64,000 nucleotides of DNA from contig OZ038469.1 in assembly GCA_964036295.1 (NCBI GenBank), positions 14,503,591-14,567,590 of the forward strand. The letters are read 5' to 3'. This DNA is from Plumapathes pennacea (lineage: Eukaryota; Cnidaria; Anthozoa; Antipatharia; Myriopathidae). A program made the position numbers and the translations under genes. Shown here one piece after another: positions 1-64,000 of the stretch (position 1 is the first letter of the stretch; each line of letters opens with the position of its first letter). The notes under the pieces were generated by a model. That model had not been told where the DNA came from. It saw only the letters and a program-made list of their open reading frames with translations, and did no database searches.

Positions 1-3000
1 CCTTAGTATTTTGTCAAAATTCCAAGATTTTTCAACCATCTCAGAATCGCATGAAACTTTCGGGAAACGTTCCTGGGACTATGCCGACGCTTTTTGCATA
101 GTTTTTGTAAACTTTTAGGCCGCGCGCCGTGAGAAATTAGAGCAAATTACAGCAAATCATGCACTAATTAATTCATCACACCTTTCGAGTTAAGCTGCTA
201 TATCTCGCCAACGGATGAAGATAGATAAGGAAGATGTATTGCAAAAAGTCTTGTAATAGTCCAAAGAAGGTTTCCTGAAAGTTTCAAGAGTTTTGAATTT
301 TTGGCCAAAATCAGCAAAAAACCCTGTGCTATAGCCTTAGTATTTTGTCAAAATTCCAAGGTTTTTCAACCATCTCAGAATCGCATGAAACTTTCAGGAA
401 ACGTTCCTGGGACTATGCCGACGCTTTTTGCATAGTTTTTGTAAACTTTTAGGCCGCGCGCCGTGAGAAATTAGAGCAAATTACAGCAAATCATGCACTA
501 ATTAATTCATCACACCTTTCGAGTTAAGCTGCTATATCTCGCCAACGGATGAAGATAGATAAGGAAGATGTATTGCAAAAAGTCTTGTAATAGTCCAAAG
601 AAGGTTTCCTGAAAGTTTCAAGAGTTTTCAATTTTTGGCCAAAATCAGCAAAAAACCCTGTGCTATAGCCTTAGTATTTTGTCAAAATTCCAAGATTTTT
701 CAACCATCTCAGAATCGCATGAAACTTTCAGGAAACGTTCCTGGGACTATGCCGACGCTTTCTACATAGTTTTTGTAAACTTTTAGGCCGCGCGCCGTGA
801 GATATTAGAGCAAATTACAGCAAATCATGCACTAATTAATTCATCACACCTTTCGAGTTAAGCTGCTATATCTCGCCAACGGATGAAGATAGATAAGGAA
901 GATGTATTGCAAAAAGTCTTGTAATAGTCCAAAGAAGGTTTCCTGAAAGTTTCAAGAGTTTTCAATTTTTGGCCAAAATCGGCAAAAAACCCTGTGCTAT
1001 AGCCTTAGTATTTTGTCAAAATTCCAAGATTTTTCAACCATCTCAGAATCGCATGAAACTTTCAGGAAACGTTCCTGGGACTATGCCGACGCTTTTTGCA
1101 TAGTTTTTGTAAACTTTTAGGCCGCGCGCCGTGAGAAATTACAGCAAATTACAGCAAATCATGCACTAATTAATTCATCACACCTTTCGAGTTAAGCTGC
1201 TATATCTCGCCAACGGATGAAGATAGATAAGGAAGATGTATTGCAAAAAGTCTTGTAATAGTCCAAAGAAGGTTTCCTGAAAGTTTCAAGAGTTTTCAAT
1301 TTTTGGCCAAAATCGGCAAAAAACCCTGTGCTATAGCCTTAGTATTTTGTCAAAATTCCAAGATTTTTCAACCATCTCAGAATCGCATGAAACTTTCAGG
1401 AAACGTTCCTGGGACTATGCCGACGCTTTTTGCATAGTTTTTGTAAACTTTTAGGCCGCGCGCCGTGAGATATTAGAGCAAATTACAGCAAATCATGCAC
1501 TAATTAATTCATCACACCTTTCGAGTTAAGCTGCTATATCTCGCCAACGGATGAAGATAGATAAGGAAGATATATTGCAAAAAGTCTTGTAATAGTCCAA
1601 AGAAGGTTTCCTGAAAGTTTCAAGAGTTTTCAATTTTTGGCCAAAATCAGCAAAAAACCCTGTGCTATAGCCTTAGTATTTTGTCAAAATTCCAAGATTT
1701 TTCAACCATCTCAGAATCGCATGAAACTTTCAGGAAACGTTCCTGGGACTATGCCGACGCTTTCTACATAGTTTTTGTAAACTTTTAGGCGGCGCGCCGT
1801 GAGATATTAGAGCAAATTACAGCAAATCATGCACTAATTAATTCATCACACCTTTCGAGTTAAGCTGCTATATCTCGCCAACGGATGAAGATAGATAAGG
1901 AAGATGTATTGCAAAAAGTCTTGTAATAGTCCAAAGAAGGTTTCCTGAAAGTTTCAAGAGTTTTCAATTTTTGGCCAAAATCAGCAAAAAACCCTGTGCT
2001 ATAGCCTAAGTATTTTGTCAAAATTCCAAGATTTTTCAACCATCTCAGAATCGCATGAAACTTTCAGGAAACGTTCCTGGGACTATGCCGACGCTTTTTG
2101 CATAGTTTTTGTAAACTTTTAGGCCGCGCGCCGTGAGAAATTAGAGCAAATTACAGCAAATCATGCACTAATTAATTCATCACACCTTTCGAGTTAAGCT
2201 GCTATATCTCGCCAACGGATGAAGATAGATAAGGAAGATGTATTGCAAAAAGTCTTGTAATAGTCCAAAGAAGGTTTCCTGAAAGTTTCAAGAGTTTTCA
2301 ATTTTTGGCCAAAATCGGCAAAAAACCCTGTGCTATAGCCTTAGTATTTTGTCAAAATTCCAAGATTTTTCAACCATCTCAGAATCGCATGAAACTTTCA
2401 GGAAACGTTCCTGGGACTATGCCGACGCTTTTTGCATAGTTTTTGTAAACTTTTAGGCGGCGCGCCGTGAGAAATTAGAGCAAATTACAGCAAATCATGC
2501 ACTAATTAATTCATCACACCTTTCGAGTTAAGCTGCTATATCTCGCCAACGGATGAAGATAGATAAGGAAGATGTATTGCAAAAAGTCTTGTAATAGTCC
2601 AAAGAAGGTTTCCTGAAAGTTTCAAGAGTTTTCAATTTTTGGCCAAAATCGGCAAAAAACCCTGTGCTATAGCCTTAGTATTTTGTCAAAATTCCAAGAT
2701 TTTTCAACCATCTCAGAATCGCATGAAACTTTCAGGAAACGTTCCTGGGACTATGCCGACGCTTTTTGCATAGTTTTTGTAAACTTTTAGGCCGCGCGCC
2801 GTGAGAAATTAGAGCAAATTACAGCAAATCATGCACTAATTAATTCATCACACCTTTCGAGTTAAGCTGCTATATCTCGCCAACGGATGAAGATAGATAA
2901 GGAAGATGTATTGCAAAACGTCTTGTAATAGTCCAAAGAAGGTTTCCTGAAAGTTTCAAGAGTTTTCAATTTTTGGCCAAAATCGGCAAAAAACCCTGTG

Positions 3001-6000
3001 CTATAGCCTTAGTATTTTGTCAAAATTCCAAGATTTTTCAACCATCTCAGAATCGCATGAAACTTTCAGGAAACGTTCCTGGGACTATGCCGACGCTTTT
3101 TGCATAGTTTTTGTAAACTTTTAGGCCGCGCGCCGTGAGAAATTACAGCAAATTACAGCAAATCATGCACTAATTAATTCATCACACCTTTCGAGTTAAG
3201 CTGCTATATCTCGCCAACGGATGAAGATAGATAAGGAAGATGTATTGCAAAAAGTCTTGTAATAGTCCAAAGAAGGTTTCCTGAAAGTTTCAAGAGTTTT
3301 CAATTTTTGGCCAAAATCGGCAAAAAACCCTGTGCTATAGCCTTAGTGTTTTGTCAAAATTCCAAGATTTTTCAACCATCTCAGAATCGCATGAAACTTT
3401 CAGGAAACGTTCCTGGGACTATGCCGACGCTTTTTGCATAGTTTTTGTAAACTTTTAGGCGGCGCGCCGTGAGAAATTAGAGCAAATTACAGCAAATCAT
3501 GCACTAATTAATTCATCACACCTTTCGAGTTAAGCTGCTATATCTCGCCAACGGATGAAGATAGATAAGGAAGATGTATTGCAAAAAGTCTTGTAATAGT
3601 CCAAAGAAGGTTTCCTGAAAGTTTCAAGAGTTTTCAATTTTTGGCCAAAATCGGCAAAAAACCCTGTGCTATAGCCTTAGTATTTTGTCAAAATTCCAAG
3701 ATTTTTCAACCATCTCAGAATCGCTTGAAACTTTCAGGAAACGTTCCTGGGACTATGCCGACGCTTTTTGCATAGTTTTTGTAAACTTTTAGGCCGCGCG
3801 CCGTGAGAAATTAGAGCAAATTACAGCAAATCATGCACTAATTAATTCATCACACCTTTCGAGTTAAGCTGCTATATCTCGCCAACGGATGAAGATAGAT
3901 AAGGAAGATGTATTGCAAAAAGTCTTGTAATAGTCCAAAGAAGGTTTCCTGAAAGTTTCAAGAGTTTTCAATTTTTGGCCAAAATCGGCAAAAAACCCTG
4001 TGCTATAGCCTTAGTATTTTGTCAAAATTCCAAGATTTTTCAACCATCTCAGAATCGCATGAAACTTTCAGGAAACGTTCCTGGGACTATGCCGACGCTT
4101 TTTGCATAGTTTTTGTAAACTTTTAGGCGGCGCGCCGTGAGAAATTAGAGCAAATTACAGCAAATCATGCACTAATTAATTCATCACACCTTTCGAGTTA
4201 AGCTGCTATATCTCGCCAACGGATGAAGATAGATAAGGAAGATGTATTGCAAAAAGTCTTGTAATAGTCCAAAGAAGGTTTCCTGAAAGTTTCAAGAGTT
4301 TTCAATTTTTGGCCAAAATCGGCAAAAAACCCTGTGCTATAGCCTTAGTATTTTGTCAAAATTCCAAGATTTTTCAACCATCTCAGAATCGCATGAAACT
4401 TTCAGGAAACGTTCCTGGGACTATGCCGACGCTTTTTGCATAGTTTTTGTAAACTTTTAGGCCGCGCGCCGTGAGAAATTAGAGCAAATTACAGCAAATC
4501 ATGCACTAATTAATTCATCACACCTTTCGAGTTAAGCTGCTATATCTCGCCAACGGATGAAGATAGATAAGGAAGATGTATTGCAAAAAGTCTTGTAATA
4601 GTCCAAAGAAGGTTTCCTGAAAGTTTCAAGAGTTTTCAATTTTTGGCCAAAATCAGCAAAAAACCCTGTGCTATAGCCTTAGTATTTTGTCAAAATTCCA
4701 AGATTTTTCAACCATCTCAGAATCGCATGAAACTTTCAGGAAACGTTCCTGGGACTATGCCGACGCTTTTTACATAGTTTTTGTAAACTTTTAGGCGGCG
4801 CGCCGTGAGAAATTAGAGCAAATTACAGCAAATCATGCACTAATTAATTCATCACACCTTTCGAGTTAAGCTGCTATATCTCGCCAACGGATGAAGATAG
4901 ATAAGGAAGATGTATTGCAAAAAGTCTTGTAATAGTCCAAAGAAGGTTTCCTGAAAGTTTCAAGAGTTTTCAATTTTTGGCCAAAATCAGGAAAAAACCC
5001 TGTGCTATAGCCTTAGTATTTTGTCAAAATTCCAAGATTTTTCAACCATCTCAGAATCGCATGAAACTTTCAGGAAACGTTCCTGGGACTATGCCGACGC
5101 TTTTTGCATAGTTTTTGTAAACTTTTAGGGCGCGCGCCGTGAGAAATTACAGCAAATTACAGCAAATCATGCACTAATTAATTCATCACACCTTTCGAGT
5201 TAAGCTGCTATATCTCGCCAACGGATGAAGATAGATAAGGAAGATGTATTGCAAAAAGTCTTGTAATAGTCCAAAGAAGGTTTCCTGAAAGTTTCAAGAG
5301 TTTTCAATTTTTGGCCAAAATCAGCAAAAAACCCTGTGCTATAGCCTTAGTATTTTGTCAAAATTCCAAGATTTTTCAACCATCTCAGAATCGCATGAAA
5401 CTTTCAGGAAACGTTCCTGGGACTATGCCGACGCTTTTTACATAGTTTTTGTAAACTTTTAGGCGGCGCGCCGTGAGAAATTAGAGCAAATTACAGCAAA
5501 TCATGCACTAATTAATTCATCACACCTTTCGAGTTAAGCTGCTATATCTCGCCAACGGATGAAGATAGATAAGGAAGATGTATTGCAAAAAGTCTTGTAA
5601 TAGTCCAAAGAAGGTTTCCTGAAAGTTTCAAGAGTTTTCAATTTTTGGCCAAAATCAGGAAAAAACCCTGTGCTATAGCCTTAGTATTTTGTCAAAATTC
5701 CAAGATTTTTCAACCATCTCAGAATCGCATGAAACTTTCGGGAAACGTTCCTGGGACTATGCCGACGCTTTTTGCATAGTTTTTGTAAACTTTTAGGCCG
5801 CGCGCCGTGAGAAATTAGAGCAAATTACAGCAAATCATGCACTAATTAATTCATCACACCTTTCGAGTTAAGCTGCTATATCTCGCCAACGGATGAAGAT
5901 AGATAAGGAAGATGTATTGCAAAAAGTCTTGTAATAGTCCAAAGAAGGTTTCCTGAAAGTTTCAAGAGTTTTCAATTTTTGGCCAAAATCGGCAAAAAAC

Positions 6001-6346
6001 CCTGTGCTATAGCCTTAGTATTTTGTCAAAATTCCAAGATTTTTCAACCATCTCAGAATCGCATGAAACTTTCAGGAAACGTTCCTGGGACTATGCCGAC
6101 GGTTTTGGCATAGTTTTTGTAAACTTTTAGGCCGCGCGCCGTGAGAAATTAGAGCAAATTACAGCAAATCATGCACTAACTAATTCATCACACCTTTCGA
6201 GTTAAGCTGCTATATCTCGCCAACGGATGAAGATAGATAAGGAAGATGTATTGCAAAAAGTCTTGTAATAGTCCAAAGAAGGTTTCCTGAAAGTTTCGAG
6301 AGTTTTCAATTTTTGGCCAAAATCGGGAAAAAACCCTATGCTATAG
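1..6346 (+). repeat. 334-bp satellite array, 19 near-identical units
   Basis: A landmark near the start of the unit (CCTTAGTATTTTGTC) recurs at 1, 335, 669, 1003, 1337 and so on to 6013, always 334 bp apart, giving nineteen complete units that end at 6346. Units differ at only a few recurring sites: GGCCGCG or GGCGGCG, TTTGCATAG or TTCTACATAG or TTTACATAG, AAATTAGAG or AAATTACAG, and TCAGC or TCGGC or TCAGG. No long open frame runs through a unit. The window opens at a unit boundary, so the array very probably continues to the left. The low divergence points to recent amplification or homogenisation. Whether it is centromeric, subtelomeric or interstitial cannot be seen. Confidence 0.97.
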
Positions 6347-8930
6347 CACAGGGATTTTTTCCGATTTTGGCCAAAAATTGAAAACTCTTGAAACTTTCAG
6401 GAAACCTTCTTTGGACTATAAGAACAGTTTTTGCAATACATTTGCTTTATCTATCTTTATCCGTTGGCGAGATATAGCAGTTAAAGTTTGCTCCTTTGCT
6501 CGAAAGGTGTGATGTTTTAATTAGTGCATGATTTGCCCTAATTTGGTTTAATTTCTCGCGACGCGTGGGCTAAAAGTTTACAAAAACTATGGAAAACCCG
6601 TCGGCATAGTCCCAGGAACTATTCCTGAAAATTTCATTAATTCTGAGATAGTCAAAAAATCTTGGAATTTTGACAATATGCTAAGGCTATAGCACAGGGT
6701 GTTTTTGCCGATTTTGGCAAAAAATTGAAAACTCTTGAAATTTTCAGGAAACCTTCTTTGGACTATAAGAAGAGTTTTTGCAATACATTTGCTTTATCTA
6801 TCTTGATCCGTTGGCGAGATATAGCAGTTAAAGTTTGCTCCTTCAGGTGTGATGTTTTAATTAGTGCATGATTTGCCCTAATTTGCTCTAATTTCTCGCG
6901 ACGCGCTCTCTAAAAGTTTACAAAAACTATGCAAAAAGCGTCGGCATAGTTCCAGGAACGATTCTTGAAAATTTCATGCAATTCTGAGATGGTTAAAAAA
7001 TCTTGGAATTTTGACAAAATACTAAGGCTATAGCACAGGGTTTTTTGCCGATTTTGGCCAAAAATTGAAAACTCTTGAAACTTTCAGGAAACCTTCTTTG
7101 GACTATTACAAGACTTTTTGAAATACATTTGCTTTATCTATCTTAATCCGTTGGCGAGATATAGCAGTTAAAGTTTGCTTCTTTGCTCGAAAGGTGTGAT
7201 ATTTTTAATTAGTGCATGATTGGCCCTAATTTGCTCTAATTTCTCGCGACGCGCGCTCTAAAAGTTTACAAAAACTATGCAAAACCCGTCGGCATAGTCC
7301 CAGGAACAATTCCTGAAAATTTCATGCAATTCTGAGATGGTCAAAAAATCTTGGAATTTTGACAAAATACTAAGGCTATAGCACAGGTTTTTTTGCCGAT
7401 TTTGGCCAAAAATTGAAAACTGTTGAAACTTTTAGGAAACCTTCTTTGGACTATAAGAAGAGTTTTTCAATACATTTGCTTTATCTATCTTGATCCGTTG
7501 GCGAGATATAGCAGTTAAAGTTTGCTTTTGTGCTCGAAAGGTGTGATGTTTTAATTAGTGTATAATTTGCCCTAATTTGCTTTAATTTCTCGCGACGCGC
7601 GCTCTAAAAGTTTACAAAAACTATGCAAAACCCGTCGGCATAGTCTCAGGAACAATTCCTGAAAATTTTATGCAATTCTGAGATGGTCAAAAAATCTTGG
7701 AATTTTGACAAAATACTAAGGCTATAGCACAGGGTTTTTTGCCGATTTTGGCCAAAATTTGAAAACTGTTGAAACTTTCAGGAAACTTTCTTTGGACTAT
7801 AAGAAGAGGTTTTGCAATACATTTGCTTTATCTGTCTTCATCCGTTGGCGAGATATAGGAGCTTAAATTTGGCTCCTTTGCTCGAAAGGTGTGATGTTTT
7901 AATTAGTGCATAATTTTCCCTAATTTGCTCTAATTTCTCGCGACGCGTCCGCATAGTCCCAGGAACGTTTCCTGAAAGTTTCATGCAATTCTGAGATGGT
8001 CGAAAAATGACCGTACTTCGACAAAATAGTGAGGCTTTAGCCGTTGTTTTTTTTTTTTTTTGTCAAATATAGCCGATTTTGGTAAAAAATTGAAAATTTT
8101 TGAAACGTTTAGGAAATATTCCTGGGACTATAAGAAGAGTTTTTGCAATACATTTGCTTTATCTAACTTTATCCGTTGGCGAGATATAGCAGCGAAACTG
8201 CTTAAAACTTCGAAAGGTGTGAAGTTTTATTTAGTCGATGATTTGCTCTAATTTCCCAGGACCCGCTGGATAAAATCTTACAAAAAATATATAACAACAG
8301 GCGGCACAGTCCCAGGAACGTTTCCTGAAAGTTTCATGCGATTCTGAGGTGGTCGAAAAATGACCGTACTTCGACAAAATACTAAGGTTTTTTTGTCAAA
8401 TATAGCCGATTTTGGTCAAAAATTGAAAACTCTTGAAATGTTTAGGAAACCTTCCTGGGACTATAAGAAGACTTTTTGTAATATATTTGCTTTATTTATC
8501 TTCATCCGTTAGCGAGATATAGCAGCAAAACCGCTTAAATCTTCAAAAGGTGTGATGTTTTTAAGTAGTCGATGATTTACTCTAATTTCTCACGACCCGC
8601 TAAATAAAATCTTACAAAAAATATATTAGAACAGTGGGCATAGTCCCAGGAACGTTTCCTGAAAGTTTCATGCGATTTTTAGATGGTCAAAAAATGACCG
8701 TATTTCGACGAAGTATTAAGGCCTAAACCCCTTAACTTTTTGTCAAAAATCGGCCATTTTTTGCTACTTACGTAAAACGATGTTCCCTCTCGGCCGATCA
8801 TTCAAATCGCATGAAAGTTTCAGGGAATGTTTCTGAATTATTTACAGATGTGCTGATGTAAACTTTATGTTTTTATTTGAAACCATTCGTGAGTAATAAG
8901 ACTTCAAACTTTGCATAACAAACCGTCATT
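6347..8930 (-). repeat. Inverted, diverged units of the same satellite
   Basis: From about 6346 the reverse complement of the satellite begins. Landmarks (GCTATAGCACAGGG, then GTTGGCGAGATATAGCAG) recur near 6339, 6686, 7027, 7375, 7721, 8034, 8384 and 8707, so spacing varies from about 313 to 350 bp. These units differ from one another much more than the forward units do, and the similarity fades steadily to the right. By 8760-8930 only fragments such as the CGCATGAAAGTTTCAGG block remain. This is the expected look of the ageing edge of a satellite array. No gene is supported here. Confidence 0.9.
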
Positions 8931-10242
8931 TTTGGTCGAAATTACAGATTAACAAGTGCGTAGTTTTAAAACTAAAACTATTTCTGAAGAGTATATCTAG
9001 CAGCAGCATATAGCAAAAAAAATTAATAACTTGAAGTGTTCCAAATAAACCTATCAGGCAGTGACTAAATTGTACACAGAAGAAAATCTAACAAAAGGTT
9101 AACATTATTTATCAAGCCGTATCCAAATTTGAGAGCTACAGGAGAAATATTGTACAAATTTGTGCCAAGACTAACGCGAGGGCGACTAAAAAAACATCAG
9201 TTTCCGAAGACGAAAATGATGGAAACACCATAAAAGTAAGCGAAAACAAGAACCGTTTTGTGAGGGAAGTTCAGCGTTGCTTTTTATACCGTCGAGAAAG
9301 AGAACGATAAATTTAGTACAAGTAGACAAAATAAAAACGTTAAATCGATACCTGCGTAACTACAACGTTTCCACAACGAAGAAAGAAAGCTACGGCGAAA
9401 AAAACAAGTGTCAATCGTGAACGTTTTAGAAAAACAACAATAAAGATAACACGGGCAAGACTAGAATTCGTTGTAAACCAAATTGATTGGACATCATCTT
9501 TTTAGCAGCCAATATCTGTATGTTTGCATAATTTATAATATTTGATTTTTCTGCATAATATCGATACTGGACTTGGAAATTTTGAAAATTTAGATCAAAC
9601 GCAGCCATCTAGTAAAGAAATAACGACATTCTCTTGCAATAATATGCTGTTCACACGTATGTGACAGATAGCAAATCAGGTTCTCGTCCGAAGTAGTGCA
9701 GCAAAACAAATTCAAAAAGTACCCTCGCGTTTAAAATCATTCTTGTTCACGAATTAAAGAAAAGAAAGTCTTGGAGCGAATTGAACTAACTGACAACGTT
9801 TGGAACACCTCTTTCAAAGACAAAGTAAATAACATTATACATGACTGTAGAATAGCATTAACATATCAGAGGTTACGGTTTTCTGTTCAATACACTTCTA
9901 CATTCGTCTTCCGTTTAAAGCCATCTCCAGCAAAATATTACTTGTAAACTTTGAGTCAAGTCCATGTGCCATGCTTCTTTTCCACAGTCCTGAAGGCTGC
10001 GTGGTGTGAAAGCTCTGCAAGAAAAGAGAGAAATATATTGAATGACCTGGAATGTTTCAAAGACAGGCATAAAGCTAAGCGTAAGTTCGTTTCGTTTCGT
10101 TCGTTCGTACGTCGCAAAAATAGGTACCTAAGGTACATGTGCCTACCCCTCTGAAGTAGGGATTGGCAGGCGTGAGTATAGTCTATTTGCCTCGTCACAC
10201 AAGGAAGTGAATATTCGGGGGGGGGGGGGGGGGGGGGGTACT
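8931..10242. other. Non-coding stretch ending in a poly-G run
   Basis: No convincing gene was recognised. Reading frames are short and do not resemble known families. A run of 22 G lies at 10217-10238. Confidence 0.6.
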
Positions 10243-10499
10243 TCTCAAAAATTTAGGTGAGAGTGTGCCGCCCGGGACTGAAAACCCTTACCCTATTTCA
10301 GACAAAAATTTGCGATATTCGACCGTTCTTCAGACTAAAATATGTGATTTTCAACCCTAATTTCAAACCAAAATTTGCAATTTTCGACCTTTTTCATACC
10401 AAATATCAAAATCTCCGACTCTACTGCAGATCAAAGGCTCAAAATCAATACCCTGTTTTCAGACTAAAATGTTGAAAATGATACCCTTTGGGGCGGCAC
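10243..10499 (+). repeat. Dispersed repeat of ACCCTATTTCAGAC-type units
   Basis: This holds about five imperfect tandem units built around ACCCTATTTCAGACCAAAAT followed by TTGCGATTTTCGACC-like sequence. It begins with a GTGTGCCGCCC-type block and ends with CCCTTTGGGGCGGCAC. A shorter copy in reverse orientation lies at 22730-22868. The open frame across it (10257-10475) simply follows the repeat and is not considered a gene. Confidence 0.8.
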
Positions 10500-10797
10500 A
10501 TACCTATATGGCTCATGTATGGTAGGTGGCCTAGAACTGCTATGAGGATTTTAGCATTTGTTATTTGTTTTTATCTTTATTTTCATTTTACTTTTTACTG
10601 TTTTACGTTTCGTTTTACTTTTACTTTTCATTCAATTTAGAAAGATTACGAAATGAAATGAAATAAAAAGTAAAAGTAAAGTAAAGGTAAAACGAAACGT
10701 AAAACAGTAAAAAGTAAAATGAAAATAAAGATGAAAACAAATAACAAATGCTAAAATCCTTATGGCAGTTCTAGGCCACCATATATGGTAATACCTA
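10500..10797. repeat. Imperfect palindrome (foldback element)
   Basis: The left arm (about 10514-10630) is repeated in reverse complement at about 10650-10797. Shared blocks include GGCCTAGAACTGC with GCAGTTCTAGGCC, TTTTAGCATTTGTTATTTG with CAAATAACAAATGCTAAAA, and GTTTTACGTTTCGTTTTAC with GTAAAACGAAACGTAAAAC. The spacer is only a few tens of bases. It is probably a non-autonomous foldback or MITE-type element. Confidence 0.85.
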
Positions 10798-11816
10798 ACG
10801 GCCGAAATTCTTCCCAAATCAAAGCAAATTTGGCAGGATATATTCTACAGTGCACAAAACCTTGCCTGCATTACTCTCCGAAGCCTTAAAAATCCACTTT
10901 GAGGGCGTATGTTCTTTCTGAGCGGTTCATATTCATTAACCCGGTTTATATGACAACATGTCTTTTGGAAGAGTAACGTTTATTTTGAACTCACATGAAC
11001 AAATTCGAACGCGACCCTTCGAGGTTCATAGAAGTTTCACCATTTCCAGTCTCAGTCAACCGATGAAACAGATAAAAATTGACCGGATGACTAAATACAC
11101 CATGACACGCCGTGCAAGCATATGTTGTTTTCTTGCAGAGTTAATCAGGGAAATCGCGAGTGAAGTTTTTAATAATTCGATACCTAACTCGAACACCAAG
11201 AACACCAAAGTAACCTTTCGTTCAAGGGCTTCGACATACACAATGTACTTCAAGAGTTGAGGTACAAAGTTACATCCAGGCATACTTGCACGTCACATAT
11301 CGTAAACAACTCGATCGGTTTGGGTGTCGGTAGAAGTAAACGACCAAATAGGTGTTTCACTCTTTACGGTCTGCCGACTGAAATATGGACACAAAATGAT
11401 AACTAGCTAGCTAAGCACCGTACCGTTCCGCGGTGTGAAGTGTGGTCAGTTTGTACACAAAGTTTATCAGGAAAATCGGGTGATGCTTGAAACTTCAGTA
11501 CCTGTTGTATAGGCAGTAACCTTTCGTTCAAGCGGCTCCACATACATACTTTCAAAAGCTGTAATTCGTTCTTTTGTCGGCAAATATTCTGGCCAATGAT
11601 GAAGTTGATATACTATCGGAAATCGTTCGATTTCACAAGCAAACCATTGCAGCTTTTTACTGGTCCCGAACATTTATTGATTCTAACGTTACATTACATT
11701 ACACACTCGATAGCATAGTGTCGACAGCTTCGCGGTAGACACAAAAAACTTCTGAGGAGGACTGAGCTCTAGCTTGCGCCAGGCCGCTGTCCGTATTTAC
11801 CGCGGTCTCAAGTAAT
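10798..11816. other. Intergenic region and presumed ABHD10 5' flank
   Basis: No coding exon was recognised. Reading frames of about 70-100 codons on both strands show no family motif. The last 100-200 bp should contain the ABHD10 promoter and leader, but no clear TATA box was seen. Confidence 0.5.
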
Positions 11817-13724
11817 ATGGTGGTTTTGCTGCGTGTCTTCAGAGCAGTTGTTTATGGGAGAGTTCTCGGACGAACTATGGCTTCCACCTCCAACGAGACG
11901 AGGAAATATTTAGAAATAAGCCATAAAGAGTACATCGCATATCATCAAATACCAGGAAAATCTCCAGGAGTGATATTTCTTCCAGGTTTCATGTCGAATA
12001 TGAACGGAACCAAGGCTTTGGCTCTTGAGCGATTTTGTCGGAAGAACGGACATTCATACACGAGGTTTGATTACCGTGGGCACGGAAAGTCTAGTGGAAA
12101 ACATCAGGATTGCACTGTGGGTATGCGGAAACAAGACGTGATTGCGATTCTTGAGAGGACAGAAGGTACAAATTGACCCACAGACGTAACCCCCTCCCCT
12201 ATGGTTGAGCAGATTCTTAGCCCTCAAAAACTGGGGGAGGGGGGGAACAATAAAGGTTTTTTCCTAGGGGTTTAGAAAACCTGATTTCTGATTCCTACAC
12301 ATTGGAAAATCGAGGACCTCATCCATGGGGGATTGGAAAAAACATGGAATGAACCCTCAGATCTCTTGTGTTTTCATTTTGTCTGATCTAATGTTATCCA
12401 AATGTGTCAAAAGTGCAAGCTTTTGAGGGATTCAGAGGCATGCATGCTCCCCTGGAAACATTTTGAGATTTGGCTCTCCATAACACCATTTCTGTCAAAC
12501 CCAGAATAAAATCGGACTGGTTTCCGTAAACTGGTCTGGGCTTAAACCCAAACAACAAATTGAAATTTAGATCATTGCCATTTTCACCATGCTGAACTGC
12601 ATGCAGATGACATATAAAGTCAAACCTCGCTATTTCGAACTTGGTTAATTCAAAGTCCCCGTTATTTCAAAGTCAAGCCGAATCCCCTTGGATTTATTTT
12701 TTCAGTCATTTACTATCAGCTATTTCAAAACCCCACTATTTCGAACTTTTTTCATGTCCCAGGCAACTTCGAAATAACAGGATTCGACTGTACATGTATA
12801 TGTCTTGAAAGGAGAACATTGCTTCTAAAATGGTTTCATGGAACTGTTTTCTGATGAGTGTCAAAATTAGTCATGTGATTGCTTTGGTTATTATTTAGCA
12901 GCACCATTGGCCAATCAGAAACAAATAAAGCTTTATGAACTGACAACAAGTGGTGATGGCACTGTTGATTGATCTCTTCTTCAAAGTAAACCAAATGCAA
13001 ATTACTGTGGCTCCTACAGTTGGTTGAAAATATTTCTATACAGCCACTGTGAGGAACTTACTTTGGGTTTGGTTTTTGAGAGTCACCCCCCCAAAAAATA
13101 ACTGTTTTTCTATTACTATTCTTACATTATTACAATAATTGTCTATTCTATCTGCCAACCTTACTTTGACATACTTATACACATATACACAGACAAGTAC
13201 CTTATCATCAGCATATACTCTCACTAGGTCCCCAGATACTTGTTGGCTCAAGTCTTGGGGGATGGATAATGCTGTTGGTTGCCATGGAAATGCCTGAGCG
13301 CATCAGAGGTCTTGTTGGAGTGGCAACAGCTGCTGATTTTCTGTGGCGCCACTATGACAACCTGCCAGAAGAAGTTAAGAAAGAAGTGAAAGCAACAGGG
13401 AAGTTGTACATTCCTTCAAGCTACAGCAACGAACCTTATCAAATCAGTTTGAATGTGATTGAAGAAGCCAGAGCTCATACTTTGCAGGATAAGGCAATAC
13501 CCATTACCTGCCCAGTTAGGCTTATCCATGGGATGAAAGACTGTGAAGTCCCTCACACAGTTTCGTTGGACTTGGTCGGGCAGTTGGAAAGCAAAGATGT
13601 TTGTGTCACACTGATCAAGGAGGGAGACCACAGACTTTCAGACCCTGGCAACTTGAAGCTGTTGACAAAAAATGTAGAAGATTTGATTGAGCATGTTGTG
13701 CAAAGTGGCCACAGCTCTCTGTAG
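11817..13724 (+). CDS. ABHD10: ABHD10-like alpha/beta hydrolase (palmitoyl-protein thioesterase family)
   Basis: Two exons are inferred, 11817-12165 and 13228-13724, joined in phase 1 by a GT-AG intron, giving 281 residues. The joined frame restores the nucleophile elbow GSSLGG (Ser125). Exon 1 supplies the oxyanion-side strand (FLPGFMSNMNGTKALAL) and the RFDYRGHGKSSG segment. Exon 2 supplies GVATAADFLW, the acid in HGMKDCEVP (Asp221) and the base in EGDHRLSDP (His251). These strings match the mitochondrial ABHD10 family, known as a thioesterase and acyl-glucuronide esterase. The first 20-25 residues are Arg-rich and hydrophobic without acidic residues, as expected of a mitochondrial presequence. 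A second Met at codon 21 would remove it. A small pogo-like MITE sits in the intron. Family confidence is high; exact orthology was not tested. Confidence 0.92.
12617..12790. mobile_element. pogo/Tc1-like MITE in the ABHD10 intron
   Basis: This is a 174-bp element with imperfect terminal inverted repeats of type CAGTCRAAYCCTGTTATTTCGAA. The left end reads AAGTCAAACCTCGCTATTTC and the right end is ...GAAATAACAGGATTCGACTG. It is flanked by TA on both sides (12615-12616 and 12791-12792), consistent with the TA target preference of the Tc1/mariner/pogo group. It has no coding capacity. Confidence 0.75.
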
Positions 13725-14257
13725 AAGAGTGTTTAGTTGGTTAGATGTTTCCCACACTGGAAAAAGAGTTTAGAACATCATATGAGCTATATTTTGTATG
13801 GACTCTACAACAGATAAGATAATAATAGGGCATAGTATAATAGTTAATAATAGTTAATAACTTATAATAGTTAATACAATAATATTTATTGCATGCATTG
13901 TAGCTTGGGAACTTGTGGTATGTATTTTTCTAATGATCAAAGAAATAAGTGAAGGAAATATTTTTTTAGTTGATTTATTGATCAGGTCTGTGAAGGGTTG
14001 CTGTGTTTACTGCTATGTGTCAGATTGTTTATGAGGTCATCCATCAATATCAAAACAACCAGATGTGTAAGCTAAAACAAATAATTATTGATTTTTTATC
14101 CAAAAATAAAGAAGAGAAAATGTCATTTGAGCCCTTTTTCCACTCAGCCCTTCAATCAAGGTTTAATCAAATTGGTAATGGTGAAAAGGACAGGTTGAAA
14201 TGAGTAACCTTTCAGATGTTTTAGGTATATTATAGATTTATAGATTCAGAAATCTGA

Positions 14258-14288
<31 letters not shown>

Positions 14289-14553
14289 GTTTTTCAAACA
14301 AAACGACTAAGACACCAGGAGGGGACTATGAAAACATGCAAGCTTTTTCCGTCTCAGACGTTTGGATGGTTCTTGAACCCCTAACCTATTTCAGGCCCCG
14401 CTCAGTGCAAACTGCTTCTTTTTGTGATGGGAGTCCTCCCCCACCCCCTTCTCCAGCATGATTATATTGTTACAGTATTATTGACCATATCAACTAGCAA
14501 ATTACAACAAATTACACTAACAATGTTGAAGAGTAAGAAAAAAAAAAAAAAAA
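13725..14553. other. ABHD10 3' flank, AT-rich
   Basis: The region downstream of the ABHD10 stop is AT-rich with short TAATAGTTAATAA-type repeats near 13830-13880. A possible AATAAA polyadenylation signal lies at about 14105, and T-rich and A-rich tracts lie at about 14259 and 14538. No further coding exon was seen. Confidence 0.5.
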
Positions 14554-15343
14554 ACGTTTAAATCACTTCAAAATTCGTTTAAACGGTTTCAAAATTCGTT
14601 TAAACGATTTCAAAAGTCGCTTTAAACGATTTCAAAATTCGTTTAAGGTCAATCCTGAGTTTCATCTGGCGCACTCGTCCCTGACAAACTTTGGATCATA
14701 ACTTTTTTGGCTTTTAAGCGATTCCTATAAAATTTTGAGGAACGCTGCAGCTTTTATTCAGCAATTATATGATTGAATTCGATTTAATTGGGGAAAAATA
14801 TTTTCAGTGATATTATAGCTTAAGTGGACAGCACTTTTTTTTACCAAAATCGCACCCAGTGAAAACTTTTGCTGGTATATTTTTGTTTAATTCTTGGAAT
14901 CAGCTTATATTAACAGAATACATATTAACCAAGTTTCAGCAAAATCGTCGGAGCAGAAGGAAAATTCATGGCGAAATTTTGATGGTTTTATTACCTCCGC
15001 TCTTCTGCTCCGACAATTTTTTTGAAACTTGGTTACAATATGTATTAAGCCAATATAAACTGGGTGTGATTTTGTTCAAAAAGTGCTGTCCACTTAAGCT
15101 ACAATATCATTAAAACTATTTTTCCGCAGTTAAATCAAATTCTGTTATGTTATTGCTAAATAATAGCTGCAACGTTTCTCAAAGTTATATAGGAATCGCA
15201 TAAGAACCAAAAAAGTTATGAACCAAAGTTTGGCCTGGACGAGTGTGCCCGATGAAACTCCGGAGTGACCTTAAACGATTTCAAATTTCGTTTAAACGGT
15301 ATGAAAATCGTTAAACGACTCACGAAACCGTTTACTTCTTTAG
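14554..15343. mobile_element. Long foldback element with CGTTTAAACG subterminal repeats
   Basis: Two arms of about 350 bp are reverse complements of one another around a centre near 14960. Examples are CTTAAGTGGACAGCAC (about 14819) with GTGCTGTCCACTTAAG (about 15083), and CTCGTCCCTGACAAACTTTGG with a diverged partner ending GACGAGTGTGCCC (about 15239). Outside the arms lie short tandem units of TTCAAAATTCGTTTAAACG type, at 14556-14650 on the left and 15270-15340 on the right. This structure fits foldback DNA transposons with repeated ends. No transposase frame is present. Confidence 0.85.
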
Positions 15344-15400
15344 CTTGATCGTTTAAAACTAAATGCAACTGATTGTAATTTAATCAATGCGAAGAAAAAC

Positions 15401-15647
15401 GAGACCCTCTTACCCTAGATGCTTTGCGCGCCATGTTTATACTTACATCCGGAACTCGACTTTCCTGAGGCGCCCACGTTATGACTGATCGGTCTGACTG
15501 TCGCTGCTTGCCGTGTTCAATACACTTTCTGAGTTTGTGCCAATTTATTTCGCGATAAAACGTAGAAAAACATGAGAATCCGCCATTTTCGTATGATACG
15601 AAAATGGCCGCCATCAGTCACTGGGCGCGCAAAGCATCTACGGTCTC
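15401..15647. mobile_element. Small TIR element, TAGATGCTTTGCGCGCC ends
   Basis: TAGATGCTTTGCGCGCC at 15416 has its reverse complement ending at 15640, and GAGACC/GGTCTC blocks just outside extend the match. An internal palindrome (CGCCATTTTCGTATGATACG region) lies at about 15581-15612. It is non-coding and sits about 260 bp upstream of the first NXPE start codon, so it may lie in that gene's promoter region. Confidence 0.75.
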
Positions 15648-15906
15648 TTTGATGACTTTTAAAATGCACGTTTGAGGACAGCCTATGGATAGAATTATTC
15701 TTAGTGGTTTGTTATAAGGGAAGTCGTTTTAGCACGGATGCTCTACTTTCTCCAACTAAGTAAAAACAAGGGGGCAAAGTTGAACAAAGAGCAAACAAAA
15801 GGCGCGTTTTCTCGTGAGTGATTAAGTTGCCAAGTCAACAGGCCACGTTTCTTCATGCTTGCAAAATTAAAATTAAAATTTCGAGCTCACTGATTACCCT
15901 CCAATA

Positions 15907-18900
15907 ATGAATCTCCTTCGGGGATTTTCATTTCTTGTTCGTTTGTGGCTGGCTTCCCTGGCAATCTTTATTCTGTACTACAAATTCTTGGAGCAACAAT
16001 CTTTGTTTATACCACAAGACGGCCGGATCTCGGTGGACATTTTAGACTCTTTTCGGGATTTCATGGTGGATTGGTGCAAGGTTCGCCGAGCGCGCAGGGA
16101 TGTCGCGTCGATTCTAAAATCCTGTCGGGAAGACCTGTCTTGGAATAAGGTTCCCCTCCCCGGAAGGGGTGTTGTTAATCGAACCGACGCGCGAAAGAGT
16201 GAAATTAGTCTTTTTGATATTCATCCCGCTGGTGAATTCAGCCGCTTTGTTATTCAATCAAAAACTTCGGATGGTAGAAAGAAAATCATCGGAGGAGACT
16301 TTTGGCGAATTTTACTTCGTGGACCGGCTACCATTTCGCCGACTGTTTTTGATCTCGGAAATGGCTCTTACGAAGTTTTGTTTCTTGTCGTGGAAGCCGG
16401 AGTTTATAAGCTTGACGTCGTGTTGGATTACAGTCTATGTGACGGCTACAGGGACCCTCCGGAAGACTGGTTTATCATTGGTAATTATATGTTTGAATTT
16501 TCTATTCAGTCTCAATTTAACTTTTGTGCGGTAGTTTAAAAAGATACATATAAGTAGTATAAATAAACATCCCACAAAACTAAACAGGTGTATTAGACAC
16601 CGCTGATAAAGTGATGTGAACAAACTATTATTAATATGCATCTTTTACCATCAGAGGGGATATTCTGATAAAGAACGCGCCCTTAAACGTCATGGTGATT
16701 TAATTTGCTTTTGTAGGAAATGCTCAGGGCAAGATGCAGAAGAACGGAGTGCTTGATGGACGAGCAAAAGACGACGTGCTAATGCAGCCTTTCCAGGACG
16801 GCAGACTGATCATGTTCAATGTACCACTGCCGCGAGACAGAGGTATACTCACAACACAAGTTCAGCCAATCCGCTGCTTTCTTCTATCTTCCTCTTAAAT
16901 GAGGCGAATGGAAAAGGAATGGTGATTGGCCATTTCCGAGGTGCCTGCTACCTCCGTTTCAAAACGACGCCTAATGCAAAGTTTTTCTTATGAAAATGAT
17001 TTGCATGAAACTGGACAAAGTGACTACACTGTGCACGTCCTTCGTTCTTTATTCTTTCCGTTTCATTGTCTGATATTGTCTCTGTCGTTTTGTTTTTAGG
17101 TATATTCCTGTTCAACAACTTACGCCAGTCTCTCGCACCACACTTTGACATGTCGTGTGAGATGAAGTGCAAATTCATGTTGGACGGTTACGGGAGATGG
17201 GTCGATGGCTCTTGGAAACCATATCTTAAAGGTATCCCAAACAAACTATCGCAACCTTATCAAACTCCTCTCTTTCATGTAGAAGTACCCTCCTGTATGC
17301 GAGCAGTGCGCTTCTCACTTTCCATAGTGATCAACTTCAATTTTCTCATTCAGCTTCTCACCAGAAATATATCATACAGTATAGAGAACTTACCACTTGT
17401 TAGCTTGCTCCGATAAAAGATGATTAAGCTATCAGTTCTCATTACATCACTCATACATTTCTGTTTGAAAGGCTGGGAGAATCTGCGTTTTGAGCTTAGA
17501 CATTTTTAAAGGTTAGTATCATAGTTGTCTCGGTCTTCTTAAAGATCTATTATTTTGCCAATTCCTCTTACAGAAGTGAGAAGTGTACCAGAGTCATTAA
17601 CGAGAAAGAATACTGGAACGCTTTTGTTGTACGGGGACTCGCAAGCGGACAGACTTTACGAGTCGATAAAAGACGGTCCTCTCTGCACTCAAATGTTCCG
17701 TTCGTGTGACGTCAGAAAGATGTGGGTGTACCCTTACACTAAGGAATTCCCGCCACAGGACGACAAAGATTTCCGTCACGAAAACATAGTCAAAGATCTG
17801 CGCGGTATTCTGGAGCGCCCGGAGCTGGGCGAGAGTAGCGTTCTTATTCTTAACCTCGGCCTCCACTACACGGAAAGCGTGAAGTTCTCCGACTACAAGC
17901 TCCTCATGAGGGCGATCGTGGAATTATTGAAAGAAAAGGGGAGCAGTGGAGAACTGAGATATAAAACGCGTGTTATTTGGAAAACCAGCACGTCGATCAG
18001 CAAAGAGAAAGACACTGGTGAGCAGTTGAAGAGCGACCGACGGAGGTTCCTGACTTTACCGGTAAATTATCTCAGAAGCTTAGTGTTCGTCTGGGCCCGG
18101 TTGTACAGAGCACGATAAAGCTAACTTAACTATCCTGCCTTAGGTCTAAACTTTGTTCCTACCTTCACCCTTTCACTCCCGAGTGATCATAACTTCAATA
18201 AACCTGATTGAGATATCAATTCTCCTTTCACCACTCATAACATTTTCTTATTTTATGGTTGGGAGAATTTGCCGCATTCTGAGCTTGGGAGTGTAAGGGT
18301 TAAACCTGAAAACGGTAAAGGTTTCGCTAACAACATAAAGGTGAAGTAATACGGGCAACATTTTCAGTGCAACTTGTCGTGCAACACTGTTGCGTTGCAA
18401 GTTGCACCGTAATGTTGCGCGTATTACCACCGTGTTGCAAGTTGCAGCAACATGTTGCACGAAGTAAAACCCACTTCTACTTCGTGCAACATGTTGCTGC
18501 AACTTCAAACACGGTGGTAATACGTGCAACATTACGGTGCAACTTGCAACGCAACAGTGTTGCACGACAAGTTGCACTGAAAATGTTGCCCGTATTACTT
18601 CACCTTAACTGTCTTGGTATGTTTTAAAACTTACAAATGTATTTTACAAGTTGGACTATAATTCAAACACCGCTAAACTGACTTTAATCTGATAAACGTT
18701 TGAAGTTACGAGGACAAGTCTAAAATACATAACGTAGCTATATTGTGCTTAAAACGTGAAGGAAAATTAGTCCAACGATGTTTTATTGAATAGGTCCCTG
18801 GATATCAGAGTTTCCAACAACTGGGTATTGCGCTTTATAGTTTCTAAGTAATATACTCCAAACCATCGTTTTTCATACAATATAATTCTGCTTCAGCTAC

Positions 18901-19307
18901 AGAAACTTGTTTAGGTGGGCGTAAAGTTGATGTTGATATGCTGAATTACGCGCCCGTATAGAATGTGTTGCCGGGCTGATGTTTCGAGCACTTCCTTATA
19001 ACTTTGTAAGTGTTCTGTATACTTAATGATATTGTGTTTCTTTATACGACGTCCACAGAGAGTCTACCTGTACAATGCATTCGCTACAGACCTAATGTGT
19101 CGCGCTGGATTTGAAGTCCTCGACGTTTTTCCCTTTACAAGGTCTTACCCAGAAGGCACCGGGGGCCCAGAAGTCGGCTGGTACAAGGAAAAAGACATCG
19201 TGCATTTTAAGTACTTTGTCATGAAGCCTATAGACCACTTCCTGGAGAGATATTTTAATGATGGGATTTCTCTTCCAATTAGTTTAAAATATTACGAATT
19301 TTTCTGA
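15907..19307 (+). CDS. NXPE-family type II membrane protein, copy 1
   Basis: Five exons are inferred: 15907-16480, 16717-16842, 17100-17231, 17574-18061 and 19059-19307. All introns are GT-AG with phases 1,1,1,0, and the product is 522 residues. Residues about 8-27 form a single hydrophobic signal anchor, giving a predicted Golgi or surface type II topology. An Ig/filamin-like beta domain follows (GGDFWRILLRGP, NGSYEVLFLV), then DGYGRWVDGSWKPY, and the C-terminal PC-esterase fold. The esterase Ser lies in GDS (298-300) and the Asp/His pair in DIVH (486-489). NXPE proteins combine neurexophilin-like and PC-esterase domains, and the fold acts on O-acetyl groups of glycans. Human NXPE1 has been reported as a sialic-acid O-acetyltransferase. 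The substrate here is unknown. Intron 4 has taken up MITEs. A paralogue with matching architecture lies at 48168-52188. Confidence 0.9.
18167..18301. mobile_element. MITE, CCCTTTCACTCCC ends
   Basis: The left end ACCCTTTCACTCCCGAG is mirrored by GGGAGTGTAAGGGTT at the right. The internal sequence includes ATATCAATTCTCCTTTCACC and GGTTGGGAGAATTTG. Related pieces occur at about 17414-17512 and 19369-19545, and a well-bounded copy lies at 63000-63183, so this family is repeated in the window. It lies in intron 4 of the first NXPE gene. Confidence 0.75.
18339..18605. mobile_element. Near-perfect palindromic MITE with TAA duplication
   Basis: A 267-bp element starts AGGTGAAGTAATACGGGCAA and ends in its reverse complement, with the centre near 18472 and only a short loop. 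It is flanked by TAA at 18336-18338 and 18606-18608, a 3-bp target duplication typical of PIF/Harbinger-type elements. The two arms are almost identical, so open frames on both strands give nearly the same protein (MQLVVQHCCVASCTVML), which is an artefact of the palindrome. It lies in intron 4 of the NXPE gene. Confidence 0.92.
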
Positions 19308-20573
19308 GTCTGATGCCGCTTAATATTTCAGGACAATGGACGCCGGAACTTTTCAATTGACTATGTCGCTCCTGAAATCGCGAATTAAATTCTCCCAAAC
19401 ATTTCTTTGGATATGTACGAGTGATGTAGTGAGAATTGATAACTGGATCAGTCTTTGTTTGGTATCAAATAACAGTTTTCCTTGCATTACGTATACTACA
19501 AGTCTGGGGTATAATCATCTGGGTCGACCCCTTTACACTTGAACTATTCTCTTGATAAACCATAATTTATGAAGAAACTGTATGAGTGGTAGAATGAGAA
19601 TAGATCATCGTATATACAATATATAAAAATAATTTATGTGCGTGTGACGACAAAAATTACTATTACCTCCAAAAAGTTATATTCGAGACAAGTGGAAGTG
19701 CGATGCAGCTAGAGAATCCTGATACAAAAAAAGAAAAAAAAGCGACTTTTTGGTTTGCTCATCTGAATAATAATTTGCCGCTAAAGTGGTATTCAAGCCA
19801 AAGTAGTCGCCGGTAGGAAGCTGTCAATCAAAAGCTGGTTTGACGTGGTGTACATTGAAAAAGGCGAAATGGTTGCATTTGCATTAGATGGCTACGGATA
19901 TTGCACAGCTGTTTGAGCTTTCTTGCCATACAAGAACTTATTAAAAGGCAATTTAGCCCCAACGGACGTTTCTCGTTCGTCCTTGGCTTGCAACAAAGAC
20001 GACGTTAGGTCATCGTGACTTTCTCGTTGTCGTCAGCTTGAAATTATAACTATTAGTGCCTTGAATTTAGTGAAATTGCGATATCGAGAAATAAATGGAA
20101 TTGGTCTTATCTCCGGTTTGCTCTCGCTTTATTCAATTATTTACAAATGGAACGAGACAAGCTTTAGAAAAGAATCAATAGATTTCCACACCATAAAATC
20201 CGCTCATTTCCGCCGATTCGATTAAGGGCTTGAAGCAGCAGAGAAGCGAAAAAGACGAGCTTTCGATAGCAGAGAAGTCCACGCACAGTCCCGGGCAATT
20301 TATTTATTTATTCTTATACCTACAGCCGATGTGTGTGTTCCAAGTGTCAGAAAAACCTAAGCTTCGTTTTAATTATTTTTGGCTGGTTAAATAATAGAAA
20401 AGGCCGTCTTTCCGCTGTGTGGATAGACAATCACTTCAAGTGTTTGTACTCTTTGAGCTCAACGAAAGGGAAAGAGTATCGTTCCAGGAAACTTCATCTC
20501 GTGCACACAAAGACACAAGCAGCTCTGAAAGCTCTAACTGTTAACGTGCTCTACCAAAGACTTGGCAAGTGTC
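19308..20573. other. Intergenic, NXPE-1 to first receptor
   Basis: A fragment of the CACTCCC-type MITE family lies near 19369-19545 (GAGTGATGTAGTGAGAATTGATA is shared with the copy at 63000). No coding exon was recognised. The 300 bp before 20574 are the likely leader of the first receptor. Confidence 0.5.
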
Positions 20574-21548
20574 ATGGCGACTGCCGGGTACGTCCAAGCC
20601 GTTTTCTGCGGCATTGTTATGTTCGTTATCGTTGTTGGGAACGCGTTCGTTATGGCCGCATATTACAGCAACGCGAGGCTGCGAACCGCAATGTACACTT
20701 TTCTAGTCAGCCTGGCCGTTTCTGATTTCCTCGTGGGAAGTATTTCCTTACCATTGTGGATATTCTTCACGGAAAGTGATAAGATGAAGGAAGAGAGACT
20801 GCTGTATCAAATGTACCTGTCATTTGATATCTTCAGCGCACTGGCTTCCATATTTCACCTGACAGCAGTTAGCCTGGAGAGGTGGCTGGCCGTCTGCCGG
20901 CCGTTCTACTACCACACATTGTCCAAAAAGGCGTACTTGGTCTCGATCATGGTCGTCTGGGTCTCGGCCTTCCTCATTTCGTTGTTGAGGTGGATTTTGT
21001 ACAAGATTAGTTTGAAGCCGAACGCCAGCCAATTTTACACCCCTCTTCTTCTCCTGTTCGGATGCGTCGGGCCGGGAATTATCATCGCGCTTGTCAACTT
21101 TAAGGTTTTTCAAGTCGCCAAATCCCTCGCTCAAGCATTGCCCATCCCTGGACAAATGCTCAATATGGAGCGCGACTACCTGCGACAGCAGATGAATAGA
21201 CAGCGTCGCACCGCCCTCACGCTCACTTGTCTGACTGTTTTATTCTTCATTTCTTGGACTCCGTTTATTATCCTCAGCACTGTAACTGCTTTCTGTCAGA
21301 AGTGCCTTCCTCCTTACGAGAGTGACGGGGGCTTGGCGCTGTTTACACTCTCGAAATGGCTTCAATATTGCAGTAGCGCCCTCAACCCACTCGTTTATGC
21401 GTTCCGCGATCGCGAAATGAGGAGGACGTTTTTGGAATTACTTCTAAGATGTTGGAAGTGTTTTAGACGAGGTCGTAAGAACTCTTCTAGCGTCCGGGTC
21501 CAACCAGAAGCAATCGAGTGCACGAATCGTGAAGGCAAAGAGTGTTAG
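20574..21548 (+). CDS. Class A GPCR 1, amine-like, intronless
   Basis: A seven-helix receptor of 324 residues from the ATG at 20574, whose context GTCATGG is favourable. An upstream in-frame TTG at 20562 is not credible as a start. Visible anchors are Asn1.50 (23), Asp2.50 in LAVSDFLVG (51), Asp3.32 (85), Arg3.50 in an ERW motif (103), SWTP in helix 6, Trp7.40 and Tyr7.43 in KWLQYCSS, and NPLVYAFRDREMRRTF. Position 3.25 is Tyr, so the usual disulfide to loop 2 is missing. Loop 3 has FCQKCLPP, a likely local disulfide. Asp3.32 plus Trp7.40 and Tyr7.43 suggest a protonated amine or similar ligand. The N-terminus has only about eight residues before helix 1 and no glycosylation site. It is closest by eye to the receptor at 29068. 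Confidence 0.93.
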   Translation: MATAGYVQAVFCGIVMFVIVVGNAFVMAAYYSNARLRTAMYTFLVSLAVSDFLVGSISLPLWIFFTESDKMKEERLLYQMYLSFDIFSALASIFHLTAVSLERWLAVCRPFYYHTLSKKAYLVSIMVVWVSAFLISLLRWILYKISLKPNASQFYTPLLLLFGCVGPGIIIALVNFKVFQVAKSLAQALPIPGQMLNMERDYLRQQMNRQRRTALTLTCLTVLFFISWTPFIILSTVTAFCQKCLPPYESDGGLALFTLSKWLQYCSSALNPLVYAFRDREMRRTFLELLLRCWKCFRRGRKNSSSVRVQPEAIECTNREGKEC

Positions 21549-22729
21549 TGAAATAATCAACCGATTGGAAGATGCATACATGGCTTTGGCTGCATTATAC
21601 GAGTATACCTTTTGCTCCGACAGTCGAAGGGCTATCAAGGGTTCATCGTCAATTAGTTGATATAATCCACTGAATACTGAATATTACCCAAAGGCCCAAG
21701 CAGTACAATGTACAATACGAGTGCACAGAAAGCCAGTTTAGAAAGCGACTGGGAAATTCCTCCACCGCGGTTGGGGATTTTGGGTTCATCAGATAGTCCA
21801 AGAGTTAACTCAAAAATGTTTAAATAAGTTCACTTTGGACTGTTTATTGATGTGAAGGCCAGGCTATGCGCAATCACAAGGTCGCGCTCATTTATATACG
21901 AACAGAAAAACAATGAATGCGTATCTGTATAAAGATAGTACAGCTTTCTGTTCTATTTTATCGTTCCTTTAGTTGTTTAACAAATGGTAAGCCATTCATT
22001 GCGACAAAATAAGAAACAAAACGTATATATCCAAAACAGGGTGTAGTGTAAGGTATATAAACTGGTATTTACGTGGATTTTTCATTAGTACTCTTGTGAT
22101 TCTTTTGATTGGCTGTTATCATCAGAACAGACCGCACGCGTAGAATAAAGAGATTACTGTTTGAACAAACTTCAAACGTTTTTGATTAGCATCTTAATTA
22201 CACTCCTGAAGAAGCATTTTGATTTGAAAACTGTCATCGTCCGGTGAATTGTATTTTGTTGCCACATACACCGACCATGCATACTGATCTGGGGTCTTTT
22301 TTTTTGTCCGCAGTTACTGATCCAGCAAAGGTTCCCACATGAAGCAAATAGAATAAATAAATATGTTACGCCAATGTCCACTTTTAATTACAAGGAAAAA
22401 CGGGCATTTAAAGGTGATGTTACACCGCGATGTTCCGCAATATGTCACACTAGCAAAGTACCTTCAATAATCGGTCGATACAACATCGCTTATGGCGGCC
22501 TTAACTAAGCACATCAAATGGTTCAGACAAGCGTAAGAGAAAGCCATTCTTTTATATAATGATTTATTAGCGGCACTCTCACTATCCCAGCTGATTCATT
22601 TTGCTTTGAATTGGCAGAATATATTTCGTAATCAGAAAGTTGTCAGCACTTGTATATGAGGGCATTGGGTATCGATATGAGTCTTTAGTAAAGAACGGGT
22701 TGGCAGAGTTTGCTTATTTTAATATTCTA

Positions 22730-22868
22730 GCTCTGAAATAGGGTGCAAATGGCCTGAAACGGAGGAAAACTTTGGGATACAGGTCTTTGAAATAGGGTCG
22801 AAAATCGTATATTTTGGTTTGAAATAGGATGAAGGGTTTTTAGAACAGGGCGGCACACTCCTACCCAA
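22730..22868 (-). repeat. Reverse copy of the ACCCTATTTCAGAC dispersed repeat
   Basis: CTGAAATAGGGT, TTTGAAATAGGGTCGAAAAT and TTTGAAATAGGATGAAGGGTTTTTAG, followed by GGGCGGCACACTC, are the reverse complement of the repeat at 10243-10499, including its GTGTGCCGCCC head. It is one more copy of a dispersed family. Confidence 0.8.
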
Positions 22869-24319
22869 ACGTCGGGGCTGAAAGATGCTGGCTCTTTCTT
22901 GTGCTAAATATTCAACCAATCAACTATAAGAGGAAAAGCACATGACTGCTTGAAAACAAACTGTTTCCATACTTGATTGGACAAGTAAAGTGAGTGGTCA
23001 AAGGGTGTTGCACAACGTAATCGTCGTTTCATAGCACAGATGTATCTGTAATCATTTATAACATCATTAGGAACATTTTTGACGCACGGCTTTTTAAGTA
23101 TCAGGTGTTTAGTAAAACTTAAATTTCCATCCATCCATCCAGCTATCTCGCTCTCTCTCTCCTTCTCTTTCATCACCCACTCTAATCTAATCTAGTTATG
23201 TAATTTTATAGAATACGTACTTAGTAATTGATATAGAATTACAGCCATACACGGCTCTCTAGAAGAGCATGTAATGTAAATATGAAGAGATTCCGTGTTT
23301 GAATAAAGGTTCCATCTATCTATCGCCTGCAGTTATCTCTATATGGTTGGCCATATCGTGCATTAATTCCCAAAACGTAATTATCGATCTCTTAAACTTT
23401 GTTAACTTTCAAGATTATTTCCGGGTATAAATTTTGTCCCCATTGAATCTTTTCTTCCAGGATTTCCGGCTTAAACTGTAGCGAACTAAACGTTTCGAAC
23501 ATAACTGTTGGAATACCTTGGAATCTTCTGTCACCAGACATGTCAGATATTTTTATTGGGGTATTTTATATCAAGTGGATTCGTGGGCCGCTTATTTGTC
23601 CCACACGCGATGTAAATCATGTTAATAAAAGCCTGCTTTTATCTACAAGGTGCTTCAGGATTTCTCGTGGCCGCCTAAGAAGGAAACACAGCAGGACAGT
23701 TTTGAAGGTAGAGCACTTTGAACTCAGCATTTTGTTTATATTGCTCGCGCAGCTTGACATTACCGGACATTACTATCTCGCTGACAATCTGGGCTGTTTA
23801 TATTTCTAAATACCACACTCGTCTTCAGTGTCATTTCTTATACTTGGGCATTTCTGTTCGACTGCCCAGAGAAGTAATTGAAGAAGAGCCGAAGCGAAGG
23901 TTTGTAAATGAACATGACTTGAACATTGAATTCAAGACACAGTTAGTACCAACTATAACATTCCCGTAACTTATAGTATGTAACTCTGCTATACATCCAT
24001 CACGCAAAGTTAGTTTACATTACGTTCGTTCAAACGTAAAGCACAATTTTGAGAAAAGTCACTATATACTAACCAATATCTATACGTTCGCTAGTCCAGA
24101 ATTACTACTACACAATCATACAGACTTAAAAACTTCAACTCAGAAACTCCTGCTTAGTGTTCCATGTTATTGCCAGAGAGCCATCAGAGACTCAGTGATA
24201 AGGCGCTGGGATAAACGACGTATTTATCAGGAAAGATCGTGCATACTTATGGCATCCTACACTTGGTCCGTGGTCAGTATGCATGAACTTGGACTCGTAA
24301 CATTTCGATTTGGATTTCT

Positions 24320-24440
24320 GGGCCCAGTTGCATAAAACTCAAACGCCAAGGACTAGACGTTAATAACAAGAGGAATAACTTTGACTTCCATTGCTATGAA
24401 TGCCTTATCCCGGCTGTTAGCGTTTTATGTAACCGAACCC
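24320..24440. mobile_element. Short MITE, GGGCCCAGTTGCATAAAAC ends
   Basis: The left end GGGCCCAGTTGCATAAAAC is mirrored, with a few mismatches, by GTTTTATGTAACCGAACCC at the right, enclosing about 80 bp without coding potential. Confidence 0.65.
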
Positions 24441-25482
24441 TGGTGGTGAAGGCTCTAAGCGTTGATCAAAGGTTGCACCCAAACAAAACCCGAACTTGTG
24501 TCCTTTTGATTACAACAAATTTGCAGTTTTATAGTCCCTTCAAAGCTGCTCAAACTACTCATTTTCATTGAGAGCTAGAATTCCCCCTGCTGGTTACTAC
24601 AAATCAGTCAGTCTTGAGTTTGACTGCAAAGAAAAATTTTGTGCAGAAAAATGTGGATCACTAGATCTGGCGCCAACATCACTCGTCTGAAGGTCACAAG
24701 GGCATTCGGCGCCGACGACACGTTGTCAACTAATATGCGTTTTCAGCTAAATTGAACAAATGTGTGCGGTGTAAGTCGTCGGCCTGTTCTGTGAGTTCCG
24801 TATGTCCGTATGAGGGAGAACTACGATAAAGCTGCAGGTAAATCCCGCTGTGTCCAGTACATCGTCGGCAGTCCTCGATAAACAAGTCCGAACGAGTGGT
24901 TACCGGCCATAAGACAAAACTTTTCCAGTCCCGAGGTCATGTTTTCAGCTATTTTTTAGAACTAATGGAAGTACAAAACAAGTACTGCCAAGAGAATGTA
25001 CTTAGGAACAGATTTCATTTGAATGGTCGCACTTGTGTTCTATAAACTGAGAAATCTGTCGTTTTGAAAGACACTGAAAAACCTTTTCACCATGTCATAT
25101 AAACTTGTCAGTTCGTTCGCAAAAACACAAGTGTGGCCATTCAAACAAGTGTGGCCATTCAAATGAAGTTTTTCATGAGTGCATCTTCGTGGCACTATTT
25201 GCTTTGCGATTCAGCCCTTCAGTTAACTAAAGTTTTAGTCTGAGAACTCAAAGCTGGTTAACTGACCTGCAGCTACTGATTGGCTCATAATGGTCACATG
25301 GTCAGTCTTAAAGTGCAAGTGACACGGTTTTTCTGATTTTTTTTGTTCATTTTGTTACGTGTTGAATACCGTAATAAGAGTTGTTCTGCAAATCTATTTG
25401 AGCCGAAAGCTAATTCTCGCGGCGAAAATTTAGCGTAAATCATCAACAGCAGGGCGCGTGCCTTCTGGCACGCCGGAATCGT

Positions 25483-25501
25483 GTGACGTCACATCCAGAA
25501 C
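25483..25501 (+). promoter_or_regulatory. Mirrored CRE-type promoter block, left
   Basis: GTGACGTCACATCCAGAAC contains the palindromic CREB/ATF site TGACGTCA at 25484-25491. It lies 15 bp upstream of the ATG at 25517 and is exactly repeated in reverse complement at 26841-26859, so it forms a subterminal inverted repeat of the transposon. A hairpin GGCGTGCC-type inverted repeat (about 25455-25473) lies just before it. Confidence 0.75.
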
Positions 25502-25516
25502 AACACTCAAACCAAG

Positions 25517-26132
25517 ATGGCGGACGATAGGCAAGGAAGCGACTCGGGATCTGATTATGCGTCCGACGATTCGTCTTCATCGAGCAGCGAATCTTCGAGT
25601 GAAGAGGGAATTAATCCGGCTCAAATTCAACCGTACAGTTTCGAGCCAAGATTCGAAGTGGAAGAGCTGGGGGAAGAAGAAGACGAAGAAATGCCCGATG
25701 TTGAAGAGAGGCCACGACGCATAAACAATCTTGACTGGTACGATCATCCATTTCTTCATTTACATTCATTTGGTCGTAATAAACATATATTATAAAACTG
25801 CTTTGCTGTTCGTGTATTGTTTCGTTGTGAAGGTGCGTGTTTGAAGGAATCATTTTCAAGTAGCTGTTCTCATCTATCTTATGACCGAGCTTGCAAAATG
25901 TGATCAGGCTTTTTGTGTTTTCTGCAAAAGGTGCTCTTGTGACAACTGCCAGATAATGGATCGAGAGGAAGAATGCATATGCTGCAAGGAATGTGAAGGA
26001 ACGGTTGCGAAATTACAAGAGAATATTTCGATTTTAAATAATGAAACTCCATTCGAGTGTATAAGTATTCACAGAGGGTTTCAGTCCGTTTGCCTTGACC
26101 CTTGGGTTTTGCAGGTTGCATGTATCTCCTGA
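25517..26132 (+). CDS. P2X7 ballast-domain-like protein, truncated
   Basis: Exon 1 (25517-25737) encodes an acidic, Ser-rich leader (SDYASDDSSSSSSESSSEEG) followed by IQPYSFEPRFEVEELG. A GT-AG intron (phase 2) joins it to exon 2 at 25931, creating the run NLDWCSCDNC. Exon 2 continues EEECICCKECEG and GFQSVCLDPWVLQ. This Cys pattern matches the zinc-binding C-terminal 'ballast' region of vertebrate P2X7, which is also known as a free-standing family in invertebrates. After VLQ (26114) the frame stops at 26132. The CAG/GTTGCA junction could be a donor, but no exon with the second half of the domain was recognised downstream. The product has no ion-channel part. It is most likely a transposon-borne gene, probably incomplete. 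Confidence 0.72.
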
Positions 26133-26419
26133 AAAAGTCTGGCATTTTCCCTTTTGATAAAAGCCGACCTCGACCTGCGAGGAGTTTGAAAATCCCCCTG
26201 TTCCACAGATGGGGACTCAGTGGAAATTACGATATGAATTGTTGGCAAGGCATTTTTCTTGTCCAACAAAAGTCTGAAATTACAAATGGCTAAAATTTGA
26301 CTTCTGGTCGCCCGATTCGAATCATGTCGCTAAAAAGTAAAAAACACACAGAAAGAAACGAATGGAACATTTACAAAATTATTTATTAGGTACCGAAAAG
26401 CAAACGACTTTCAGATAGC

Positions 26420-26770
26420 TTACAGGCGAAAGCACTGTTCGACGCGTCTGAGTACACTCAATTTGACGACTACGAACTTGCCGCATACATCGAAAAAAAA
26501 AAAATAACATCGAGATTCGTGCCTACAAGCCAACGGTAAATTGATTTTTACGGACCTTTTTGACAAACCAGCTCTGTATTGTCCAGTATTCAGGAAACAC
26601 TCGTCCCTAAAATGCTTACTGCACAATACGGATCGAGCGCTCGGTGTCCATTTATCTCTCTTCGTTTTCACAAAGTTCGTCCACAGCCGCGCTACGGAAG
26701 CATCCTTTGGCCACTCATACAACTGCTTATCCTTGTGATCACACCCTGCGGCAACACAGCGGCTCGGCAT
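26420..26770 (-). CDS. THAP-type zinc-finger protein of the transposon
   Basis: From the ATG at 26770 the product (116 residues) begins MPSRCVAAGC and continues with W in LYEWPKD, LWTNFV, DKWTPSARSV and LCSKHF. This gives the C2CH order Cys-x4-Cys ... Cys-x2-His of a THAP DNA-binding domain, about 80 residues long. The last 35 residues (after KRSVKINL) look like read-through of non-coding sequence, so a splice site or a broken 3' part is possible. An upstream in-frame ATG at 26896 is less likely because the THAP Met normally starts the protein. It converges on the ballast-like gene. THAP fingers bind DNA and are found in transposases of several families. Confidence 0.8.
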   Translation of the reverse strand: MPSRCVAAGCDHKDKQLYEWPKDASVARLWTNFVKTKRDKWTPSARSVLCSKHFRDECFLNTGQYRAGLSKRSVKINLPLACRHESRCYFFFFDVCGKFVVVKLSVLRRVEQCFRL

Positions 26771-26840
26771 TTTGATAAACGAGGAAAAAATTGCGTAAAC
26801 AAAGGTATGAACACTTCGCTTTAACACAGTTATGGAATGG

Positions 26841-26859
26841 GTTCTGGATGTGACGTCAC
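26841..26859 (-). promoter_or_regulatory. Mirrored CRE-type promoter block, right
   Basis: This is the exact reverse complement of 25483-25501, with TGACGTCA at 26851-26858. It lies about 70 bp upstream of the THAP start codon on the minus strand, so each gene of the element has the same putative CREB/ATF site. Confidence 0.75.
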
Positions 26860-27044
26860 GCCTCGTTTTCATGCCGCGCGCGAGAATCAAAAACAATGCC
26901 GAAAAACTGAAACTTCGCCGGCCTGTAACTTTCAGAAGGAAAGAGGTATTTTCATTCTGTTTTTTTCCTCTAAATCAGTATGGCACAAACAATTCGAAAA
27001 TGACCTACCAAAATCAATCCAAAACCGTGTCACTTGCACTTTAA

Positions 27045-29067
27045 GGGAGCCACTCGACGCAAGCTTCGCTTTTTCCCTCGCATGTCATTACGAAACGTAC
27101 TAAACACAAATGTATGTTGGAGACTAAGCGCTCGCTCTCGGCCAGCAACTGCCATACAGTTGTCTTATATTGCAACCTTTGGTTTTGAAACTTGGAAATT
27201 TGACAACTTTTAATGTGCTTTAATTATACGGCAGCTGAAGAATTATCAGCTGTTATCTTCCCCGATGACACTTTTATGTTACACACGGCGAAATGACGCA
27301 CGGCTCGTGTGGGCTGGCTTTCATTATCTGTCGCCACATTGTAGGATTAATCAGTTGGGATAAGTTACATTATTGTCAGTGAGTTTGAATAAAATAATTA
27401 CAGTTTGTAACCTTTTTGCAGCGAGAGTTCACGTGGGTGCTTTTAATGGCCTAAAAATAGATTGAGCGAAATGTATTTGGTGGCGCTTCAAGTTCGAGGA
27501 TCTGTATGGGAAAATGCTACTGGATACTAGCCTTGCTATCCAGTCATCCATGCAATCTCTATTTGGCAAATTTGTCTGAGCAAATTAGAAAAAAAAAAAA
27601 AAAAAAAAAAAAAAAGCATTATACAACTTGTGTTTGTAAATCGCTAAAATACTGTCTAACTATATACCTGTACATTGCATGGTTATTAATTTCGACCAGT
27701 ATTTGAGGTAATTTTATAGTATAATCTCCCGAACCACCCGAAGCAACACCTCGCCCAAGGATTTTACTCACGACCCTTAAATTGCCATAGAAACACGCAC
27801 ACACGTATCGCATCCTCTACTCCGCCTCTTTTTTCTTGCCAGTTATGTTCATTTGTTATTCTATACTGTTTCTCTTCCTCTAGCAGCTTTTCTTTAAACT
27901 TTTTTTTCTAGCTAATACTCAACGATATTTCATCAATTATATTTTGTGATTTTCTACTAAACGAAATGTCAACAACACTGACAAGGAAAACATAGATTAT
28001 TTACCTTTTAATTTTTAAAACCGCTCTCGAATATCAGTTTTACATCAATTATCATGCAGTTGCCAGCCATGTGAAAATCACATTAGGTTGGACAACTGAA
28101 AACAACTAAAAGTCAAGAAATGCACCTAAGTCATGCTTGGGATGGGCAGTGCCGTTCAGTTCAACTTAGAGATGCGACGATGACGCGGATAGACACCTGA
28201 TACTAGGAAGATTGTACAATTCACTTTGTAAAGATTATATCTCCATTTGTCGGAAGAGAACCAAATCAAGAAATGGTTTTAAATATAGAGGCTTAGAAAC
28301 TGAAATCACGTCACACGAAACATTTACTTTCAAAGACACAATATCCGCCCGAAAAACACCTGCTGGCTCGGTGTTCATCCTATTATCACTAAACGTATGG
28401 AAATCAAACGTCATTAGGTATTAGGTTTTAACAAACATTGATAGCAATATTACTTGCTGAAAAGAAAGCGAATAATAACAATAATTCATTCCCAAATGTC
28501 GGTACATAACGAGGCGATTCTTTCCGGTTAAAAAAGAAGATAACAGATTTAATTTCCTCTTGTTTTCCTTTTGGCACTGAGAATGTTTTGTTGACTCGGG
28601 ACAACACAATGGATAGTAAATAAAGGCTAATGTCATTTTTGTTATCGCGACAGGTTGTGGCTTTCCGCGAGGAGCACTTATAACCATTTGGTTTGTGACA
28701 CTCTAAAGTCGTACGCTTGGGTAAATGAACACAAAGAAGCTGTTCTTTTCGAATGGGAAAGCCGACTCTGCGTTAGACAAACCAGCCCAAAGTAACCCCA
28801 ACGTTTTCAAGAGCAAGAGGCCAAAGAAGGTTTAAGATATTGAAAATAAGACGCCGCTTTTTTGTTGGACTACCAGGAAAAGAAGAAGTAAAATTCATCC
28901 ACGGTGGTTTACATCTATTGGAGAGACTGAGAAAGCTTGAAAAAGCAAGGATTGTGACTTTTCTGCTGAGGACAAGAAACGAGCTCAAATCGGTCTCTCA
29001 AAAGAGACGTTAAACTGACGTCTCCATCAAGCATAAAGAACGTTTGTTGATTGTTCATGGCAAAGAT
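27045..29067. other. Intergenic spacer with poly-A run
   Basis: No gene was recognised. A run of 27 A lies at 27589-27615. Short open frames show no family motif. The last few hundred bases are the presumed leader of the second receptor. Confidence 0.5.
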
Positions 29068-30066
29068 ATGATTCAAATGATGGACTACCGTGTCACTCTT
29101 TCTGCAGTTCTGATGTTGGCCATTGTGTTCGGGAATGTGTTGGTCATGGCTGCGTACAAGTCCAACTTTCGATTACGTACCCCAACGTATGCGTTTCTCG
29201 TCAGCTTGGCTTTCTCGGACTTTCTCGTCGGCAGCGTTTCCTTGCCGTTGTGGATTTACGGCTCCGTGTTGGACTGGAAGATCAACCCCACGTTGAACTT
29301 GTTCTTTATATCGTTTGATATTCTCAGCGCGTTGGCTTCAAGTTTCCACTTGATGGCCATCAGTGGCGAGCGCTACATGGCCGTTTCCCGCCCTTTTAAC
29401 TATGAGACTGTTCCCGCGCGTTTATACGGCATCGTGCTCGCGGTCTGCTGGGGTCTGGCGGCGGTTTTGGCGGGAATTTGGCCGTTTGTGAAGCTCTACA
29501 CTAACATCAACTACCTAAGGGTGTACGCGTCGGCCATCTTCGCGATCGGCATTTTCCTTCCATTCTTCGTAATCGCCGTCACGAATATAGGCGTGTTTAA
29601 AGTTGCCAGGCGATTGGTTCTCAGCGAACACGGACGACAGAGAAACATGCGAAAAGAACGCAAGACCGCCATGACACTGATCGTAGTCACAGCGCTATTT
29701 TTCATCGCATGGACCCCTCTGTTTGTTGTTAACATGGTGGTCATATATTGCCCTCTCTGCCTCCCGCCCCCGCCTGCAGTGAACATATTTATGGACTTTA
29801 TCAAATGGCTTCACTTCAGTAACAGCGCGCTAAATCCTGTGGTATACGCATTTCGAGATCGCGAAGTGAGACGAACATTCAGGAAGCTTCTGTGCTGGCA
29901 CAAAAATTCGTCTGTCTTTCCGCTGAGCACAGGCAAGGCCGCAATCTCAAGGAGCTCATTTGGAAACGTCAGCGCAGTGGACTTGTATGGCAGTAACTCA
30001 AACATAGAGAAAATTGATATGAAAGAACTATATCTGTGCCAGGAAAATGTGACAGCCAAAAACTAA
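29068..30066 (+). CDS. Class A GPCR 2, amine-like, intronless
   Basis: A receptor of 332 residues from the ATG at 29068. The longer frame opens with TTG and is not used. Anchors are Asn1.50 (23), Asp2.50 in LAFSDFLVG (51), Asp3.32 in SFDILSALASSFH (84), Arg3.50 in ERY (102), AWTP in helix 6, Trp7.40, Phe at 7.43 (KWLHFSNS) and NPVVYAFRDREVRRTF. Position 3.25 is Asn, so the conserved disulfide Cys is missing. Loop 3 has YCPLCLPPPP. It shares GNxxVMAAY, LRT and the RDRE tail start with the receptor at 20574, so these two are likely a recent duplicate pair. The C-tail carries KKNS/SSFG-type Ser residues. The start region also has Met at codons 4 and 5. The ligand is unknown. Confidence 0.93.
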   Translation: MIQMMDYRVTLSAVLMLAIVFGNVLVMAAYKSNFRLRTPTYAFLVSLAFSDFLVGSVSLPLWIYGSVLDWKINPTLNLFFISFDILSALASSFHLMAISGERYMAVSRPFNYETVPARLYGIVLAVCWGLAAVLAGIWPFVKLYTNINYLRVYASAIFAIGIFLPFFVIAVTNIGVFKVARRLVLSEHGRQRNMRKERKTAMTLIVVTALFFIAWTPLFVVNMVVIYCPLCLPPPPAVNIFMDFIKWLHFSNSALNPVVYAFRDREVRRTFRKLLCWHKNSSVFPLSTGKAAISRSSFGNVSAVDLYGSNSNIEKIDMKELYLCQENVTAKN

Positions 30067-30069
30067 AGG

Positions 30070-30300
30070 CCCAGTCACACGAGGCAATTTTCTCTGCAAG
30101 TTGTATCGCAACGCTGTAAGTTGCAAAGTACATGGAACACATTGCAAAAGACCACGCAAGACCATGCTATTTTTCTCGCATTTTTGGTTGCGTTGGTTTG
30201 CAACGCGGGTGTGTTACACGCGCAATTTCTCCTGCAACTTTTTTCGCAACGGCGTTGCGTTGCGATGCAAATTGCAAAAAAAGTTGCCTCGTCCTTCATT
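30070..30300. mobile_element. GTTGCAA-rich element right after the receptor stop
   Basis: GTCACACGAGGCAATTTTCTCTGCAAG at the left faces a reverse AAAGTTGCCTCGTCC at the right, and the inside is rich in GTTGCAA/TTGCAAC words on both strands. It resembles a MITE with a damaged right end. It starts within a few bases of the GPCR 2 stop codon and so may form part of that gene's 3' UTR. Confidence 0.6.
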
Positions 30301-32384
30301 AAATCTTTAAATTTAAATCTGAGCCTCCAAACCTGTGACTGATGATGCATTTCGACCTCGCTTCCAAGGGCTCAGTTCGTTGACGTTGAGTGTGTCGTGG
30401 TCAGTGGTACGTCCTTGATCCTCCTTGCCTTGTTCCCTATCGAAAGAAATGATACAATGAACTTAAATGAATCGTTGTCAATCAGGAACAGGTCACTATC
30501 AACTTCTTCACGTAACACGGCGGAAATACGCTTTGTGACCGTGCAATCACCTATTTTTTGAGTCTGAGGTAGTTGTCCAAAGCTGTGGAAACGACAGCAA
30601 ATTCAAGTTCAACTGTCGTTGTTCGTGCAACGCTTGTAAAACCTCTCGACTTAACCAAGAAACTTAAAACTTAGTCTTTACTCAAGTATAAGTCAGATAA
30701 ATAGATTTTCTGTAACATAGGTTTGCACAAGATAAACGGGGCTTGCACACGAGATGAAATATACTTCAAGTTAGAAAATATAACTACGAGTGCACGTATT
30801 CACAAAAAAACAAAAAACAAAAAACAAAACAAAAAACAAAGAAAAGCAAAATATTGTAATGGCAGCTTGTTATATTCGCCTATACGAAGGAATGCATAGA
30901 CACTAAAGGAATAAAGTATGATACGCTTGTAAAACAACGCCGTTCGTAAAATAATGACTTGCTGTAGAAACTTTCTTTCGCTTCGCTCCGCTCGTAAAAC
31001 ATCGACATGAACACTCGAAAATAAATTTTATCTCCGCGCGGCCATGTGTTATTCTCTATGTATTATTTAAATAGCTGCTCCTGCGTCTGTTTTCCCATAT
31101 GCAAACTACATCTCAGCGAACTTAAAAAGCGAACAAATGCATGTTCATAGTCGGACCGTTGGAGCAATCTGATAGTGCGGGTAGCATTTCGCATTGGCGC
31201 GAGCACATGTTATCAAAAATTCAGTCAGATCGACCTGAGTTCAATCAATCTTTAAAAAAAAAGAAAAAGAAAAAGAAGAAACAGGTCGACTGTTCGCAAT
31301 CGGTTGAGCCAAGGTAGAGCCTACAGATCGATCTAACTGCCTAGTCACGTGAACGGGTGTTCAGTGCACTTTAGATGAGAAAGAACCCAAGGTAATGAAA
31401 CTTTGACATGATGAAATTTTAAGTTAATGTATTTCTCTATTTGCATAGCAGTACGAGCTGTCAAAATGTCTACATTGGATAGCTCTGTTTTAATTTACGT
31501 GAGTAAATGACGCAGATGAGATACGATCGGTATCATATAGTTCTATTTATTATTGACCCGAAAAAGATGTATATTTCAATTTTATCGGATTCTTTTTTTC
31601 AATCATAAAAAATATGGTCGTGAGAGTAAACGTCTCAGCTATAAAGCAGTTGCAAAGATGGTCCTAAAAAAAGAAGCTCGGCTCCAATGACCTTCGCGAT
31701 TCTGGTGCGATGCTCTAAGTTTTCTTTGCTAATTAACTTGTTTCATAACTTACTGCAAAGATCTCATTTTCTAGCATTTTCCATCTGCACTACGAGCTTG
31801 ATCATATATAAAAGACAGGTATAAAAACTCTTTTTCTCGCAAAATTAGCTGGGTTCATGTACAAACTAGCCGCTTTTAGTTTTCATAGCCTTGACATGGT
31901 ACTATTTAAATATCTGTCATCGGATTTTTGTTGCTTGCTTTTCAGATAAACTATTCTATTCCAATAAATCAGCTTGTGTATTGGCCGCGGTATTTTCTTA
32001 CAAAGGCCTGTTAAGAACAAACAAAAGGATATGACAGACAGTATGAGCGAATAGAGGACGTTAAAGATAATTGACTTTTGGTATGATTATCTCCAAACTG
32101 ACTGATAAACTAACAGAGTCAATTTGACTAGCGGATGCTCGGGGCTATTATTTGCTAGCGGCAATCTCGTTTCTTTTATGTTGCAAATAATGGGAACGAA
32201 AATTTGAAAATATTGTTTACATTATCCAGTTCACCTAATTATTATGTCCTGACCGGAGTTAAAAGGAGACAATGTTATTTAGTTATCTCACTTAGTTCCG
32301 CCCTCTCTGCTGGACAGAAAAACATTGAAAACATTGAAAACATACTTCTCCCTAACCAAATCGGACGACCTTAAATAGGCAAAA
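30301..32384. other. Intergenic spacer with repeat remnants
   Basis: No gene was recognised. A C/A-rich simple tract lies at about 30804-30850 and a purine tract at about 31252-31280. Sequence near 30985-31065 (CTCGAAAATAAATTTTATCT, CGCGCGGCCATGTGTTATT) resembles half of the palindrome at 53411-53548. Confidence 0.5.
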
Positions 32385-33404
32385 ATGAGTTCCTACGAGA
32401 CACAACTTGAAAACATATCAGCCACCGCTGGAGTCTCCACTGACCGAGGACTCTCTGACCTGGAAATCGACTTCAATTGTACATTACTGGCCCTCATCTC
32501 GATTGTGACTGTGACGGGGAACGCGTTGATCCTTGTGGCGTACGTACAAAATGAAAGACTAAGGACAGTGTCGAACAAGTTTGTTGCGAGCCTCGCTCTA
32601 TCCGATTTTCTTGTTGGTGCCATCACTGTCCCAATATGGATACATCTGTCCATTTCTCGTTGGAAAGTCGCAAAAAGCATTTCTGAGTTTTTCGAGATAA
32701 TCGATGTGCTGAGCGCGACTTGTTCGATGCTTCATTTCACGTGCATATCGATTGAGAGATACGTTGCCATTTCGCGGCCATTCTTTCACCAGGCTTTGGC
32801 TCAGTATAAATATAACCTGGTCATCGCGGCCTTGTGGATCCTATCAACCAGTCTCTCCGTCCTAAAGCTGTATATTCGCTCCACGGCCTATGGACATTTT
32901 CGTCTCATATTCCTTCTCATTCTTTCTGCTGGCTCTTTGCTTCTCATTAGCCTCATGAACTTCGGCGTCTACAAAATCGCCAAGAGACTCATCCAAAATA
33001 CACCAACCTATGGTGGCGATACCGCGCACCAGGAGATGCGAAGGTTTGTCCGACGAGAGAGAAAAGTGGCGGCGACTTTGGCCATCATTACCGGCATCTT
33101 CTTCATCACTTGGCTGCCCCAAATGGCTGTTTCCATAGCTTATAACATATGCAAAGCTCCATCCTGCACTCTCAATCTTTCTCCCTCGGAAGTGCAGTGG
33201 CTCGGCGTATTTGTCAAGTGGATGCAGTTTATCAACAGCGCGGTCAACCCTGTTGTTTTCGCTTTTCGTGACGTCGAAATGCGGAAAACTTTCGCAAGAA
33301 TTCTTAGCCCTTTGGGAAAGATTATAAGGTGTTGTAAAACGAGAGTTCATCCTGTGCCCGAGAGAGGCGAGCTATCCCTCGTTACAATCGGCTTGCAAAA
33401 CTAA
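32385..33404 (+). CDS. Class A GPCR 3, intronless, NPxxF variant
   Basis: The product has 339 residues from ATG 32385. The longer N-terminus has two N-glycosylation sites (NIS at 10, NCT at 31). Anchors are GNAL in helix 1, LALSDFLVG in helix 2, Asp3.32 in IIDVLSATCSMLH, ERY, TWLP in helix 6, and Trp7.40 with Phe7.43 in KWMQFINS. Helix 7 ends NPVVFAFRDVEMRKTF, so the usual NPxxY Tyr is Phe. Position 3.25 is Ser and no helix-3 disulfide is possible. Loop 3 has ICKAPSCTL, a wider Cys spacing than in its neighbours. It is probably an amine-like receptor that has diverged in its activation microswitch. It is single-exon like the other cluster members. Confidence 0.93.
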   Translation: MSSYETQLENISATAGVSTDRGLSDLEIDFNCTLLALISIVTVTGNALILVAYVQNERLRTVSNKFVASLALSDFLVGAITVPIWIHLSISRWKVAKSISEFFEIIDVLSATCSMLHFTCISIERYVAISRPFFHQALAQYKYNLVIAALWILSTSLSVLKLYIRSTAYGHFRLIFLLILSAGSLLLISLMNFGVYKIAKRLIQNTPTYGGDTAHQEMRRFVRRERKVAATLAIITGIFFITWLPQMAVSIAYNICKAPSCTLNLSPSEVQWLGVFVKWMQFINSAVNPVVFAFRDVEMRKTFARILSPLGKIIRCCKTRVHPVPERGELSLVTIGLQN

Positions 33405-34349
33405 CTTTGCTCTGCTGTGACGAAGGGTTAACGTTTTAAACTTCAGCCAGCACACTCTACATGGCGTTCGCTGCACCCACATCAACCGTACGTCGATAAG
33501 TTGTACATTATTCCCACCAGATCGACCAAAACTGGTTCTCAAAAGGACGAGCATTACCATGTAAAACAAATTGTATATAAAGTTCTCTCTTTTTCAATCA
33601 CCGATGCAATAAAAACCTGCACAGCACTGGCAAAAAGAAATCTAAGGTAAATAATAACTTTGTTTCCGGGGTGCTGTGTAAATAATGCCTTTTTTACGTA
33701 TTGTACATTATTGTAACTTGAAAAACAGTCATCTAAAATGTTCGCCTTCATTCTTTTGTCCGTTACGTTCAAATATTGTCCTAATAAAAGTGTGTCGTTT
33801 TTTGCTAGCGATTCAGGGCTATTCTTTTCACGCAATACAATCGTTAACTGCAGCTAAAGAAAGTTCTCTTTTCAACTGAATGCGGCCTTGTCACTTTATC
33901 TTATCGATGAAAACGAAACTACATGTTTGTAGCAGGTAAAAAAGGGGGGCGCAAATTCGTTAAGGGCGGAAAGTACGGTATAAATGTTTCCACGGTTACA
34001 AACCTCAAACAAAATTATTTTGGGACTGGTATGTATATGTGCATGTATATATGTTTGTATATGAATGTACGTATAAAAATATGTGCTCTGGGTCGCTTAT
34101 TTAATTTTGGGACCTCAAGGAAGGGCGCTTATTAGAGACAGGCCGCTTAGTTAATTTGCAACATTTTTGAAGAACATTTAAAAAATATCACTTTAACAAT
34201 AAACTGCCACAAAGATAAAGACTTCGACAATACACTGCAACTCGGTCTACATGTGGTAGCGCATAATGGTAGCGGCAAATCAGAGCGCGCGAAAAGCACT
34301 ATTCACTTGTGTGGTATATACTAATAGCTATTAGGATAATTTCAAACTA
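33405..34349. other. Spacer between convergent receptors 3 and 4
   Basis: No gene was recognised. A dispersed-repeat fragment with GGGCGCTTATTAGAGACAGG lies near 34120-34150. Polyadenylation-type AATAAA words occur at about 33608 and 33783. Confidence 0.5.
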
Positions 34350-35375
34350 TCACAGTGTAGTTTCCGTGGTCCTACTTCGGCGCGAGCGCCTGCACTGCTC
34401 ATTCTTTGGTCTCCCATGGCAACAAACACTCGCCCCAGCTCCCGCAAAACGCCGCAATCCGAGCCGAACAAATGTCCGTCTCATCTCCGCGTCCCGAAAG
34501 GCGTACACAAAAGGATTTACGGCACTGTTAGTGTAATGCATCCATTTCACGAAGTCGACCAGCCACATTAGCACGGATCCCCGAGGCAGAGACGACTCGA
34601 AAAACGTCGCTGTGAGGTTCAAGGCGAAAAATGGCAGCCAAGCGACGAAAAACAGCCCAGTGATAATGGCGAGTGTAATGGCCGTCCTGCTCTCCGTGCG
34701 CATTCGAGATTTCTTGCTTTTCACTTCGGTTATTAAGTCGTTGTTTGGAATTGAAGCCCTTGGCAGTCGTTTTGTCAGTTGCTTGGCAATTTTGAAGATA
34801 CCTATATACATCCAAGTGATGACCATTACAGGAATAACGAAACCAAGGGTGAAGAGCACGGGCACGTATATATTCCTGAGCGTGAACCTGAGCTGAACTG
34901 GAAAGACAGAGGCAAGCATGGCAGAAAACAACCAGCAAAAGAGGATAGTTCCGGTGTAAACGCGAGACGGGAGACTTTCGTGCTGAAATGGTCGAGAAAC
35001 TGCAATAAATCTGTCGATGCTGACGACTGTCAAGTGTAGCACTGAAGTTAGCGCGCTAAAAATGTCAAAGCTAACGAAGAACAGGTAAAATGGATCTTGG
35101 CTTGCTCCAATTTTCAAAGCGACGATACAAATCCACAGAGGAAGGGAGACTATTCCAACTAGAAAGTCCGAAATGGCTAAGCTCATCAGAAACGTGTATC
35201 CTCTTCTCCGCAAGCGAGGATTATGCCTCAACGCCGCGACGACCAAAATGTTACCCGAAACGATGAGAATTGCCAAAACCACGGAGAAGAGCATGAAGGC
35301 GTAGACATAGAGACTCGGTCTCTCTTGTGTTGTTCCTTTCTCTGTTGTGTTTCCAAGCGTTGTATTCTTATCCAT
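34350..35375 (-). CDS. Class A GPCR 4, amine-like, intronless
   Basis: The product has 341 residues on the minus strand. The N-terminus has NTT glycosylation sites at 4 and 9. Anchors are SGNILVVAAL, LAISDFLVG, Asp3.32 in SFDIFSALTSVLH, a true DRF at the end of helix 3, AWLPFF in helix 6 (Phe6.51 and Phe6.52 as in aminergic receptors), Trp7.40 and Tyr7.43 in KWMHYTNS, and NPFVYAFRDAEMRRTF. Position 3.25 is Tyr. Unlike the other six, loop 3 (FFESSLPRGS) has no Cys pair. The C-tail is Arg-rich with CC, a possible palmitoylation site. It is convergent with receptor 3 and parallel to receptor 5, with which it shares helix-6 and helix-7 wording. Confidence 0.93.
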   Translation of the reverse strand: MDKNTTLGNTTEKGTTQERPSLYVYAFMLFSVVLAILIVSGNILVVAALRHNPRLRRRGYTFLMSLAISDFLVGIVSLPLWICIVALKIGASQDPFYLFFVSFDIFSALTSVLHLTVVSIDRFIAVSRPFQHESLPSRVYTGTILFCWLFSAMLASVFPVQLRFTLRNIYVPVLFTLGFVIPVMVITWMYIGIFKIAKQLTKRLPRASIPNNDLITEVKSKKSRMRTESRTAITLAIITGLFFVAWLPFFALNLTATFFESSLPRGSVLMWLVDFVKWMHYTNSAVNPFVYAFRDAEMRRTFVRLGLRRFAGAGASVCCHGRPKNEQCRRSRRSRTTETTL

Positions 35376-37246
35376 CGGTAACGTTTGCTACTTGGAAATT
35401 TCTTTGGGTTCGTCGATTCTTCGCCGGAGCTTGCAAACGTTCTGCATTTGAAAACGTGGTGTACCCAGGTTTTATACGCGGAAAAGGACAAATATCAAAC
35501 CACAACGCGGAGATATTTGATGAAATGTTAGAGTTTGAATTCAGGCTAATGGTTTTTCTATACTTATTGTTTGTAATGCAAACAACAGGCTCAGCTGACC
35601 TCGAGGGTGTCTATTCTGATGCGGGTTGAGCCAATCTCAATGAAATCGTACGATGTTGATAACTATTATGGGAACGTATCACTGGGCAACATGTGTTAGT
35701 AAAGTTATCCGATTAGTTGGCTCAGGGGTGTAAAGCTTTATTTGATTTCATTTTAAACTTCTTATTCCGGTCAGAAGAGCCAGCCACTGTCTCCCTAATG
35801 ATCGCTTTAATTGTTCAAATGTCGCGAATTCATCATAAGCTTGTGTTTTACGGATCAATGAAAAGTGCCGCCACCTCCTTAAGTAACCACGGCAGACGGG
35901 AAATTGATTCATGTCACCCGAAAGAGAGTACCGCCTAAAAGGTTTGGCAGTTGCTCCGAATGAATTAATGAACAACGACGGCTGTTATACAAAGGAATCC
36001 TGTAGAAGCGACAAAACTTGCAGAAATAATGCAAAGTAACAAACAATAAAAGCAAAAGCGTGTTTTCTAGGAATTCTTGCTTTTCTTTTTTTTTTTTGAG
36101 GCAGACATACCGTTTAAAAAAATTGTTTCCCTACGCCAACGACAAACAGCAGAATAAAACCTTTCCGACAGTTTATCTAGCTTCATAGTTTAAAAAAAAA
36201 ACACTTCTCTTTTCTCTTTAATAATTTCAAATAGTCGTATTTGTTGACCATACCATCTGTTTTATCGATGAACAGTCTTCCTGTGGTCCCTAACTGAAAA
36301 TGACATATCTGATGTATTCCCTGAACATTAATCGAATCGACCAAAGGCGAGTAAAAATCGTGTAGAAGTAGGCTTTACAAGCGAAGAAAGAACAGGATTT
36401 CAGTCTCCTCAGTTTGCAATTGAAGTCCTTTTACTAATTTACATAAGTCGACAAGCTGGGGAAGTTGGCTTTTTAATAACTTGGCTTCATCAATGCGGGT
36501 TTGATTAGCAATTCTAATATTTTTGTTCATATAGATGTATTTTTAATTATGGTCGAAAAATGGTGCTGAAACGCCTCGGCAAACAAACAAACAACACAAA
36601 AAACGAAACGAAAACGAAACATAAAAATGAATAAATAGAAGCCATTTTAGAGGTACAAAAGTGGCTTCTCGGACATTTTTGTGACTGGGAGAAATTCGAC
36701 TGAAAAGAAAGGCCGTTGTTAAACTCGCTTTAAAACTGTCAAGGTATACCCTTAGTGTTTGAAATGGATGATTTGAATTAGTTTTCAAATTCAGTTTGTA
36801 TATATTTTGACACGCTTTGTAAAATAAAAATGTTGTGCCCATAATGCTGTTCGGCACGCCACATTCGATGACGTCACTGACAAGCCCCAAATATTTGTCA
36901 GCGGTCTCTCGACTTGGACAGCCTCGCTGCAGTGTGCCCGACGAACAAAGATACCAAAATCTGTTTTTGACAAGCTAACAATTTTATTTTATTTTAAAAA
37001 GACCGCTATGTCACCGTGGCTTAACAAATGTGATCGCTTTGTTCTTATTTTTAACTAAGAAAGCGGTCATAAAGTTTTGATGCAGGGCCCGCCCAAAATA
37101 AGGCTTCAAAAAAGCAAAAATGAATAAGTATCAAAATAAGCAAAAATGCAAACAAAAAAATTAAACTAAACGAGCAAAGCCTCTTCCCAAACAATGAGTA
37201 GATCTATCCTGTTTAAATCATAAAATTATTTAGAAAAAATATATAA

Positions 37247-37426
37247 ACAATAAACTACTTTTGGCGAGGAAATATGCACGGATAATTGTCCGAGGATATT
37301 ATCTGTTCCGAGAAGCGAACAGTTGCCCGAGAGCGAAGCTCGAGGGCAACTGTGAGCTTCGAGGAACAGATAATGTCCAAGGACAATTATCTGTGCATAT
37401 TTCCGAAGCCAAAAGTAGTTTATTGT
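37247..37426. mobile_element. 180-bp foldback element
   Basis: ACAATAAACTACTTTTGGC at the left is mirrored by GCCAAAAGTAGTTTATTGT at the right. Inside, GGATAATTGTCC, ATTATCTGTTCC and ACAGTTGCCC are likewise paired, so the whole element can fold into one hairpin with a GAGCGAAGCTC tip. Confidence 0.88.
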
Positions 37427-37638
37427 CTTTATTATCCTTCAAATATTTCCTCTCGCAGCGCAAATAACGGCGCGGAAACTGTGAAGTTTTTAGTGCTCTC
37501 TGGAACTGCTTTTTGACCAATAAATTGATGCTCTCCTCAGTAGTCATCTTGTAATGATTTTTGTGACTAAACAAATAGAACTGTGTTCGGATATTGTCAA
37601 CAAACAGCGTTAGTTCACCAGGCGGGGGTTATTCGCTG

Positions 37639-37666
37639 ATAACGTCCGCTCACGAGCGGACGTTAT
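37639..37666. repeat. 28-bp perfect palindrome
   Basis: ATAACGTCCGCTC, then AC, then GAGCGGACGTTAT. The arms are 13 bp and exactly complementary. The function is unknown. It may be a remnant of the neighbouring foldback family. Confidence 0.85.
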
Positions 37667-40147
37667 TCGGTCACGTGTCACGATTCTACCAATCACGCGC
37701 GGGAGGAAATATTTGATGGGTCATAAATATATATATTTAGAAAAAAAAATTCTTTTGGGTTAAAAATTTTAATAGTTTTGATGAAAACTCGCAATGGATG
37801 ATATAGCGAACGATCGTCGGTAGTTATAGTATTCTAATTTCGTGCCGACATGAAATCAATCAGTGTGTCGATCGATTCTCAAAATTTATTTCCTGATAAA
37901 TAACTACACTAAGAACATTAGTTCACCGATCGATCTATTAGCGGGAAAAAAAAGCTTCTCTTAATTTCTTCATTAAACGCCCGGTTCCACACTGTCGAAG
38001 TTTTAATAAACGTCGAGGAGGATTTAGTAAATTAGAAAATGCTTGAGAGTTCGCCGAAGCTACTTTTAAAAATGCCATTTCTCTCTGCATGATGAAACTT
38101 GAAGACGAAGCGTGCACTAACTTTATACTGACATCAGATATTGATAACTGAATAGATAACAGCACGATAGAAAAATCTAGCATTTATTAGCATGTTTTAC
38201 AATTTAGAACAGTAGAATCTGTAAAATGATAATTTGAAACATACGACAACTGCCGTGCACTGAGGCTCCGATTCCACCACCTAAATGAAGACAAACTTTG
38301 ATAATCCTTAAAAAAAAAGAATATTTATACGCATTTATTTATACCCAAGAAAATTAATCAGGAATACTGGAACTTTCAGTTTTTTTCCCATTCATTATTA
38401 AATATGTATTGATTGTAGTGGTTCCTTTTAGTACGGTTTATTCATCTTTTTGAAAGCTGTCTCTTTGCAGAAAGGGGATAATGAGGATTTGGTTGAAATT
38501 TAACAGATTTTGACAGAAGTCTAGTGCTAATTATTCAGCTGCTGAGAACTATATTTTCTAGTGTATACTGCTGTACTAACCCGTCAACACAACGAAATTG
38601 CGCCATTCAGATCGCGAAGAACTCAAAGAAAGTCACCTTTTCGAGTGTGGATATCCAAAACAAAATAGATACCGTATAATTTTGTATAAACATTTTTTCA
38701 TTTCCACTCTAAGAGCAAACAGTTAATTAATTCACTGCCTTAGGCCAAATGAAAGCTATATATATATATAAGCTCTAGTATAATTCTAGCAGCAATAATC
38801 ACTTTCACCTCATGAACTGTGAAATGAAAGGTGTGGCCACTCAAATGAAAGCTCTTAATTCATTCATTCATTTTGACGGCAGTGTTCGTTGTTAGCCGTT
38901 TAATCTGGACGGCGATACATTGCGGTGACAAGGCTTAATTAAAGGCACAATTACTTCCCCTAACTTTTAGAGTGGTTATCAAGAAAATGTGGTCCATCTG
39001 ATGCAATGGCTTCTTTCATTAAAACATTGCTTTTTGACTGTGCGTGGTTTTCATAATTCACGATTAGGAAATTTCGTCTTCGATCGTTTTCTTTCTAATG
39101 ACAAATCCAAATAAAAGAAGAAACACGGTAAACCGCCTTTCAACAGCCTCGTCACATCTTAAATTATATCATTTAGAGGACAATAAAGCACCTGCTGTTC
39201 TTGCACAATTACGAAATAAACCGTTCTGCTTTCAGATCCCATGAGTCGCCCAGCCCGAGGGGAAAGTCCAGAAACTACTCCAATATTAAATTTCGTTTCA
39301 AGGGTGGAACTGAAGTCGCTGACGCAATTGAACCGACAGAGTCGGGCATTGATCCCCCAAAAGAGGTGACTCCACCTGCAGCGCTTAACCACTTCAAACC
39401 TTCTCTTTTTCAGTTTTTCTTGCCTAATTTTCACTCGCAAATATTTCCATAATTTTAACAAATCATGTATATAAACCACATACAATTTTTTGAGACAGAA
39501 CGTTGCCCGTTCACTCGAGCGTTTGCAAGGCCGACTTGTATCGTTTGCTTCAGTCGGATGCAAACTTCATACAACAAGTTTTTGGCCGAGAATGTCACTT
39601 AGGCTTGAAAAATTTTTACAAAAAATCCTTCGACGTTTTCTTTAAAAGAAGGCCGCATCAGAAGAGACGAGGGCTAAAGAGTTCGACACTGGCAATGCTG
39701 AAGTAACTAAGACAAATCTGCAGAACCTTCAGTCGGATAGTTACAAGTTTATCAGCACAAAACCAGACCTTAAGTCCGACGCAATAATGTATATGTCCTG
39801 CGCCAGTCTACATCAGTTCATAGTCCAGAAACAACTTCTTGAAGCACGCAGATGATCGAGACTATAAAGATCTTCCACACTGACTTGTCTCTGTCAACTA
39901 TCCAAAAAATAAACATGCTGGATCTCGATGCATTTTTCTGTGTATTCTGAGACGTTTGTGGGCTCATGGCTTACACAAGATGATAGCTAGATCTCCCAAG
40001 AATCTCCGTCCAAGAGTTTAAACAGTAAACAAACATGACCTCCGCCATCAGAATGTACTCACTCAGACAATTCGTTTGATTGGCCACCCATGGTTTGTTT
40101 CATGGGTTGAAAGGGCTGTCATCAGGTCAAACAAGGCTGAATGCAAG

Positions 40148-41215
40148 TTAGATTTCGTTTTTCTTCGTCGTTCTCTCACGCAGCGCCATCGAGCTATTAC
40201 AGCTACGTTTACTGGCCCCGCGCACCAAATTTCTAAGTCTGCACGCTTTACAAAGCGGCCCTAGCAACCTCACAAATGTTTTTCTCATCTCCATGTCGCG
40301 GAAAGTGTAAACGATCGGATTTACTGCGCTGTTGCAGTAATGCATCCATTTGACGAAATCGACGAGTCGGTCGATTCCAGGCGGAGATGGAAGACACTCG
40401 GAGCAGTAGAGAAAAAACATGTTGAGCACAAAAAAAGGAAACCAGCAAATGAAAAAGAAGCTAGAGATGAAGGCAAGAGTCATGGCCGTTCTCCGTTCTC
40501 TGAGAACGCGGCGAGCCGTGGTGTGATGGCCGTGAATCTCTTGCAGCGTTTCGCCAGGAGCTCGGCGAATGAGCGTTCGGGCGATCCGGAAAACAGTGAT
40601 GTTTACGCAAATGATTAACACTAGCGGGCAGATGAAAGAAGCGGCGAAAAGAATCACGCCATAGATCTGAAATGGATTCATCTTTAGCTGCAACAGGTGT
40701 TGACGCGTATACACACCAGGGTATGTAACGGCGATGACAACGGCACTGGTCCACGCGAGACCGATGGCAACGCAGTACGACCGAAACGACAAAATCTGGA
40801 AATAGAACGGCCGCGAGATTGCAAGGTACCGTTCGATGCTAACGGCAGCCAAGTGGAAGATCGAAGCACAGGCGCTGAAGATGTCGAAGCAGTTGTAGAA
40901 GATCTGCAGGGCTTGGCTAACTCCCCAGGCTCGGAGATTGCCGTAGATGCGAATCGGTAACGCCATCGTGCCTACTAGTAAGTCGGAAATGGCGAGACTG
41001 ACTAGAAACATGTACGTTCCTCGGCGAAGACGATGGTTGATGGCGCACGCAGCCACCACCAGTCCATTGCCGTGAATAATGGTCAACATCAATAGAACGT
41101 TGAAAACAACCCAAACTAGTTCGTTTGAGGATAGTGTATTATCCACCGCTGCCGATGAGCCCAGGGAACCTTTATTGCTCGCATTCTTGAGCAGGTAACT
41201 CGCAGAGTAGTTCAT
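40148..41215 (-). CDS. Class A GPCR 5, amine-like, intronless
   Basis: The product has 355 residues on the minus strand. Glycosylation sites are NYS (2) and NAS (11). Anchors are HGNGLVVAAC, LAISDLLVG, Asp3.32 in CFDIFSACASIFH, ERY, and CWFPFF in helix 6, the only cluster member with the canonical CWxP Cys. Trp7.40 and Tyr7.43 sit in KWMHYCNS, followed by NPIVYTFRDMEMRKTF. Position 3.25 is Gln and the loop-2 disulfide is absent. Loop 3 has YCSECLPSPP. Of the seven it most resembles textbook aminergic receptors in helices 3, 6 and 7. The tail is basic and Ser-rich (SKRSCNSS). The ligand is unknown. Confidence 0.93.
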   Translation of the reverse strand: MNYSASYLLKNASNKGSLGSSAAVDNTLSSNELVWVVFNVLLMLTIIHGNGLVVAACAINHRLRRGTYMFLVSLAISDLLVGTMALPIRIYGNLRAWGVSQALQIFYNCFDIFSACASIFHLAAVSIERYLAISRPFYFQILSFRSYCVAIGLAWTSAVVIAVTYPGVYTRQHLLQLKMNPFQIYGVILFAASFICPLVLIICVNITVFRIARTLIRRAPGETLQEIHGHHTTARRVLRERRTAMTLAFISSFFFICWFPFFVLNMFFLYCSECLPSPPGIDRLVDFVKWMHYCNSAVNPIVYTFRDMEMRKTFVRLLGPLCKACRLRNLVRGASKRSCNSSMALRERTTKKNEI

Positions 41216-43488
41216 CGCGGAGACGGCGAAGGAACAAAATCCAATAAAACGTGGCTGCCCACCTTCTTTGTATCTTTCGAAGGACGGAAATTTTCTGAGA
41301 GCCTCAACGAGTTATCTTCTGAAGACCACAACAAAGCTGTAGCCTTGCAGCTGAGCCAACTGTCACTCTCAACACGACAGTATTAGAAGACCCATCATTA
41401 TGACATTGCATGCAGATATTTAATAATCTTTCACATGCGACATTGTTTATTATAAATTTTTAAAACCAACTCGGTTAATTTTGCAGGAGGATTAGAGACA
41501 AAGATAATTACAGCGACAGAAAAACAATCTTTTGAATTAAAAAGAAAACGAAAATTCGCAGAGCAATTTGCCATCAACATGGTGGTAGCTTCATTGATCG
41601 CTAAAATTAAATTAGTCAATCTAATGAAAAGACTCGATGGATTGAAGTAGCTTAGTGTTCTTATATCGGAGCTCCGGGAAATGAAATTTTTCGCGTAATT
41701 CATTAGGCGGTTATAAGTTATGAGTGGCTTCCTTTTCAGCTAAACAACAGTGCGACTTACAAAAAAAACGCTTTTGTAATCGCAACAAGACATTTAATAT
41801 GATTTCAATCTGTAAAGCACACTGTAAGTTCCGGATTGGCTGGTCGGGACTCACGAAAAAACCAGACGTTTATGATTGGTCCTTGTGTGACGTTATCATT
41901 AAGGTAATCTAAATGAAACTCGATAAATATGTAATGTTCCTTTTAATGAGTTTTACCATCGTGAGTCTACAAAAATACTTTCGGGATTTGTATATTTACG
42001 TTTTATTCTCATCTTATATTTCGCAATGTTCTAAAATATGAAAATTAAAGCCAAGCGAAGCAAAACTAAAAGAGAAATCATCGCCTCAAAGATTCGGTAA
42101 TAATGCTTGGAACAATATTGTGTATCGTCCACTTGTGTTTTTTCCAAAATAAACGATTTTGACACACAATCTCGTTTCCAGAGCCAAGCCAAGCTAAACA
42201 CACACACAAAACGAAACTCACCGCATCAAGGATTCAGTAATAACGCATTCAACAATATTGTGTTTCTCCCACATGTATATTTTTTCAAAGACACACTCTC
42301 TTTTGCAGAGCCCGAGTTTAGCTCGGCCAGCGATCACATTAAGAAAAAAAGAGACCCACTTGCTTACCGTCAGGGTGGTAGTGGGGATAGCTTATGTCAG
42401 TGAACCGAAAGACTGTCATAAGTGCTGGCGTAGAAGTTCTCAAACCATAATCGCAATGAATCTCTCATTATGACCGGAGAAGAAGATACTTTGACATAGA
42501 GGAAAAAGATGAAGTGATTTGACCGCCAACACTTACACCAGCTGCACAACTGACATAAAGACGCCATAATTAAGAACCTGTCGCATTAATTAAAGATCAT
42601 TTTTTTTCCCTTCATTACCAGAATAAAGAACCTGTAGTGGGCAATATCGACATGAAATATTGTTCTACCTGAATTTAATGATGCGACTGAATACATTAAT
42701 GGTTGAATTGACAGACTTAGAACAAAAACTGGTCTGAAAATACTGTTGATATTCATCATAGAAGTATTTTTCTCCGGCTTATTCGTTTTAGTTGCTTCCT
42801 CTTTTGTTGCTAAAGGACGGGCTTAAATCAACGTGGAAACTTCAAACTGCTACTGAGCTGTCAAATGAAACTTAAATGTGTGAGCTGTCAATGACATTCT
42901 AATAACAGTGTCCATGTTGTGTTGAGTGGTCTTCATCGATTTTTGAATTTATGAGCTTAAATTACACAAAAGAAAACCGGCAATGAGAGAATACAAAACT
43001 TATCCAAACGAATCGAACTAAGACATGGGAAAAATGCCCCCTCGTTAACTTAGTACCTTTCCAAAGATCTTCTGGGTCGATGATTGCTATGTCAGTCAAA
43101 TCGAGAAATGTTTGATTCAGACTACAATTTGTTAAAAAGACTGCTTAGACGTTGGTCAAGTGGCCGGAACGAGACATCCTTTGTTTTACATTGATTAAAA
43201 AAAAGTCTCTCTAACTTGTCATGTCAAATTACTTCCGCACTGCCTTGTGTCTTACACAAGAAAAGGATCTCACTAAAGTATCAATACCAAGGAATAAAAG
43301 AAACCGATGTCTTTGTAAGTGGTTTACACTGAGATCGCTAAAACGAGATCGATCCGAGAACAGCAGTGAGATCGGTACCGATATTGGCGCATCCCGCGTC
43401 CAACAGGCCTTTATTTGCTGAGGACTCCGCCTTCGCCGGAACAGCGCTCAGATCTGATACGAAACGGCGCAAAAGCAGCAACACAACG
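41216..43488. other. Spacer between divergent receptors 5 and 6
   Basis: This is the shared 5' region of two divergently transcribed receptors and may hold both promoters. A diverged tandem duplication occupies 42050-42317. No gene was recognised. Confidence 0.5.
42050..42317. repeat. Diverged tandem duplication of about 135 bp
   Basis: The order CCAAGCGAAGC, ATTCGGTAATAATGC, AACAATATTGTGT, CACTTGT, GACACACAATCTC, CAGAGCC is followed by a second copy in the same order with changes (CCAAGCTAAAC, ATTCAGTAATAACGC, AACAATATTGTGT, CACATGT, GACACACTCTC, CAGAGCC). It is located upstream of receptor 6. Confidence 0.75.
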
Positions 43489-44637
43489 ATGGAAAACTTT
43501 TCAGCATCGACAGCCGGAACAATCGGTATCAACTCAGAACAGAAGGGCCTGTCTCGCTCATACATAGCAGCAATAATTTTCATCTGTTTGTACGTCGCAC
43601 TTTCCGTCGTCATAATAGTGGGAAACAGTCTCGTTATTGCCGTGTTTAAAAGCCGCAAAAAGCCACAGCTTCCGATCAACTTTCTACTCACGAGCCTGGC
43701 TCTGAGCGACCTCCTGGTCGGAGCTGTGTCGATTCCCTTTTGGGTTTACAGTTTATCTTGTCCCCATCTAGAGTCGTGCACGCTTTCCAGGGGTTTGCTG
43801 ACGCGCTTCTACCAACCTTTCGACATATTCAGTGCGCATGCGTCTATCATGAGTTTGACAGCCATCAGCTTGGAACGCTACTACGCGATCTCGTGGCCCA
43901 TTCGGCACCGCAACTGCCCAACTAAGTTCTACTACGCCTTAATCTTTGTAATATGGCTGTATGCGTTGAGCATCGCTGCAGCATACAGCTTCATGTTCAA
44001 GCCTCACTTGACCCAGCTTCGAGCCATGCTGGTCTTCATGGCCGGTTTCATCGTTCCACTCGTGACCATCACCATTACGCACACGTGCATCTTCCTGAGT
44101 GTGCGCTCGATGCGATTTCGTAGAAACAACGACCTGGCGACGGAGCTTCGAAAAAATTTGAAGATAGAGCGCAATACGGCGAAGACCGTTGGAATCGTAA
44201 CCGCCTTGTTCGTCTTCGCGTGGCTTCCATTCTTCGTCGTTTCCATGCTGCTCACATTCTGTAGATCGTGCATCTCCTCCTCTGGCAGTTTGGTACACGT
44301 GGTCGACTTCGTGAAGTGGATGCAGTACAGTAACAGTGGGGTCAATCCATTCGTGTATGCCTACCGTAACCCGGACGTTCGTCAAAACGTGCTTCGCTTA
44401 ATTTTGGCGCCTTTTCGTAGTGAGAACGGTGGCCGGTTTGACGTAAGAGCCATGTTTCAGTGCGTTCGAGATCAAACCGCGATACACGAGGAAGAACCGC
44501 GGCTAGAACGCGGCAGGAACCGCGCACGCGCTGGGTTGAGAAAGAACTCCTCTCGATTAATCGAACTACAAGTAATGCCTTGGGTACAACAACCTACCGA
44601 ACCAGAGGGAAGCGATACTCAAATGGATGACCCCTGA
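43489..44637 (+). CDS. Class A GPCR 6, amine-like, long C-tail
   Basis: The product has 382 residues from the ATG at 43489. The frame is open upstream to a GTG at 43366, which is not a eukaryotic start. There is a glycosylation site NFS at 3. Anchors are VGNSLVIAVF, LALSDLLVG, Asp3.32 in PFDIFSAHASIMS, ERY, AWLPFF in helix 6, Trp7.40 and Tyr7.43 in KWMQYSNS, and NPFVYAYRNPDVRQNV. Position 3.25 is Thr, while a Cys pair lies earlier in loop 1 (SCPHLESCTL). Loop 3 has FCRSCISSS. The C-tail of about 80 residues is the longest of the cluster, basic and Ser-containing. The YRN start of helix 8 is shared with receptor 7, which suggests these two are sisters. Intronless. Confidence 0.93.
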   Translation: MENFSASTAGTIGINSEQKGLSRSYIAAIIFICLYVALSVVIIVGNSLVIAVFKSRKKPQLPINFLLTSLALSDLLVGAVSIPFWVYSLSCPHLESCTLSRGLLTRFYQPFDIFSAHASIMSLTAISLERYYAISWPIRHRNCPTKFYYALIFVIWLYALSIAAAYSFMFKPHLTQLRAMLVFMAGFIVPLVTITITHTCIFLSVRSMRFRRNNDLATELRKNLKIERNTAKTVGIVTALFVFAWLPFFVVSMLLTFCRSCISSSGSLVHVVDFVKWMQYSNSGVNPFVYAYRNPDVRQNVLRLILAPFRSENGGRFDVRAMFQCVRDQTAIHEEEPRLERGRNRARAGLRKNSSRLIELQVMPWVQQPTEPEGSDTQMDDP

Positions 44638-45623
44638 AACTACAGCAATCACTGACAGGTGAAGCTAATAACCAGGAAAGCTGGATAATATAATTACCAT
44701 ACAACATGCAGCTGATATAGGGTTGTGAGTGACATTGCAGTGCTGATTATAAGATATTATAAGATTGGAAAGTAAATATACATTAGTTCGAGCCACTGTT
44801 CTGATTCTGAGCTGTCGTTATCGCAGTGTTTTCTGAGAAATGCACACGGCTCTTCTATGAAAATAATTTATATCAAAGAAGGAAACGAGGGATCAGGATC
44901 TACACATTTTCGCTTTTTGCCGGCCAAATGAACACAAATATTGTTTACTGTTTTGTGACTCTTTTCCATAGATAATTCGATATCACATTCAAAGAGCGAG
45001 GGTTGGCTAGGACAGACTGCACTACTTAGCCAACCACAAACCAAACCTCGCACTAACCTAGACAAAATGAGTGAAATAAATAATCACAGCTGTGAAACAA
45101 CATCAAAAATAGCCCTGGGTTTCGAATATATGACGGAGATGTGAAATCAGACCAGCAAGATTAGCCTAATGCTATGCCAATGCAATTGACCCTGACCCGG
45201 ACAATTACAGCCAGCCTACTCTGATGCTACTGTTGCAGTGTATACATAACAAGTCAATAAGATAAAACGCCTTGCGTAAACTTCGTAATGCTGTTCCAGA
45301 GTTGAAACCCATTGCTCTTACGCCATGATTCGATGTCCTTAATATATTATGTTGTCTATAGTCATAGAATCTGACAGGATTGGGAACATTTACGACGCAA
45401 GTAACATTTTTAATTTCCTTGACTGTCTTTCTTATACAAACGTAATGTCAAAAACTGAAGAAAAGGATGAAAATCTGGTTGCAGCTGGGTCTTATGGTTT
45501 AATGAGTTATTGTGACGTACATTATGACTCTGCATGCAATTTCTTCATTCTCGTAGGCCAGGAAAGTTACAAATACGGCTGACGTGCAGTGTTACAGATC
45601 GACTGCAACCAATCCAAGTTGAG
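44638..45623. other. Spacer and leader of receptor 7
   Basis: No gene was recognised. TTCTTCATTCTCGTAG at 45539-45554 is a good splice acceptor, so receptor 7 may have a non-coding first exon upstream, and an in-frame ATG at 45534 would then lie in the intron. Confidence 0.5.
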
Positions 45624-46577
45624 ATGCTGCAAAATAAGACTTCCACGGACCCCATCTCCGCTGATCGTTCGTTGGAGGAAAATATTGCGTTTGCAACGCT
45701 TTACACAGCTCTCGGAGCTTTGGTTATCAGCCTGAACTCTCTGATCGTACACGCGTATCGAAAGAATAGAAAACTGCAAACTGCAACAAACATGCTCTTC
45801 GTCTACTTAGCGTCCTCTGATCTGCTCGTGGGGATTGTATCGATACCACTGTGGACACTACACGAGTACATAAGTGCTTTTGAAATAACGAATGAGTTCC
45901 AGAAGGTGTTCCGTTTCTTCGACATACTCACTGCTTTGGCTTCAATTATCTTTCTGGCTGCCATAAGCGTGGAGAGGAACCTGGCCATTTCCAGGCCAAT
46001 CTATCATCGCGTATGCCCTCTGCGCTACTACCACGTGACGGGTTTCGTACTCTGGTTCTACGTCTTGGCTCTCGCGGTCACAGCCGTCCAAGACATCGAT
46101 CAGATCTGGCGCAAATGGCGAGGGCTCGTCTCGTTCCTGCTTGGTTTCTTCCTCCCACTCTGTCTGATCATCGCCATGTACATCAACATGTGGAAAAATG
46201 CCAAAAAGTTCGAGTCCCGACGTCGAAGCATCGCGTCTCACAGGAATCTAAGGGCCTTGCAACGCGAACGACGGGCGGCCTGGACGGTGGCTATAGTGAT
46301 CGGGTTATTTGTGGTTGCCTGGTTACCGTTTTTCATCTTTTCCCTTCTGTATGTGCTCTGTGGCACCCGCTGTGTGCCGGCCGCCCTACGTTCTCGTTAT
46401 GCTGTGGACGTGGTGAAGATCTTGCACTACAGCAACAGCGCCGTTAATCCGTTTGTCTACGGATATCGTAATGCTGACGTGCGACGCACCGTCTGGGGGA
46501 TCATCACTCGTCGGCGACGAAGGAACACAGGGATTCGTGTGCGACGCGTGCCAAAGCCACAAACTTTAGTCAAATAG
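45624..46577 (+). CDS. Class A GPCR 7, divergent amine-like receptor
   Basis: The product has 317 residues from the ATG at 45624, which starts MLQNKTS with a glycosylation site at 4. An in-frame ATG at 45534 adds 30 basic residues but precedes a likely splice acceptor, so the shorter form is preferred. Helix 1 has LNSLIV instead of GN. Other anchors are LASSDLLVG, Asp3.32 in FFDILTALASIIF, ERN at the end of helix 3, AWLPFF in helix 6, and NPFVYGYRNADVRRTV. Position 7.40 is Ile (KILHYSNS) rather than the Trp of the other six, and 7.43 is Tyr. Position 3.25 is not Cys. Loop 3 has LCGTRCVPA. It is probably the most diverged cluster member and a sister of receptor 6. Confidence 0.91.
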   Translation: MLQNKTSTDPISADRSLEENIAFATLYTALGALVISLNSLIVHAYRKNRKLQTATNMLFVYLASSDLLVGIVSIPLWTLHEYISAFEITNEFQKVFRFFDILTALASIIFLAAISVERNLAISRPIYHRVCPLRYYHVTGFVLWFYVLALAVTAVQDIDQIWRKWRGLVSFLLGFFLPLCLIIAMYINMWKNAKKFESRRRSIASHRNLRALQRERRAAWTVAIVIGLFVVAWLPFFIFSLLYVLCGTRCVPAALRSRYAVDVVKILHYSNSAVNPFVYGYRNADVRRTVWGIITRRRRRNTGIRVRRVPKPQTLVK

Positions 46578-48167
46578 ATAAAACCTCGCGGAACAGAACG
46601 GAATGGTAATTAATGTAGTGGAGACACTGCTGTAAATACGAACATCAATGCAGAGACTCTCCAGGACTGGACATAGAGACAGCTTGAAGTTAATTACTGC
46701 CAGTCGTGTGCTGCACGTGCCACGATATTTAGATTATTTCACGGCAAATAGAGTACTCTTGGAAGTTTAACATCTTAGGGCCCATATTCACTGGACAATT
46801 ATCTCGATATGAGATCGATCTGGGCTAAATCCACAAAGCTTAGTTTTGCGCGCCAAAAGGATCTCGGTACAGCAAATTCGGATCGATCCCGTGTTAATAG
46901 CGATCCAGAGGTGAACGGGTCACAAGTTTATGCAATGGAAACACTATTGCACAGAGACATAAATCGCTAAAAATAGTCTAGAAAACTTACAGAAAGCTGT
47001 AACGTGTTTGTACGTTCAACATGCAAGTGCGTTCTAGAGTAGTTCCACTTCGGTGTTAGCGACCGCTAAAATGTAGCGAGAATGGGCGCGACCTGATTCT
47101 TCAGCGCTCGCTAACACCGAGGTGGAACGAAAAGGAGGGACTGTCTGCAGTCTAATATTAAAAGAAACCACGAGAAAGTACTATACAATAATCGTCTTGT
47201 TGGAGAAAGTGCACGAGTATAAAAATGTCGGGAGTCATTTCATGTCACGGAAACAAGAAGAATATAGCTACAGTTCTGTGATTGCTTGCCGGTTGCGTCG
47301 TTACTTGTTATTGTGGCCACTGAATTGTTAGCTCTCGGGGAGTCGCTGTGTAGCGAAGCGTCCGAAAGACCAGTTGAGTTTTTGAAGTGTTTTTCATTGG
47401 CCTGGTACCCGCCGTTAGTAAAAAATGAAACTTTTCTTTTGCTTAACCAGTTCGAATCGTCTCCGAAACGAAATTTGGCAAATTGGGGTATACACCGCAA
47501 AAAGGTGAAATTACGTCAGGGTCATAAACTTTCCCAGGAGATAAAAACAAAGGTAAGGCCTGTATTGTTGGAATAACAGTGCTTGCTCGCGTCACAAGTA
47601 ATGTGATCAAGACAAAATTGTGTTTTTGAAACGTTAGCGTTCAGGAGCTTATGAAAAATAATTGCGTGAAATCCCCAATATTACCATCTAGACTAAAGTT
47701 ACTGCCATTTTCAAGCGTAATAACTAACGTAAGCGGCTGACTGTTAACTGGTGCCAGCAAACAAAATAAAACAAGGCACAGCGGTCTTCAAATTTGTAAG
47801 TAGCTAACTAAGACATATACTACATCTTGTGCATGGCAAAAGGTAAGTTCATAAATTGTTCTTAGGTGGTATGAGAGATTGGAAATATCTATATGAAATC
47901 ACTCATAACTACATGGATTGATAATGTATAGATCCACATAGATCGTAATGGTGGATTTATCAAACGCCAAATCTGCCTTGACAATATATTCCGATTCGGT
48001 CTAATTTTTGCGTGCCTCCGTACCACTTGGCAGCGTTACTAGTTTTGTCGTGCTCTTGCTAGTGATGATTTTCATTTGTTTATTTGAAGCAAAAGACGGC
48101 GGCTTTCTGTCACCTTTCTTTAACGGCATAGCTGACTTGCTTCCCAGGGATCTCCACGAGGCATCAC
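46578..48167. other. Spacer before the second NXPE gene
   Basis: No gene was recognised. A stem-loop lies at 47043-47128, where GTTCCACTTCGGTGTTAGCG faces CGCTAACACCGAGGTGGAAC. The 47240-47576 frames on both strands show no domain. Confidence 0.5.
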
Positions 48168-52188
<4,021 letters not shown>

Positions 52189-53211
52189 CGGATCGAATTA
52201 GTATCTGGGAGCCCTCTCCTCACTCTCTCCGCTCCCACTCCCTCGCCGATATAGCACTGGAATGGACACGAGACAATTTGACCGTTTCGATCCATATTTT
52301 CGTCAACAGAAAATATCCACTTTGAGCTCCCTCTGGTCCGGCATTACCAATGTCTAGCTGCTTTAAACCGCCATCTACTTTCTGCAGCGATACCAAAGTG
52401 GTTTCAAAAGAAGGTCATAGAAGGATATATATAATGCAGTCCATATTTGGAATATGGCTTTTTTTAGACAGTCAAGTAAACTGCTTGCAGCGATACCACG
52501 GTGATAACTAGATTTCTTCTCCAACTCTCAAATAGATGTTCAAGAATGATGAAAAGGTATCACATCACGGACGTTATCACAGTGGTCCTCATTCCCTCGC
52601 GTTTCATCCAGACAGAGTGCATGGGTCGAGAAAGTCTGGATCAGATCGAAGACTCCATGTGCTCGTAATGATGATAGGGGTTCGTGGTGTTTCATATGAG
52701 GAGTGATATGGATAAAGCAATCTTAGAGGAATTTGTATGCAAAGCGGCGAGCAGAGGGGACGGTATAAGAGTAAGACGAGGAACCCATTCAAAATATAAG
52801 ACAAAGTTTCATGAATTGACATGAAAACAACATCACAAAATGAATGTGTCACCATTCTATTAGTGTTAAGTCACTCAACTCTAAATTAGTCGGTTTATAA
52901 CAAATATAGAGCGAGAAATAAATGATATCAAAGGTGACTGGTCATAGAAGAATGTTATGCAGTCCAGTTTGAACGATGCCGTAAAATATCTACTTAGCAT
53001 TTAAATACTAAATGGCGCTAAATATTAATACTAGATTTAAATACTAAGCAGCATACTGAAAAAGACAGGTAGATCGAGAAAACATACTTCTCAAAAATAC
53101 TTTAGTGGGGAAAATGAGTCCCAAACCAGTAAAAACCGGCAAAGATTGAATTTTCTAGATGTTAAAAAGAAGTCAAGAACTGTTACTGTAAGAAGAGTGC
53201 ACTCCAAATGC

Positions 53212-53404
53212 CTTATTATATAGACACGAGTGTTTTACTGGAAAATATACCGTGCGTAAAATCCATACGAAACTACATCCGGGAACCGAGTGGCATATTT
53301 TCCATATTCTCACTAGTGAGGATATCGTTGGCATCATTTCCCGCTTTTGCACGGTTGTTTGTGCAATTTAGTTCTCGTAAAACACTCGTGTCTAATATAA
53401 TAAG
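53212..53404. mobile_element. Foldback element, CTTATTATATAGACACGAG ends
   Basis: CTTATTATATAGACACGAG at the left is mirrored by CTCGTGTCTAATATAATAAG at the right, with GTGTTTTAC/GTAAAACAC just inside. The 193-bp element has no coding capacity. Confidence 0.85.
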
Positions 53405-53410
53405 AAGAAA

Positions 53411-53548
53411 ATTGCACGGCGGCTTAAGATATGGATTTTATTTTCTCGTGGTAAAAACAATATTTTACTCACTCGCGAAGCCCTCGTTCGCAAAATATTG
53501 TTTTTACCACTCGAAAATAAAATTCATATCTTCGCGCCGCCGTGTAAT
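53411..53548. mobile_element. Palindromic element, ATTGCACGGCGGC ends
   Basis: ATTGCACGGCGGC...ATATGG faces CATATCTTCGCGCCGCCGTG. ATTTTATTTTCTCGTGGTAA faces TTACCACTCGAAAATAAAAT, and CAATATTTTAC/CAAAATATTG forms the middle. It is almost a complete hairpin and starts seven bases after the previous foldback element. A half copy occurs near 30985-31065. Confidence 0.85.
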
Positions 53549-55019
53549 ATCCTCTGTTTATTAATTGTTTGAAAACAGTACGTTTTGTGTACGTGTTTGT
53601 TTTCCTCGGACTAAACGAAGAGCACGCAAGCTCTAATACAGTAGGTATATAAGAATATTTGTCAGTTTTCTAGTTCTTTCTCCAAATCTTTATTTAGTAA
53701 TAAACGACTTTAGTTGAGAACCAAAAAACGATTCCTCTATAAACGTTTTACACATTTCCGTACAAGACTGGAGTTTTGACGAGCACAGACCTACCGTATA
53801 TTAATTAAATTAAATAGCTTTGTTAATTTCGGTAACAAAATATTACAAAGCCAAGCTGCGTGGCTGTATCCCGGTGAATGTTTCACAAAGAGTTCGACCT
53901 CTTTCTGTTCGTATATTCCTGTTAGGTAGCATGCTGTGTATATGCAAATGTGTCCCAAGACATCGCTCGAGTTGTACCACTCTTTTCTGTGTAAAACAGC
54001 TTTTTCAAGCTTTATTCTTCGATGATTAGAAGCCTTCATTGTCTCCCTTCATCAGGAACACAATTCTGGGGCAGCCATTAGAGGAGTACTCAACTTTCTT
54101 TAGTTTGAAAACTTTGCGTGCAGTTTTGATAGTTTATTTGTAGTTTCCAAGCAAGGCAACTCTTTAGAAACAGGATGTCGTGCGGTGATACGGCTTCCGG
54201 AGTCTGTTCGCTTTGTTGAGTCATTTTTATTCGTTCTGTGGGTCAAGACAATTTTGGGGTTCCCTGTAGAGAACGTGGCTTTAGAAGGCACGAAACGTTC
54301 AGCGTCAGATAATTAAAACACAAGATCTCGCCACCAGCACACAAGGCGTAAGGACTGGTATAGCTTCAAACATATCCGAAAATGACATTCCCTCTCAAAG
54401 CGCAAGAACTGCTTTCGGTTTCATTTGTGAAGTTTGGCAGGACGCTAAAACTCCTTGAAAGAGCTGATCTATAGTGACATGTACGATTGACCAGAAAGTT
54501 CCTTGAACTTGCGCAGAATTAACATATCTTTTTGTTAGTAGCATGTGAACAAATTTAGCTCGTAGAATATGTAACATTAAGACACGTCCCAAGTTGGCGG
54601 GCTCAATTTAGAAGAAGAAACCATTACTTAAAAGCTTTTACAAAAGGTTTGTTTTGTATGAAAAGTGACAAAGGTTACTACACGTCGGCAAGCTTTATAA
54701 CATAATCGCTTTTTCCGAGTGAATGCAGAGCCGAAAGTTCTGCTTTATAAAACAATGGAAAATAAGCTTCTTTTTGCGTTTGATTTTCTGGTTATATGCG
54801 TTTCCGGGCAGTGAAAGAGAAAGATACGAAACCCCTCAGCAAATTGATAGCCACATGAACTAAACTAAGTCGTTGAGTTGAAGAACTGCCGCCATTGTCA
54901 AACAAAATCATCTTTAAAGTTCGGCTACTACATTACACCAAGCTTGACTGTATAATTATAATATACTCCGTGTTGTTTCGCGTTTAGCACAACAACGTTG
55001 CGCTTGATTGTTCCTGATA

Positions 55020-55310
55020 AGTGAAAAGCTATTCTCTGCTCCATCAGCCGCTAATGAGCACTACGCGTCGCCTTTTAAAGGCTAATTACTCCTCCAGGCA
55101 ACAAAGTGATCGTCTGGGGAAATACGTGCGAAGGTCAAAGGATTTAATTACATGTTTTGCCTCAAATGCTAAGTCAGTTCAGTTGCATTGAATTTCCCAT
55201 TTACGTTGGATTGGGCTTAATGACTGCCATATGCCACCGTGCTAATTAGGTATTCATGATGGAGTAATCTTTGAGGTAATGCGTAGACCCTGTTCAAAAG
55301 TTACAAATAT
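55020..55310. promoter_or_regulatory. Candidate FoxG-associated regulatory segment
   Basis: A repeat-free segment about 3 kb downstream of the minus-strand FoxG start contains several homeodomain-type cores (GCTAATTAC, TTTAATTAC, GCTAATTAG). It also has Sox/TCF-like words (CAACAAAG, TCTTTGAGG). The density is suggestive only. No conservation could be tested. Confidence 0.25.
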
Positions 55311-57033
55311 CTTTCATCGGCTCTACACCCTTAAATTTGTATAAAATCAGACTCGGAGAGGACTATCGAAGTCTTCTTTAACTTCTGAGATTTCAGTCTG
55401 GTTCCTGGTATTAAAAGGCTGTAGTCTCGAAGAAAGCAAATAATAAAGAAACCCCTAACAAATGAAACTTAACCATGGGGTCCTGAATTCGAACGAAAAG
55501 CCATAACCGATTGTTTTCGATGTCGTGGCTTCATATTTTATACACAAAAGTGCTCACACAAAACATGTGGCGGACGAAGGTGCCAAGCTGGTATACACGG
55601 CGGAACAGCGTCTGTTAATTACGAAAATTGCTCAGTGGAGAGGCGAGGTTGCTATATTGTAAATATCCCTCCCCCATGTTGCACGACACATCTTAACGCT
55701 GAGCGTAAACAAAAGTCACCTCGCTCGCGGGACAATAAACGACCGGTTCCATAATGGTCACAAGAACATTGAGTAGCCCACCATTACATTGTTTGTTTAA
55801 GCCATTGAACTTTGTGTAGAGACATATTAGTACGCTATTAACATATGAATGTGTTCTCATAAGATTGCCACGCTGAGCTTTTGTACAAGATACAAACAAG
55901 TAACTTCATTCGGTCAAGACGACCTCCTCAAGCTTTGCACTGCGGACAAGCCTGTCACCACATTCCATCCCAACTTTAGTCACGAAATTTTCAATTTCGG
56001 AGAATGAACTTTTTCTCGGTGTGCTGTTGAAGAAAAGAATCGGCATTTGTTTGGGAGGCAGTTGAGAATGGAGTGAATACTTAGCGTAAAGGTGCTAATT
56101 GCGTCGAAGAAAGCGAATTTATGTGATAATGACAAAGCAAAATATTTGCCTAGTTGTTTATCAAATTGCCAAAATAAATATCTCACTTTTTCCGCAACCA
56201 TAAATATAGAATACAAAGTCTTTCAGAATGTTAGAAGTGAACGACCCAATAACCAGTTCATTTTCAATGGAATAGACGAGACCCTGTGGGAAGGTTTTGC
56301 TCTGCATTGGCGAAAAGACGTTGGCCCAACGTTACTGTATAAATGTAAGGTTAATGTGAACTGGTTGGGTTGTTCTACGATTGCCATATGCACGTGTGAA
56401 ATTTCTTCAACCTTTCAAAGTGAACCCTAACCTAAATGACTTGCTTTTATTGCCAAACATGCTTTAACGTAATTAAGCTTAAGACTGATAAAATGTGTGG
56501 CAGAAACAATCTTTTGAGCTGTAAACGATCTATTACTGATACGAAAACTGATAAATATTGCTCCTTAATGGAGTATGTGAAGTAAAAGTGATTAACCTAA
56601 TATCACGCATTGCTTTCGTGTACAATACACAGCCACAATGCGTTCAAACACATGAAGAACAAGAAAAAGTATCGCGAAGTTAGAAGAGGTTTATTTACAG
56701 ATTCGACAACTATACAGGTGCTTGTTCTATTTAGAACACAAGTCCCACAAACTGACGAGAATAGCTGAAACAAATAAGACTCGTGTGCAGAGGATATAAA
56801 CCATTTCATGAACAGATCGACTTTACAGTCTTACTCGAAGCGAGCTCTCGGAATTCTATATTTGTCAAGAATTACACCGGTTTCATGTTATGGACAATAA
56901 GGATAAGACAAGACACTTAGTGTGCGGGAGTTGTAAGAGCCTCTGTGAGGCCTGAGTGATTTCAAGTTCTTTGACGACCTTTGACTTAAGAGCGCACAGT
57001 TAGTTCAGCAATCTCTTGAGGACGACGAGATAT

Positions 57034-58277
57034 TTAGTCCCTTAGAAAGGAGAAAGTGGAGCCTGTAGGTGAACTAAAAGGAAATCTCGGGAGCGCAGTG
57101 AAGGCGGAAGGCGATTCAAACTCTCCAGCTCGACTTTTGAAGACGACATCCGGAGAGAAATGCGGTGACGAGTTCATTGTGGGCCAATATTGCTCGGGCG
57201 CAAGTGGATAAATCCGTGGCGTGGTGGCGAAAGAAGTGCAGGGACTTTGATAAAAACCCATCCTTGGTAAATGAGTCGGGAGCGCGAGGTCGTGGTGATT
57301 TAAACCTGGCTCCCCTAAACATCTGCTTCCTGGCAGCCCAGCCGTTTGAGTTCCGTACGGACTCACTAGAGAAGCGAAGGATGACGCACGGGGTATTTCA
57401 GAGAAACTACTGCACGCAAGCGGCCGAGGTGCCGCTGAAAATAGCGACGAACCGTGGGGCCAATGACCATATAACCCAGTAGAGTTCTCATAATGGAGGG
57501 CGCCCGGGACTGGCGAAATTCTCTGGGGTCTTTTCAGGGTCATGCGGTTTCTCGGTGACTGAGGGTTGCGGCGCTTTAGTTTTCCTGTCGTTCCTCCGAT
57601 GACCACATCGTCGGCGCTCGGATCAAGCATCCAGTAATTGCCCTTTCCCGGGTCGTCGTATTGCCGAGGAATCTTCACAAAGCACTTGTTGAGAGAGAGG
57701 TTGTGTCGGATAGAGTTCTGCCAGCCTTGTTTGTTGTTTCGATAATAAGGAAAGTTCTGGAAAGAACAGATAATATGCCCGTTAGACATATACACAAAAC
57801 CTTTTTGATATCATAAGCTCGCTGTTAGTGCACGTTTATTTAACACCTCTCAGAAAAGTTACTTAATCCGACTCACAACCAGCTTAATACTGACTAGTAA
57901 AGTGGCGTCCATTAGAGTGTTTGTTGAACCGACTTGAAATGGAATCTAATTTAGGCTAATGTTCAAAATTGTACAAGGACGTCACTTGCCTTCATGATGA
58001 AGTCATAGATTCCGCTGAGAGTGAGTCTCTTCTCTGGTGAGCCTCGAATTGCCATCATGATCAAAGCGTTATACGAGAAGGGAGGCTTGTCACACTTTTT
58101 GCTTTCTTCTCCATCGTCTGTACTCTTTGTTTTGCCGTTTTCTTTGCTAATTTTTGCTTGAGGACCAGACTGATCGTGATCATCTCGCGTATCCCTCTCA
58201 TCAGGGAGATCACTGCGCGCTCGATTCGTCAGTTCGTTCGTTGCATGCGGAGGCATGTTTGCTGTCTCTTCTTTCAT
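57034..58277 (-). CDS. FoxG: Forkhead transcription factor FoxG
   Basis: Two exons on the minus strand are inferred, 58277-57990 and 57756-57034, joined in phase 0, giving 336 residues. The forkhead domain runs from KPPFSYNAL (64) to about 159, with recognition helix [15 protein letters not shown] (108-122) and wing [14 protein letters not shown]. The following [15 protein letters not shown] is diagnostic of FoxG (vertebrate FoxG1/BF-1, insect slp). The N-terminus is acidic and charged. The C-terminus is rich in Pro, Ser and aromatic residues, as in other FoxG proteins. The donor after IMK reads AAG/GCAAGT, a GC-AG intron, and the acceptor is TTCTTTCCAG. This 233-bp intron splits the forkhead domain. 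The start context ACCATGA is good. Predicted role: a nuclear repressor patterning neural or ectodermal territories, by analogy only. Confidence 0.95.
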
Positions 58278-60368
58278 GGTTTAGCCCTCTGTGAAACGTA
58301 AGCGACTTGCCGGAGCTCTTACTGATCAGTCAATACTCTGTTTTTAGTTCTGACGATGATCTTGCGGCATTCAGGCGCGATGCACAACCAGCGGCCAATA
58401 GATCACTGCAGAGCTGTACCCAATTATGGGGACGACTGCTAGCTACGAAAACGCCGAGAAACTGTCCAGATTCGAAGGTTCAATTAGATTCCATTGTGAT
58501 CTATGTTTGTGTTTTAATCTCGGATTGATTGTTGTTTATAAAGAGTTGCTAAACCCCTGACCAATGGCTTGGCGACCAAATAAAGCCAGGTTCCCGCCTT
58601 CGTAACGATGTTACATGCGGAGCAACACAAAGACCTCTTTCCGCTACCTCATCACAAATTGACACGCGCGGTGTTTTCTACATAAATCGGGATAATTAAG
58701 ATACGGGTTGGGGGAGCAGGCTTTGTGCTTCTTGTAAACCACAGTTAAAAACAGCCGCTCGCCGGTATATTTCCTGTTTCACTGCTGGTGGCTTCTTCTA
58801 TTATTAACACCACCTGGGGTTTTAATTTAAAGGGACATATTTTTCACCAGATAAAGCTATAAAACTATGCTCACTTGTTTTAATCAAATCGACTGACTTT
58901 GATGCGAGGTGTTAACAAATGCACGTGGCTAAAGAGCCGGAAAGAAAGACCCTACTCAAACATTTTTATAAGACGGGCAATTAAATGTTTGTATCTTAAT
59001 ACCACTTCCCTTTGCTTCTTTCTTTCAGCTTGGCGTTTCCTTTTTAACACGTGGCGTTACGTTATGCGGGATTTGATTAGAGTAAAATGAGCTTCATCGA
59101 TCAAAGCTATTATTTATTTGATTTTCCTTTCATCGGAGCCGTTTGCTTTGACTTAAGCGCCTTATAAACAAACGACACTACTTGCATCAACTGGACACTC
59201 CAAACTAGCTACCTACGCATACTCTTTACGAACTCAGTATTAAAGAAAACAGCTAAAGCAAGCGAAATGGAAGTATAAAACCACGCGGTCCACCCTCACA
59301 TAGTCCACCTACGAGCAGTGAGGTTATTTAAACTAAAATAAGAACTTCCAAAAAATGTTTCTCAGGTTGGATAAATCATAACGGGGAGGTGTTTATCAGG
59401 AACAAAAATATTGCGTGTGCCGTTTGTAACAGCGGACACGGCGGCTTATCAGTCATATCATCCCGCTGAGGTTTCGCCACAAAAACAGCATGGACTATTG
59501 TCCATCTATATCTATAGTTTGGCACAAATTTCATGAATGGACTATTTGGTGAACACAGGGTTTTTAAAGCGTGACCGTCAGTTATACGGCTCGGTGCTAG
59601 CTCAATAGTAGTTTTAAGTGGTGTCAGTTAAAAACCAACCAAAAAACTAGTTTTAGTTCCAAACACATCAAACTACATTATTTTCTCTTGAGAATAAAAT
59701 CGTCCAGGAAAGCAGAGTGTGAGCCACAACTGCATGACTAAAAGTCGACACTGTTAGTTTCAAAGAGTAGGGACCGGTCGGAAAATGGCAAAAATACGAC
59801 AAAAGTGAGTGAGCTGCAGCCTGCAACATTTATAAGTGTCTTGCACTCAAGACTATAAAATAATGTAAACTGACAACAATCAATTAAATGAAATATCACA
59901 AATTATATCAACATAACGCGGTCTGATAAAGTACTGACTGCTAGAGGCGCGTATTTTTTTTTTAAATCTTACACACCGGCATTTCATCTTCAAACGTACG
60001 GCAAGAAAGCACAGTAATCCCAAATCTCTCTTACGAATCGAAAAAATAATGTATTTTCTGGTTTGCACTCATCACTGGCGATGCACGAGCTCTGCGCGCG
60101 CCATGTTTCTAGTGATCTACACTGTATCAGTGTATCTGGGTATTGAATTAGACCTTAATTTCTCTCGTCCGTTTTCAAACGTCCGGCTTTGAAGTACCGT
60201 GTTGAGAGGCATCGTTGCTATGGTAACCGAACGTAAATATGCGTCACGAAATAAACATGGCGGCGGCGGAGCGCCTTACGGCAGCTGTTTCATAGATCCA
60301 TCTGCTCCTTCCCCGTGAATCCTGGTTCACTTTGAAATCATTCTGTGATTTCCTAAACAAATGCAGTG
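58278..60368. other. FoxG upstream region and head-to-head intergenic space
   Basis: FoxG (minus) and the gene at 60369 (plus) are divergent, so this 2.1 kb contains both promoters. An ACCAATGG (CCAAT-type) word is at about 58560. Near 60255, AACATGGCGGC resembles a YY1 site and opens a 12-codon upstream frame. No other coding exon was recognised. Confidence 0.45.
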
Positions 60369-62377
60369 ATGGGTTGCGGGGCTTCACAGCCTGGCGCTGT
60401 TGTAGTAAGTTGCATGCACAACTTACAGACTTCCGACTAAAATTAGTAGTGTTTAGTTGACTATCAGTGTTTATCGCAGGTCTACAAAACCTGGCAGAAG
60501 AACGTAATCGTTCGCCACGGAAGAAATAATTTAAACTTGTTCGATCGAGTGCCAATTAATCGCCTGGCCCAGGATTCCCAGTGCTCGACATTAAGGTTTT
60601 AGGTTGGTTGCCCTTCAGACTGTAGATTGACTTCAAGCAATAGAAAGTTTCATAATTTCCAGTTGCCCGGCCCAGAATTTACCTGCCCCACCAAAAGTTT
60701 TGGTTGCCCCGGGCAAGCGGGCAACCGTTAATGTCGAGCGCTGATTCCGCTAATCCTGTATTTGGTCTAACTTTACCTGAATTCCGGTTAAACGGAGTTG
60801 CCTTGTTACGTTTTATCTATAAGCAAGCTATTCACATTTTTTATAAACAATATCTAGCGACATTTATTGAGCAATTAGAGCTTTAAAATGTTCCTTCATG
60901 ACTCTAGATATCACTAAATCCCCAGTTTTACAATATTTTTATCATACATAAATCAAAGGCTCTGGTTATGAATCGAACAATATTTAATAATTCCTTATGG
61001 CGCATACTTCATAGAGTCACATTTAATGTTACACCGATAACGCTCTGGCATCGATCAGAAGCTGGTTGTAACATAATTTATTACATGTATGTCTTTCCCA
61101 CAGGTTGATAATAATGCACATATGCAACGTACCGTTGCTCATCAGACTACACATTATACTGGGACCCCAGCAGGTGAGGATATATATAAACACTCAATAC
61201 ATCTAAACATACTAATATTATAAACTTGGCTGCACATGGTTCTGTGTTTGTCACAGTTTACTCATGTGGATGTAGCTAATTTGCATGATATAACTTGATG
61301 TCATACCCCTGAAATATTATTACATTATATAACCTCACAGTTCTTCAGCAAGTCTCATTTCATTCCTAGAGCTACTGTACAGTAATTTTGTTAGTTGTTG
61401 GTTTGTTAGTTTATAGTTAGCCACAGAGTAAAAATTCATGTACTGTGCTGTACATTTATATGCACAGAATAGAGACAGCATAAAGGTAAAGGTAAAGTAA
61501 AGTGCTTTTATTTAACGTCGGTAGTTCCGTCAGTTCTGAGAACTGTTATCAATGGAAGCCGACGGTGCACCCTCTACCCCCCTTTCTCTGTCAGTGCTCC
61601 GTTTTAAGGGTATTTAAAGCTCAAGCTACACAGAACAGAGAGGAGTCAAAACAGAAGTTGAAGTTACCGAGGATCGAACTGTGAACCTCTCACTCCGAAG
61701 GCCGCGCACTAACCAGCTGAGCCACTGCTGCTCCCATGTACTGTGCTGTACATTTATATGCACAGAATAGAGGCAGCATGATTCAAGAAACCTGTTAAAC
61801 TTAGGAGCTTTCATTTTCAGACAGTGCAGATTGTTATTACACATTATATACATCTGACACTGACTAGAATTTGTCCATTTCTTTATCAGTCCAACACGTC
61901 CAAACATACCCCATAGCACAGCAGCAGCGTCCACTCTATCCCCCACAAGGCCCTCCCCCTGTCTACCCAGGTGCCCGTCAACCATACCCGACGCAGACAA
62001 GGGGTTACGTTCAGCAGCAGGGTGTGGTGCCCCATACAACAGTTGTGCAACAACCTGTCGTCTATCAAGACCGAGGCAGTGACATGCTTGTCGGCATGGC
62101 AGCAGGTGCCATGTTATCCAATGCAATGCACGGGCATCACTACCATGGTGGTTACCATGGCTATGGCCATGACACACATATTCACGTTCACGACCATGAC
62201 CATTTCCATAACAGCGAACATCACCATGAACACAGTCATTATGATGGAGGTGGTGGGTTTGACGGAGGTTATGATGGTGGGTTTGATGGAGGTTTTGATG
62301 ATGGTGGTGGTGGTTTTGATGATGGCGGAGGTTTTGATGATGGTGGAGGTTTTGATGATGGCGGAGGCTTTGATTGA
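60369..62377 (+). CDS. Lipid-anchored-type His-rich, GGGFD-repeat protein
   Basis: Three exons are inferred: 60369-60404, 61104-61173 and 61890-62377. GT-AG introns in phases 0 and 1 give 197 residues. The protein starts MGCGAS, a strong N-myristoylation signal (Gly2) with a palmitoylation candidate Cys3. A Pro/Gln/Tyr-rich segment follows (QQQRPLYPPQGPPPVYPG), then DMLVGMAAGAML, a His-rich stretch (about residues 116-153, HxH repeats such as HIHVHDHDHFH) and a terminal Asp/Gly/Phe repeat (GGGFDD, about 154-197). The joined frame and favourable start context (GTGATGG) support the model. I do not recognise the family. The composition suggests a membrane-tethered scaffold, possibly metal-binding through the His run. 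The terminal repeat is probably length-variable. Confidence 0.78.
60580..60742. mobile_element. MITE, AGTGCTCGACATTAA ends
   Basis: AGTGCTCGACATTAAGG...GGTTGCCC faces GGGCAACCGTTAATGTCGAGCGCT. The element is 163 bp and lies in intron 1 of the MGCGAS gene. Confidence 0.8.
61482..61734 (-). mobile_element. tRNA-derived SINE with 45-bp target duplication
   Basis: On the minus strand the element begins GGAGCAGCAG, then TGGCTCAGCTGG (pol III box A) and GTTCGATCC (box B) about 35 bases later. It runs through a tRNA-unrelated body to a tail of TTTACC/TTTACTT units. It is flanked by direct copies of a 45-bp sequence starting CATGTACTGTGCTGTAC (61437-61481 and 61735-61779) that differ at one base. 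It is inserted in intron 2 of the MGCGAS gene, antisense to it. Confidence 0.92.
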
Positions 62378-63942
62378 AGTCCACAACAATGTCATTGTCA
62401 ATGTTGACAAACCTGTCAATACCTTACCAACCATTTTACCAGTCATGTATACATACAAGCTATTGATTTCAGAGAATGACACCGCAAACTCACAGTTTAT
62501 AGTTTGACCCTGTGCTCTCAAAACTACCAAATACTTTCTTGTGATAAAGTATTATACAGTATATTTTTTGACTACCAAATTAGATGATGCTCTCTGAGGT
62601 ATATGAAAATTCTTCCATGTACATACATTGAAAAAATTGTATTAAATGCAATAGTTCGGTGGAATACCAGCCTAGCATGTATAACATATTGGTTCACTCC
62701 AATCATGGAATAATGTATCACTGCAATATTTCACTATATACTAGTTATATTTATGACTTATGTTGTACCAAGTAGAAGCACAGAAAAAAGACAAGACATA
62801 AATACCTGTCACTCACTGCCTAGTCAGAACCATGACGTCTCTTCTAGTGCCCGCAATAGGAGATGTCCTGTCCCACTCTGACTGTGAACCAAAATGACGA
62901 ATCATTGGAACCTCCCATCATGCAATGCTGCTCACAGATGCACTGCAACAAGCGTAAGCAGTGCAAGGCAGCATGTGTGTGAATGCATCTTTATCCTTAG
63001 CCCTGTCACTCCCAAGCACAAAATGCAGATTCTCCCAACCTTTTAAGAGGAAAATGTATGAGTGATGTAGTGAGAATATTGATAGTTTATTCAGCTTTCT
63101 TCTGAACAAGGTATCAAAAGTCAAGTTCTCCTTGAGGAACCAAAGGAGAAAATTTAAGTTGATCACATTTGGGAGTGAAAGGGTTAAAATATGTTGTAAG
63201 TGTAAACCAGCCTCCTCAGACTGGTGGATAAGAATTTGATAGCTCAAGATTTCTCACATCTATATGATAAGCATGTACAGTACACCGTCAGCAGAACCTG
63301 CACCTTTCATCTCCTTCACAAATGCAGGGAGAAGAAGGTGGTGTTTTTCACAAACTTGTCATTAATGACAGGCTTTTCTTCCCATGTTTCTAGCAGGGGA
63401 GGACAAGGGAGGTTCTGCTTACAGGATATAGAGAAGCATGTGATACAGATCTCTATGTAAATTATCATAGATGTTCACTGAAAGAAATTAAATATATTAT
63501 GAATGTGTTATTGTTCTTGCCTTTCATCTATAAACGTCGTGACAGCAAAATTGGATGAATTGAGCAAAAGATTGCAAGTTGATGTATTTGTATTCTGTGG
63601 GATTGACTGCAGGTTATAAAGTACAAAGAGAATACCTGATAACAATAGGGCTTATTGTTCAGTCTCGTGCCCATATTTAAATAAACACTGTACAAACTCA
63701 CCGCCTGTAAATTCCAATAGGATGGCCAGTTGCATTGTCAGTTACTTCTCCCCCTGTTTCTCCTGTCTCTAGTGACAATCATACCTCAAGCATAAGTGGT
63801 CCTCCCTTGTAAATACGCAGTAGTTTACGAATCAGTTTTCAATCATGTCCAGAAACCCTGGCGTTTGAATTTGCCCGGCAAGCAACTTGCAAGCCCGCAT
63901 TGCACCTTATCAGCGGTAACCCCATTTACTCACGTGTCCATC
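62378..63942. other. 3' flank of the MGCGAS gene and PDCD2 upstream region
   Basis: No coding exon was recognised. It contains the MITE at 63000-63183 and an AATAAA at about 63680. The last 100 bases before 63943 are the presumed PDCD2 promoter. Confidence 0.5.
63000..63183. mobile_element. MITE with TTA duplication, CCCTNTCACTCCC ends
   Basis: GCCCTGTCACTCCCAA at the left is mirrored by TTGGGAGTGAAAGGG at the right, flanked by TTA at 62997-62999 and 63184-63186. It belongs to the same family as the copy at 18167-18301. The TTA duplication points to PIF/Harbinger mobilisation. Confidence 0.85.
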
Positions 63943-64000
63943 ATGGCGGACGGCCAAGGAGTTGAGTTGGGTTTCGTTGAAAAACCCGATAATCCGCTCC
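63943..64000 (+). CDS. PDCD2: PDCD2-like protein, first exon, cut by window end
   Basis: The ATG at 63943 opens MADGQGVELGFVEKPDNPL and the frame is still open at the window edge. The VELGF start close to the N-terminus is the signature of programmed cell death protein 2, a MYND-finger-containing chaperone-like protein for ribosomal protein uS5 (RPS2). Only 19 residues are visible, so the call rests on this short motif. The start lies in ATCATGGCGGAC, a context seen at many housekeeping promoters. Confidence 0.68.
   Translation, partial: MADGQGVELGFVEKPDNPL

Follow-up and report, generated by a model that had tools for sequence, protein, structure and literature searches.

The window, i.e. 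the whole stretch of 64,000 nt of Plumapathes pennacea DNA that was analysed, contains an element of 1,737 bp with AG...CT termini and TTAA immediately outside each end (Table 1). A repeat search returned a perfect inverted pair of 25 nt (25307-25331 versus 27021-27045), which confirmed the TTAA-bounded element with exact inverted ends described in an earlier sequence-only reading, where merely 16 bp of the repeat had been quoted. Between the ends, the start of a gene of the P2X7 ballast type (KolX) faces a THAP-domain exon on the opposite strand, and each of them is preceded by the same block of 19 bp in mirror image.

Table 1. Features of the element, in positions of the window.
Feature	Position	Strand	Remarks
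TTAA target-site copy, left	25308..25311	.	
Left terminal inverted repeat, AG terminus	25312..25331	+	20 bp identical to right end
Left mirrored block, CRE TGACGTCA (25484-25491) plus CATCCAGAAC	25483..25501	+	Proposed KolX promoter module
KolX exon 1, Ser/acid-rich N-terminus, YSFEP motif	25517..25737	+	Donor GT at 25738; splice sites by eye
KolX exon 2, seven-cysteine segment	25931..26132	+	Ends at deletion junction; short foreign tail closes frame
Internal deletion junction	26113..26122	.	~2.1 kb missing relative to L009; short shared sequence at breakpoints
THAP-domain first exon of transposase gene	26423..26770	-	PF05485, E 1.2e-9; DDE core deleted here
Right mirrored block, same 19 bp inverted, TGACGTCA at 26851	26841..26859	-	Proposed transposase-gene promoter module
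Right terminal inverted repeat, CT terminus	27021..27040	-	
TTAA target-site copy, right	27041..27044	.	

The surroundings are rich in other coding sequences. Seven long single-exon frames resembling rhodopsin-type GPCRs lie on both strands between 20538 and 46577, and the transposon sits between two of them; the two frames that were scanned matched PF00001 (E 2.5e-37 and 2e-41). An exon of a forkhead-domain gene was found at 57037-57810 on the minus strand (PF00250, E 3.2e-22).

Gene content and placement of the element

When the 290-Mb genome (24 contigs) was searched with the window element, matches were obtained at ~10 other places, in 22 matched pieces. Paired ends with an outer TTAA were present at four of those places, namely the loci L009, L010, L011 and L012, all of which are flanked by TTAA on both sides like the window copy. 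Thus the terminal repeats do recur elsewhere as paired ends, and the first of the two outcomes that the sequence-only reading had named as fatal to it did not occur.

The copy at L009 is 3,833 bp long. Positions 1-815 of the window copy match its start and positions 806-1737 match its end, which indicates that ~2.1 kb was lost internally from the copy in the window. The convergent genes of L009 are more complete, with a ballast gene (P2RX7_C) on one side versus a THAP exon and a DDE transposase on the other, so that ballast, THAP and DDE, which had been suggested as the contents to look for in full-length copies, were all found in a single one. The claim of two convergent genes in the window held for their orientation, but neither gene is complete there and the ballast gene has an intron; the internal deletion and the absent transposase core had been overlooked. 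Such a copy could be mobilised solely in trans. At L011 (1221-2180), a 319-aa open frame inside the transposon copy looks like the end of a retroelement (GIY-YIG-like by eye), apparently as a nested insertion.

The N-terminus encoded by KolX exon 1 resembles those of the homologs P0007, P0023 and P0025, and the intron that follows has its acceptor at 25930 by eye. The second exon keeps seven cysteines, in CSCDNC and then CICCKEC. No Pfam family was found at E ≤ 1 for the window piece alone. In L009, the same exon runs on into P2RX7_C (PF20478, E 3.2e-13, over the cut-off), and the L009 gene matches P2X7 structures in the PDB (E 5e-4); the ballast identity of the window exon was deduced from these two matches. 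The ballast-like start that had been recognised by eye was thereby supported, although the window piece is truncated mid-domain, so that a second gene with similarity to the P2X7 ballast is found in L009 and its first part only in the window.

The THAP finger was borne out by a PF05485 match on the minus strand of the window. On the minus strand of L009, the THAP exon (PF05485) is accompanied by a 451-aa frame and two linker frames. The 451-aa frame had 360 relatives at E ≤ 0.001, and among the 120 of them that were listed, P0101, P0108 and others have THAP and DDE in the same protein. A THAP domain at the transposase N-terminus, as expected of Kolobok, is predicted from the exon in the window and in L009, and is present within one protein in the homologs. 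An alignment of 13 sequences showed D110, D177, D198-x-W-H201, H258, H263, C273, H275 and E325 to be invariant. By our assignment, the frame probably encodes a DDE transposase with DxxH between the second D and the E, and H258, H263, C273 and H275 may correspond to the published H2CH zinc finger between D and E. Pfam gave a weak match to the frame (PF20700, E 1.8e-4), below the cut-off.

The TTAA targets, the AG...CT termini, the THAP exon and the L009 frame with DxxH support the earlier view that the element is a Kolobok-type transposon. THAP, DDE and H2CH are the usual motifs of this group (PMC6004289). Kojima and Bao (2022, PMC9587614) described the Kol0 lineage of Kolobok with TTAA targets, 5'-RR...YY-3' termini, a DDE transposase and KolX, which resembles the C-terminal ballast of P2X7; cnidarians are among its hosts. 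They proposed that P2X7 arose from a P2X4-like gene fused with KolX, so that KolX would be the source of the P2X7 tail. The linkage of a ballast domain to such a transposon, which the sequence-only reading took to be a new arrangement, was therefore already in print in 2022, and that claimed discovery is corrected here.

By its KolX gene, ends and motifs, which were set against the published description of the lineage, the window family resembles Kol0 elements with transposase and KolX (the Kolobok-1_XT type, PMC9587614) in TTAA, RR..YY (AG...CT in the window copy), DDE with DxxH and the ballast-type KolX, whereas the window copy is without the DDE core and half of KolX. Taken as a whole, the data are best explained, with good confidence, by a Kol0-type Kolobok DNA transposon copy that has lost an internal part and is non-autonomous. 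Xenopus Kolobok (XKol) likewise has AG termini, TTAA and a transposase with THAP, DDE and H2CH, but KolX and P2X7 are absent from the main text describing it, in which ten full-length elements are 6.8-13.9 kb long (PMC6004289). Rump and colleagues (2020, PMC7016195) found the ballast domain in cnidarians and a sponge, and mentioned a tick protein that pairs it with a domain printed as 'TAHP'; the string 'transpos' does not occur in the main text of that paper.

Two other assignments were tried and rejected. For KolobokP, the direct repeats within 24800-27600 were of only 14-20 nt, not long terminal ones, and the five L009 frames scanned with Pfam gave no match to a His-Me nuclease. For piggyBac, the termini differ from AG...CT, and the same five frames gave no piggyBac match.

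Ballast genes and transposases across the genome

The PF20478 profile matched the genome at 36 positions, and 30 loci were cut out. A convergent transposase or THAP match was present within ~1.5 kb at 25 of the 30 ballast loci, the exceptions being L019, L020, L021, L034 and L040. The locus L034 lies between inverted repeats flanked by TTAA and is possibly a further deletion derivative. Judged by coordinates only, a partner lies within 9 kb of at least 28 of the 36 matches; the number becomes 26 if two pieces at L020, whose DDE match is 5.9-6.0 kb away, are set aside. This count drew on 30 of the 151 THAP and 78 of the 118 transposase matches, hand-chosen as strong or near ballast. Four of the eight matches that are partnerless by coordinates have a partner by tblastn.

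These counts bear on the proposal that the ballast family spreads as transposon cargo. The association itself was upheld by the 25 of 30 loci beside a convergent transposase or THAP match, but a recent acquisition from the host was contradicted. That the ballast gene was picked up recently from the host by one transposon copy is extremely improbable: the domain does occur in host P2X7 proteins, but KolX adjoins a transposase in many diverged families of this genome and has been described as a regular component of Kol0 (PMC9587614), and we rejected host cargo in favour of a standing KolX. Ballast and THAP frames without window-type ends, which had been listed as evidence against the reading, do exist between the terminal repeats of families F3 and F4; those families have the same plan with other ends.

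The cysteine-rich fold of KolX is homologous to the ballast domain of the P2X7 receptor and to fish Nanor. To our knowledge, P2X7 and Nanor are host genes and do not lie within transposon ends. Named relatives of the window-family KolX and transposase came from a crinoid, corals and an anemone among other animals, and no KolX relative was confirmed in viral and prokaryote contigs. The window-family KolX (L011 exon) is closer to that of the crinoid Antedon (60%) than to those of Montipora or Exaiptasia (55%), although for some other families of this genome the match to Montipora KolX reaches 73-75%. This pattern could reflect old subfamilies or horizontal transfer.

Some loci departed from the common arrangement. 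The strong P2RX7_C loci L019-L021 form a separate ballast subgroup by eye (with WCVCG.CR.M and TCVTSY, for instance, in L019 and L020), and no Kolobok transposase was present in the cut stretches; close to L020 there is, by eye, a small CXC-like frame rich in Cys, and a DDE match lies ~6 kb off. Either host genes or a mobile element of another kind may be represented here. At C3:6426521-6430998 (L030, L032), two ballast loci are arranged divergently ~0.9 kb apart, each with its own convergent transposase match.

The mirrored CRE block

It was confirmed that the 19-bp block before the two genes of the window element is an exact inverted pair. Exact TGACGTCA was found upstream of the domain in 18 of the 30 ballast loci, and the runner-up among 256 palindromic 8-mers in 6 of 30; most of the 12 loci without it lack a recognisable first exon. 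Where a first exon could be recognised, by one motif (14 of 30 loci), exact TGACGTCA stood shortly upstream in 13 of 14, and the exception, L033, carries TGATGTCA. In 12 of these 13 loci an in-frame ATG follows 13-81 bp downstream, and the frame of L038 has no ATG. On the THAP side, upstream stretches of at least 100 bp were counted, and TGACGTCA was present within 250 bp in 16 of 27, at 54-113 bp before the THAP match, and absent in 11; the next palindrome reached 2. Three of 30 stretches were dropped as shorter, of which C11_10277426 does have the site. The lineages L082, L086, L087, L088 and L089 are without it on this side, and the right site of family F2, ~860 bp from the THAP match, is absent from this count and was used in the mirror comparison below.

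Among 16 representatives, hand-picked from the 30 loci after an earlier result had been seen and including the transposase-less L019, L020 and L021 as well as L048 (CRE ~1 kb before the ballast match), TGACGTCA occurred in 11, and 200 shuffles gave a mean of 0.28 and a maximum of 2. The genome as a whole holds 22,300 copies in 290 Mb, 2.8 times the reversed control, from which TGACGTCA may be an ordinary host promoter word; the transcription under cAMP or stress signalling that the sequence-only reading suggested is a conjecture. It is common here, yet too rare to account by chance for the counts on the KolX and THAP sides, all of which come from the related copies of one genome.

The module was then compared between the two ends of nine families with exact sites at both, one pair each, the F6 ends being taken from two close copies. 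The 10 bp on the gene-ward side of TGACGTCA were alike left and right at 82 of 90 positions. The figure was 40 of 90 for the 10 bp outward and 34 of 90 for gene-ward positions 11-20. Left and right ends from different families agreed on average at 4.6 of 10 positions (highest 9 of 10), and when right ends were permuted among families, 0 of 10,000 permutations reached the agreement observed within families; the families are not fully independent, as some sequence surrounding the block is common to F4 and F10. The mirrored module thus recurs in nine families, in answer to the comparison of promoter blocks among copies that had been proposed. Because the gene-ward match stops after 10 bp, the unit is taken to be ~18 bp, a constant CRE with a family-variable neighbour.

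How far the two ends resemble each other beyond the unit varied among families. In F10, in a comparison of eight loci from six families, the 30 bp on the outward side show few differences as well. In F4, ~200 bp are almost the same at both ends, and the likeness stops at the inner end of the CRE unit. In F1, the window family, and in F3, the two ends are alike in their outer 25 bp and in the unit, whereas the part in between scores 7-19 of 25 per bin. The distance between unit and transposon end is 164-198 bp at either end of F1, F3 and F4 and at the left end of F5. In a search for short copies with the F5 and F4 ends, two F4-end matches, covering query positions 3-98 and 3-54 of 309, ended short of the block; they may be small mobile copies or eroded fragments. 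Most simply, the ancestor would have had terminal repeats of ~200 bp with a promoter as their inner edge, and selection would have kept this edge after the middle diverged.

The CRE palindromes are most improbably products of chance or functionless relics of a recent duplication. Copies within a family do share descent, as such relics would; the shuffles stayed at or below 2 against the 11 of 16 observed, and the block is without a mismatch in F1 and F3 although the middle of the ends has decayed. A chance pair was rejected by the shuffles, the THAP-side counts and the permutations, and mirrored CRE blocks beyond chance, as the sequence-only reading had it, were upheld.

Possible functions of the CRE module

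As relatives in this genome show, a complete element runs from TTAA and a terminal inverted repeat through a CRE block and the inward KolX to the convergent DDE transposase gene with its THAP first exon, and on through the second CRE block and terminal inverted repeat to TTAA. The transposase would cut at TTAA and KolX would act as an accessory protein. We infer that the CRE module is the proximal promoter of both genes, that the constant TGACGTCA would be recognised by a bZIP protein of the host (CREB/ATF-type), and that the adjoining 10 bp would be kept alike at both ends as one protein, probably encoded by the element, must read both.

Elements of the Mutator type offer a parallel. MuDR of maize has two convergent genes, for a transposase and an accessory protein, and makes a 9-bp target duplication; it belongs to a different superfamily in a plant host and its accessory gene is unrelated. 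Its long terminal repeats hold promoters together with transposase sites (PMC3310237), as is proposed here for the module. In our reading, the CRE block may be a promoter inside the terminal repeat, with which its position fits; the module would have originated as the inner edge of the ~200-bp repeat, and each gene would have its promoter in the adjacent terminal repeat, on the pattern of MuDR.

The mirrored block could instead be a subterminal binding site of the transposase (THAP) or of KolX that pairs the ends, close to the genes only through being close to the ends. The Drosophila P element, to which the mirrored blocks may be compared, has 31-bp terminal repeats and one gene, for a THAP transposase. 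We know of no KolX and no CRE pair in P elements. A block that is mirrored at a fairly constant distance from both ends, with an extension that co-varies left and right as terminal repeats do, fits a transposition site as well, and P elements carry internal sites near their ends, namely 10-bp transposase sites and 11-bp subterminal inverted repeats (PMC7776569). Against this, the 8-bp core is a standard bZIP site common to families with different terminal repeats, and it stands at the short distances given above before the KolX ATG and the THAP match. Both facts are compatible with a transposition site too, and we regard a pure transposition site as somewhat doubtful. Mutated CREs in single copies, on the left TGACTTCA in L010, TGAAGTCA in L011, TGACATCA in the diverged L017 and a deletion in L016, and on the right TGACATCA in L012, cannot separate a promoter from a transposition site, because no change is common to the same end of two copies.

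It is also conceivable, if rather unlikely, that the unit is a dual site, with a host bZIP protein driving transcription from the CRE and an element THAP protein binding the adjoining 10 bp and feeding back on its own promoters. A constant core with a neighbour matched left and right within families is what a two-protein site would be expected to show, but this is a variant of the two simpler readings.

A more far-reaching reading, which we hold to be less likely than not, is that Kol0 elements carry a directional 18-bp module at the inner edge of an ancestral ~200-bp repeat, which would co-regulate transposase and KolX and also be read by an element-encoded protein, tying transcription and transposition to a host bZIP factor. 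If P2X7 arose by capture of KolX, a module like this one may have served as promoter of the ancestral KolX. The recurrence of the CRE module supplies a regulatory rule, open to testing, for the proposed donor lineage of the P2X7 tail. Should the module be a true promoter, the question opens of which tissue or signal wakes these elements, and the adjoining 10 bp may be a meeting point of transposase and host control.

The pairing of transposon and ballast gene is already known, and the recurring, matched CRE-type sequence before both genes is what we found no description of. The words promoter, cAMP, CREB and THAP and the sequence TGACGTCA are all absent from the main text of PMC9587614. In the literature searched, which lay outside subscription journals and Repbase Reports, no Kolobok transposon with a 'cAMP response element' was found, nor, among the papers listed and judged by titles and the starts of abstracts, any description of Kolobok promoters; what was retrieved on transposons with TGACGTCA and a terminal inverted repeat concerned human PGBD3 and AP-1.

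In several families a second motif, AGCGG, was noticed no more than 25 bp from the CRE on its outward side, before one of the two genes or before both. It was seen on the KolX side at L022, L023, L027, L028, L034, L044 and L046 and in nine THAP-side stretches.
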